Source: an uncultured Flavobacteriaceae bacterium
GTDB taxonomy: Bacteria; Bacteroidota; Bacteroidia; Flavobacteriales; Flavobacteriaceae
DNA: 46,691 nucleotides
Direction: 5' to 3'
Assembly (NCBI GenBank): GCA_938017825.1
Contig: CALIJE010000147.1
Coordinates: 1 to 46,691 of the forward strand
Shown: positions 1-46,691 of the stretch, in pieces
How positions within the stretch are numbered: the first letter of the stretch is position 1
How the letters are laid out: each line of letters opens with the position of its first letter
Program-made: the position numbers and the translations under genes
The notes under the pieces: model-generated
Databases searched by the model: none
Told to the model about the DNA's origin: nothing
The model's input: only the letters and a program-made list of their open reading frames with translations

Positions 1-194
1 GGAAAAACCTTGGTGTTGTTCAATACCATGACATCGCCTTCGTCGAAATAATCGATCATATCCTTGAACATCTTATGTTCGATTTTTCCCGTTTCCTTAT
101 GAATGACCATTAGTTTTGACTCATCCCTGTTTTCTGCTGGGTACTCTGCCAATAGGTTTTCTGGTAATTCAAAGCTAAAGTGTGATAGTTTCAT
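1..194 (-). CDS. queA: tRNA preQ1(34) S-adenosylmethionine ribosyltransferase-isomerase, N-terminal fragment
   Basis: The reading frame starts at an ATG at 194 and runs off the left edge, giving about 64 residues. It begins [20 protein letters not shown] and continues with RDESKLMV and VLNNTKV, which is the conserved N-terminus of QueA. QueA transfers and isomerises the ribosyl moiety of SAM onto preQ1 in tRNA to form epoxyqueuosine in the cytoplasm. The gene lies 85 nt downstream of aroA and has a good promoter of its own in that gap. The family assignment is firm; the rest of the gene is outside the window. Confidence 0.93.
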
Positions 195-225
195 TAACGC
201 GATTTAATTTATTGGTTTGCGGCTG

Positions 226-257
226 CAAATATACGACCCCGCAATAGGGGTTGTCAA
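226..257 (-). promoter_or_regulatory. queA promoter with an embedded palindrome
   Basis: On the minus strand TATATTTG (226-233) matches the Bacteroidota -7 consensus TAnnTTTG, and TTG at 255-257 is 21 nt upstream, within the usual -33 spacing. Between them lies a 5-bp inverted repeat, ACCCC/GGGGT, with a 6-nt spacer (236-251). The palindrome has no T-run after it, so it is more likely an operator or chance than a terminator for aroA. Confidence 0.5.
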
Positions 258-279
258 GTAAATAGGGTTTTAATTAGTA

Positions 280-1509
280 CTAGACTTCGTCAATTTTTAG
301 GCCAAGGGTTTTCAGGTCTTCCCAAAAGTCTGGATACGATTTTGATACTACTCCCGCATCGTTTATAAAAAGAGACGTTTTTAAGGCCAATGGGGCAAAA
401 GCCATGGCCATTCTATGATCGTTATAAGTATCAATGCTTATTTCGGGTAGTATCTTCTTAGATGGGGAAAGACGCAACGTTTTGTCTGTGACCACTATGT
501 CGGCCCCGAGTTTAGACAATTCGGTGTGCAAGGCCTCTAAACGATCGGTTTCCTTTATTTTTAGGGTGTGCAAGCCTGTTAAGTGGCAAGGAATACCCAG
601 TGCAAAACATGTGACCGCAATGGTTTGGGCTATATCAGGAGCGTTGCTCAAATCGAGTTCCAGCATGCTAGGCTTTGGCAGAGCAGTTTTTTTGAGTTGA
701 ATACTCGTATTGCTATAGGTCGTTTCTACTCCCAAATTTTTATAAATGTCTACCAGAACATTATCGCCCTGCAAGCTATTCGTTTTATAAGCGGAGAGGG
801 TAATTTCAGAGCCTACCTCACTCAAAGCCATTAAGCTAAAATAATAGGAGGCAGAACTCCAATCAGATTCTACCGTCAAGGTTTTATCGTTGACCGACGC
901 CTTTGGAAATACCTTGATCGAATTGCCCTGAAAAGAACTTTCGATACCTATTTCATTCAATAAACCCAAGGTCATATTAATGTAGGGAACCGAGGTGATC
1001 TTTCCGACCAGATCCAATTCCAATCCGTTTTGTAGACTTGGAGCAATAAGTAAAAGTGATGAGATATACTGACTACTAATATTGGCTGGCAAGCTAACTT
1101 TATTTTTTGTCAGTTGTTTGCCAATAATTTTTAACGGAGGGTAACCTTCATTTTGTTCGTATGAAATTTCGGCCCCTAAGGCTCTCAATGCATCGACCAA
1201 AACTCGAATAGGTCTTTCGGTCATTCGCTTTGATCCTGTGAGCGTTACCTCCTTATCTGATTGTGAGGCAAAATATCCCGTTAAAAAACGCATGGCCGTA
1301 CCTGCATGATGAATATCTACAAGTCCATTTGAGACCGACAGGCCTTTTTGCATGACAATGGCATCATCTGAATTAGAGATATTCGAAATTCGAAGGTTCG
1401 GGTAGAGTGCTTGTAGCAACAAAGATCTGTTCGATTCACTTTTTGACCCCGTAATGGAAATTTTGGAGTTTAGTTGCAAGTTATTCGGGCGGGAAAGGTG
1501 TAATTTCAA
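280..1509 (-). CDS. aroA: 3-phosphoshikimate 1-carboxyvinyltransferase (EPSP synthase)
   Basis: The product adds the enolpyruvyl group of PEP to shikimate-3-phosphate, the sixth step of the shikimate pathway. Visible family motifs are GSKSESNRSLL near the N-terminus, AGTAMRFLTGYFA, and a C-terminal DHRMAMAFAPLAL followed by KSYPDFW. The length of about 409 residues is slightly short of the usual 420-430. No ATG fits the start. I chose the TTG at 1509 because the family homology begins at once (KLHLSRPNN); an in-frame TTG at 1539 would add ten residues without homology. The gene follows the MazG-like gene closely. It lies far from the Phe/Tyr operon at 10-14 kb, so the common and terminal parts of the aromatic pathway are in separate transcripts. 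Confidence 0.93.
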   Translation of the reverse strand: MKLHLSRPNNLQLNSKISITGSKSESNRSLLLQALYPNLRISNISNSDDAIVMQKGLSVSNGLVDIHHAGTAMRFLTGYFASQSDKEVTLTGSKRMTERPIRVLVDALRALGAEISYEQNEGYPPLKIIGKQLTKNKVSLPANISSQYISSLLLIAPSLQNGLELDLVGKITSVPYINMTLGLLNEIGIESSFQGNSIKVFPKASVNDKTLTVESDWSSASYYFSLMALSEVGSEITLSAYKTNSLQGDNVLVDIYKNLGVETTYSNTSIQLKKTALPKPSMLELDLSNAPDIAQTIAVTCFALGIPCHLTGLHTLKIKETDRLEALHTELSKLGADIVVTDKTLRLSPSKKILPEISIDTYNDHRMAMAFAPLALKTSLFINDAGVVSKSYPDFWEDLKTLGLKIDEV

Positions 1510-1547
1510 AAGGACGGTTTTACAAAAACAAAAGCCCAAATATAGTA

Positions 1548-1874
1548 TTATTTGAGCTTTTCATTATTTTGATGCCTATCATGATCTCGCTTCGCCTTCA
1601 GATTTAATTTTTGATCAAAGGCCGACTGTAAATCTATTCCGGTTTGATTGGCCAAACATAGCACAACAAAGAGTACATCGGCCAGTTCTTCACCTAAGTC
1701 TTTGTCCTTATCCGATTCTTTTTCGCTTTGCTCGCCATAACGTCTGGCGATAATACGCGCTACCTCCCCTACCTCTTCGGTAAGTTGCGCCATATTGGTT
1801 AATTCGTTGAAATAACGAACCCCATGATCTTGGATCCAATCGTCAACGGCTTTTTGTGCGTTCTCTATGTTCAT
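1548..1874 (-). CDS. MazG-like nucleotide pyrophosphohydrolase
   Basis: This 108-residue all-alpha NTP pyrophosphohydrolase has the metal-binding signature of the MazG/dUTPase-C superfamily: LTEEVGEVAR (E33, E34, E37) and, about 25 residues on, LGEELADVLF (E62, E63, D66). It probably hydrolyses a (d)NTP to NMP and pyrophosphate, possibly as house-cleaning of non-canonical nucleotides. The substrate cannot be read from the sequence. It is a single-domain form, less than half the length of E. coli MazG. It starts 3 nt after the stop of the DUF3857 gene and is probably co-transcribed with it and with aroA. Confidence 0.85.
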   Translation of the reverse strand: MNIENAQKAVDDWIQDHGVRYFNELTNMAQLTEEVGEVARIIARRYGEQSEKESDKDKDLGEELADVLFVVLCLANQTGIDLQSAFDQKLNLKAKRDHDRHQNNEKLK

Positions 1875-1877
1875 TTT

Positions 1878-3905
1878 CTAAACTTTCGACAAAACTACCT
1901 TTTCATTCATTTTCTCGATCATTTTTTTATAATATTCTTTCAAAGATTGATAATAAATCGGTGCAACAACGGCATTGTTCATTTTGGTGGTTACCTTCAG
2001 TTGTATAGTATTTTTAGTATTGGATATCAGATATTCAAAGCTACCTATTTCGTCTGGGAGTACTATGGTTGATGACTCCGGAAGGTTTTGTACCCTGTAT
2101 CCCTCGGGCAATGCAATACTAGAAACAATACTTTCAGTAAAAGGGTAGCCAAAATCAACAGGGAATTCCCGTTGCTCTAAAGTAAAAGGATTTTGATTTT
2201 TTTTCAAAAACGACAAGGGTGCAAAATATAACTTATTCGCAGCTAAATCTGTGCCGTCTTCCAAAACATACGCATATGTAACGATTGGGGAATTCCCCAT
2301 TAATTCTGCATTTTTCACTTCAAAATCATCAATTTCTATTTGTCCAAATTCACTCTCGAGTTTATTCAAATAATCTTCCTCATTCGTTTCGAAATACTGT
2401 TTTCTAAAAGCAACCGCCGCATGATTGTCGTAACGAAATCTTATTTTCCCATTTATAATTCCAGTTTCACTAAGTTCTGTATTCACATATATTCTTGTAG
2501 AACTCTGCAAATCTGAATATAACGAGATGGTTTCAGAATTGCCATCTTTTTTTACAATTCTGCCTTCCCAATTATAGGTTCTAAAAGGAAGAACGTTCGG
2601 TTCGCTATAAAGATCAGAAGCATCTAACAAAATTGAGCTTTTGTCTAATTGTACATGACTGACCACATAGTTATAACCAGTTCTGGTAGGGAACAATGGT
2701 ATTCCATTAGCTCTAGTGCTTACTAGAACCGGATTAGCCTCGAGGCCTGCATAGCGTAACATTGAGGTCAACATCAGATTGATTTCCGCTATATTTCCAC
2801 TACCGAGTTTGTATGCCTTTTTTACTCCGTCTCTAGTATATTTTCCTAAAACCTCATTCCATTTTACTTTTGATTTCAAAAAACCGTAAATAGCTGAAAT
2901 CTTTTTTTCTGGTTCTTTGATGCCTGTAATAAGTCGATCGATATCATCTTCAAAATAATCAGTCTTCTTCAACTCAGGACCAAAATTGGAGTTTTCATAG
3001 ATTCTTTTTACTACAGTCTTCCAATCAGTGGAGTAATTTTTTCGCCCCGAATCTGGAAAATCGGTATAAGAAAGTTCGTAGGAAACACCCGATCTATAAT
3101 TACGAATTCCGCTGACATAAGGCTCCTCTTTTAATGCTGGAACATCTTCTAGTTTATATTTAGTAAGTATACTTGTATAAAGGGTTGCAGAATTGGTATA
3201 AAATGATTTGCTTACACCTCCTTTAGTAATTGAATTATTGCTGCTTCTATCAGGTTTATGGTCAATTATTGTCGCACCCTGCGATAGCTCTATTTGAGGC
3301 TCTACTTTTACAAAACCCTTCGTATTTATCCTAAAATTAAAATATTCGGGTGCGTTCATAGAGGCAATAATGCGTTTTACAGGGATATCATGTTGAAACA
3401 CAAATTCATCTATGTTCGAAATAAAAGGAGATCGAAGTTCATACTTGTACTCTATTACCGAGCCAATTTTAAGATTGGGCATGGTAAAAGACTTTTGATT
3501 CCAAGATTTAGATAACTCAGTATAAAATTGTCCGCTTTTGGTCAACTTTGACTTCTCAATTTTTCCATTTTTTAAAGCATATGATGTCGCTTTAAGTCCA
3601 ATCAGTTTTTCTTTAGAACTACTATTTTGGTATAGAGGAATTACTTTTGTGCCATACTTAAAACCGTCTTGATCATAAATTTTTATTCTATGGTGAATAT
3701 GGGTTACCACTTTAAAGCCTTCATCAGAAAAATACCTTAAAAAGGTAGCTCTTTTTTTGAAAAGAAAGGCAGCCGGAGCAGTCGAATCCAAGGGGTAGAA
3801 TTGTTCTTCAAGTTCTGTTTGAGATACTTTACCGAACTGTGTCTCTTGCCCTGCAAGCGAGCTGGATATTATAAAACAAACACAAGCTAGTATTAGAAGC
3901 TTCAT
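1878..3905 (-). CDS. DUF3857 domain protein with degenerate transglutaminase-like core (paralogue A)
   Basis: This is a predicted exported protein of 675 residues. It has a signal peptide (MKLLILACVCFIISSSLAGQ), a DUF3857 region at about 60-230, a transglutaminase-like core at about 325-430 and a beta-rich C-terminal part. I moved the start to the ATG at 3905, where the signal peptide begins; an in-frame TTG at 3926 would add seven charged residues. In the core, the position of the catalytic Cys is Ile (GNIAEINL, I372), while His (SHVQL, H417) and Asp (LLDASD, D428) remain. Transglutaminase or protease chemistry is therefore unlikely and a binding or scaffold role is more plausible. Function is unknown. 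It is the middle member of a three-gene DUF3857 run and a close paralogue of its upstream neighbour. Confidence 0.85.
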   Translation of the reverse strand: MKLLILACVCFIISSSLAGQETQFGKVSQTELEEQFYPLDSTAPAAFLFKKRATFLRYFSDEGFKVVTHIHHRIKIYDQDGFKYGTKVIPLYQNSSSKEKLIGLKATSYALKNGKIEKSKLTKSGQFYTELSKSWNQKSFTMPNLKIGSVIEYKYELRSPFISNIDEFVFQHDIPVKRIIASMNAPEYFNFRINTKGFVKVEPQIELSQGATIIDHKPDRSSNNSITKGGVSKSFYTNSATLYTSILTKYKLEDVPALKEEPYVSGIRNYRSGVSYELSYTDFPDSGRKNYSTDWKTVVKRIYENSNFGPELKKTDYFEDDIDRLITGIKEPEKKISAIYGFLKSKVKWNEVLGKYTRDGVKKAYKLGSGNIAEINLMLTSMLRYAGLEANPVLVSTRANGIPLFPTRTGYNYVVSHVQLDKSSILLDASDLYSEPNVLPFRTYNWEGRIVKKDGNSETISLYSDLQSSTRIYVNTELSETGIINGKIRFRYDNHAAVAFRKQYFETNEEDYLNKLESEFGQIEIDDFEVKNAELMGNSPIVTYAYVLEDGTDLAANKLYFAPLSFLKKNQNPFTLEQREFPVDFGYPFTESIVSSIALPEGYRVQNLPESSTIVLPDEIGSFEYLISNTKNTIQLKVTTKMNNAVVAPIYYQSLKEYYKKMIEKMNEKVVLSKV
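1883..1979. repeat. 97-nt near-identical patch, copy 1
   Basis: These 97 nt match 4007-4103 with a single difference (a C/T in the codon corresponding to atcgg versus attgg). The patch covers the last 30 or so codons of the two DUF3857 paralogues up to the penultimate codons. The flanking coding sequence is clearly more diverged, so the boundary is sharp. Confidence 0.85.
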
Positions 3906-4001
3906 CGATAATTTTTGTCTTCTCAATTGAATAGGGTCTAATTGGGAAAATTATGCCTACAGAGTAAGCCACAACTATTTATAATCAAGCAAAGGCAATC
4001 G

Positions 4002-6035
4002 CTAAGCTTTCGACAAAACTACCTTTTCATTCATTTTCTCGATCATTTTTTTATAATATTCTTTCAAAGATTGATAATAAATTGGTGCAACAACGGCATT
4101 GTTGATCTTGGTTGTGATATTTAACTGTAACTGGTTGTTACTATTTGAAATTATGAATTTAAAACTCCCCAGACCTTCTGGCAAGGCCAAAGACATTGAT
4201 TCTGGCATACTTTCGACCGTATACCCCTCAGGTAGGTTAATAGTCGATACGACATTTTGAATGGTCGGGTAGCCAAAGTCAATAGGAAACTCCCTATTCT
4301 CCAATGTAAACGGATTTTTTGTCGTTCTAAAAAAGGACATTGGGGCAAAATATAACTTATCGGCAACTACATCACTCCCATCTTCCAAAAGGTATTCATA
4401 TGATACCCTAGGAGCTTTACCCAACACATCGGCATTTTGCACTTCAAAATTGCTAATTTCTATTTCGCCCAATTCATTTTCCAAATTTTCTAAATAGTCG
4501 TCCTCAGTTGATTTGTAATAAGCCTTCCTAAACGAAACAGCATCATGATTTGTATAGCTCATTCTTACTTTTCCTTCGAGCATGCCGGTAGCAGAAAGAT
4601 CTGCGTTTACGAGAACTCTTTTCGTACTACTTGTATTCGGATAAAGTGATACGTTTTCAGACGTTCCATCTTTTTTAATAATTCTACCTTCCCAATTAAG
4701 CGTTCTAAAGGGAAGAACGTTAGGTATACTATACGCGTCCGTAGCATCCAACAAAACCGAACCCTCTGCCAATTGTACGCAGCTGATCACATAGTTATAG
4801 CCTTCCCTGGTCGGGAACAATGGAATTCCATTAGATCGGGTACTTACCAGCACCGGATTGGCCTCTAGGCCTGCATACCGAAGCATAGAAGTAAGCATTA
4901 AATTTATTTCGGCGATATTGCCCTTGCCTTCTTTATACGCTTTCCTTACACCGTCTCTGGTGTACTTACCATAAAATTCGTTCCATTTTACTTTTGACTT
5001 TACCAAACTGTATATGGCCGCTATTTTTTCTTTGGGATCGCTCATTCCTGATGTAGCCGCATCTACGGCATCTTCGTAATAGCCCGACTTTTTCAACTCA
5101 GACCCAAAACTAGAACTTTCATAAATACTCTTTACCACTGCTTCCCAATTCGTTGAGTACATTTCTCTCGGCGTATTGGGAAAATCGGTATATGATAGCT
5201 CATACGACACCCCTGATCTATAATTATGCATCCCATTTACATAAGGCTCCTCCTTTAGAGCTGGAACGTTATTCATGGTGTATTTGGTAACATCACTTTG
5301 ATAATTAATCGTAGAAGTTTGCAGGCTGGTTTTTGCGCCACCGCTTCGCAATCCTGTATTGGTAGTTCTTTCAGGAACACGTTGTTGTATTCTCAAAGTC
5401 TTGTTTTCTCGTTTCCTTTCTGGTGAAACCGCCAAAAAGCCTCTCATATTGACCCTAAATTTAAAGTACTCAGGGGCTTCCATGGTTGCTTCCAAATGCT
5501 TCACGGGAATAGCATGCTGAAATATAAATTCATCTATGTTCGAAATAAAAGGGGATCGTAGTTCATATTTGTATTCTATTACAGAACCCTCACTAATATT
5601 GGGCATCGTAAATGACTTTTGATCCCACGATTCAGATAATTCGACCATAAATTCGCCGTCTTTCTTAAGTTTTGATTGTTCGATCTTGCCGTCCTTTAAG
5701 TTAAATGTGGCAGCCTTGAGGTTGGTCACTTTTTCTTTTGAACTCCCATTTTTATATAAGGCAACTTCTTTTGTAGCATATTCAAAACCATCTTGATTAT
5801 AAATTTTTATTCTGTTGTGAATACTCGTGACAAGGTTAAAACCATCACCAGACTGGTACTCAAAATAGGTTCTTCTTTTTTTGAAGAGATAGGTGGCCGC
5901 AGTGGCCGAGTCTAATGGATTGAATTTTTCTTCTAGTTCTGCTTTGGATACTTTTCCGAATTTGGTTTCTTGGCCTGTCAAGGAATTTGACATCAGGGCA
6001 CAAAGACAAATACAGATTACGCTAAAAAATCTCAT
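4002..6035 (-). CDS. DUF3857 domain protein with degenerate transglutaminase-like core (paralogue B)
   Basis: This 677-residue predicted secreted or periplasmic protein has a signal peptide (MRFFSVICICLCALMSNSLTGQ) and the same layout as its downstream neighbour: DUF3857, transglutaminase-like core, beta-rich C-terminus. Two members of the triad are changed. The Cys position is Ile (GNIAEINL, I374) and the His position is Cys (YVISCVQL, C419); the Asp (LLDATD, D430) is kept. A peptidase or transglutaminase activity is thus very unlikely. The last 30 codons are almost identical in DNA to those of paralogue A. The start is preceded by a 17-nt element that also precedes the third DUF3857 gene. 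Function is unknown. Confidence 0.85.
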   Translation of the reverse strand: MRFFSVICICLCALMSNSLTGQETKFGKVSKAELEEKFNPLDSATAATYLFKKRRTYFEYQSGDGFNLVTSIHNRIKIYNQDGFEYATKEVALYKNGSSKEKVTNLKAATFNLKDGKIEQSKLKKDGEFMVELSESWDQKSFTMPNISEGSVIEYKYELRSPFISNIDEFIFQHAIPVKHLEATMEAPEYFKFRVNMRGFLAVSPERKRENKTLRIQQRVPERTTNTGLRSGGAKTSLQTSTINYQSDVTKYTMNNVPALKEEPYVNGMHNYRSGVSYELSYTDFPNTPREMYSTNWEAVVKSIYESSSFGSELKKSGYYEDAVDAATSGMSDPKEKIAAIYSLVKSKVKWNEFYGKYTRDGVRKAYKEGKGNIAEINLMLTSMLRYAGLEANPVLVSTRSNGIPLFPTREGYNYVISCVQLAEGSVLLDATDAYSIPNVLPFRTLNWEGRIIKKDGTSENVSLYPNTSSTKRVLVNADLSATGMLEGKVRMSYTNHDAVSFRKAYYKSTEDDYLENLENELGEIEISNFEVQNADVLGKAPRVSYEYLLEDGSDVVADKLYFAPMSFFRTTKNPFTLENREFPIDFGYPTIQNVVSTINLPEGYTVESMPESMSLALPEGLGSFKFIISNSNNQLQLNITTKINNAVVAPIYYQSLKEYYKKMIEKMNEKVVLSKA
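4007..4103. repeat. 97-nt near-identical patch, copy 2
   Basis: Partner of 1883-1979 (one mismatch in 97 nt). It encodes the C-terminal segment NNAVVAPIYYQSLKEYYKKM and onward of paralogue B. Confidence 0.85.
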
Positions 6036-6052
6036 ATTGGTTGGTGTTTGGT
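6036..6052 (-). repeat. 17-nt leader element, copy 1
   Basis: On the minus strand, ACCAAACACCAACCAAT sits directly against the ATG of paralogue B. The identical 17-mer is found at 7972-7988, at the start of the third DUF3857 gene. Confidence 0.7.
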
Positions 6053-6059
6053 TTTAATA

Positions 6060-7973
6060 TTATGGTTTGGTTTTTATAAGTACTACTTGAGCATTGTCCG
6101 CTGAAGCGACTTTCTTTCTGAAGGATCTATATAGTTTGTACTGTTCTTTAGTATAAGCACCCTTCTTAATAAGCAGACTTCGCGAATACGCGACAGAATT
6201 GGTCGCACTATCATATTCGAGCTTGCATTCATAAACACCAAAGTCTGACTCTTCTCTTTTAGGACTAGGAAGTGCTTCAATGTCATATCCTTCAGGCAGA
6301 CTGACTTTAAATTCATCCTCGTCTAAAAAACCACGCTGAATCTCAAAATCCTGCTTTCTGTTTCGATAACGGTCTGGGACATAGCTATTCTTATTCAGGG
6401 CATTCACGGAAAACAATATTCGATCTCCACTTTTTGAGGCATAGTTAGATGCTTCAATAGCCACTTTTTCCTTAAATACGACCTTGTCCCTGTCATTCTC
6501 AAAAGTGTATTTTTTAATATTCAAATTATTGATATTGTCCCAATAGCGCTTATAATGTTTAAGAACATCATCTTTGGTTTTCCTTTCTAAAAAAAATCTG
6601 TTGTCATATTGAATTCCTTTAGTGGTAATATCAATTTCAGCCGCGATATTGCCTTCTGCCGATAGGCTGTATTCCGCCTTGGTCTTTTGGTAGTTTTGTT
6701 CGTTCAAATATGCAACCGTCTTTACAATTTTACCACCTTCCGGGGTGACCACCAGCGCTTTTCGATCATCCGTAAAATCACCTACAAATCCGAAAGGATG
6801 TGTTTGTGAGGTACAATCTATCCAGTAATATTGGTCGTTGTATGGGATGGCCAAAATCGCATGATTTCCTTGCATAGCGGCAAAGTCTGGATCGAAGTCT
6901 ACCTTTTGGCTACCCGCTTGAATTACGGTATAGTACGAAGCAACATCAACAGCTTTTAAAAGCGCATGCGTATAATTTGAAAGGCCCTTACAATCACCGT
7001 ACTTTACCCGATCAACATCGATTGCACTAATGGGTTTCCATCCCCCAATGCCTATTTGTACACTTATATATCTGGTATTATCTTGCACGTATTGGTAAAT
7101 AATCTTGGCCTTTTCCAAATCATCGGTAACATTCTTAACCAAGTCTTTCGCTTTCTGAACCGTCGCCTCATTAAGTACGGCCCGATCTTTCAACAATGCC
7201 CGATCCATCCAAATTCCAAAATCTTTCCAATTGTTTACAGTGGCCTCCTGTCCTTTCAGATTAAATTTTTTTAAGCGTACAGAAAGTCTTGGAGCTATTT
7301 TGCGAAAAGAGGGACTCAAACTTTCTGCCTTCACGGCCGGAATGTTCTTGGTTTCAAAAACTATTTTACCTGGTGTCTCAGTTTCAGTAATATCAAGATC
7401 CTCTAGATTGTGTTTTTTTATTTCCGGTTTAATATCATCTGATCCATAGGTAATGGCATAATGACTTTTCTCAGTACTGATCATATACCCTGACAAAAAA
7501 TACCAGGGAGGGAAAAAGGCCGTATCAGTAGTTTCTACCTCATATTTAAATTCCATGGTATACGGGTATTGAACCGGGGTATAACGCAATTGTAATGCAC
7601 GATCATCTACATATAATGAAAAGCCATCGGCAGCACTCACATCATTAAAATCCTTTTTCTTAAAGTGATCAATTTCTTTTCCTGTACGGTCATACACGAA
7701 TGCCTCAATGCGTTGTATTTTAGATTCCTTATCATAACGCACATGCGTCCTGGCATGCTGCCTACCCTGCTTATTTAGCACCGTTACCACCTGATGCACG
7801 GTATACTTCATTGATTTATGAGAGGCCAATTGAATATCCATATAGTCCAATCGCACTACGGCATTCGCATTCTCTGTAAGCACCTTGTCTAAAATAAGAG
7901 ACTGATAATTGCTGTTCTGGGAAAATACAAAGACTGAAAAAAGGAGAAAACTTAGAGGAAAAAAAGTACGCAT
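6060..7973 (-). CDS. DUF3857 / transglutaminase-like protein with intact Cys-His-Asp triad
   Basis: This 637-residue exported protein starts with MRTFFPLSFLLFSVFVFSQ. A DUF3857 domain occupies about 50-215, followed by a transglutaminase core at about 270-395 and a C-terminal beta domain (DUF3858-like). Unlike its two neighbours, it keeps a complete putative triad: C328 in YGDCKGLS, H371 in GNHAIL and D386 in YWIDCT. It may be an active periplasmic peptidase or transglutaminase-like enzyme, with the two paralogues as inactive partners; that is inference. It is the first DUF3857 gene to be transcribed, 73 nt after dtd and 24 nt before paralogue B. Confidence 0.87.
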   Translation of the reverse strand: MRTFFPLSFLLFSVFVFSQNSNYQSLILDKVLTENANAVVRLDYMDIQLASHKSMKYTVHQVVTVLNKQGRQHARTHVRYDKESKIQRIEAFVYDRTGKEIDHFKKKDFNDVSAADGFSLYVDDRALQLRYTPVQYPYTMEFKYEVETTDTAFFPPWYFLSGYMISTEKSHYAITYGSDDIKPEIKKHNLEDLDITETETPGKIVFETKNIPAVKAESLSPSFRKIAPRLSVRLKKFNLKGQEATVNNWKDFGIWMDRALLKDRAVLNEATVQKAKDLVKNVTDDLEKAKIIYQYVQDNTRYISVQIGIGGWKPISAIDVDRVKYGDCKGLSNYTHALLKAVDVASYYTVIQAGSQKVDFDPDFAAMQGNHAILAIPYNDQYYWIDCTSQTHPFGFVGDFTDDRKALVVTPEGGKIVKTVAYLNEQNYQKTKAEYSLSAEGNIAAEIDITTKGIQYDNRFFLERKTKDDVLKHYKRYWDNINNLNIKKYTFENDRDKVVFKEKVAIEASNYASKSGDRILFSVNALNKNSYVPDRYRNRKQDFEIQRGFLDEDEFKVSLPEGYDIEALPSPKREESDFGVYECKLEYDSATNSVAYSRSLLIKKGAYTKEQYKLYRSFRKKVASADNAQVVLIKTKP

Positions 7974-7988
7974 TGGTTGGTGTTTGGT
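7972..7988 (-). repeat. 17-nt leader element, copy 2
   Basis: Identical to 6036-6052. In this copy the last two bases of the element are the A and T of the start codon of the 637-residue protein. Confidence 0.7.
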
Positions 7989-8046
7989 CGTAAGAAAAAA
8001 CGAAAAAATCCTACATTTCTTATGTCAAACATAAAAAAAAGAACTA

Positions 8047-8499
8047 TCATTCCCTAGCCTTGGTATCTATACTAATGGTAACCGGGCCGTCGTTCAGTAA
8101 TGCTACCTTCATATCTGCCCCAAAGATTCCCGTTCCTACCTTTTTGCCTAATTCCGTTTCCAACCGATGTACGAATTGCTCGTATAGTGGGGTGGCCAGC
8201 TCTGGACGAGCCGCCTTTAAATAAGACGGGCGATTGCCTTTTTTTGTACTGGCATGAAGCGTAAACTGACTTACAACAATGGCATCGCCATCGATTTCTA
8301 TAAGAGATCGATTCATGACCCCATCGCCATCGTTAAATATTCTAAGATTTGCGATTTTTCTTGCAAGCCATTGAATATCAGACAGGGCATCTTCATTTTC
8401 AATACCTAATAGAACAAGCAGTCCATGCTCAATTTGAGCGATTCGTTTTCCATCAACCGCAACACTTGCCTTTGATACTCGCTGAATAATTGCTCTCAC
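8047..8499 (-). CDS. dtd: D-aminoacyl-tRNA deacylase
   Basis: The product hydrolyses D-aminoacyl-tRNA (and glycyl-tRNA(Ala)) and so protects translation from D-amino acids. At 150 residues it has the normal length. Both signature motifs are present: SQFTLHA (77-83), and NDGPVT (136-141) with the Gly-Pro that forms the chiral-selectivity loop. The start is GTG, and GTGA overlaps the stop of rsgA, so translation is probably coupled to it. Confidence 0.96.
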   Translation of the reverse strand: MRAIIQRVSKASVAVDGKRIAQIEHGLLVLLGIENEDALSDIQWLARKIANLRIFNDGDGVMNRSLIEIDGDAIVVSQFTLHASTKKGNRPSYLKAARPELATPLYEQFVHRLETELGKKVGTGIFGADMKVALLNDGPVTISIDTKARE

Positions 8500-9449
8500 T
8501 TTTTGTTGCCGTGTATATCGGTTCTATAATTTTCTTCTTCTCCTGTGACCATTTGAACATAGCTTCGATAACGACTCCAAGAGACTTTTTCATTCTCTAG
8601 GGCATCTTTAATGGCACATTTAGGTTCATCTATATGCAAACAATTATTGAATTTACAATGCTCTTTCAACCTAAAGATCTCAGGAAAGTAATCTCCAATT
8701 TCATCGGTATCCATATCAACAATACCAAAACCCTTTATACCAGGAGTATCTATTATTCTTGCATCGAATGGCAAATCGAACATTTCCGCAAAGGTAGTGG
8801 TGTGTTGCCCTTGTGCATGTTGTTCCGAAATTGTGGCCGTTCTTAAGTTGAGTTCTGGGGCGATAGCATTGACCAATGTCGACTTACCAGCTCCTGAATG
8901 CCCGGCGAACATGCTGGTTTTTTTGTGCATTAGGTCTTTTACTTGATCAATATTCTTGCCATTTTTTGCAGAAATACCAATGCAGGTATACCCAATTTCG
9001 CGATAAAGGGATGCCATAAACTTTACCTCACCCAGTTCTTCTTCAGTATACGAATCTATTTTATTGAAAAGCAAGACCGCAGGTACGTCATAGGCCTCAG
9101 CGGTGGCCAAAAATCGGTCGATAAAAATGGTGTAGGTCGTCGGATTGTTCAGAGTGATCAATAAAAAAACGACGTCCAAATTAGAAGCGATAATATGGGT
9201 TTGCTTCGACAGGTTGACCGATTTACGAATAATATAATTACGACGTTCCTCAATACCTGATATGGTACCTACCTTTACGTCTCCAAGTTCCTCTAATTCA
9301 AATTCGACCACATCACCAACAGCTACCGGATTCGTACTTTTTATGCCTTGAATACGAAACTTACCCTTTATTCTACAATCGTAAAAATCACCATCCTCCG
9401 ATTTAACGGTATACCAACTTCCAGTAGATTTATAGACGGTTCCTATCAT
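8496..9449 (-). CDS. rsgA: Ribosome small-subunit-dependent GTPase A
   Basis: RsgA is a circularly permuted GTPase that checks late 30S subunit maturation. An OB-fold N-terminus is followed by the permuted G motifs NKID (129-132), GHSGAGKST (183-191) and DTPG (234-237). A C-terminal zinc site follows (C265, C270, H272, C278). The length of 317 residues is typical. The gene starts with ATG and overlaps dtd at its end; the two probably form one transcript. Confidence 0.96.
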   Translation of the reverse strand: MIGTVYKSTGSWYTVKSEDGDFYDCRIKGKFRIQGIKSTNPVAVGDVVEFELEELGDVKVGTISGIEERRNYIIRKSVNLSKQTHIIASNLDVVFLLITLNNPTTYTIFIDRFLATAEAYDVPAVLLFNKIDSYTEEELGEVKFMASLYREIGYTCIGISAKNGKNIDQVKDLMHKKTSMFAGHSGAGKSTLVNAIAPELNLRTATISEQHAQGQHTTTFAEMFDLPFDARIIDTPGIKGFGIVDMDTDEIGDYFPEIFRLKEHCKFNNCLHIDEPKCAIKDALENEKVSWSRYRSYVQMVTGEEENYRTDIHGNKK

Positions 9450-9610
9450 GCATCATATTTGCCCTACAAAGAAAGGGAATAGTTTTAAATTACTGTCTTT
9501 AAACAGGACTAACAAATTGTTTATTATACTAAAGACATCAAAAAATATGAGAACATGCAACCCTAGCGAACGAAGCTTGTCTCTTACTACAAACACATAA
9601 AAAACATATC

Positions 9611-10054
9611 ATGAAGAAAATCGTATTGCTAGCAAGTCTAATTTTACTTGCTACCACGGAAATTAGCGCACAACAAATCAAGGTTATCACCAGTGTTGAA
9701 TCGATCGTACCTAATGGTCTAGGCCGTTCAAGAATCGTAGATGCTCAAGAAGAGAAAAACTTTGATGAATATACGACCACTCAAACCGCTGAAGACAACA
9801 CGCGCAACAAATCAAAAAGGGGTGATATTCGGGTGAAGAATTTCGAGGAGACCAAATTGCTCAATTTTTATAATATTGGAGGAATACGTTTTCAAAACAT
9901 TGCTGCGAACGATGCCGTTATTTCGTCTAAGCTCACAGCAATGGTTAAAGAGGGTTGGGAACTTGTGTTCGTAACCAGCGGTGTTGAGGCAAATGCCGGT
10001 GGCGACGACGGACAAGGTCTATTCATAACCCGTTACATTTTTAAGAAAGAATAG
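9611..10054 (+). CDS. Small exported protein with a DUF4177-like C-terminus
   Basis: This 147-residue protein begins with a clear signal peptide (MKKIVLLASLILLATTEISAQ). The middle is rich in charged residues and Thr/Asn. The C-terminal third contains L-x-x-M-x-x-EGWELVFV, which resembles the EGWELV motif of DUF4177-type proteins. I do not recognise a specific function. It is a single plus-strand gene between two minus-strand operons and is followed 31 nt later by a strong hairpin terminator. Confidence 0.75.
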   Translation: MKKIVLLASLILLATTEISAQQIKVITSVESIVPNGLGRSRIVDAQEEKNFDEYTTTQTAEDNTRNKSKRGDIRVKNFEETKLLNFYNIGGIRFQNIAANDAVISSKLTAMVKEGWELVFVTSGVEANAGGDDGQGLFITRYIFKKE

Positions 10055-10085
10055 GCAGAGGCCCGCGGGCTACTTATTCAAAATA

Positions 10086-10118
10086 AAAATCCGCTATCAA
10101 AAAATGATAGCGGATTTT
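10086..10118. terminator. Bidirectional intrinsic terminator
   Basis: A perfect 14-bp stem (10086-10099 with 10105-10118, core TCCGCTATCA/TGATAGCGGA) and a 5-nt A loop have T-rich 3' ends on both strands. It lies between the convergent small exported protein and the last gene of the Phe/Tyr operon and can serve both. Confidence 0.92.
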
Positions 10119-10136
10119 ACATTACACCATTCCTTA

Positions 10137-11219
10137 CTAGGCTTTGATGATTTTTTCTTGATGATTGATCGATTCTTGGTGAATTGCCTTAAACATTCGC
10201 AATACGAACTCCTCGCTTAACCCTTTTGACTCGCCTTCCAAAATCATTTTGCCCAGAATCTCGTTCCAACGATTAGATTGCAAGACCGCAACATTTCGTG
10301 TCTTTTTTAATTTTCCAATATCATCGGCAACCTTCATTCGCTTGCCCATGGTATCGATCAACTGATTGTCGATAACATCGATTTGGGCTCTTAAACCACT
10401 CAATTGACTAGTATACTCTGCTTCCGGGTCAGTTTCTTTTCGTATTCTCAAATCTCTCATAATCTGTACCAAACGATCTGGTGTTACTTGCTGGGCAGCA
10501 TCGCTCCAGGCATTATCGGGATCATGATGTGTTTCTATCATTAATCCATCAAAATTCAAATCCAAAGCGGTCTGTGATACATCAAAAATCATATCGCGCT
10601 TGCCTGTTATATGTGAAGGATCATTGATCAAAGGCAAGTCCGGAAATCTATTTTGAAATTCGATCGCCAATTGCCACTCGGGAATATTTCTGTACTTGCT
10701 TTTCTCATAAGTGGAAAAACCCCTATGAATAGCACCCAACTTCTTAATTCCAGCGGAATGCAAACGTTCAATTCCTCCGAGCCATAAAGCCAAATCAGGG
10801 TTTACCGGATTCTTGACCAAAACGATCTTATCGGTACCTTTTAAGGCATCTGCAAGTTCCTGCATGATAAATGGGCTAACCGTTGAGCGTGCACCGATCC
10901 ACAACAAATCGATATCATGTTCCAAGGCCAATTCTACATGTGCCCTATTGGCCACTTCAGTGGCCGTTTTTAAACCAGTTTCGGTTCTTACTTTTTGGAG
11001 CCACTTTAATCCTAAGGCACCAACGCCCTCAAAATTACCTGGGCGTGTTCTTGGTTTCCAAATACCTGCCCTGTAATAGTTGACATCGGTATCTTTAAGA
11101 CTATGCGCTATTCCAAGAACTTGTTCTTCAGTTTCAGCACTACATGGCCCTGCTATGACTAGTGGATGATCCAATCCCAAATCGTCCAACCATGATCTCA
11201 TTTCCTTTGTATTCTTCAT
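10137..11219 (-). CDS. Bifunctional DAHP synthase / chorismate mutase
   Basis: The N-terminal domain (about 1-260) is a type I-beta DAHP synthase with AGPCSAET (23-30), and it condenses PEP and erythrose-4-phosphate. The C-terminal domain (about 270-355) is an AroQ-type chorismate mutase that starts near LRAQIDVIDNQLI. The 360 residues match the known DAHPS-CM fusion of Bacteroidota and Gram-positives, in which the mutase domain lets prephenate or chorismate inhibit the synthase. It is the last gene of the Phe/Tyr operon, 13 nt after tyrA and just before the terminator. The first shikimate-pathway enzyme thereby falls under the pheA leader. Confidence 0.94.
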   Translation of the reverse strand: MKNTKEMRSWLDDLGLDHPLVIAGPCSAETEEQVLGIAHSLKDTDVNYYRAGIWKPRTRPGNFEGVGALGLKWLQKVRTETGLKTATEVANRAHVELALEHDIDLLWIGARSTVSPFIMQELADALKGTDKIVLVKNPVNPDLALWLGGIERLHSAGIKKLGAIHRGFSTYEKSKYRNIPEWQLAIEFQNRFPDLPLINDPSHITGKRDMIFDVSQTALDLNFDGLMIETHHDPDNAWSDAAQQVTPDRLVQIMRDLRIRKETDPEAEYTSQLSGLRAQIDVIDNQLIDTMGKRMKVADDIGKLKKTRNVAVLQSNRWNEILGKMILEGESKGLSEEFVLRMFKAIHQESINHQEKIIKA

Positions 11220-11232
11220 TTTAATTGATTTA

Positions 11233-12099
11233 CTATTCTATTTTTTTGTTAAGTGGTATTCCGTTTAAAATCTCCTTAATCTTATTGGTGTCGTTCATTT
11301 CGTTGTAGATACCTTTAAAATCGTCTTTTAGCAATAGTTCTTTAAAGGCTTCAAGATTACTGATGTATTCCTCCAGAGTTTCTACGACATTGGTTTTGTT
11401 CTGTTCGAAAATCGGTGTCCACATGGCTGGGGAACTTTTTGCCAAGCGAACCGTACTTTCAAAACCACTGCCGGCCATGTCAAAAATATCGCGCTCGTTT
11501 TTTTCTTTTTCGATTACCGTTTTGCCCAACATAAAAGAACTGATATGAGATAAATGAGAAACATAGGCAATGTGCTTGTCATGAGCTTCTGGATTCATGT
11601 ACCGAATGCGCATGCCCATTTCTTGAAAAAGCTCCAAAGCTTTTTCCTGCAGTTTAAAGGCGGTTTTTTCTACCTCACAAATGATATTGGTTTTGCCATT
11701 GTACAAATTTTCAAGTGCGGCCGACGGGCCTGAAAATTCTGTTCCTGCAATTGGGTGTGAAGCCAAATAGTTTCTTCTTTTGGGGTGATCTTCAAGGGTT
11801 TTGCAAATAAGGCTTTTGGTAGAACCACCATCAAAGACCACGCAATTATCATTTACAGCATCAAGAATTTTTGGTATTTCAGTCAATAGAACATCTACAG
11901 GAATACTAACGATGACCATATCGGCCTCCGACAATTCCGAGTAGCTCGATTTGTAATCGATAATATTCAACTCTAGTGCTTCGTCTAAATGCGAGGCATT
12001 TGTGTCAATACCATAAATTTTGGCGTTAGGCCGTAGGCGCTTAATATCTTTGGCAAAAGAACCCCCAATTAATCCGATACCGATTACAAATACATTCAT
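11233..12099 (-). CDS. tyrA: Prephenate dehydrogenase
   Basis: This enzyme oxidatively decarboxylates prephenate to 4-hydroxyphenylpyruvate, the Tyr branch. The Rossmann motif GIGLIGGSFA (7-16) and the substrate-binding SHPIAGTE (H115) are both clear. It is 288 residues long with no appended chorismate mutase or ACT domain, so any Tyr control should act elsewhere. It starts one base after the aminotransferase stop. Confidence 0.94.
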   Translation of the reverse strand: MNVFVIGIGLIGGSFAKDIKRLRPNAKIYGIDTNASHLDEALELNIIDYKSSYSELSEADMVIVSIPVDVLLTEIPKILDAVNDNCVVFDGGSTKSLICKTLEDHPKRRNYLASHPIAGTEFSGPSAALENLYNGKTNIICEVEKTAFKLQEKALELFQEMGMRIRYMNPEAHDKHIAYVSHLSHISSFMLGKTVIEKEKNERDIFDMAGSGFESTVRLAKSSPAMWTPIFEQNKTNVVETLEEYISNLEAFKELLLKDDFKGIYNEMNDTNKIKEILNGIPLNKKIE

Positions 12100-12100
12100 C

Positions 12101-13246
12101 TTAAAACCGATCTATAGCTTCTTTAATTTTTTCTTGTGTTACGCAGAGCGAAAAACGGAGGTAACCTTCCCCATTACTTCCAAAAATAGTTCCTGGTGTA
12201 ATAAAAATGTTTTTATCGTACAGCACTTTGTCGATAAACGATTCTGCCGATCCGCTCCCAGGGGGAAGTTTAGCCCAAACGAACATGCCCACCGTATTTA
12301 CATCATAGGTACAATTTAAGATATCGGCCAATTCAAATATCAATTGTCTTCTAGAGGCGTAGATCATGTCTAATTGATCAAACCATTCTTGCTTGCTTTT
12401 CAATGCACTTACGGCTCCTTTTTGAATGCCGTAAAACATCCCAGAATCCATATTGCTTTTAACCTTTAATACGGCATTGATGTGGTCTGCACTTCCTAAG
12501 ACCATTCCGACCCGCCATCCGGCCATACTAAAGGTCTTACTCAAGGAATTCAGTTCAAGGGCAACGTCATAAGAACCCTCAACCGACAAAATACTTATTG
12601 GGTTATCATTTAAAATGAAACTGTAAGGGTTGTCATTTACCAATAAAATGTCATTTCTTCGGGCAAAGGTGATCAAAGCGGCAAATTGACTTTCACTTGC
12701 AGAGGCACCTGTGGGCATGTGGGGATAATTCACCCACATGATCTTAATCTTTGATAAGTCTTGTTCCTCTAGCGCAGCTAAATCTGGAAACCAATCATTA
12801 TTTGCTTGAAGATTGTAATACTTTGGTATTGCTCCCACTAGTTTGGTCACCGAAGAATAGGTAGGATAGCCTGGATTAGGAATCAATACCTCGTCTCCTT
12901 CATTCAAGAAGGCCATACTGATATGCATTATTCCTTCCTTGGAACCCATTAAGGGCAAAATCTCGGTCTGCGCATCGACAACTACCTTAAACTTTATCCT
13001 ATAAAAATCTGCTATTGCGCTACGAAGCTCAGGAATACCCTGATAACTTTGGTATTGGTGCGCGTTATCCTCAATCACTGCATTTTGAATAGCCTCAATA
13101 ATTTGTGGCGACGGCGCCAAATCTGGACTTCCTATCCCCATATTGATTATCGGACGTCCTTCGGCAATCAAGCCGCGAACCTCTCTCATTTTTTTAGAGA
13201 AATAATATTCTTCGACGGTATGTAAACGCTCAGCAGTGCGTATCAT
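12101..13246 (-). CDS. Class I/II PLP aminotransferase, probably aromatic
   Basis: A fold-type I aminotransferase of 381 residues. The PLP lysine is K237 in NSLSKTFSMAGWRVG; the PNPGYPTY and NYPHMPTG motifs are conserved. Its position between pheA and tyrA, with an ATGA overlap to pheA, argues that it transaminates phenylpyruvate and 4-hydroxyphenylpyruvate to Phe and Tyr. Sequence alone does not exclude use as an aspartate- or LL-DAP-type aminotransferase. Confidence 0.9.
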   Translation of the reverse strand: MIRTAERLHTVEEYYFSKKMREVRGLIAEGRPIINMGIGSPDLAPSPQIIEAIQNAVIEDNAHQYQSYQGIPELRSAIADFYRIKFKVVVDAQTEILPLMGSKEGIMHISMAFLNEGDEVLIPNPGYPTYSSVTKLVGAIPKYYNLQANNDWFPDLAALEEQDLSKIKIMWVNYPHMPTGASASESQFAALITFARRNDILLVNDNPYSFILNDNPISILSVEGSYDVALELNSLSKTFSMAGWRVGMVLGSADHINAVLKVKSNMDSGMFYGIQKGAVSALKSKQEWFDQLDMIYASRRQLIFELADILNCTYDVNTVGMFVWAKLPPGSGSAESFIDKVLYDKNIFITPGTIFGSNGEGYLRFSLCVTQEKIKEAIDRF

Positions 13247-14070
13247 GATCTTGCATTTTTATATTCGCCCAATACTTTAAAATCTTCAGACATGATGTTC
13301 AAGAGCGATTTTGCTTTTTCAAAATTGGCAAATCCGTCAAAAGTCACATCTACAAAGAAGGCATATTTCCAAGGGGTTTCGATAATAGGTAGGCTTTGAA
13401 TTTTTGTCAAGTTCAAATTGCAATCACTCATTACGTTAAGCATAGCGGCCAAACTACCGCGTTTATGATCGGTTAGAAAGCGAATTGAGGCCTTGTTGAT
13501 TTCTGCCTTTGGAAGTTCCTTGTTCTTTGTTTTTACAATAATAAAGCGGGTCGCGTTGTTTTGTATGGTTTGTATGTTCGGCGCTACGATGTCCAAACCA
13601 TACAAATCGGCCGCCACCTCAGGAGCTATGGCTGCAATGTTTTTCAGCTGTTTATCCTGAATTCGTTTGGCCGTCTCCGCCGTATCGGCATCTTCGACCA
13701 TTTTAATATGAGGGTGTTTTCGCAAAAACTCCTTACACTGCAGCAGCGCCATGGGATGTGAATGCACTTCCTCAATATCCTTGATTTCTTGGCCTTTCAA
13801 TACCATCATATGGTGATTGATATTGAGATAGTGCTCCCCTATGATGTGCAACCTATTATGGTAGATCAAATTGTAATTTGGAATTATTGATCCCGCTATA
13901 GAGTTTTCTATGGCCATTACCCCTTTGCTCGCTGTACCGTCCAACAGCGAATCTACCAAGGAATCGAACGACATGCATTCGACCAATGGAGTATCATCTC
14001 CAAAGTACTCGCGCACCACCTGATGATGATTGGATCCCTTAATTCCCTGTATGGCGATATTTAAACTCAT
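13243..14070 (-). CDS. pheA: Prephenate dehydratase
   Basis: This enzyme converts prephenate to phenylpyruvate. It is 275 residues from the ATG at 14070 (MSLNIAIQGIKG). The frame stays open to an ATG at 14112, but that codon is inside the terminator stem, so the start at 14070 is preferred. Catalytic-domain motifs ENSIAGSI and NNATRF are present. The C-terminal ACT domain has GSLAAML in the position of the usual GALV motif and QSLP in place of the ESRP motif that binds Phe. Feedback inhibition may therefore differ from the classical case. There is no fused chorismate mutase; that domain is on the DAHP synthase. It is the first structural gene of the operon. Confidence 0.95.
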   Translation of the reverse strand: MSLNIAIQGIKGSNHHQVVREYFGDDTPLVECMSFDSLVDSLLDGTASKGVMAIENSIAGSIIPNYNLIYHNRLHIIGEHYLNINHHMMVLKGQEIKDIEEVHSHPMALLQCKEFLRKHPHIKMVEDADTAETAKRIQDKQLKNIAAIAPEVAADLYGLDIVAPNIQTIQNNATRFIIVKTKNKELPKAEINKASIRFLTDHKRGSLAAMLNVMSDCNLNLTKIQSLPIIETPWKYAFFVDVTFDGFANFEKAKSLLNIMSEDFKVLGEYKNARS

Positions 14071-14080
14071 ATTGTTAAAT

Positions 14081-14110
14081 AAAAAAAGTCTCGCTTTTTG
14101 CGAGACTTCC
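14081..14110 (-). terminator. Intrinsic terminator of the pheA leader (attenuator)
   Basis: The minus-strand RNA forms AAGUCUCGC (14108-14100), an A5 loop, then GCGAGACUU (14094-14086), a perfect 9-bp stem that two G-U pairs can extend. Seven consecutive U follow or overlap its end (14087-14081), then AUUU. It ends 11 nt before the pheA ATG, so it can only act on transcripts heading into pheA. Confidence 0.9.
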
Positions 14111-14135
14111 ATATTATATTTTCGATTTCAATATA

Positions 14136-14207
14136 CTACAACAGCCTCGTGCTTCTCTTAAAAAAGAAGTAAAAAAAGAAACGGTTCCAGAAATATTGCT
14201 TTATCAT
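14136..14207 (-). CDS. pheL: Phe/Tyr-rich leader peptide of the pheA operon
   Basis: A 23-codon frame runs from an ATG at 14207 to a TAG at 14136-14138. Residues 5-16 are YFWNRFFFYFFF: seven Phe, two Tyr and one Trp in the whole peptide, with six of the Phe codons in two runs of three around a Tyr. It resembles E. coli PheL in composition and in having two FFF runs. Between the stop and pheA lies a strong terminator. The segment CGAGGCU at the end of the leader (14149-14143) can pair with AGUCUCG (14107-14101) of the terminator's 5' arm (seven pairs, one of them G-U), which would be the antiterminator. A ribosome stalled at the first FFF leaves that segment free; one reaching the stop codon would cover it. 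It is too short for standard gene callers. Confidence 0.85.
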   Translation of the reverse strand: MIKQYFWNRFFFYFFFKRSTRLL

Positions 14208-14225
14208 AATCTAAATTCTGAATGG

Positions 14226-14255
14226 CTAAAGTAAGCATAAAATTGAAAAATCAAA
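14226..14255 (-). promoter_or_regulatory. Promoter of the pheL-pheA operon
   Basis: On the minus strand, TTTG (14255-14252), an 18-nt spacer and TACTTTAG (14233-14226) match the Bacteroidota -33/-7 pattern with one mismatch in the -7 box. Transcription would begin near 14219, about 12-15 nt before the leader peptide ATG. Confidence 0.6.
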
Positions 14256-14278
14256 TTCTGGCAGCATATTTTATTGCT

Positions 14279-14286
14279 TATTTTTG
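14279..14286 (+). promoter_or_regulatory. Candidate -7 element of gldA
   Basis: TATTTTTG matches TAnnTTTG and lies 17 nt before the gldA ATG. No clear -33 TTG was found, so this is tentative. The pheL promoter faces the other way only 45 bp away. Confidence 0.4.
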
Positions 14287-14303
14287 GTGAAATATTACAT
14301 AAA

Positions 14304-15197
14304 ATGTCAATAACGGTCACTAATATCACAAAAGCCTTTGGGTCGCAAACAGCCTTAAACGATGTTTCATTTTCGTTAAAAAAAGGAGAAATTGTGGGGT
14401 TTCTGGGTCCAAATGGAGCCGGCAAGTCGACCATGATGAAGATACTGACTACCTATCATAGAGCGGATAGCGGCGAAGCCATCGTAAATTCATTTGATGT
14501 TCGTTCGGATGTAAAGAATGTCAAAAAAAGCGTGGGGTATCTACCGGAACACAACCCCCTTTATTTAGACATGTATGTAAAAGAATACCTGGCCTTCAAT
14601 GCCAATGTATACAAGACCAACACCTCAAAAATTAGCCAGGTCATTGCTCAAACCGGACTCGCTCAAGAATCACATAAGAAAATAGGACAGCTTTCAAAAG
14701 GCTACCGACAACGGGTGGGCCTTGCCGCTGCCCTATTGCATGATCCCGAGGTCTTAATTCTAGATGAGCCCACAACCGGACTTGATCCAAACCAATTATT
14801 GGAAATTCGAAAACTTATTAAGGAAATAGGAAAAGAAAAAACCATTCTGTTATCTACCCATATTATGAAAGAGGTCGAAGCAGTATGCGACAGGGTATTG
14901 ATCATCAATAAAGGAACTTTGGTCGCAGACAGAAAACTGAGCGATCTAAGAGAAGCTGATGAACAAATTATCGAAGTAGAATTCGATTACCGTGTTGAGG
15001 AAGCTTTTCTGCGCAAACTTCCCCATGTAACCGAAGTTAAAAACATCAGCGGTTTTCTCTATGAAATCAAATTTAGTACCTCAACTGATATGCGACCCGC
15101 AGTATTTGACTTTGCGCACGACAATCAATTGAAAACTTTACAACTTAGTACCAAGAATAAAAATCTAGAAAGTTTGTTTACTGAGCTTACACGTTAA
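14304..15197 (+). CDS. gldA: Gliding-motility ABC transporter ATP-binding subunit
   Basis: This 297-residue ABC ATPase starts at MSITVTNITKAFG (ATG at 14304; the longer frame lacks family similarity). It has Walker A GPNGAGKS (35-42), a signature LSKGYRQR (130-137) and Walker B LILDEPTTG (151-159). The segment GYLPEHNPLYLDMYVKEYLA matches Flavobacterium GldA, which works with membrane partners GldF and GldG in gliding motility. Those partners are not next to it. It stands alone, divergent from the Phe/Tyr operon, and its last 4 bp overlap the convergent gene's stop. Confidence 0.88.
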   Translation: MSITVTNITKAFGSQTALNDVSFSLKKGEIVGFLGPNGAGKSTMMKILTTYHRADSGEAIVNSFDVRSDVKNVKKSVGYLPEHNPLYLDMYVKEYLAFNANVYKTNTSKISQVIAQTGLAQESHKKIGQLSKGYRQRVGLAAALLHDPEVLILDEPTTGLDPNQLLEIRKLIKEIGKEKTILLSTHIMKEVEAVCDRVLIINKGTLVADRKLSDLREADEQIIEVEFDYRVEEAFLRKLPHVTEVKNISGFLYEIKFSTSTDMRPAVFDFAHDNQLKTLQLSTKNKNLESLFTELTR

Positions 15198-15661
15198 AAC
15201 TTTAGGGCTAACCCAAGTCCATTTTCGTTACTTGTGGGTACGAGGCGAAAACTTGTTTGCTTATCTAGTGCATCGTTGTATTCCAAAATAGCCCTTTTCT
15301 TATTTTTCATGGCCGATTTATATAAAAACGAACTCACAAGTCCGGTACCTAAAAACGTAATCGCAGGTGCAGTGACACTTTTGCCGTCACGGTCATTCAC
15401 TAAAAACCAAATTGCCGAACCAAAATTTACGGCCCCAACAGCCATACCTCCAATGAGCTGTTTTTTAGATTTCTGCCAATGCATTTCAGCTACGACACTT
15501 TCTGTCATAATCTTGTTCATTTCCTTAAAACTGAGTTTGTCTTTGTCTTGGTAAAATTCAAAACCCCAAGCTCCTTGGAACATAGTAATTTCCTGGGCAC
15601 TTAAATTTGAAGCAAACATAGCAACTAGTGTAACAAGGATTAATTTTTTTAGGTTTTTCAT
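15194..15661 (-). CDS. Exported hypothetical protein with hydrophobic hairpin
   Basis: It has 155 residues from the ATG at 15661, where a signal peptide begins (MKNLKKLILVTLVAMFASNLSAQ); the longer frame upstream has no support. Two hydrophobic Gly/Ala-rich stretches (around LIGGMAVGAVNFGSAIWFLV and ITFLGTGLVSSFLY) could be membrane helices or lipid-facing strands. I do not recognise a family. Its stop codon overlaps that of gldA by four complementary bases (TTAA), so the two 3' ends are antisense and no terminator separates them. Confidence 0.7.
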   Translation of the reverse strand: MKNLKKLILVTLVAMFASNLSAQEITMFQGAWGFEFYQDKDKLSFKEMNKIMTESVVAEMHWQKSKKQLIGGMAVGAVNFGSAIWFLVNDRDGKSVTAPAITFLGTGLVSSFLYKSAMKNKKRAILEYNDALDKQTSFRLVPTSNENGLGLALKF

Positions 15662-15783
15662 AGCATTTTTCTTTTTATCGAATGTAAGGAAAACCAAAAC
15701 CAAGTCTGTCACATTTAACTCTTTGTTAAGGAAAATTGAATAAAAGTTAAACAAAATGGTGAATTTAATCGCCGTATGAAATT

Positions 15784-16872
15784 TCAGCTTAGGCTGCCCT
15801 TATCAAACACGGCATCGATTACCTCATCTAATTCCGATTGAATATCGGGATTTGTACAATTCACGAGAATGGCAATGACCATCCGCTGTTCGGGATAAAC
15901 AAAAAAATTGGAGTAACCGCCTACCCCATTACCAATATGCCCATAATAGGCCCGTCCTTTCTGATCCTCACTAACCTGCCAACCTAGACCATAGTAGGTC
16001 GCTTTGCCATTGATCCTTTCAGAAGTAAGGAACTGATCAAGGGTTTCTTTGTGCAGCATGTTACCATCTAATATTGCTTGTCCGAATTTGGCAATATCTT
16101 TGGTAGTGGATAGGTATCCGCCGCCGGCTAGTTTAAAATAATTATTTACGGGTATTGCCCTTCTAAAGCCAAACTTGTTTTTTGAATAGAATGAAGTCAA
16201 TTGAGAAGCTTTATTGTTGGCCGTCATCGACTTAGCATTGGGTTCAAACGTATCTAACATTCCCAATGGTTGCAGCACTTTATGGCGAACATATTCTTCG
16301 AAAGGAACACCACTTACTTCCTGCATGGCCAGCGAAATCAGCACCCAATCATAACTATTATAAAGATAGTCCGTACCCGGTTCGAAACGCAGATCATCAT
16401 CTTTAAAAATCTCAATACCCTGCTTGATAGTATACGGCTTATTGAGGCCGTATTCTGTACCGCGGTAACCTCTAATTCCTGCAGTATGACCAGCCAATTG
16501 TCGTATGGTAAAGTCCCATTTCTTCCTCGGAAAATAAGGTACATACGTATAAAATGAACTATCTAAATCAATTAAACCATCGTAAACCATATGGGCCAAT
16601 GCCGTTGCGGCGATAGGCTTCGAAATACTGGCTATTCGAAAAATTGTCTTTTCAGGATCGATATGAACTTTTTCTTCCATATCGGCATAACCATAGCCCT
16701 TCTCCAATAGCTTCTCCCCCTGTTTCAAGACGGTAATTCCTATTCCAGGCACCTTATTGTTGGTAATTATTTCTTGCAGGAGTGCATCGGCCTTTTCAAC
16801 GCCTTTTAGATTAGAACCCAAATCTGTTCGTGTGCCAAAAAAATTTCTGAAGAAATTGCCTATCGATTTCAT
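15784..16872 (-). CDS. Serine hydrolase of the beta-lactamase class C family
   Basis: A 362-residue penicillin-binding-protein-like hydrolase. The nucleophile motif SxxK is SISK (S82-K85), the second motif is Tyr-Asn-Ser (Y171-N172-S173) in place of the usual Tyr-x-Asn, and a C-terminal HIG in YGHIGNGVGG supplies the third. Such proteins are D-Ala-D-Ala peptidases, esterases or LACTB-like proteases; the substrate is unknown. It has no clear signal peptide. It lies 26 nt downstream of the head-GIN lipoprotein gene. Confidence 0.88.
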   Translation of the reverse strand: MKSIGNFFRNFFGTRTDLGSNLKGVEKADALLQEIITNNKVPGIGITVLKQGEKLLEKGYGYADMEEKVHIDPEKTIFRIASISKPIAATALAHMVYDGLIDLDSSFYTYVPYFPRKKWDFTIRQLAGHTAGIRGYRGTEYGLNKPYTIKQGIEIFKDDDLRFEPGTDYLYNSYDWVLISLAMQEVSGVPFEEYVRHKVLQPLGMLDTFEPNAKSMTANNKASQLTSFYSKNKFGFRRAIPVNNYFKLAGGGYLSTTKDIAKFGQAILDGNMLHKETLDQFLTSERINGKATYYGLGWQVSEDQKGRAYYGHIGNGVGGYSNFFVYPEQRMVIAILVNCTNPDIQSELDEVIDAVFDKGSLS

Positions 16873-16898
16873 ATCGAGTTAGATGTACACAGGTGATC

Positions 16899-17720
16899 CT
16901 ATTTAAAAATGAGCTTTCCTTTGTATAGTTCCGCTACCTCAATTTGCGCAGGCCTATTGAAACTGATGACGTCTCCTGTACCACGTATTTGACCGGTAAT
17001 GGCTACGCGGGGATTCACAAACATATCATTAGACCCCCTATGGTTTAGTTGTACCGACTGCGCAACTAGGTTCTCTGCATCGATGCGTGAATCCCCGGCG
17101 GCTATATTTAGATTCAGATTGGTCGTGTTTCCTCTCAGTTTGAAATAGGTAATACCATTTACAATTATGGAAAGGTTTTCAGTATCCAATTCCAAATCAA
17201 AAAGACCATCGGTAGTTTCCGATTCGGGATTAAGAAAACTCTCAGAATAAAGAGTGAGTCTGTCAAAACCCAAAATACCATCGCTCTCAATAGCCAAACC
17301 GGTACTGCTCCTTATTTCATCTAGATTCGGGGAAGTCACAAAAACCTTAGTAAGCCCATAGTCTCGAACAAAATTACAATCGTTGGTATCGGTCAAAAGC
17401 AATCGGTCCCCCTCGACCCTAGCGTTCACTTCTTCCAACAAATTTTGTCCGGTCTCAATTTCCACTTTTTGCTCTTCGCCTTGCTTCAAAATTAGACTCA
17501 CATTTTCAAAGACCGTAATCTTTGTAAATACGGGAACATCTATTTGCTGCCGAACAATTTTCCCAGCAGATTGGAAGCAGTCTGGCGCTGACTCAGAATT
17601 GCAACTAGAGAAGAACAAAGTAACTAACACTAAAAGAATGGTCGATACACGGTCTTGCCACAAATGTGCTGCAAAGACTTCAGGCATAAATAGATTGCTA
17701 TGTAGTACCCTTTTTTTCAT
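16899..17720 (-). CDS. Head-GIN domain (DUF2807) lipoprotein
   Basis: This 273-residue surface or periplasmic protein is predicted to be a lipoprotein: a hydrophobic segment ends in the lipobox LFFSSC, preceded by an unusually long N-region. The rest is a beta-helix-like DUF2807 / putative adhesin head-GIN domain, with repeated short beta strands and the typical start FTKITVFENVSLILKQG. No enzymatic motif is seen. Translation is coupled to the PagL-like gene upstream (ATGA overlap at 17717-17720). Confidence 0.85.
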   Translation of the reverse strand: MKKRVLHSNLFMPEVFAAHLWQDRVSTILLVLVTLFFSSCNSESAPDCFQSAGKIVRQQIDVPVFTKITVFENVSLILKQGEEQKVEIETGQNLLEEVNARVEGDRLLLTDTNDCNFVRDYGLTKVFVTSPNLDEIRSSTGLAIESDGILGFDRLTLYSESFLNPESETTDGLFDLELDTENLSIIVNGITYFKLRGNTTNLNLNIAAGDSRIDAENLVAQSVQLNHRGSNDMFVNPRVAITGQIRGTGDVISFNRPAQIEVAELYKGKLIFK

Positions 17721-18811
17721 AATCGTATTCCTATACCAAATTCTACTGCTTCTGCCGCTGCTCCATGAGATTTTAAGCTCACCACTCCGAACACCTTTTC
17801 ACCAAAATACCGCTTCAAACTAAAACGATTATACACCCTTCCCTCAAAGTCATAAGGGTAATAAAAATAATAGCCCAGCTGAGTTTCTATGGATAACTTA
17901 TTGATGAACAGTTCGTGACCTACGAAGATCCCTGCTCGTTTATAATCCGTATCGGCAGCAATATTGTTCTCTGGAAAAGAAACCGACTGAAACCGAATCA
18001 ATTCTTTCAAAAAGTTACTAAAGAAGGCATCAGCACCCAATTGTATCGCACTTTTTCTACTCAGTCTTTTATCGGCATAGGCAGAAAAAATATAGAACGG
18101 AAATTGTCCTGAACCAATATTATCGCTTTCGTTTATTCCTGTGCGCAAAACAACGTTATACCGAAAGGGCTCTGAAACTTTTTCCTTCTTTCTGAGGATG
18201 TACTCCGGTTCCTCTTCAGCCAAAGTATACACCAAGCCAAAATTCAGGGCCAGTGTATTGGTAGAGGTATTGGGAGCTTTTACATTGGCATTTGAATAGT
18301 GCATAACAGATATTCCGGCTGTTACCCCCAGGCCTTTGAATATATTTTCCCTTTGATAGTTCAACATCAAAAAAGTAGAGCTCAAGAATTTGGAGCCATA
18401 GGCATTGTTCCTGAAATTTTCGTCCTTGTCATAAGGATTGGTCGCAAAAGAAACACCTTGCCCAATGCGGAATTGCAAGTTCCTTTTCAGAAAATAGAAG
18501 TTAAAATGGGCATATAAGCCGTAATTATCTCCCAAGGTAGAATTATTCGAATTATGGTAAATAAAAGAGGCCCCTAAATCCGGATAATTAAAACCCTGCT
18601 GCCACAATTCTTCACCAAAGGTTTTTCGGTTATAGGCCAACAAAAAGCCTTCTGGATGTTCGGTAATCAAATGATTAATATCCGGATTATGTAAAATGAT
18701 CGATCCGTAAAATGCGCTGGCATCAAAAGAATAGTACTGCTTCGTTTTCTCTTCTTGGGAAGAACACCAAGCTGTAAAAAAAAGAAATAAGAGAAATACC
18801 CTTAGGCTCAT
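17717..18811 (-). CDS. Acyloxyacyl hydrolase, PagL-type lipid A deacylase
   Basis: It has 364 residues from the ATG at 18811, which opens a signal peptide (MSLRVFLLFLFFTAWCSSQ); the longer frame to 18853 adds a non-signal stretch. The segment GISVMHYSNANVKAPNTSTN carries the His-x-Ser-Asn catalytic signature of PagL (H171 and S173 in the shorter form). Many alternating beta strands and an aromatic C-terminus fit an outer-membrane barrel. It probably removes the 3-O-acyl chain of lipid A, but it is about twice the length of Pseudomonas PagL, so extra functions are possible. Confidence 0.85.
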   Translation of the reverse strand: MSLRVFLLFLFFTAWCSSQEEKTKQYYSFDASAFYGSIILHNPDINHLITEHPEGFLLAYNRKTFGEELWQQGFNYPDLGASFIYHNSNNSTLGDNYGLYAHFNFYFLKRNLQFRIGQGVSFATNPYDKDENFRNNAYGSKFLSSTFLMLNYQRENIFKGLGVTAGISVMHYSNANVKAPNTSTNTLALNFGLVYTLAEEEPEYILRKKEKVSEPFRYNVVLRTGINESDNIGSGQFPFYIFSAYADKRLSRKSAIQLGADAFFSNFLKELIRFQSVSFPENNIAADTDYKRAGIFVGHELFINKLSIETQLGYYFYYPYDFEGRVYNRFSLKRYFGEKVFGVVSLKSHGAAAEAVEFGIGIRL

Positions 18812-18921
18812 GGGGTGTAAAGGTAAGTATGAAATACGAGCTACAAAATTCAACCGACAAAAAGTGGGTGGTCGAACGAATTCCTGGTCTTGAGCTTATG
18901 TTGCTTTTCTATTTCAGGATG

Positions 18922-19875
18922 CTAGAAAAGTGATTTAGCTATGGCGTGCACATTATCTGATTTGCCCATCGAATAATAATGTAATACAGGTACTCCGGCC
19001 TCCTTAAGTTCCTTTGACTGCGCAATTGCCCATTCTACTCCTACTTGTCTTACCTCCTTGTTATTTGCACAGGCATCGACCGCATCGATCAAATCTTGCG
19101 GCAAATCTATGCGGAATACTTGTGGCAGTAACTGTAAATGGCGTTTGACCGCAATAGGCTTTATCCCTGGAATAATAGGCACATCAATTCCCATATCCTT
19201 GGCGGCGGCAAGGAATTCAAAATACTTTTTGTTGTCAAAGAACATCTGGGTAACTACGTAGTCTGCCCCTGCATCTACCTTTTCTTTAAGTCTTTTTAGG
19301 TCAGACTTCAAGGAGGGCGCCTCTAAATGTTTTTCTGGGTAACCCGCCACCCCAATACAGAAGTCTGCACAATTATCGGTTTCCATGGTGTCGTGCAGGT
19401 AGTTGCCACAGTTCAAGGCTTGCACCTGGGACACCAGCCCAATGGCGTATTCATGTCCACCTTTGGTAGGCTGAAAATACTTTTCCTCGCGCATGGCGTC
19501 TCCTCGAAGTGCCATAATATTATCTATGCCCAAATAATGACAATCTACCAAAAGGTATTCGGTTTCTTCCTTTGTAAATCCACCACAAAGCACGTGCGGT
19601 ACAGTATCAACATCGTACTTGTGCTTTATGGACGCACATATACCTAGCGTCCCAGGGCGCATACGAGTAATTTTTTTATCCAACAGGCCGTCGCGATCTA
19701 TATATACATACTCCTCACGTGAAGTCGTCACATCGATAAAAGGTGGATTGAACTCCATTAAGGGATCTATGTTATCGTATAGTTCTTGAATACTTCGTCC
19801 TTTTACCGGAGGAATAATCTCAAAGGAAAACAGTGTTTTGCCTTTTGCTTCTTTAATGTGGTCTGTTATCTTCAT
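18922..19875 (-). CDS. metF: Methylenetetrahydrofolate reductase
   Basis: This TIM-barrel flavoprotein of 317 residues reduces 5,10-methylene-THF to 5-methyl-THF, the methyl donor for MetH. The N-terminal FSFEIIPP with the catalytic Glu (E19) and the ALRGDAM motif are present. It follows metH by 44 nt and completes a metH1-metH2-metF operon under the SAM-I riboswitch at 23.7 kb. Confidence 0.96.
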   Translation of the reverse strand: MKITDHIKEAKGKTLFSFEIIPPVKGRSIQELYDNIDPLMEFNPPFIDVTTSREEYVYIDRDGLLDKKITRMRPGTLGICASIKHKYDVDTVPHVLCGGFTKEETEYLLVDCHYLGIDNIMALRGDAMREEKYFQPTKGGHEYAIGLVSQVQALNCGNYLHDTMETDNCADFCIGVAGYPEKHLEAPSLKSDLKRLKEKVDAGADYVVTQMFFDNKKYFEFLAAAKDMGIDVPIIPGIKPIAVKRHLQLLPQVFRIDLPQDLIDAVDACANNKEVRQVGVEWAIAQSKELKEAGVPVLHYYSMGKSDNVHAIAKSLF

Positions 19876-19919
19876 ACTATCAACTTGGTCGCTGGTTACG
19901 ATAGGTGTATCGATTATTT

Positions 19920-22607
19920 CTAGTCATCTGCAATATTGGGAGCCAGCCATTTTGTCGCCTCCTCCACCGAAATGCCCTTTCTTTGAGCAAAATCTTGAAC
20001 CTGATCTTCTTTAATTTTACCCAATCCAAAGTAGCGCGCCTCTTGGTTACCGAAATAATAACCGCTAACCGAAGCAGCCGGCCACATGGCCAGACTTTCG
20101 GTCAATGTAACGCCTATTTTCTCAGCTACTTGTAACACTTCCCAAATGGTTTGTTTTTCAAGATGATCCGGACAGGCAGGGTAACCTGGGGCGGGTCGAA
20201 TTCCCTTATAGGATTCTTTGATTAATTCTTCATTGCTCAACTCTTCATCCGCAGCATAACCCCAATGTATGGTACGCACCTGTTTATGCAAATACTCCGC
20301 AAAAGCCTCCGCTAATCGGTCAGCCAGAGCCTTTATCATGATCGAGCTATAATCATCCAACTCTTTCTCATAAGCCTCGGCCAATTCAGCCGTACCGAAA
20401 CCGGTGGAGACACAGAAGCAACCCATATAATCCTGTTTGCCACTTACCTTCGGTGCAACAAAGTCGGCCAATGCGAAATCGACAACACCCTCTCGTCGTT
20501 GAAGCTGCTGGCGCAGGGTTCTAAATACAGCAGGTTTTTCTGATTGAATCTCAATGTCATCATCATTCACGGTATTGGCTGGGAATAAGCCAAAAATGGC
20601 TTTGGCCTTCAATTGCTTTTCGGCAATAACACGCTTTAACATTTTCTGGGCATCATTGAATAGGTCCGTAGCCTGTTCGCCCACTACATCATCTGACAAA
20701 ATATCGGGATACTTGCCATGCAGTTCCCAGCTTCTGAAAAAGGGTGTCCAATCAATAAAATCGATAAGTTCTTCCAATTCAAAATCCTCAATTATTTGAA
20801 TTCCCAGATTGTTGGGCCGTACTATCTTAGTTGTATTCCAGTCAATTTGAAACTTATTGTTCCGAGCGGCCTCGATAGATTTATATTCTTTTTTTTCGGC
20901 TCTCTTCAAAAATTTGTCGCGGAATACATCATAATCTGCCTTAATTGATTTTTTATAGGCTTCAGAGGTATCTTTTTGTAACAAATCTCCCACTACGGTC
21001 ACCGCTCTAGATGCATCGTTTACATGAACTACTGCCTGACTGTATTGCGGATCTATTTTTACTGCCGTGTGCGCCTTACTGGTAGTCGCACCTCCGATCA
21101 AAAGGGGAACACTAAAATTCTTACGTTCCATTTCCTTTGCCAAATGCACCATCTCATCCAAAGAAGGTGTGATCAAGCCACTAAGTCCAATAACATCTAC
21201 ATTATGGGCAATCGCCTCGGCTATGATTTTTTCGGGAGGCACCATAACGCCAAGGTCAACGATTTCATAATTATTACATGCAAGAACAACGCTTACAATA
21301 TTTTTTCCGATATCATGAACATCGCCCTTTACAGTAGCCATGAGAATTTTACCAACCCCGTCGGCATCTGTTTCTTTCGGGTTTTTTAGTTTCTCTTCCT
21401 CAATATACGGCAATAAGTATGCTACCGCTTTTTTCATAACCCTGGCGGACTTTACCACTTGGGGCAAAAACATTTTTCCACTACCAAATAGATCCCCTAC
21501 TACATTCATTCCGGTCATCAAATTCCCTTCAATAACTTCGATAGGTTTGTCGGCCGCAGTTCTTGCTTCCTCTACATCTTCAACAATATATTGATCTATA
21601 CCCTTTACCAAAGCCCTGGTTATTCGGTTTTGAAGTGGCTCTTCACGCCAAGAAAGATCAACTTTACTTTCTTTGGCCGTACCAACAACCGATTCGGCAA
21701 AATCTAGCAGGCGTTCGGTCGCATCGTCTCGCCTATTAAGCATCACATCCTCTACATGCTCCAATAGATCTTTGGGAATATCATCATAGACTTCTAGCAT
21801 GGTCGGGTTAACAATGCCCATGTTCATCCCTGCCTTGATCGCATGGTATAGAAATACGGAATGCATCGCCTCGCGTACGGGGTTATTTCCACGAAATGAA
21901 AACGACACATTACTCACACCACCGCTCACACTGCAATGCGGAAGATTTTCCCGTACCCATTTGGTTGCGTTTATAAAATCTAAGGCATTCAATTTATGCT
22001 CGTCCATTCCGGTAGCAACCGGGAAAATGTTTAAGTCGAAAATAATATCCTCTGGTGCAAAGCCAACCCTGTTCACCAAAATGTCATAAGAACGCTTTGA
22101 GATTTCCAGTCGTCTTTCATAATTATCGGCCTGCCCAACTTCATCAAAAGCCATCACAATTACTGCGGCACCGTATCTTTTTATCAATTTCGCATGATGA
22201 ATAAATTCTTCCTCCCCTTCTTTTAAGCTAATCGAATTCACCACGCACTTACCCTGCACCACCTGCAAGCCAGCTTCGATTATGTCCCATTTAGAACTAT
22301 CGATCATAATGGGTACCCGAGCGATATCGGGTTCCGCGATCACCAGATTCAAGAATTTGACCATGGCTTCCTTGCCATCGATCAAGCCATCATCCATATT
22401 TATATCAATAATTTGTGCACCCCCTTCTACTTGATGACGCGCCACATCCAAGGCCTCCTCAAACTTCTCTTCCTTAATAAGCCTTAGAAACTTCTTTGAA
22501 CCGGCTACATTGGTTCGTTCCCCAACATTTATAAAATTACTATCAGGAGTAACGACCAAAGGCTCCAATCCGCTAAGCTTCAAATATTTTGGTTTGCTAT
22601 CGACCAT
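19920..22607 (-). CDS. metH: Cobalamin-dependent methionine synthase, folate/B12/AdoMet part
   Basis: This 895-residue polypeptide contains the pterin-binding domain (about 15-290), the B12 cap and B12-binding domains with DVHDIGKN (429-436, cobalt-ligand H431), and the C-terminal reactivation domain with [12 protein letters not shown]. It lacks the homocysteine domain, which is on the separate gene one base upstream. The two proteins must associate to do the work of one-piece MetH. This split is common in Bacteroidota. Confidence 0.95.
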
Positions 22608-22608
22608 T

Positions 22609-23613
22609 CTATTCCGTTTCTAAAATCATTTGCCTTGGTTGAAATTCTTTGACCAATTCGGCAATCGCCTTAATATGAGGTGGAGTTGTACCGCAACATC
22701 CCCCAACGATATTTACCAAACCTTTCTCTACATACTCTTTTATCTGAGCCGCCATTTGCTCTGGAGACTCATCATATTCGCCAAAGGCATTCGGCAATCC
22801 TGCATTAGGGTGTGCCGATACGCCAAAGTCAGTCTTATTGGACAACACCTCTAGATGCGGTACCAATTGGCTTGCACCCAATGCGCAATTGAACCCTACG
22901 GTCAAAATCGGAATATGCGAAATGGATATCAAAAAAGCCTCGGCAGTTTGCCCTGATAAGGTTCTCCCTGAGGCATCTGTAATCGTACCACTTACCATAA
23001 TGGGAATATCGATGTTCCTTTCTTCTTTTACTTCTTCTATAGCGAACAATGCAGCTTTGGCATTCAGGGTATCAAAAATGGTTTCCACCAAAAGTAGATC
23101 AGCGCCCCCATCGATCAGCGCCTCGGCCTGTTCCTTGTATGCAATGCGTAATTCATCAAAGGAAACGGCCCTGAACCCTGGGTCATTTACATCAGGGGAC
23201 ATGCTGGCCGTCTTATTTGTTGGGCCCATACTGCCTGCAACAAATCTTGGTTTATGCGGCTCTTTGGCAGTAAACTCAGCTGCAACTCTTTTTGCGATTT
23301 TAGCTGATTCGTAATTGAGTTCATACACCAAATCTTCCATATGGTAATCGGCCATCGCGATAGTAGTTCCTGAAAAAGTATTGGTCTCAACAATGTCGGC
23401 GCCAGCTTCAAAGTATTTGGCATGTACTTCGGCAATCGCTTTTGGCTGAGTAAGTGACAAAAGATCGTTATTGCCCTGTAACGGATGTTTCCAGTCTTTA
23501 AAACGCTCAGCGCGAAAGTCTTCTTCTTGAAATTTGTAGCGTTGTAACATGGTACCCATAGCACCATCCAACACTAAAATTCGTTCCTTCATTACGGCTC
23601 TAATATCTTTCAT
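22609..23613 (-). CDS. metH: Methionine synthase, homocysteine-binding (zinc) part
   Basis: This 334-residue homocysteine S-methyltransferase domain has a zinc site from VGFNCALG and [10 protein letters not shown] (C306, C307). It corresponds to residues 1-330 of E. coli MetH. It is separated from the folate/B12 gene by a single base and is probably translated in coupled fashion. The leader upstream carries a SAM-I riboswitch, so the operon should be shut off when SAM is plentiful. Confidence 0.95.
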
Positions 23614-23715
23614 ATTTCAATCATAAATCAACATTCAATTCACCTCGTAGGAAAATCGAAATTTTAAAACATCACATATCAAGTAAGGAAATAGATAAAG
23701 ACCATTGTCTTTTTG

Positions 23716-23838
23716 GTTATCTGTCCACTCGAAAATGGATAGAATGTAGCACCTACTTAGGCATCGGAAAGTCTCCGAGATATACCAAAGGGTTGCTAAG
23801 GCTTCAAAGGGTCTAATCCCTCCACCTTTCTTGATAAC
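23716..23838 (-). promoter_or_regulatory. SAM-I (S-box) riboswitch of the metH-metH-metF operon
   Basis: On the minus strand P1 is GTTATC (23838-23833) with GATAAC (23721-23716). Inside, the invariant S-box core is present: AAGGTGGAGGGATTAGACCC, then GAAGCCTTAGCAACCC, a P3 hairpin TCGGA/TCCGA, and AGGTGCTA. It ends 102 nt before metH. A short stem, AGAC/GTCT, follows P1, and TTATCT downstream could compete for the P1 3' strand. The output mechanism is not clear. The whole 23614-24000 gap holds only this element and its promoter. Confidence 0.95.
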
Positions 23839-23866
23839 AATTTCAGATTTTTAAATGAACTGGCTG

Positions 23867-23897
23867 CAAAGTAAGGTTACAAGTCCATTAAAAACAA
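23867..23897 (-). promoter_or_regulatory. Candidate promoter of the metH operon
   Basis: On the minus strand, TTG (23897-23895), a 20-nt spacer and TTACTTTG (23874-23867) resemble the Bacteroidota promoter, with one base less between TA and TTTG than in the consensus. Transcription would start near 23860, about 20 nt before riboswitch P1. Confidence 0.45.
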
Positions 23898-24000
23898 GTA
23901 AAGTCGGTTGTTTTTACAAGTTCTTGGATGAACTGCACGAAAGAAACCCCCAAAATTGTTAATTGGAGGATTCGTCTACTGCACTAGCTTTGTTCATATT

Positions 24001-25062
24001 TTAGATGATTCGCTGCACAACCTCTTTTTTGGCTTCTTTCTTAGTACCGTCGAACCCTTCCACACCACCTACCGTGGTATACTTCATTACATAGCGTTTA
24101 CCAGGGTTAATAATTTGGTAGGCGTACTGGCACATTACCGCGGCCTCATGAAAACCAGATAGAATCAATTTCAATTTGCCTTCATAGGTATTTACATCAC
24201 CAATGGCAAAAACGCCAGGAAGATTCGTTTGGTAATCTTTCGCATTGTTGACTTTTATGGCATTCTTTTCTATTTCGAGTCCCCAATCTGCAATAGGTCC
24301 TAGTTTTGGCGACAATCCAAACAATGGTATGAAATTGTCGACTTCCAAATACGTTTCCCCCTTATCGGCATCATTGTGTTTCAGCACAACAGCATCTAAC
24401 TTATCACCTCCATAAAGCTTTACTACTTCGGCCTTGGTAAACAATTTTATTCTTCCCAACTTGGCCAGTTCCGATGCCTTCTCAACAGAATCCAATGCGC
24501 CACGAAATTCATTTCTGCGATGTACCAATGTAACTTCTTCAGCTATGTTGTTTAAATAAATGGCCCAGTCCAAGGCAGAATCACCGCCTCCGGCAATAAC
24601 TACTTTTTTATCCCGGTATACTTCCGGGTCCTTTACCATATACGCCACCCCTTTATCCTCAAAATCCTTTATGTTCTCAATTGGTGGTTTTCGAGGTTCA
24701 AAAGAACCGAGGCCGCCCGCAATTACAACAATTGGGGCTTGGTGCTTTGTTCCTTTATTGGTTGTAACAATATAGGATCCATCTTCTTGTTTATCGAGAG
24801 TTTCAGCGCGTTCTCCCAGCGTATAGCCCGCTTCAAAAGGCTTAATTTGCTCCATCAGTTTAAGCACCAAATCTCCCGCCAATATTTCGGGAAAAGCGGG
24901 AATATCGTAAATGGGTTTCTTCGGATAAATTTCTGAACACTGACCTCCGGTTTGAGGCAATGCATCGATCAAATGGCATTTCAATTTTAGCAATCCGGCC
25001 TCGAAGACCGTAAAGAGTCCTGTAGGGCCTGCCCCAATTATTAAGATATCTGTTTTTATCAT
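24001..25062 (-). CDS. Thioredoxin-reductase-like ferredoxin-NADP reductase
   Basis: This 353-residue FAD flavoprotein has FAD motif GAGPTG (10-15), TGGQC, and an NADPH motif in the second domain (AGGGDSALD). The redox CxxC of thioredoxin reductase is absent at its usual place, which marks the type 2 ferredoxin-NADP reductase family. As the last gene of the sulfate operon, it probably supplies electrons through ferredoxin to the sulfite reductase encoded three genes upstream. It lies 13 nt after the siroheme gene. Confidence 0.87.
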   Translation of the reverse strand: MIKTDILIIGAGPTGLFTVFEAGLLKLKCHLIDALPQTGGQCSEIYPKKPIYDIPAFPEILAGDLVLKLMEQIKPFEAGYTLGERAETLDKQEDGSYIVTTNKGTKHQAPIVVIAGGLGSFEPRKPPIENIKDFEDKGVAYMVKDPEVYRDKKVVIAGGGDSALDWAIYLNNIAEEVTLVHRRNEFRGALDSVEKASELAKLGRIKLFTKAEVVKLYGGDKLDAVVLKHNDADKGETYLEVDNFIPLFGLSPKLGPIADWGLEIEKNAIKVNNAKDYQTNLPGVFAIGDVNTYEGKLKLILSGFHEAAVMCQYAYQIINPGKRYVMKYTTVGGVEGFDGTKKEAKKEVVQRII

Positions 25063-25075
25063 TTTTTGCTCTTTT

Positions 25076-25654
25076 TTAGCCTTTTTCGATTAATTTTTCA
25101 GTGATTTCGTTCATTTTAGCCACTTTTTCTTCAAAATCGCCCTTAAGTGTTTTTCTATAAATATTGAGATTCTGAACCATTTTGTTAATATTCTCAGGAA
25201 GTATTTCCTCAAAAAACTGCCGAAGACGTTTAGCGGTAGTAGGCGATTGTCCATTAGTAGATATGGCTATTTTGACATTGCCTTTTGTGACAATTCCGCC
25301 CATATAAAAATCGCAATAAGGCGGGTTATCGGCCACATTCACTAGTTTATTAATCGACCTACAGTCGGTAAATATTTGAATATTGACCTCAGGGTCATCG
25401 GTTGTAACGATAACCAAATCCTTGCCTATCAAATATTTGGGGTGATAGGAATCGGTTCGTAATTCTACCCGATATTTTAATGCCAATGCTGTAGTTGCCT
25501 CTCTAAACATCGGTGCTACCATCGTGACCGTCGCATCTGGACTTGATTTGGTTAAAAAAGTCAATTTTTCCTCTGCAACATTTCCTCCGCCCACAATTAG
25601 AATGTGCAGTTTCTCAGCTTTTAAAAAAATGGGATACAAATTATTGCGTTCCAT
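25076..25654 (-). CDS. Precorrin-2 dehydrogenase / sirohydrochlorin ferrochelatase (CysG N-terminal type)
   Basis: A 192-residue protein equivalent to the N-terminal half of CysG or to Met8. It has the NAD motif VGGGNVAEEKL and the conserved STNGQSPTTAKRLRQ. It oxidises precorrin-2 and inserts iron to give siroheme. The methyltransferase half is the separate gene immediately upstream, with a 2-nt gap. Siroheme is needed by the sulfite reductase of this operon. Confidence 0.92.
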   Translation of the reverse strand: MERNNLYPIFLKAEKLHILIVGGGNVAEEKLTFLTKSSPDATVTMVAPMFREATTALALKYRVELRTDSYHPKYLIGKDLVIVTTDDPEVNIQIFTDCRSINKLVNVADNPPYCDFYMGGIVTKGNVKIAISTNGQSPTTAKRLRQFFEEILPENINKMVQNLNIYRKTLKGDFEEKVAKMNEITEKLIEKG

Positions 25655-25656
25655 AT

Positions 25657-26424
25657 TCAGTTCAAGACATTAGGTTCACTATACTTTTGTTGTAGAGCTT
25701 TGATTTGATTCCGATGCTGAACGACTTCACCGATAATGATGATTGCAGGATTCGTCAATTGCTTCTTTTCAACTTCCTTTAGTATGGTTGATACGGTACC
25801 TATACCAACCTTTTCATCGGCTCTGGTTCCATTCTGTATTATTGCCACCGGTAATTCCGCTTTTCCCTCTTCATTAAAAGTTGATATAATTTGTGGGAGC
25901 TTCGACATTCCCATTAAGATGACCACGGTAGCATTAGACCGAGCCGCCAATCGCACATCTTCTGATAATTTGTGTTCCATGGTCGTTCCAGTGATGACCC
26001 AAAAACTTTCTGAAGAACCCCGTTTGGTAACCGGAATATGCTGTGCCGCAGGAACGGACAAGCATGATGATATGCCAGGTACAAAGGCTACCTCTAGGCC
26101 ATGAGATGCCGCATATTCCATTTCTTCCGCTCCCCTCCCGAAGACAAAAGGATCGCCGCCTTTTAAGCGTACGACATTTTTGCCTTGCCTGGCCCTTTGT
26201 ACGATCAATTCATTGATTTGTTTTTGTTGATAGGAATAGCATCCTTTACGTTTGCCCACAAAAATATGTTCGGCCTGTGGCGCAAAGCCCAATAATTCGA
26301 TTGCCGCCAAAGCATCGTACATCACTACATTCGCATTGCGAAGCGCCTTTACCCCCTTCAGGGTCATCAATTCAATATCGCCCGGCCCCGCCCCAACAAC
26401 AGTTAATTTTGGCACCCTATACAT
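25657..26424 (-). CDS. cobA: Uroporphyrinogen-III C-methyltransferase
   Basis: The enzyme methylates uroporphyrinogen III twice with SAM to form precorrin-2. It has 255 residues with VGAGPGDIELMTLKG at the N-terminus, LKGGDPFVFGRGAEE and TRRGSSES-like TKRGSSES motifs. It overlaps the end of the sulfite reductase gene by 8 nt. It is the SUMT half of a split CysG. Confidence 0.95.
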   Translation of the reverse strand: MYRVPKLTVVGAGPGDIELMTLKGVKALRNANVVMYDALAAIELLGFAPQAEHIFVGKRKGCYSYQQKQINELIVQRARQGKNVVRLKGGDPFVFGRGAEEMEYAASHGLEVAFVPGISSCLSVPAAQHIPVTKRGSSESFWVITGTTMEHKLSEDVRLAARSNATVVILMGMSKLPQIISTFNEEGKAELPVAIIQNGTRADEKVGIGTVSTILKEVEKKQLTNPAIIIIGEVVQHRNQIKALQQKYSEPNVLN

Positions 26425-28507
26425 CTTGTAATTCTAATTTTCTGTGAGCCTGTATCCTTTCAAGAACCCCTTTTGCATCTTTCAAATAACGCTGTGCAAA
26501 AGTTTTTGAAGGTTCATTTTTGTTCAATTGTAAAACCATTTCCTCATAACTTTTTGAAAGCGCAATTCTTCCAGAGGCTATGAATTTTTCATCAAAATCT
26601 TTAATGATGCTGGCATGAGTATTCGTTTTGGTTTTTTCAGCGGTCAGTAGAGCCTTGGCAGAATTCACCATAGAGGCATAAGAGTAATAAATACTTGCCG
26701 CCCATTTTTGTGCAAGTAAAGCTTCCTCGGCATGCTGTATTTTCTCTTCACTCTCCAATAAAAGCGTAGCGATTAAATCAATGACAACACCAGCACATTC
26801 CCCAATACCGATCTCTTTTCTATATTTTTCGGTATTGCCCCAATCAATGAAATCTTCCTGGGCCAAGTTATCAACTATGGTTAAGGGCTTTAAAAAATCG
26901 TAAAAATAATGTTCGCCCTTTTCAGCATAATAATCGGCATACGAACTGCCCTTGCCGTTGGCCTCAAAATCATCGAGAATTAAGCGTAAAGCAGCGGGTC
27001 CTCTTTTACTAGGGATCTTAACAACCTTATCTGCAAATCGACCTTGACCATTACCCTCATTTCCCCCACCCAGCAAAACCTGTAATGCCGGGGCAACCAA
27101 TTTATTTTTGGTACGAATGCTCATACCCTGAAACCCAATATTGGCCATGTTATGCTGACCACAGGCGTTCATACAGCCACTAATTTTAATGACGACATCG
27201 GGATTGTTTATGTAGTCTGGATATTCGGTTTCGATGACCTGTTCCAATTTTTCTGCAATTCCCGTACTGCTGGCAATACCTAAGTTACAAGTATCCGTAC
27301 CAGGACAGGCAGTTATATCAAGTGCTTTATTATACCCCAACCGTGCAAAACCCAACTTCTCCAATTGGGTGTAAAAGAAGGGCACAAGTTCCTCTCTTAC
27401 AAAAGGAATCAAAATGTTCTGCCGCAGTGATAAACGAAGCTCACCGGCAGCATATTCTTGAACCAAGTCTGCCAGTAATCTGGCCTTGTCCGTATAAAAA
27501 TCGCCAAGGAGCACTTTGATGCCAATAGCGACATATCCAGCCTGCTTCTGTCGTACAAGATTGGTAGCTTTCCAATTTTCGAAAGCATGTGTGTCTTTTA
27601 TTCGAACTTCAGGAACGTCTTTATGATCTACCCTTATCTTTGGATAGGCCAAGGCATCAATGGGAATACTTTTTAAGGGGACCGCTTTTTGTTCAGCCTG
27701 TAACAACAACTTGAAACCATCTAAGCCAATGTCTTTCAATAGGAATTTCATTCTTGCCTTGGCCCTACTTATTCGCTCACCGTAGCGGTCAAAAACACGA
27801 ATTACACCGTCCATTAGAGGAATAATCCGATCAGCGGCCAAAAATTCAAAAAGCACATCGGCATGTCGAGGTTGTGAACCCAAGCCTCCACCAATAAGTA
27901 CTTTGAAACCTTTTACACCGTTTTGGATTTTGGCTATAAAACCTAAATCATGCATGTATGAAAGACCGGTATCTGCATCGCTGGCAGAAAAAGAGACTTT
28001 GAATTTTCGACCCATTTCTTGACTTATCGGGTTTCTTAAAAAGTACTTGAACAACGCATCTGCATAAGGGGAAACATCAAAAGGTTCATCGACATCAATG
28101 CCCGCCGTCTCACTTGCCGTTACATTGCGAACCGTATTCCCACAAGCTTCCCTCAAGGTAACCTCATCCTTTTCTAGTTCTGCCCATAACTGTGGTGTAC
28201 GATTCAAGTCAACATAATGAATTTGAATATCTTGTCGTGTTGTGATATGCAGGCGCCCGGTAGAATATTGATCGGATACGTCACAAATTCGTTTTAGTTG
28301 TTTAGAACTTACTTTGCCGTACGGAAGTTTAATACGTATCATTTGCACCCCTTGTTGACGCTGACCATATACGCCACGTGCCAAACGTAAACTGCGAAAT
28401 TTTTCTTCATCGACATTCCCTTTTTGAAATTCCCGAATCTTGCGCTCCAATTCAAGGATGTCTTTTTCTACTATCGGGTTCTCTATTTCTGTTCTAAAAC
28501 TTTGCAT
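26417..28507 (-). CDS. Siroheme [4Fe-4S] sulfite reductase fused to a HEPN domain
   Basis: This 696-residue protein reduces sulfite to sulfide with six electrons. Two ferredoxin-like/sirohaem halves span about 1-570. The cluster cysteines are C401 and C407 (ACPGTDTCNLG) and C445 and C449 (SGCMNACG), the C-x5-C...C-x3-C pattern. A helical HEPN-like domain follows at about 580-690 (LESEEKIQHAEEALLAQKWAASIYYSYASMV and beyond); classical CysI or ferredoxin sulfite reductases lack it. Nitrite reductase activity cannot be excluded, but the sulfur neighbours favour sulfite. The gene follows cysN after a 127-nt gap. Confidence 0.9.
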   Translation of the reverse strand: MQSFRTEIENPIVEKDILELERKIREFQKGNVDEEKFRSLRLARGVYGQRQQGVQMIRIKLPYGKVSSKQLKRICDVSDQYSTGRLHITTRQDIQIHYVDLNRTPQLWAELEKDEVTLREACGNTVRNVTASETAGIDVDEPFDVSPYADALFKYFLRNPISQEMGRKFKVSFSASDADTGLSYMHDLGFIAKIQNGVKGFKVLIGGGLGSQPRHADVLFEFLAADRIIPLMDGVIRVFDRYGERISRAKARMKFLLKDIGLDGFKLLLQAEQKAVPLKSIPIDALAYPKIRVDHKDVPEVRIKDTHAFENWKATNLVRQKQAGYVAIGIKVLLGDFYTDKARLLADLVQEYAAGELRLSLRQNILIPFVREELVPFFYTQLEKLGFARLGYNKALDITACPGTDTCNLGIASSTGIAEKLEQVIETEYPDYINNPDVVIKISGCMNACGQHNMANIGFQGMSIRTKNKLVAPALQVLLGGGNEGNGQGRFADKVVKIPSKRGPAALRLILDDFEANGKGSSYADYYAEKGEHYFYDFLKPLTIVDNLAQEDFIDWGNTEKYRKEIGIGECAGVVIDLIATLLLESEEKIQHAEEALLAQKWAASIYYSYASMVNSAKALLTAEKTKTNTHASIIKDFDEKFIASGRIALSKSYEEMVLQLNKNEPSKTFAQRYLKDAKGVLERIQAHRKLELQDV

Positions 28508-28634
28508 TCTTTATTGGTATGAACTACTTAAGGTTAATGTATAATTTGTATTCAATTAATCCGATGGGTTTTATAGGGTTTTATGAAACCTAACTACTGT
28601 AATTGAGCTACTTTTCGAAACCATGTACTATGAT

Positions 28635-29882
28635 TTACTGTATAAATCCTGCGCCCACGGTATTATTCGATTGTGAATCTATCAATATAAACGAACCATT
28701 TGTTCTATGCTTTTTAAACGCATCACAAAAGATAGGCTTGTTCAATTTAAAGGATACTTGTGCTATATCGTTCATTTCTAGTGCATTTGCACCTTCATCG
28801 ATTCCGGAATAATCTGGCCTTATTCTATGATGAATAGTGGCTACTTTGGCCAAAACTTTGCGAATACCATGTTGCAGAACATAAGTAGTACCGGGTTGTA
28901 GTTGCTTTTGATCCATCCATGAAATAGTGGCCGTAAATTCTTTTTCAATCCTCGGTAAATCATTTGCTTTTACCAACATATCTCCCCTACTCACGTTAAT
29001 TTCATCTTCTAGTGTAATGGTCACAGACGAACGCCTCGCCGCAGATTCACACTGCTGATTATAAACATAAATGGCCTTGATTTTTGATCTAGTTTGCGAT
29101 GGCAATGCTACCACCTCATCCCCGACATTCAATATTCCCCCATAAACCTTACCTGCAAAACCTCTGAAATCGTGAAAATCCTTGGTCTTGGGTCGAATTA
29201 CATATTGCACCGGAAATCTAGGGGTACCGCTATTCGATACCGCAGCCATATCCAAAGCTTCGAGATGTTCCAGCAAAGTAGGACCATGATACCATGGTGT
29301 TTGTTCTGATGTATTGACCACATTATCTCCTTTTAATGCACTTACCGGAATACATGTTATTTTTTGTTCTTCATAATCGCGTTTCTGCATTAATTCTTCG
29401 AAATCGGCCTTAATAGCGTTATACCTGTCTTCAGAAAAATCAACCAGATCCATCTTATTTATCGCAACGACTACTTCCTTGACGCGCAAAAGATTCGCAA
29501 TAAAAAAATGACGACTGGTCTGTTCTATGACTCCTTTACGGGCATCGATCAAAATAATTGCCGCCTGGGAAGTAGATGCCCCCGTAACCATGTTTCGAGT
29601 GTATTCTACATGCCCTGGTGTATCCGCTATAATAAAACTCTTCTTTGCGGTTGAAAAGTAGATGTGGGCGACATCAATCGTGATTCCCTGTTCGCGTTCA
29701 GCAACCAGACCATCGGTTGCCAATGACAAATCTAGATAGTCATATCCTTTTTGTTTGCTTGTTTTTTCAATGGCTTCCAGCTTATCGGTGGTTAACGATT
29801 TGGTATCATATAACAAGCGACCGATTAAGGTGCTCTTGCCATCGTCTACACTTCCTGCTGTTGCTATTTTTAGTACGTCCAT
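28635..29882 (-). CDS. cysN: Sulfate adenylyltransferase, GTPase subunit
   Basis: CysN hydrolyses GTP to drive formation of APS by CysD. It has 415 residues with EF-Tu-like motifs GSVDDGKST near the N-terminus, DTPGH and NKMD, followed by two beta-barrel domains. It ends without the C-terminal APS-kinase (CysC) domain found in CysNC fusions. It follows cysD by 80 nt. Confidence 0.95.
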   Translation of the reverse strand: MDVLKIATAGSVDDGKSTLIGRLLYDTKSLTTDKLEAIEKTSKQKGYDYLDLSLATDGLVAEREQGITIDVAHIYFSTAKKSFIIADTPGHVEYTRNMVTGASTSQAAIILIDARKGVIEQTSRHFFIANLLRVKEVVVAINKMDLVDFSEDRYNAIKADFEELMQKRDYEEQKITCIPVSALKGDNVVNTSEQTPWYHGPTLLEHLEALDMAAVSNSGTPRFPVQYVIRPKTKDFHDFRGFAGKVYGGILNVGDEVVALPSQTRSKIKAIYVYNQQCESAARRSSVTITLEDEINVSRGDMLVKANDLPRIEKEFTATISWMDQKQLQPGTTYVLQHGIRKVLAKVATIHHRIRPDYSGIDEGANALEMNDIAQVSFKLNKPIFCDAFKKHRTNGSFILIDSQSNNTVGAGFIQ

Positions 29883-29962
29883 ATGTATCTGAATTCACTT
29901 ACTGGCATTCGTATGCGGAAACATCACTTTTGTAATGTATACTGCAAGGTCGAACTCCAACT

Positions 29963-30865
29963 TTAAAAATATCCTTGTTGTTTCCTCTTTTCCATTGCCG
30001 CTTCAGAACGCTTATCATCGATTCGAGCACCTCGCTCTGAAAGGGTAGAATTCCTTATTTCTTTGACGACTGATTCGATATCAGCGGCTTCAGACAAAAC
30101 GGCCGCCGTGCAGCTAATATCGCCAACAGTTCTAAATCGCACCATTCGCTCCAAAACTTCCTCATCTTCTTCTTGGAAGACATAATCTGAATGAGACCAA
30201 ATCAATCCGTCTCTTAAAAAGACCTTTCGCTTATGTGCAAAATAAATAGACGGAATTTCGATCTTTTCCCGTTCAATATAAGACCAAACGTCTAGTTCGG
30301 TCCAGTTCGAAATCGGAAAAACCCGAACATTCTGTCCTAGCTTGATTTGACCATTTAACATATCAAAAAGTTCAGGGCGCTGACTTTTTTCATCCCACTG
30401 CCCAAAATCGTCACGGACAGAAAAAATACGTTCTTTCGCCCTAGCTTTTTCCTCATCCCTTCTGGCCCCGCCAATGCATGCGTCGAATTTGAATTCTTCA
30501 ATGGCATCCAATAGGGTGGTCGTTTGCAGGGAATTTCGACTTGAATATTTCCCAGATTCTTCTTTTACCTTTCCGGCATCTATAGAATCCTGTACTTTGC
30601 GAACGATCAATTCCAATCCATGATCGGCCACAAGTTTGTCTCGAAAGGCTATGGTTTCTGCGAAGTTGTGGCCTGTATCAATATGCATTAATGGAAACGG
30701 AATTTTTGCCGGCCAAAAAGCTTTCTGTGCTAATCTCACCAAAGTTATTGAATCCTTCCCTCCGGAAAATAAGAGTACGGGCCTTTCGAATTGTGCGGCT
30801 ACCTCCCTAAAAATATAGATGGCTTCGCTTTCTAACGGATTAATATGTGATGTGTTTCTGTTCAT
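29963..30865 (-). CDS. cysD: Sulfate adenylyltransferase, catalytic subunit
   Basis: CysD is a 300-residue PP-loop adenylyltransferase that makes APS from sulfate and ATP in complex with CysN. The PP-loop SGGKDS (35-40), CIGGARRDEEKARAKER and the C-terminal SERGARIDDK are conserved. It lies 10 nt after cysH. Confidence 0.96.
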   Translation of the reverse strand: MNRNTSHINPLESEAIYIFREVAAQFERPVLLFSGGKDSITLVRLAQKAFWPAKIPFPLMHIDTGHNFAETIAFRDKLVADHGLELIVRKVQDSIDAGKVKEESGKYSSRNSLQTTTLLDAIEEFKFDACIGGARRDEEKARAKERIFSVRDDFGQWDEKSQRPELFDMLNGQIKLGQNVRVFPISNWTELDVWSYIEREKIEIPSIYFAHKRKVFLRDGLIWSHSDYVFQEEDEEVLERMVRFRTVGDISCTAAVLSEAADIESVVKEIRNSTLSERGARIDDKRSEAAMEKRKQQGYF

Positions 30866-30875
30866 TTTGAGTCAA

Positions 30876-31499
30876 TTAGGTATGCAAGCCACATTCACGA
30901 TTCGCCAGTACTTTCGTTGGGTCATAGTAATTGTGTTCGTTCGGTAGTTTTCGTGCTGCTAAATACGCATCGAGTTGGGCATCGCTCCAATGATAAAACG
31001 GACTCACCTTTAAAATTCCGTCACCGCTTAAGCTTAAGATATCCAAGGAATCACGAAGGGCAGTTTGTCCTTTCCTAAGATTGGTAAACCACACATCAGG
31101 TTGATGCTCTTTCATAGCCCTACGAAAGGGTTCTAGCTTTACTTGTTCAGTAAACTTAGCATGTTCGGGATCGTCTATTTGAGGTATTCCTAAGAGCAAA
31201 TCGCGATGGGCGGTTGTCTGTTTAGGAACATACAAATGAACATTCAACGTCATTTGTTCTATGAGTTCGGTTGCATGCTTATAAGTGTCTCGTGTATTGT
31301 AACCCGTATCGCACCATATCACCTTTATATCATTTTTCACCGCGGCAAGCGCGTTCAATAAAGCAGCTTCATAAGGTCTGAAATTAGTAGTTACAACAGG
31401 ATTCTGCGCATTTTTAATCGCCCATGAAATAACTCCTTCGGGTGCACTTCCTTTAAATTGACGATTCAATTCTGCAATTTGAGCTTCTGTAATGTCCAT
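30876..31499 (-). CDS. cysH: Phospho- or adenylylsulfate reductase (CysH family)
   Basis: This 207-residue thioredoxin-dependent enzyme reduces activated sulfate to sulfite. The C-terminal ECGLHT holds the catalytic cysteine (C204), and VIWCDTGYNTRDTY and WFTNLRKGQTALRDS are family motifs. The cysteine pairs that hold a [4Fe-4S] cluster in APS reductases are absent; only two Cys exist in the protein. By the usual rule that makes it a PAPS reductase, yet no APS kinase is encoded in this window. It may therefore use PAPS made elsewhere, or APS without a cluster. Confidence 0.92.
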   Translation of the reverse strand: MDITEAQIAELNRQFKGSAPEGVISWAIKNAQNPVVTTNFRPYEAALLNALAAVKNDIKVIWCDTGYNTRDTYKHATELIEQMTLNVHLYVPKQTTAHRDLLLGIPQIDDPEHAKFTEQVKLEPFRRAMKEHQPDVWFTNLRKGQTALRDSLDILSLSGDGILKVSPFYHWSDAQLDAYLAARKLPNEHNYYDPTKVLANRECGLHT

Positions 31500-31503
31500 A
31501 ATC

Positions 31504-31767
31504 CTATTTTCCCCAGTTTATTTTGTTCCACAGTCTTTCATGAAAAAAATAGAGGAACATTTTGGTAACAAAATCTATTGACGCGATAGATGCCGCTATA
31601 ACTACTTCACCTGTGAGGAGAAAAGATATCAATAGCGTATCTAAAGTTCCGATGATGCGCCAACTAATCGCCTTGGCAATGCTTCTAATGGGTGTGTCTG
31701 ATTTTTTATGCTTCGCATACTTGCCCTTAGCGTCCTTATTTTGTAGTACTACCTGATCGAGTATCAT
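31504..31767 (-). CDS. DUF2061 small membrane protein
   Basis: An 87-residue protein with a charged N-terminus and two predicted membrane helices (about 36-52 and 54-74). It carries the DUF2061 pattern: ISWRIIGTLDTLL, a central LTGE, then FVTKMFLYFFHERLWNKI. Its function is unknown. It is the first gene of the sulfate operon, 4 nt before cysH, so a role in sulfate or sulfite handling at the membrane is a fair guess and no more. The ATG at 31767 follows an A/T-rich leader that contains the palindromic operator. Confidence 0.85.
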   Translation of the reverse strand: MILDQVVLQNKDAKGKYAKHKKSDTPIRSIAKAISWRIIGTLDTLLISFLLTGEVVIAASIASIDFVTKMFLYFFHERLWNKINWGK

Positions 31768-31787
31768 TCCAATATTTATTAATCTAA

Positions 31788-31812
31788 TTATCCTATGTAT
31801 TTAATAGGATAA
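31788..31812. promoter_or_regulatory. 25-bp palindromic operator at the sulfate operon start
   Basis: TTATCCTAT (31788-31796), 7 nt, then ATAGGATAA (31804-31812) is a perfect 9-bp inverted repeat. It lies just downstream of the -7 box, covering or adjoining the expected start site, as expected for a repressor. The size and arm spacing fit a winged-helix dimer such as an Rrf2 protein, and one is encoded next door. Confidence 0.65.
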
Positions 31813-31813
31813 A

Positions 31814-31832
31814 CAAATGTAACGCAAATATA
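31814..31832 (-). promoter_or_regulatory. Promoter elements of the sulfate-assimilation operon
   Basis: Two overlapping candidates match TAnnTTTG on the minus strand: TATATTTG (31832-31825) and TACATTTG (31821-31814). A TTTG about 23 nt upstream of the first fits the -33 element. The operator begins 2 nt after the second. Confidence 0.5.
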
Positions 31833-31953
31833 CTGTCGGAAAAGAATTCTCATTCCAAATTTAACATTTACCCTATAGAATTAGTAGATTAATAATTTAT
31901 GGCAGGGTATTTTAAAAGAAAGTCAATGATATTTATGTTAAACAACAGAAAAC

Positions 31954-32364
31954 TCAGCCGGTCAAATCGGCTAACGAAGTATTTCGGTATACCTTCAAAT
32001 TGGCATCCCTCACTTTGAGCATGAGCATGTGTACCGCACATGAATCCTCATCAGGACAATCATCGCATTGCTCATAGAAATTAAGACTTACGCAGGGTAC
32101 CATAGCAATAGGGCCTTCAAGAACCCGCATCACATCGGTCATAAAAATTTCTTTTGGTTCTTTGATCAAGTAGTACCCCCCGCCCTTGCCTTTTTTTGAA
32201 CCAAGAAAACCCGTTTTTCTCAACGAGAGTAAAATACTTTCCAAAAATTTTTGCGAGATATTTTCCTGCTTGGCTATTTCAGCAATCTGAACAGGTTGCT
32301 TAACTTTCTGGGAAGCCAGAAACGTCAAGGCTTTGAGTCCGTATTTGGTCTTTTTGGAGAGCAT
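31954..32364 (-). CDS. Rrf2-family transcriptional regulator with four-cysteine cluster
   Basis: A 136-residue winged-helix regulator. The N-terminal LSKKTKYGLKALTFLA, the recognition region ISQKFLESILLSLRKTGFLGSKKGKGGGY and the downstream LIKEPKEI are typical of Rrf2/IscR/CymR. It has cysteines at 91, 100, 103 and 109, in the region where IscR and NsrR bind a Fe-S cluster. It lies directly upstream of the sulfate operon on the same strand and opposite the Rieske gene. It probably controls sulfur assimilation, perhaps sensing a cluster or a cysteine precursor. The regulon assignment is by neighbourhood only. Confidence 0.88.
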   Translation of the reverse strand: MLSKKTKYGLKALTFLASQKVKQPVQIAEIAKQENISQKFLESILLSLRKTGFLGSKKGKGGGYYLIKEPKEIFMTDVMRVLEGPIAMVPCVSLNFYEQCDDCPDEDSCAVHMLMLKVRDANLKVYRNTSLADLTG

Positions 32365-32471
32365 GGAACGAAGATAGGGAAAATGGGAAAGAGAACACCT
32401 CTTCGCCTACTATCAAGAGAGTTTACATACAATCCTCTATATTTATAACATTCAATTCCTTATCGATAGCT

Positions 32472-33533
32472 ATGGATTTTTATCATGCACTTTTTCCGAA
32501 AAAACTTTTTGCTTGTTGGCATCCTGTGGGATATAGCCATGAACTCAAAAACGACAAACCCTTGGGAACCATTTTATTGGATGAACCCGTCGTAGTTTGG
32601 CGTACCTCCGATGGAACTGTGCATGCCATGCGCGACGTTTGTATTCATCGGGGCACGGCTTTGTCTTTGGGATGGATCAAAGATGATTGCCTGGTATGCC
32701 CTTATCATGCATGGGAGTTCGATAAGACTGGAGATTGTGTCAAAATCCCACAGGCTCCCAACGCCGACATCCCATCTAAGGCAAAGACCCCAAAGTATCA
32801 TTGCCAGGAAAAATTCGGGTTGGTATGGGTTGCCTTAAACGATCCTGTTTACAACCTCCCTAATGTTCCTGAATATACAAGCGCTGATTGGAAATGGGTC
32901 AATACCGGCCCTTTCGACTGGAAAAGCGATAGTTCTAGACAGGTAGAGAATTTCACAGATTTTGGTCATTTTCCTTGGGTGCATCCTGGATTATTAGGCG
33001 ACCCTGAGCGCCCAAAAGTACCAGAATGCAAGGTTTTAGTAGCGGATGCCGTTTTACATTATTCAGTGGTCCGGCCCGAAGCAACGAACAGTGATGATTT
33101 TCCGATTTTCGCCAATGAGGAAGTTGTGAAGCCCGAACGAAAAAGTGAATATGAATTACATTTACCTTATACGATCGTTTTGCGATTAGGGTGGGGAGGA
33201 GCAAAAGGTATGGTCTATTTTTTTGTTTCACAGCCTATTTCACATGACAAGTGCCGAGGATTCTGTATCATTGGCCGAAACTATGACCATGACGAACCGG
33301 ATACCATTTTACAGGATTTTGAACGCGTCATTTTTGATCAAGATAAACGCATCGTAGAATCTCAGAGACCACAACAAGTGCCTTTTGATTTTACCGAAGA
33401 GTTGCATCTGAAATTTGATGCTGTAGCCATGAATTACCGCAGAGCCATGAAAAAGGAAAAATTGGCTTTCAGTAGAAAAAAATACCTTTCTCGATTAGAT
33501 GCCGCCGCGGTCATATCAACAATGCGCATTTAA
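32472..33533 (+). CDS. Rieske non-heme iron oxygenase
   Basis: A 353-residue aromatic-ring or demethylase-type oxygenase alpha subunit. The Rieske centre is C57-x-H59 and C76-x-x-H79. The catalytic domain contains ENFTDFGHFPWVH (N160, D163, H166, H171), which supplies the bridging Asp and two iron-ligand His. It belongs to the vanillate O-demethylase / pheophorbide oxygenase-like branch; the substrate is unknown. No reductase is next to it, so it needs electrons from elsewhere, possibly from the ferredoxin system of the sulfur operon. Confidence 0.88.
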   Translation: MDFYHALFPKKLFACWHPVGYSHELKNDKPLGTILLDEPVVVWRTSDGTVHAMRDVCIHRGTALSLGWIKDDCLVCPYHAWEFDKTGDCVKIPQAPNADIPSKAKTPKYHCQEKFGLVWVALNDPVYNLPNVPEYTSADWKWVNTGPFDWKSDSSRQVENFTDFGHFPWVHPGLLGDPERPKVPECKVLVADAVLHYSVVRPEATNSDDFPIFANEEVVKPERKSEYELHLPYTIVLRLGWGGAKGMVYFFVSQPISHDKCRGFCIIGRNYDHDEPDTILQDFERVIFDQDKRIVESQRPQQVPFDFTEELHLKFDAVAMNYRRAMKKEKLAFSRKKYLSRLDAAAVISTMRI

Positions 33534-33694
33534 AATCAGCATTGGTCTCCCAGATTAATGTGCTTTTTTACGCTTAAAAATAATGTGATTCATGAATTGG
33601 ATATCGTCTGTCTGTCAAAATTTTTGCCTTTGGTGCAAATTTTATTTTATACCTTCCCAAAACAATTACGACCGATAATTTAAAACATATTAAA

Positions 33695-34624
33695 ATGAAA
33701 AAATCATTCATAGCACCACAAATCCTTGTAATGGTTCTGCTGTGCTTTGTGTCATGCAAGAATACTGGCAATACATCTAAAGAAGCCTCAGAAACAGAGG
33801 ATGCTACTTCAGCTGAAGTAAGTAAAGAGAATTCTCAATTAGGCGGTTTGGCCTTGTATACGGTGCGCGATGCCATGGGGGATGATGCCAAAGCCACTTT
33901 AAAAACCGTCGCGGAACTAGGCTATCAAAACATCGAAGCTGCAGGTTATGATAATGGCACGTATTATGGAATGTCACCAGAAGATTTCAAGACCTATCTA
34001 AAAGAACTCAATCTTAATCCTATCAGCACACACCAGAGTAGTGTTACCCTGGATAATGCTGAAACGGAGATGGCGCACGCAAAGGCGGCTGGTTTTGAGT
34101 ATTTCGTGGTTCCGATACCACCAATGGGTCTATTTAATTATGATAATGCCACCAGTACCATGAGCATGACCGGCGGGGCCAAAAACCTTGCGGAAATCTT
34201 GGATAAGTTAGGGGAAAAAGCACACGCAGCCGGACTCAAGTTGCTCTACCACAATCACGATTTTGAATTTAAAAAGGATGAGGACGGCATCGTACCGATC
34301 GATTATTTACTTGAGAATTGCAATCCGGATCTGGTAAATTTTCAAATGGACTTGTTTTGGGTTACAAAAGCCGGAGCCGACCCCCTAGCCTACTTTAATA
34401 AATATCCTGGTCGCTTTATTATGTGGCATGTCAAGGATATGGATGATGAAGGCAAATTTGCACCGGTCGGAAAAGGCACCATTGATTTTTCACGAATTCT
34501 TGCCGAAAAAGAAAAATCAGGCATGCTGTACTATCTAGTAGAACAAGATAGGACCTTTGGAATAGAGCCATTGGAGGCCATAAAAATAAGTCATGAAGGA
34601 ATTCGGAAGATCGGCTTTGAATAG
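33695..34624 (+). CDS. Sugar phosphate isomerase/epimerase-like lipoprotein
   Basis: A xylose-isomerase-like TIM barrel of 309 residues. The lipoprotein signal ends at C21 (LLCFVSC), followed by a Ser/Thr/Glu-rich linker to about residue 48. The barrel then begins at GGLALYTVRD. Motifs of the family are LLYHNHDFEF, NFQMDLFW and IMWHVKDMD, with acidic and His metal ligands. It should act at the outer face of a membrane on a sugar or cyclitol; the substrate is unknown. It is 161 nt after the Rieske gene and may have its own promoter. Confidence 0.85.
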   Translation: MKKSFIAPQILVMVLLCFVSCKNTGNTSKEASETEDATSAEVSKENSQLGGLALYTVRDAMGDDAKATLKTVAELGYQNIEAAGYDNGTYYGMSPEDFKTYLKELNLNPISTHQSSVTLDNAETEMAHAKAAGFEYFVVPIPPMGLFNYDNATSTMSMTGGAKNLAEILDKLGEKAHAAGLKLLYHNHDFEFKKDEDGIVPIDYLLENCNPDLVNFQMDLFWVTKAGADPLAYFNKYPGRFIMWHVKDMDDEGKFAPVGKGTIDFSRILAEKEKSGMLYYLVEQDRTFGIEPLEAIKISHEGIRKIGFE

Positions 34625-34768
34625 GCTGTGGTAATACGACCATTCCTTTGTGTTGAAAATTATAGGAATTCGCTCAGTAACGCCCACTAGATCTTTTTCT
34701 GGCCGAACCAATTAGTACCTCACATGAAATGCCCTAAATCTGTATTTCCTATTGTTGAAATCAGTTGT

Positions 34769-35932
34769 TTAGCTCAAAGCCTGTGTAATATCCCCTATAA
34801 TATCATCAATATGTTCAAGCCCTACAGAAACCCGTACCATACCATCGGTAATGCCCGTCTCGGCTCTTTCCTGTTCGGTTAGCTTACTATGGGTTGTCGA
34901 TGCCGGATGTGTTACAATACTTCTAGAATCTCCCAGATTTGCAGATAAGGAAAGGAGCTTTATGCTATCGAAAAATTGCTGACCCGCTTCGAGCCCGCCC
35001 TTTACTTCAAATGCCACTACACAGCCGCCGGCTTTCATTTGCTTTTTGGCGATTTCATATTTCGGATGTGATTTCAAAAAAGGATAACGTACCCAGTTGA
35101 CTTTATCATGGCCCTCCAAAAATTCTGCTAATTTCAAGGCGTTTTCGCAATGCCTATCCACTCGCACGGCTAGCGTCTCCAAGCTCTTAGATAGCACCCA
35201 AGCGTTAAAAGGGGATAGTGCCGGGCCGCTCATTCTAGAAAAACGATATATTTTATCGATCAATATAGAATTGCCTACTGTTACCCCTGCCAAAACCCTT
35301 CCTTGCCCGTCCATTAGTTTTGTGCCCGAGTGAATGACCAAGTCTGCACCGTATTTTATGGGTTGCTGCAAATAGGGGGAGGCAAAACAATTGTCAATAA
35401 TCAAAATCAGCTTATGCTTTTTGGCGATATTCCCCAATGCTTCCAAATCCAAAATATCCACTCCTGGATTCGTTGGCGATTCTGCATACAGAATTTTTGT
35501 ATGGGGCGTAATCAATTCTTCAATCGTCTCCAATTCATTTATCTTAAAATACGAATGCGAAATATTCCATTTTGGGAAAAAGTTGTTAAAGAGTGCATGT
35601 GTGGACCCGAAAATACTTCTTGCAGAGAGTATATGATCTCCACTCTCCAATAGTGCCGCAAAGGTCGAAAAGACAGCGGCCATGCCAGAGGCAAATGCAA
35701 AACCGGCCTCGGCCCCTTCCATTTGGCATACTTTATCTATGAACTCGGATGAATTTGGATTCGAATATCTTGAGTAGATATTTCGTTCTTTTTCTTCCGC
35801 AAAAGAAGCCCTCATATCTTCGGCATCTTCAAAAACAAAACTAGAAGTCAAGTACATTGGCACCGAGTGCTCCAAGTTCTGTGAACGCGCCAATTGCGTT
35901 CGTATGGCATTCGTTTCGAATTTATTGTTCAT
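34769..35932 (-). CDS. Trans-sulfuration enzyme, MetZ/MetB-like
   Basis: A PLP enzyme of the Cys/Met metabolism family, 387 residues, with the PLP lysine K205 in VIHSGTKLMDGQGR and SRYSNPNSSEF near the N-terminus. It most resembles O-succinylhomoserine sulfhydrylase (MetZ). Since the fused MetX upstream makes O-acetylhomoserine, it probably takes that ester, either with sulfide or with cysteine (cystathionine gamma-synthase). TAATG overlaps the stop of the fusion gene by one base, so translation is coupled. Confidence 0.88.
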   Translation of the reverse strand: MNNKFETNAIRTQLARSQNLEHSVPMYLTSSFVFEDAEDMRASFAEEKERNIYSRYSNPNSSEFIDKVCQMEGAEAGFAFASGMAAVFSTFAALLESGDHILSARSIFGSTHALFNNFFPKWNISHSYFKINELETIEELITPHTKILYAESPTNPGVDILDLEALGNIAKKHKLILIIDNCFASPYLQQPIKYGADLVIHSGTKLMDGQGRVLAGVTVGNSILIDKIYRFSRMSGPALSPFNAWVLSKSLETLAVRVDRHCENALKLAEFLEGHDKVNWVRYPFLKSHPKYEIAKKQMKAGGCVVAFEVKGGLEAGQQFFDSIKLLSLSANLGDSRSIVTHPASTTHSKLTEQERAETGITDGMVRVSVGLEHIDDIIGDITQALS

Positions 35933-38900
35933 TATCCTTTTTCTGCTATTCTTAAAATATCTCCAAAAACCCCGCGGGCTGTAACTGCAGCGCCGGCTCC
36001 GGCGCCTTGAATCACGAGTGGGTTTTCACCGTACGATTCGGTATAAATTTCAATGATCGAGTCAGAGCCCTTTACCTGGCCCAAAGCACTTTCCTTTGGT
36101 ACTGAAACCAATTTCACATCCAAAAGGCCCTTTTCCTTTTGAAGATTTCCATGAAGGTCACCTACATAGCGTAGTACATAACCATCTTTTTGGTTCTTTT
36201 TTATTTCATTGAACTTATCATCCAACATTCCCAAATTCTTGAGAAAATGCTCTGTTTCTCCCTTTTGCAATTGCTCAGGAATCAAGTTTTGAATTTTGAT
36301 ATCCGAGAATTCGTTTCTTAAATCCAACTCACGGGCCAAAATCAGTAATTTCCGCCCCACATCATTTCCGGAAAGGTCTTCCCTAGGATCAGGTTCTGTA
36401 AAGCCTTTGTGCATGGCATCTTTTAATATCTGTGAAAAAGGCACATTGACTTCGGAAAACGTATTGAAAATATAGCTTAACGACCCAGAGAAAACCCCTT
36501 TTATTCTGGTGATGTTTTCACCAGAAAGATGTAACAATTTTATGGTGTCAATTAATGGTAAGCCTGCGCCGACATTGGTCTCATACAAATACTGTTTTTG
36601 GTTTTTCAGCAACTCTTCACGCAGCAATTGGTAATAATCAAAGCCTAATGTATTTGCAATTTTATTTGAGGATACCAGGTCAAATCCGTTTTCTACGAAA
36701 TCAAAGTAATGGGCCACAAAGTCTTGACTCGCAGTATTGTCTACTACGATTAGGTTTTCTAAATGGTTCGCTTTGGCGTATTCAAAAATGTCCTCAACTT
36801 CATAACTGATTCCTTTGGTCTTAATTGAAGACTTCCACGACTTCGGAATTCCTTTTCTATTCAACAACAGTTTTCGCGAATTGGCAACGGCGAATACATT
36901 AAGATCTATACCCTTTCGTTTGGCAATCATATCAGAGGATTTCAAAATTTGGTCGATGAGCGTACCTCCTACATTACCATGACCGAATATTGCAAGGTTA
37001 ACCTTTTTGCTAATTCCGAATATTTGACCGTGCATTACATTCAAGGCTTTTATTAAATCGGCTTTCTTAACCACTATGCTCACATTCTTTCCAGAAACAG
37101 TATTGTTAAATAACAACGGGATGATCCTGTTCTTAATCAGTGCATTGTACGGTTTGTGAAACGAACTCAGATCTTGACCCACAATCGACACTACCGACAC
37201 CTCATCAACAACGGTTATCGTATTGATGTCTTTCGCCTTATAGTCACTTGAAAATTCTTTATCCAAGGCTTTTTTCGCCTTCTTAGCGTTACTTTTATTT
37301 ACAATCAAACCAATACCGCGTTCAGAAGATCCTTGGGAAATGATACTCACATTAACGTTATTCTCCTCTAGCGCCCTAAATATTCTTGCGTCAATACCTA
37401 CTTTTCCAAGCAGTCCTCTACCTTCAAGATTTATTAGGGACACATCTTCGGTCACCGAAAGCGATTTAATACCTTCTTTACTTGATTTAGCACTTATGAG
37501 TGTACCCTCATTATCATCGTTATAGGTATTTAATATTCGTAAGGGAATATTCTTTTCTATTAACGGAATAATGGTCTTTGCATGGAGTATGGTGGTCCCA
37601 AAATTGGCCAGTTCGTTTGCTTCGGCATACGAAACGTTTGACAGCCGTTTGGCATCGGGCACCATATCTGGGTTAGCGGTAAAAATGCCATCTACATGGG
37701 TATAGTTTTGAAGTTCAACGGCATCTAAAAAACTTGCCAATAAGGCCGCAGAATAATTACTCCCATTTCGACCCAATGTTGTTGTTTCACCTTTTTCTGT
37801 CGCCCCGATAAATCCTGTGATAATAGGAACACTATCATGAGATAACCCTTGTAAGGTAGCCTGAAATCTACTTTTCGAAATTGACTCCAGTACCATGGCA
37901 TCACCAAATGAATCATCGGTAATGATGAACTCTCTAGAATCTAATAAAACCGCCTTGACCTCTTTACCAATTAACAATTTAGTAATCAGTTTGGCTGAGA
38001 TCAGTTCGCCATGGGCCAGAATCTCATCTTTTACTTTTGCACTATAGTCCCCTACCAAAGAAACGCCCTCAAACAGTTTAGCAAGATTTTTAAATTCTTT
38101 GGCAAGATCAATATTGGCATAGGTATGTTGCTGATACTTTTCAAAATCCTCAAAAAGCGACTTGTAATCCTCCCCAATGGCGGCTTTTTGAAGTATTTCT
38201 TCTAATTGATCCGTACCTTTTTGCCTGGCCGAAAGTACCACTGCAATGTTTTCACCTTGCTTTATTTTAGAGGTAATGATCTCTAGAACACGTTCTAAAC
38301 CTTCACCGTTGCTCAGCGATTTACCTCCAAATTTGAGGACTTTTATGCCTTCGGTCTTTTTATGCTCATTGAAAACGGGATGCAGTATCTTTTGAAGCTG
38401 TTCGAACTCGATCAAAAAGGCATCATGCCCATGTAATGACTGTATTTCCCCATAGGTGACATTGCTATTGGCCTGAGCGAGTTGTTTAAACGTAGCCTTA
38501 TTCTCTTTTGCGGTAAAAAACAAATCAGAGTTGACCCCTATGATATGAATATTGGTGTCGCTATTTTGCAGCCGGTTGAAATTCTCATCCCCATCTCTGG
38601 TCACATCTATTGTTTTGAGAAGCTGGTTCATCAACTTATAGGCAGACAGTTGAAAACGCTCTTGTAATTTTTCACCATGATGTAGCAACCAGCTCTCTAC
38701 ATTGAACACTTGCAATTTATCATTGGTACTTCTATGAAAACGTTCTTTAAAAGATTCGGGCGTGCGATAGCAGAGCATGGCATGCATTCGTGCATCGTGA
38801 ACCGGCTGTTTCGAATTGACCAAAAATTGTTCTTGAATTTGGCAATTTGCAATCAACCAATCAGTCGATTTCCAATCAGAGGCGACAGGAATCAAGTGCT

Positions 38901-39318
38901 GGGTCAACTTCGGTTGTAGTGCTGCCATTTCCCAAGCAATTCCTCCACCCAATGACCCACCAATAATTGCGAACAGACGACTGATTTCCAGTTGTTTTAA
39001 TCCCTCTAAAAAAATATGTGCAATATCACCCGCTACAAAATCCTTATAGTTATCAATAATGAATTTGTCATACCCATTCCCGGGAATATTGAACGAAAGC
39101 ACTGTGTATTTTTTGGTATCGATGCATTTATAATCACCAATCAATGAGGACCACCAACCAGCATCGCCGCAGACATTCGAGTTGCCGGTCAGGGCATGGT
39201 TGACCAAAACAATAGGTGCAGCATGCAACTCCTTACCAAATAATTGGTACGACAAGTCGACGTGCTGCGTGACACCGCTTAGTGTTTTGTAATTCTTTAT
39301 TTTTAGATGGTGGAGCAT
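35932..39318 (-). CDS. thrA: Fused homoserine O-acetyltransferase / aspartokinase / homoserine dehydrogenase
   Basis: 1128 residues in three parts. Residues 1-320 are an alpha/beta-hydrolase of the MetX family with a complete apparent triad: S122 (GGSLGGG), D265 (VNSDLFF) and H298 (GHDAFL). Residues 325-620 are aspartokinase (KFGGKSL at 329), followed by ACT-type regulatory segments to about 765. Residues 772-1128 are homoserine dehydrogenase with the NAD(P) motif GHGNVGG (779-785). The polypeptide covers aspartate to aspartyl phosphate, semialdehyde to homoserine, and homoserine to O-acetylhomoserine; only aspartate-semialdehyde dehydrogenase is missing. The MetX part is shorter than free-standing MetX (about 370). 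Upstream is metY, downstream the MetZ-like gene. Confidence 0.93.
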   Translation of the reverse strand: MLHHLKIKNYKTLSGVTQHVDLSYQLFGKELHAAPIVLVNHALTGNSNVCGDAGWWSSLIGDYKCIDTKKYTVLSFNIPGNGYDKFIIDNYKDFVAGDIAHIFLEGLKQLEISRLFAIIGGSLGGGIAWEMAALQPKLTQHLIPVASDWKSTDWLIANCQIQEQFLVNSKQPVHDARMHAMLCYRTPESFKERFHRSTNDKLQVFNVESWLLHHGEKLQERFQLSAYKLMNQLLKTIDVTRDGDENFNRLQNSDTNIHIIGVNSDLFFTAKENKATFKQLAQANSNVTYGEIQSLHGHDAFLIEFEQLQKILHPVFNEHKKTEGIKVLKFGGKSLSNGEGLERVLEIITSKIKQGENIAVVLSARQKGTDQLEEILQKAAIGEDYKSLFEDFEKYQQHTYANIDLAKEFKNLAKLFEGVSLVGDYSAKVKDEILAHGELISAKLITKLLIGKEVKAVLLDSREFIITDDSFGDAMVLESISKSRFQATLQGLSHDSVPIITGFIGATEKGETTTLGRNGSNYSAALLASFLDAVELQNYTHVDGIFTANPDMVPDAKRLSNVSYAEANELANFGTTILHAKTIIPLIEKNIPLRILNTYNDDNEGTLISAKSSKEGIKSLSVTEDVSLINLEGRGLLGKVGIDARIFRALEENNVNVSIISQGSSERGIGLIVNKSNAKKAKKALDKEFSSDYKAKDINTITVVDEVSVVSIVGQDLSSFHKPYNALIKNRIIPLLFNNTVSGKNVSIVVKKADLIKALNVMHGQIFGISKKVNLAIFGHGNVGGTLIDQILKSSDMIAKRKGIDLNVFAVANSRKLLLNRKGIPKSWKSSIKTKGISYEVEDIFEYAKANHLENLIVVDNTASQDFVAHYFDFVENGFDLVSSNKIANTLGFDYYQLLREELLKNQKQYLYETNVGAGLPLIDTIKLLHLSGENITRIKGVFSGSLSYIFNTFSEVNVPFSQILKDAMHKGFTEPDPREDLSGNDVGRKLLILARELDLRNEFSDIKIQNLIPEQLQKGETEHFLKNLGMLDDKFNEIKKNQKDGYVLRYVGDLHGNLQKEKGLLDVKLVSVPKESALGQVKGSDSIIEIYTESYGENPLVIQGAGAGAAVTARGVFGDILRIAEKG

Positions 39319-39340
39319 TTGACTCGTCGATTTTAATGAT

Positions 39341-39386
39341 GGCTTCGACTCGGCTCAGCCTCCCAATTTGGGGACTGAGCAAAGCC
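39341..39386. repeat. REP-like palindrome between metY and the thrA fusion
   Basis: A 46-nt imperfect palindrome: GGCTT at one end and AAGCC at the other, GCTCAG/CTGAGC inside, and TCCC/GGGA around a short A/T loop. No T-run follows on either strand, so it is not an ordinary terminator. It looks like the GC-rich CTTCGACT-CTCAG palindromes that are dispersed in many flavobacterial genomes (from memory; not checked). Confidence 0.55.
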
Positions 39387-39403
39387 AAAGGGATAACTAG
39401 TTT

Positions 39404-40696
39404 TTAGGCGAAAACCGACTTATCAATTGTGGCGAAAGCCTCTTCTAAATCTGTTTTCAAATCTTGAATATCTTCTAAGCCAACTGAAAGGCGTATCAAG
39501 TCTTTTGTAACTCCCGTTGATTCCTGAGCTGCGTCATCCAATTGCTGATGGGTAGTACTGGCCGGATGAATTATCAATGACTTGGAATCGCCAATATTCG
39601 CTAGCAAGGAAAATAGTTTTGTATTGTCTGCTATTTTCTTAGCGGAGTCGAACCCTCCTTTTACGCCAAACGTTACAATACCGCTTTGCCCTTTTGGGAG
39701 ATAAGCATCGGCATGTGCTTTATATTTACTAGAGCTCAATCCCGGATAATTGACCCAAGCGACCTCATTTCTACTCTCTAACCACTCTGCAAGTGCCAAC
39801 GCATTTTCACTATGCTTTTTCATACGTATGTCTAAGGTTTCCAAGCCTTGAATAATTTGGAATGAGTTGAACGGGCTAGGTGCTCCTCCGAAATCTCGCA
39901 GTCCTTCTATGCGAACCTTGGCAATAAATGCGGCTGCTCCCAAGACCTCATGATAAACCAGCCCATGATAACCGGGTGAAGGTTCTGTAAATTCCGGAAA
40001 TTTACCATTGCCATAATCAAAGGTTCCGGCATCGATGATTACCCCACCTAAAGAAGTACCATTACCATTAATGTACTTGGTGAGGGAATGAATAACGATA
40101 TTTGCCCCGTGTTCAATGGGATTCAATAGGGCCGGAGTAGCCACCGTATTATCGACGATAAAAGGAATTTTCGCAGTTTTGGCCTCAGATGAAATCGCCT
40201 TTATATCGAGTACATCCAATTTTGGATTGCCAAGGGACTCCACAAAAATCGCCCGCGTATTTTCTTTCACGGCCTTTCCGAAATTCGTTGGGTCTGCCGG
40301 GTCAACAAAAGTTGTGGTAATTCCTAATCTAGGCAAAGTATTGGACAGTAGATTATACGTACCTCCATACAAACTGCTCGAAGCAACGATGTGGTCACCT
40401 GCTTTGAGCAACACTAGAAGAGCTGTAGAGATTGCCGCGGTTCCCGAAGCAGTTGCCACGGCGGCGATACCGCCTTCCAACGTTGCCAAACGCTGTTCGA
40501 GGACGTCGTTTGTCGGATTGTTCAGTCTGGTATAAATGTACTTCGGAATCGACAGATTAAATCGGCCTGCAGCATCATCCGCATCATCGAATACGTAAGC
40601 TGTAGATTGATAAATAGGTACTGCCCTTGTGCCTTGGGTATTGTCCGTGTCATGTCCGGCATGTAATGCTTTTGTTGAAAATTTCTGATTACTCAT
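39404..40696 (-). CDS. metY: O-acetylhomoserine sulfhydrylase
   Basis: The enzyme combines O-acetylhomoserine with sulfide to give homocysteine and may also act on O-acetylserine. It is a 430-residue PLP enzyme of the MetY/Met17 branch, recognisable by its length and by ALHAGHDTDNTQGTRAVPIYQST at the N-terminus. The PLP lysine is K207 in VIHSLTKYINGNG. It is the first gene of the met/thr operon, under the SAM-I riboswitch at 40.8 kb. It consumes the sulfide from the sulfate operon and the ester from the next gene. Confidence 0.94.
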   Translation of the reverse strand: MSNQKFSTKALHAGHDTDNTQGTRAVPIYQSTAYVFDDADDAAGRFNLSIPKYIYTRLNNPTNDVLEQRLATLEGGIAAVATASGTAAISTALLVLLKAGDHIVASSSLYGGTYNLLSNTLPRLGITTTFVDPADPTNFGKAVKENTRAIFVESLGNPKLDVLDIKAISSEAKTAKIPFIVDNTVATPALLNPIEHGANIVIHSLTKYINGNGTSLGGVIIDAGTFDYGNGKFPEFTEPSPGYHGLVYHEVLGAAAFIAKVRIEGLRDFGGAPSPFNSFQIIQGLETLDIRMKKHSENALALAEWLESRNEVAWVNYPGLSSSKYKAHADAYLPKGQSGIVTFGVKGGFDSAKKIADNTKLFSLLANIGDSKSLIIHPASTTHQQLDDAAQESTGVTKDLIRLSVGLEDIQDLKTDLEEAFATIDKSVFA

Positions 40697-40728
40697 AATT
40701 CAAGATTTTAATAATTTGTATATAGATT

Positions 40729-40770
40729 AAAAAAATCCAAACCCCTTGTTGCCGACATTGCTGCAAGGTT
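40729..40770 (-). terminator. Possible terminator downstream of the metY riboswitch
   Basis: On the minus strand AACCTTG (40770-40764) can pair with CAAGGGGTT (40748-40740) across a 15-nt loop with a 2-nt bulge. After a short spacer come seven T (40735-40729). It could be the expression platform of the SAM-I riboswitch. The stem is weak, so this is tentative. Confidence 0.35.
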
Positions 40771-40822
40771 AAATCAAAAAGTTATAAGAAAGTGAAAGAT
40801 TACTGAACGTAATCTGTTATTC

Positions 40823-40929
40823 GTTATCTGCCCCGCCTATAGCGTGATAGAATTTAGCACCTTCTTCGTTATAGACCAAAGGGTTGCTAAGGTTTCATAG
40901 GGTCTAATCCCTCCACCTTTCTTGATAAC
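40823..40929 (-). promoter_or_regulatory. SAM-I (S-box) riboswitch of the metY-thrA operon
   Basis: On the minus strand P1 is GTTATC (40929-40924) with GATAAC (40828-40823). The core reads AAGGTGGAGGGATTAGACCC, GAAACCTTAGCAACCC and AAGGTGCTAAATTC, all as in the S-box consensus. It is strongly alike in sequence to the one at 23.7 kb. The 40697-41076 gap holds this element, a possible platform hairpin and the metK terminator. A 7-bp hairpin (AGATTAC/GTAATCT, 40797-40815) follows P1. Confidence 0.95.
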
Positions 40930-41021
40930 TATTCAATACGTGTTTGAACTTTGAATTGACAAATTAAGAACGGAAAAATGTATTATCCTAACAATAGTTG
41001 AAAAAAATCGAAATCTATATC

Positions 41022-41057
41022 AAAAAAAAACGGCTACATCACAAATGCAGCCGTTTT
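41022..41057 (-). terminator. Intrinsic terminator of metK
   Basis: On the minus strand a 13-bp stem (AAAACGGCTGCAT with ATGTAGCCGTTTT, one G-U) and a 5-nt loop is followed by a run of T (41026-41022). It begins 20 nt after the metK stop. Confidence 0.92.
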
Positions 41058-41076
41058 CGGTACTTTTTATAACATC

Positions 41077-42333
41077 TTATAGCTTAAATGCTGTTTTTAC
41101 CTTGTCTACCATATCGAGTTTTTCCCAAGTAAAGAGTTCTACTTCCTTTTCAACACGGCCATTATAAGGTGATTCAAAAACTTTCTTAACGGTTTTAGGT
41201 TCCTTGCCCATGTGCCCATAAGCGGCAGACTCCAAATAAATGGGGTTCCTCAGTTTTAAGCGCTTTTCGATCGCGAACGGACGCATATCAAATAACTTGT
41301 CAACTTTTTTGGCTATGGCCCCATCGCTCAATTTAACATTGGCCGTACCATAAGTATCTACGAAAATAGAAGTTGGTTTTACCACGCCGATCGCATAGCT
41401 CACCTGTACCAAAATTTCGTCGGCCACACCGGCAGCCACAAGGTTTTTGGCAATATGCCGAGAGGCATAGGCGGCACTACGGTCTACCTTACTCGGATCT
41501 TTACCACTAAAAGCACCCCCACCATGGGCTCCTTTTCCACCATAGGTATCTACAATGATTTTTCTTCCTGTTAAACCAGTATCACCATGCGGCCCTCCGA
41601 TAACGAACTTTCCGGTTGGGTTAATGTGATATTTGATTTGATCGTCAAAGAGATCCTGAATCTTTTTAGGAAGCTTTTTCTTCACCCTAGGTATTAATAT
41701 CTCTACAATATCTTTTTTGATCTGCGCGAGCATTTTCTTATCGTTCTTGTTGAATGCGTCGTGCTGGGTAGATACAACAATGGTGTCGATCCGCTGCGGC
41801 ACGTTATCATCTGAATACTCGATGGTTACTTGAGACTTTGCATCTGGTCTCAAATATTTGATCTGCTTATTGGCTCTTCTTAAATCGGCAAGAACCTGTA
41901 GAATTTTATGTGAAATGTCCAAGGCCAAAGGCATATAATTTGCCGTTTCCTTTGTGGCATACCCAAACATCATTCCTTGATCACCTGCTCCTTGCTGTTC
42001 CTTTTTACCGCGATCAACACCTTGGTTAATGTCTTGCGACTGTTCATGAATCAATGAAATGACTCCACAGCTATCACCGCTAAATTGATATTCCCCTTTG
42101 GTATAGCCAATTTTATTGACCACGCCCCTTGCAATATCTTGCACATCTAAATAAGTATTACTTTTAACCTCACCAGCCAAAATTACCTGACCGGTGGTAA
42201 CCATTGTTTCACATGCTACCTTGCTTTCTGGGTCAAAGGCTAAGAAGTTATCCAATAAGGCATCGCTTATTTGGTCGGCTACCTTATCAGGGTGCCCTTC
42301 GCTAACAGATTCCGATGTAAATAAATATGACAT
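41077..42333 (-). CDS. metK: S-adenosylmethionine synthetase
   Basis: The enzyme makes SAM from methionine and ATP. It has 418 residues from the ATG at 42333 ([17 protein letters not shown]), the conserved family N-terminus. [25 protein letters not shown] and [19 protein letters not shown] are all present. The frame stays open upstream, with an in-frame ATG at 42415 inside the riboswitch, but that extension ([15 protein letters not shown] and on) has no family similarity. It is a single-gene transcript, with a SAM-II-like leader and its own terminator. Confidence 0.96.
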
Positions 42334-42405
42334 AATTAGTTTATTTTTCAAGAACGAATTTGACGGGGGTCGCTTTAGGTAGTACGATACGGTTGGTCGC
42401 ATCAA

Positions 42406-42475
42406 CTGCTTTAGCATTTTTAAGGCCTGAAACCAATTCAGGTTTAGAGGTTGCAATCAGTCAAATCCTTCCTCT
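42406..42475 (-). promoter_or_regulatory. Probable SAM-II riboswitch in the metK leader
   Basis: On the minus strand P1 is AGAGG (42475-42471) with CCTCT (42450-42446). The loop between contains GATTTGACTGATTGCAA, nearly the conserved SAM-II loop (GAUUUaaCcG..UUGCAA). After P1 comes TAAACC, a 6-bp hairpin insert (CCTGAA/TTCAGG), then AAAAATGCTAAAGCAG, matching the conserved AAAUG..GCUAAA of the SAM-II 3' strand. CTG of the loop can pair with the final CAG as the outer pseudoknot. It starts 7-8 nt after the predicted transcription start. Its 3' end is 73 nt from the metK ATG, farther than usual for this class. Confidence 0.72.
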
Positions 42476-42488
42476 TATTTTGAGCAAG

Positions 42489-42517
42489 CAAATGTATAAA
42501 AATTGTTCTGATGCAAA
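42489..42517 (-). promoter_or_regulatory. metK promoter
   Basis: On the minus strand, TTTG (42517-42514), 17 nt and TACATTTG (42496-42489) match the Bacteroidota -33/-7 consensus exactly. Transcription should start near 42483, so the SAM-II-like element is at the very 5' end of the transcript. Confidence 0.65.
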
Positions 42518-42579
42518 AGCTTTTCGCGAAAGATTTGTTTAAAGGTCCTAAAACTTCGATATGTTGCCTTTAAAAAAGC

Positions 42580-45264
42580 TTATAACTCGTACTTGATACT
42601 TGCCATGAAGTATCTCGGTTGTACATTATACGTCAAGGTACTAATTAGATTGTTCGAAAATCCGTCTTGACGGATGGAAGTTGTATTCAAAAGATTTAGT
42701 CCCGAAATCTTAAATTCCCACTTGCTATCCTCTTTTTGATAATACAGGGCGGCATTCAAAAAATCATAAGTGCTATTTACGGTACCCGCTTTGTTTTTGT
42801 AGTTGTTATATTGGTACTCTGCGGTAACTGAGAATCCTTTTAGGAAATATGCTTCGGCATTTATAAAGGGACTATTCGTAACGAAACTACTTTTTACATT
42901 GGTACTTGAATAATCATTATAAATTTTTTCAAATCCGACCTCTACATTTGGCGCCTCCTTAAATCGTGTTTCCAATGCCAATTTATACTGCTGATTGATC
43001 GAGCGGTTAAAATCGCCTATGCCGTTAATGATCGTGTTGAATCTATTAAAGGTAACACGTGTTTCAAAAGCTCCCTTCCAATACGGAAACCGCCGTTCAT
43101 AATTTCCAAAAATAGTCACAACTTCGTTGGGTGCGTCTAAATTTACCGGTGAAGAAACCCTATCGAGACCTAAAAAGTTTAAGTCCGTGCCAATATCATC
43201 ATATTTCTTTTGATAGGTTAGCCCACCATATATATTCGTAAAAGTGAACATGCTAAAATTCATAAAATTCAGGCTTGCATTATGATACCAAGCATTCTCT
43301 AGATTTGGATTACCCCTAAAAAGACTGTTATACCCTGATAACTGAAAAGCCTGTGCCAAATTCTGTATATCTGAAAATTCGGCCTCAATACTATAATTCA
43401 ACTGAATTGATTTTGAACTATTAAATTCATATCTAGAATTTAGACTGGGCAAGAGGAGGGTTTTTTTCAATGTGGAAGTTTCTGTAAAGTTGGTATTCTT
43501 TAGGTCATAGGTGTGCAGATTTAGTTTGGGTCCCATTGTTAGTTTTCCCCATTTGACCCTATACCCCAAGCCGAAGTAAAAATCAAGAAATTTGAAAGTA
43601 GCGTCATTTATATAGTCGTTTTCCGTTCCGAGACCAATTGAATTTCCATTGATAATTTCTGAAACAGCTGAGTTTAACTTTTGGTTGTTCAGACCAATTC
43701 CTGTTTTGAAACTAACATGATTGGTTTTATTCAAGACCTTATAGTAATTCATTTCGGCATCAAAACGATTCGTGCCAACCTCCTTATTTTGAAATAGGTT
43801 AAACGGTGCTTCACCCACCAAAGATACATTATCCACAAAGGGTCGTTGGGTAGTAAGCAAATCGAAATTTGGTCGCTGTAGCTTGTACAAATAATTCGAT
43901 TCGAACGAAAAAATATTGTTATCGTCTTTTGCGAAAAAAGCGTTCAATGTTTGTTGAATCGAAAAAGGATCTCTCGTATTCAAGGCACTTATTTCATTGC
44001 TGAAATTGACAAAATCTGAAGTAAGCTGACTTCTATCTTCTATATCGGCCTGTTTTATGAACCCATCATAACTCAAATACCATTTGGCATTAGGAGTATA
44101 TTTAGAGGAAAGTTTGAGTAAAAGTGAGCTGTTTTTTTGCAAAATGCCCGACTCCAATTCCTCCATATTGTTGCCTTCATCGCGAATATAGGTACGCTGC
44201 GAAAGACTAGAAAGATTGGTTTCTACTCCTGAGAGGATACCAAAGCCCGAAAAACTAAAACGTTTGTTAGGGTTATAATTAAAATTCAAAGCAGCCAATT
44301 TGGAGTCAATATTTCTGGCTCTATTGTTCTGCAGTAAAGACAGCCCAATATCATCACCTGAAAGATTAAGTGATGTCCCCGATCTTTGTGCCAAGCTCGA
44401 AAAACCACCGTTGAATCTAAAATAATCCTGTAAGGTAAATGCCTGTTCCCCAATATTGTTTGCATCGCCGATGAAATTAATATTTAGTTTGGGGGAGTAA
44501 TAGAAAATATTAGGATGCGCAATATAACGCCCTTGTGGTCCCAGTCCTGAAGAAACATCCCCAAACCAAAGGTTTTTCTTGCCGTCTTTCAATTTAATAT
44601 TAAGGGCCAAGGCATCGCTATCATTAACTGCGCCCAACGGTCCTATCTCATTATAGTCGCGTAATACCTGAACCTTGTCGACGGCATTTGCAGGTATGTT
44701 CTTTGTCGCCATTTTAGTATCTCCATCAAAAAATTCCTTTCCCTCTACCAATACCTTGCTCACTTCTTTACCCTGCACTTTTACTTGGCCCTCGTCGGTA
44801 ATTTCAAAACCGGGCAATTCTTCCAGTACGTTTTCCAACTTTTTTTCCTTGCCAGTTGTGAACGCATCGGCCTTATACGTAATGGTGTCCCCTGAAATGG
44901 TCACCGGAAAATCCTCCACTACAGTAACACCGTCTAGCTCGTTGGTAGAAGATTTCAAAACTATCGTTTTAGACTGGTCGCCTTTGGCCAAAAATTCCTC
45001 TTCCCATGTTTCAAAACCCAGATAACTTGCGCGAAGGGTATAGAGGCTGTCTTTTTTAAGGTTAAGTCGATACCTGCCTTCAACATCGGTGATTCCGTAT
45101 GAGGCTATTGCACCCGACTTCTTATTGATCGCGATTACATTGGCCAGTTCTAGGGGTGCTTGCACCGAATCTAAGACTTGGCCTTCAAGGATTACTTTTT
45201 GCGCCTTTGATTGAAAGCAAAAGAATACCAGTCCTACCAAAAGGATTTTGCTAATTCTGTTCAT
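42580..45264 (-). CDS. Outer-membrane beta-barrel protein with carboxypeptidase-regulatory-like domain
   Basis: This 894-residue protein has a signal peptide (MNRISKILLVGLVFFCFQSKAQ), a CarboxypepD_reg-like beta-sandwich (about 24-105), a plug-like region (about 110-220, with FEITDEGQVKVQGKEVSKVLVEGKEFF) and a long barrel of alternating strands to the C-terminal MASIKYEL. It belongs to the TonB-receptor-like outer membrane barrel family of Bacteroidota. No SusD partner follows. It is paired with the GLPGLI gene 45 nt upstream. The ligand or cargo is unknown; an oligopeptide or metal role is often suggested for this pair but is not shown here. Confidence 0.88.
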   Translation of the reverse strand: MNRISKILLVGLVFFCFQSKAQKVILEGQVLDSVQAPLELANVIAINKKSGAIASYGITDVEGRYRLNLKKDSLYTLRASYLGFETWEEEFLAKGDQSKTIVLKSSTNELDGVTVVEDFPVTISGDTITYKADAFTTGKEKKLENVLEELPGFEITDEGQVKVQGKEVSKVLVEGKEFFDGDTKMATKNIPANAVDKVQVLRDYNEIGPLGAVNDSDALALNIKLKDGKKNLWFGDVSSGLGPQGRYIAHPNIFYYSPKLNINFIGDANNIGEQAFTLQDYFRFNGGFSSLAQRSGTSLNLSGDDIGLSLLQNNRARNIDSKLAALNFNYNPNKRFSFSGFGILSGVETNLSSLSQRTYIRDEGNNMEELESGILQKNSSLLLKLSSKYTPNAKWYLSYDGFIKQADIEDRSQLTSDFVNFSNEISALNTRDPFSIQQTLNAFFAKDDNNIFSFESNYLYKLQRPNFDLLTTQRPFVDNVSLVGEAPFNLFQNKEVGTNRFDAEMNYYKVLNKTNHVSFKTGIGLNNQKLNSAVSEIINGNSIGLGTENDYINDATFKFLDFYFGLGYRVKWGKLTMGPKLNLHTYDLKNTNFTETSTLKKTLLLPSLNSRYEFNSSKSIQLNYSIEAEFSDIQNLAQAFQLSGYNSLFRGNPNLENAWYHNASLNFMNFSMFTFTNIYGGLTYQKKYDDIGTDLNFLGLDRVSSPVNLDAPNEVVTIFGNYERRFPYWKGAFETRVTFNRFNTIINGIGDFNRSINQQYKLALETRFKEAPNVEVGFEKIYNDYSSTNVKSSFVTNSPFINAEAYFLKGFSVTAEYQYNNYKNKAGTVNSTYDFLNAALYYQKEDSKWEFKISGLNLLNTTSIRQDGFSNNLISTLTYNVQPRYFMASIKYEL

Positions 45265-45309
45265 TTTTGATTGATGATTTTGGTGTTACGGACCAGTATT
45301 CTCTACTTG

Positions 45310-46146
45310 TTAATTTTCTATGGAAATACTAAATGAAGATGAATTCTTGCCTTTTTTCTTCTTACCGCCATACATCTTGCTCATCTTTTCTGTTTGCTCT
45401 TTCATGATTTCATCGTATTCCTCCTGTGTGACCTTTTTGCCCTTAGTCGGAACTTCGATCGCTACCGCTTCCTCAAGGTTCAACACCACTTGGGTGCAAA
45501 TCATGATTCTATTTCCACTGGTCACCTCCAAAATTAATCCCGGAAGGCCCCAAAACAGTTCCGGACCATGGGTAACGGGGATATCAGGCGTATACCACGC
45601 TATTGTGGTCTGCATTTTTTTCTCTGTCTTTTCCTCTATCTTACCGTTTACTTCAGAGCTGTGGGTATGGGTAACTTCCCGCTTCGCAATCGCCTTGTAA
45701 CAGGTATATTTTCCAATTTGTTTAGTTTCAGAGGTCATTTCCCATTCATACGGACTCAATTCACCAGAGACCAAAAACAGTTTCCCAAAAGCGTCGGTAC
45801 TTTCCATTGTTTTCTTGTCTTTGGTATTCTTATATAGGAGTCCGTCTGCGCCACCGCCCATGCCTACAATTTGAATCTGAACACCTCCCGCATTACTAGC
45901 CGGTTTGTCTAGTTTTTCTTGTTCTTTCCAATTTGATTCAGACTTATTGAATGATAATAGAAACTCCTTTTTGTTCATGAAAGAAATCTGTTGTCCAATA
46001 AGATCCATATGGTCATTACTTATTTGGGTGCTATCCATTTTAAATTCCATTTTTATATCGGTTTTATAGGTAGCTAAACCAGTAAACTCTTGTCCTATAA
46101 GATGAGTCGAAAAAAATAGTAGAAGTAGTGTTGCGATCGTTTTCAT
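45310..46146 (-). CDS. GLPGLI family exported protein
   Basis: A 278-residue protein with a signal peptide (MKTIATLLLLFFSTHLIGQ) and the family's name motif GLPGLI at residues 200-205 (FWGLPGLILEV). A Lys/Gly/Ser-rich tail (GGKKKKGKNSSS) follows. The mature part is mostly beta strands. Function is unknown. GLPGLI genes usually stand beside an outer-membrane barrel gene, as here, which suggests a joint role in the envelope. It is the first gene of the pair, divergent from a histidine kinase. Confidence 0.9.
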   Translation of the reverse strand: MKTIATLLLLFFSTHLIGQEFTGLATYKTDIKMEFKMDSTQISNDHMDLIGQQISFMNKKEFLLSFNKSESNWKEQEKLDKPASNAGGVQIQIVGMGGGADGLLYKNTKDKKTMESTDAFGKLFLVSGELSPYEWEMTSETKQIGKYTCYKAIAKREVTHTHSSEVNGKIEEKTEKKMQTTIAWYTPDIPVTHGPELFWGLPGLILEVTSGNRIMICTQVVLNLEEAVAIEVPTKGKKVTQEEYDEIMKEQTEKMSKMYGGKKKKGKNSSSFSISIEN

Positions 46147-46174
46147 ATGTATGGTTTTACAATTTATTACACTA

Positions 46175-46182
46175 CAAATTTA
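46175..46182 (-). promoter_or_regulatory. -7 element of the GLPGLI operon
   Basis: On the minus strand TAAATTTG is a perfect TAnnTTTG, 29 nt from the ATG. The expected -33 region coincides with the first GTTAAC repeat (46204-46209), the arrangement expected of a class II activator site. Confidence 0.5.
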
Positions 46183-46203
46183 GTTTGATGAATAGAAAAG
46201 TAG

Positions 46204-46229
46204 GTTAACCAATGTTAACGTGTGTTAAG
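46204..46229. promoter_or_regulatory. Three 10-bp-phased GTTAA(C/G) repeats
   Basis: GTTAAC (46204-46209), GTTAAC (46214-46219) and GTTAAG (46224-46229) are in direct orientation with an exact 10-bp period. Hexamer direct repeats on one helix face are typical binding sites of OmpR/PhoB-family response regulators. The cluster lies between the GLPGLI operon and a histidine kinase gene. Confidence 0.55.
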
Positions 46230-46269
46230 CGATTGCCCAACAGTATATTATTGTACTTACTTTTGGTTT

Positions 46270-46691
46270 GTGAAACAGCAGAACTACACATATCTACTTT
46301 ACCTCATTATTGTTACCATTGTCATAACAATTACCATTCAAGTCTACTGGAATGTACAGAATTACAATGCCAATAGGCAACGTCTTATAAATGAGGTCCA
46401 GATAAGCTTGGACAATGGTGTCGAAGCATATTATTCAGACCTGGCGAAGACCGATTTCTTTGCTTTTGTAGGCGACTCTACCAATAGCTATACCCTGACT
46501 AACAGGGACTTCCCGAAATGGCAGCATATGCATACAGATTCCACTTTTTTAGAAATTGAGCAAGACCTCGATTCTATGCATATTACAAGTGGGATCAAGG
46601 GGTATACCCAAATCCTTGATTCGAGCAAGGGCTTCACTGCAATGAAACCGAATACCATTTCGTCCGTTTCTGTTTTAAGAGGTAAAAATGC
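46270..46691 (+). CDS. Membrane sensor histidine kinase, N-terminal fragment
   Basis: The frame is open from a GTG at 46270 to the right edge (140 codons). It begins with a short cytoplasmic segment, one membrane helix (about 7-24, YTYLLYLIIVTIVITITIQV) and then an extracytoplasmic region with RLINEVQISLDNGVEAYYSDLAKTDFF, which is characteristic of a flavobacterial sensor kinase group. No kinase domain is inside the window, so the call rests on this N-terminal similarity recalled from memory. GTG is chosen because no in-frame ATG precedes the membrane helix. TACTTTTG (46258-46265) could be a -7 box but is very close to the start. Confidence 0.65.
   Translation, partial: MKQQNYTYLLYLIIVTIVITITIQVYWNVQNYNANRQRLINEVQISLDNGVEAYYSDLAKTDFFAFVGDSTNSYTLTNRDFPKWQHMHTDSTFLEIEQDLDSMHITSGIKGYTQILDSSKGFTAMKPNTISSVSVLRGKN

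Follow-up and report, generated by a model that had tools for sequence, protein, structure and literature searches.

The window analysed here, a 46,691-nucleotide stretch of DNA from an uncultured Flavobacteriaceae bacterium, carries an aromatic operon on its minus strand. It opens with pheA (prephenate dehydratase, 13243–14070; PF00800, E = 4.9e-59), followed by a class I/II aminotransferase (12101–13246; PF00155), tyrA (prephenate dehydrogenase, 11233–12099; PF02153 and PF20463) and a DAHP synthase fused to chorismate mutase (10137–11219; PF00793 and PF01817). These domain matches agree with the gene identities given in a preliminary description of the DNA. When the 80 best-matching loci of 535 relatives were compared, 77 had all three downstream genes (aminotransferase, tyrA and DAHP synthase–chorismate mutase) together on one strand; the other three loci are short. 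Direct reading of the minus strand upstream of pheA also returned the order previously claimed: a promoter-like −7 box, a 23-codon frame, its stop codon, an intrinsic terminator and then pheA. The open reading frame list puts the pheA start at 14112, with an alternative ATG at 14070; the latter is the likely start and 14112 an unlikely one, because that frame begins inside the terminator. Elsewhere on the minus strand, the window holds two SAM riboswitches and one SAM-II riboswitch (40821–40931, 23714–23840 and 42401–42480), all at gathering score.

The short frame (14136–14207, minus strand) runs from an ATG at 14207 to a stop at 14138–14136 and encodes MIKQYFWNRFFFYFFFKRSTRLL, comprising seven Phe, two Tyr and one Trp among its 23 codons; the products of the operon, judged by their domains, match the amino acids of these codons. 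The frame was present in all 80 of the best 80 of 535 relatives, a set made up of Flavobacteriaceae and unnamed metagenome records that includes Maribacter, Zobellia, Flagellimonas/Muricauda, Croceivirga, Muriicola, Eudoraea and others. Leaders were extracted by pattern from 78 of these loci and by eye from L057 and L076, the contig of the latter starting within the leader so that its first codons are missing; both were left out of the alignment, which holds 79 sequences (the window and 78 of the best 80 loci). In the codon table built from this alignment, with L006 excluded from codon 17 onward, Phe was kept at codon 6 in 78 of 79 sequences, at codon 10 in 77 of 79, at codons 12 and 14 in 79 of 79 and at codon 15 in 77 of 77, and TTT and TTC were swapped at codons 6, 10 and 12. 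Codons 7, 11, 13 and 16 mostly interchanged Trp, Tyr and Phe, with Thr at codon 11 in seven sequences and His at codon 13 in one as exceptions, and codons 2–4 and 17–19 varied more freely than the aromatic codons. Given the TTT/TTC swaps and the Phe/Tyr/Trp interchange, the codon pattern in these sequences suggests that aromatic codons are under selection. Codons 14 and 15 (14168–14163 in the window) were peculiar in showing scarcely any synonymous change among the best 80 relatives (TTC in 79 of 79 and TTT in 76 of 77), unlike codons 6, 10 and 12, and none of the helices for which we tested pairing in the aligned relatives accounts for this near-invariance.

The tract is itself T-rich, and the element might accordingly be a T-box, a riboswitch or a protein-binding leader in which the Phe-rich frame is a by-product of base composition. 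We regard this as exceedingly improbable, since codon 13 (Tyr, as TAC or TAT, in 73 of 79 aligned sequences from the best 80) and codon 14 (TTC in 79 of 79) interrupt the T tract and are kept, no like arrangement occurred elsewhere in a background scan of 81 records, and no Rfam family reached its gathering score at the element, where Phe_leader was the sole match with E < 0.01. At gathering score the T-box covariance model matched nothing in the window, nor did it match anything in 14000–14320 up to E = 10. The background scan, which covered the window and the 80 loci (best 80 of 535; 1.15 Mb, counting both strands), found 95 short frames with at least eight F/Y/W in 12 residues, of which 79 were the pheA leader. 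When such a frame also had to be followed 10–60 nt on by a strict terminator, defined as a perfect stem of at least 8 bp with T6, the scan returned 57 places, each of which was the pheA leader, and no other place in the 81 records qualified; the strictness of this rule means that some leaders were missed.

The promoter-like box TACTTTAG (14226–14233, minus strand) lies 26 nt upstream of the leader start codon and is one letter off TAnnTTTG, the −7 consensus reported for the phylum (PMC9723704, PMC7366714). Among the 79 aligned sequences from the best 80 of 535 relatives, the form TAnnTT[AT]G occurred within 45 nt upstream of the leader start in 75, as against 30 of 1085 background windows; 72 of these 75 had the box 25–29 nt upstream, and just 3 of the 79 had the exact TAnnTTTG. 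In 53 of the same 79, position −3 of the leader start is an A, a base with which initiation in F. johnsoniae is reportedly more efficient (PMC6847099). Judging by the box, transcription would start near 14221, and translation would begin at the leader ATG.

The terminator (14081–14108, minus strand), identified by direct reading and folding, has a 9-bp perfect stem with arms AAGTCTCGC/GCGAGACTT (14108–14100 and 14094–14086) and a run of seven T (14087–14081). Across 75 distinct rows of the alignment of the best 80 relatives, 99.9% of cells were paired, and 57 cells carried double-sided changes against a shuffled mean of 18.2, a count matched in 0 of 500 shuffles; these and the following shuffle counts are not probabilities, because shuffling ignores kinship. 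The innermost pair accounts for 38 of the 57 changes. A rival reading is translational control, in which ribosomes ending at the leader stop would re-initiate at pheA. Earlier work has suggested re-initiation for leader genes (PMC4833913), and in 20 of the 79 aligned sequences (best 80 of 535) the T-run ends only 2–3 nt upstream of the pheA match. The distance between T-run and pheA, however, varies from 2 to 99 nt among these sequences, whereas that from leader stop to T-run is steady at 51–58 nt in 78 of 79, and a stem with a T-run is found in 79 of 79, which makes re-initiation very unlikely and favours a transcriptional attenuator. The single exception in stop-to-T-run spacing is L006, at 64 nt; here (L006:2862-2985) a small indel brings the leader stop early, ahead of segment 2 as defined below, with the terminator and segment 2 otherwise kept.

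A second structure competes with the terminator for its 5′ arm. The preliminary description had proposed that CGAGGCU at 14149–14143 (segment 2, within codons 20–22) pairs with AGUCUCG at 14107–14101 (segment 3, also in the terminator 5′ arm) to give an antiterminator; this pairing exists and covaries in relatives, where the leader, its stop, the terminator and the antiterminator are all kept in the 80 loci (best 80 of 535). In the 75 distinct rows, 91.0% of antiterminator cells were paired, and the five core pairs (columns 60–64 with 104–108) formed in every row. Double-sided changes affected 15 cells, where shuffling gave 4.4 on average and reached 15 in 0 of 500 runs; seven of the 15 were in the core and eight at the outer pair 58/110, which was unpaired in 43 rows. 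The window itself shows one compensated change, from G-C to A-U at columns 61/107, and column 121 in the terminator 3′ arm is altered to match. When the strands were slid as a control, pairing reached at most 48.7% for the antiterminator and 59.1% for the terminator; the antiterminator slid by one column still gave 13 double-sided changes, yet only 47.9% of its cells were paired.

Folding gave the same alternatives together with a third helix that would hide segment 2. This predicted 1:2 helix joins segment 1 (14178–14198, minus strand; codons 4–10) to a 3′ strand at 14129–14148, which starts in codon 20 and takes in 7 nt beyond the stop codon. When the leaders of the window, L047 and L018 were folded at full length, each gave this helix along with an inner hairpin and the terminator. 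Folded alone, 14149–14098 forms an 18-bp composite hairpin of −13.3 kcal/mol. Relative to shuffled sequences, the fold z-scores were −3.24 for the full leader, −5.21 for the terminator segment and −1.00 for the leader lacking the terminator 3′ arm. With that arm removed, the window and L047 folded into the antiterminator and L018 and L087 into the 1:2 form, so that in the latter folds the antiterminator would win only if something opens the 1:2 helix.

Among relatives, the outer part of the 1:2 helix is clade-specific in sequence and mostly still complementary (CAAUAU:AUAUUG, ACGUAU:AUACGU, GUAUAU:AUAUAC and AAUUAU:AUAAUU). Over 64 distinct sequence pairs from the best 80 relatives, with the best register permitted, its mean duplex score was 11.54, compared with 10.25 (sd 0.20) after shuffling the post-stop segments (0 of 500). 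The best outer duplex used the main register in 62 of the 79 aligned sequences (best 80 of 535) and another register in 17. The middle part was 93.5% paired in the aligned relatives, where its covariation was not above that of shuffles. In the sequences compared, covariation is seen in both the terminator and the antiterminator and, though less uniformly, in the outer part of the 1:2 helix. A proposed pause hairpin, 14182–14174 with 14159–14151, fared less well: it does appear in the fold of the window lacking the terminator 3′ arm but shows no covariation above that of shuffles among the best 80 relatives, where 81.0% of its cells were paired, equal to the shuffled mean of 81.0. An adjacent hairpin (columns 39–45 with 50–56) was paired in 95.8% of cells among the same relatives, with weak covariation.

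We also compared segment 2 with the terminator in 47 more widely drawn leaders (29 from family, 12 from class and 6 from phylum genomes). This set leaves out L122, L124 and L129, which have leader frames with a terminator missed by our routine, L110 and L114, which have no leader, and L111 and L112. Segment 2 scored a mean of 20.4 against its own terminator arm, compared with 13.9 (sd 0.5; maximum 15.6) against shuffled arms, and the weakest matches were of 4 bp (L133) and 5 bp (L136). Leader tail and terminator arm change together, for example as CAGGAUUG paired with CAAUCCUG in L087, L088 and L092. These comparisons bear on whether the frame might instead encode a functional hydrophobic microprotein whose transcript the terminator merely ends, a reading that the strong conservation of the peptide among near relatives would favour. 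The C-terminal codons nevertheless track the antiterminator, tails elsewhere in the family are unrelated (...SRSQDCAMVI in L087) yet pair with their own changed terminators, and distant leaders have the aromatic codons in common; we accordingly give a microprotein very little credence and favour a leader peptide read for its codons. The onset of segment 2 follows the last aromatic codon by a median of 9 nt in these 47 leaders (range, 5–18; 10 nt in the window), a spacing that, given the size of the ribosome footprint, fits the edge of a stalled ribosome. Segment 2 should be left just free by a ribosome that has stalled while the last Phe codon occupies its A site, and should be covered by one at the stop codon.

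On the strength of these comparisons, the element is very probably a classical ribosome-mediated transcription attenuator sensing Phe and Tyr, as the preliminary description had held; the kept leader and the covarying terminator and antiterminator support that reading. Under this proposal, the promoter just upstream would give a short leader RNA on which a ribosome translating the 23-codon peptide follows RNA polymerase, and ribosome–polymerase coupling is implied by the mechanism. With ample charged Phe-tRNA and Tyr-tRNA, the ribosome would reach the stop codon and cover segment 2, the terminator would form and transcription would end before pheA. If Phe or Tyr became scarce, the ribosome would be expected to stall in the aromatic run (codons 10–16), opening the 1:2 helix and leaving segment 2 free to pair with the terminator 5′ arm. 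The resulting antitermination would allow readthrough into pheA and the aminotransferase, tyrA and DAHP synthase–chorismate mutase genes. Where no ribosome is present, the 1:2 helix would form, making termination the default.

The leader is found well beyond the near relatives. In a phylum draw of 296 genomes, all 29 other same-family genomes listed have it (L082 being the same place as L010). With a cut-off of E = 0.1, a covariance model of the leader matched 191 of 199 family genomes and found nothing in the other 8, the 191 including weak matches and multiple matches per genome at any position relative to pheA. At class level, a Phe/Tyr-rich leader frame was found in 15 of 19 genomes examined, out of 33 with a pheA match; six same-order genomes with weak matches were left out. 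The four class-level genomes in which no leader was found before pheA (L110, L111, L112 and L114) belong to two genera of one family, another genus of which has the leader (L128). In L111 and L112, pheA comes immediately after another gene, presumably aroA as judged by motif. At the 20 places assigned to the same phylum (L131–L150, taken from 189 genomes), a Phe/Tyr-rich frame with a terminator was seen at six (L131–L136, with L135 and L136 doubtful); the other 14 showed no such combination, L150 having the frame and no terminator.

Some lineages carry two leaders. One class-level family had a pheA match in 21 of 31 genomes, and all 21 had a Phe/Tyr leader frame in the 560 nt searched upstream. 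Five of the 21 (L173, L174, L175, L177 and L194, of which L175 is the same place as L123 and L177 the same as L124) had two frames in series before pheA. Our terminator routine called a terminator after both tandem leaders in L173 and one or none in L174, L175, L177 and L194. Two leader frames and two terminators also precede pheA in L126, from a different family. At L193 and L194 (G517:C13:32411-33207), pheA reads as two separate pieces with two leader frames upstream. We lean towards attenuation being an old, class-wide control of aromatic synthesis in which leader, antiterminator and terminator co-evolved as their sequences diverged and some lineages came to stack two leaders.

Similar leaders precede other operons in the genome from which the window comes. 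Upstream of hisG (L161, G000:C27) there is a His leader, MRNKNTHHHFYTGCQAR, with a terminator, and a His-rich leader frame with a terminator was found before hisG in 17 of 17 loci (L151–L167). The anthranilate synthase gene (L171, G000:C11) is preceded by a Trp-rich leader, MKIRNTNTWWWNNSRQLS, after which a hairpin can be seen by eye and no terminator was called by the routine. Before ilvD (L168, G000:C93) lies an Ile/Val/Leu-rich frame, VKVFIENVVLIIVVP, with a terminator, which is probably an Ilv/Val leader. Two homoserine dehydrogenase matches in the same genome both sit inside long frames, for which reason the heads of those operons were not seen. With His, Trp and probable Ilv/Val leaders in one genome, attenuation may therefore serve several of its operons.

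The arrangement resembles known attenuators in other phyla. In E. coli pheL-pheA, a leader peptide with Phe codons, a terminator and alternative hairpins are followed by pheA. The window element likewise has a Phe-codon leader, a terminator and alternative hairpins ahead of pheA but, unlike the E. coli system, has Tyr codons too, an operon that includes tyrA and DAHP synthase, and a Bacteroidota-type promoter box. Rfam's Phe_leader model (RF01859) matched it over its full length at 36.2 bits (E = 6.7e-05), short of the gathering score of 55 bits, with part of the model's long helix falling in a gap or marked as non-standard; two of 17 other loci matched below threshold as well (32.8 and 31.3 bits). 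By Rfam's own rule the element thus stands outside Phe_leader, though it would appear to work alike. The his, trp, leu, ilv, thr and other attenuators of Proteobacteria and Actinobacteria, phyla other than that of the window, likewise combine regulatory codons with an antiterminator and a terminator; the sequence relation was compared through Rfam only. Vitreschak et al. reportedly predicted some leader attenuators in Bacteroidetes/Chlorobi in 2004.

Attenuation here is not new in kind, its precedent being a 2021 study whose authors we take to be Guerin et al. In F. psychrophilum, that study (PMC9723704) found strong indications that amino acid operons are preceded by leader-peptide attenuators, and it named pheA and hisG as having 5′ elements that are present in other genera and had no Rfam hits. 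The pheA element described there concerns the same gene in the same bacterial family as the window; the passages compared here neither write out a leader nor test its pairing, and they do not follow the element outside the family (PMC9723704). Long 5′ untranslated regions of B. thetaiotaomicron have been described as containing frames reminiscent of leader peptides (PMC7366714), and a 2010 paper, aware of no demonstrated leader peptide system beyond Proteobacteria and Actinobacteria, added Firmicutes (PMC2965389). Our literature search, with most subscription papers and all supplements outside its scope, found no paper that writes out this leader. What is added here is the leader sequence, the pairing tests, the class-wide spread and the tandem leaders of some lineages, the last two being less expected than the rest. 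A leader sequence and alternative pairings can now be given for a conserved pheA 5′ element in flavobacteria, comparable to those picked up in transcriptome data (PMC9723704).

If the proposed attenuator is real, one short switch would place the synthesis of Phe and Tyr and the first step of the shikimate pathway under common codon control. The element would also offer a ready reporter for transcription–translation coupling in Bacteroidota, a question to which the papers listed in our search gave no direct answer. Should the class-wide reading also hold, ribosomes would have to trail the polymerase at so short a distance that they control termination within ~140 nt of where transcription starts, and to do so in a phylum whose translation initiation is independent of Shine–Dalgarno reliance.
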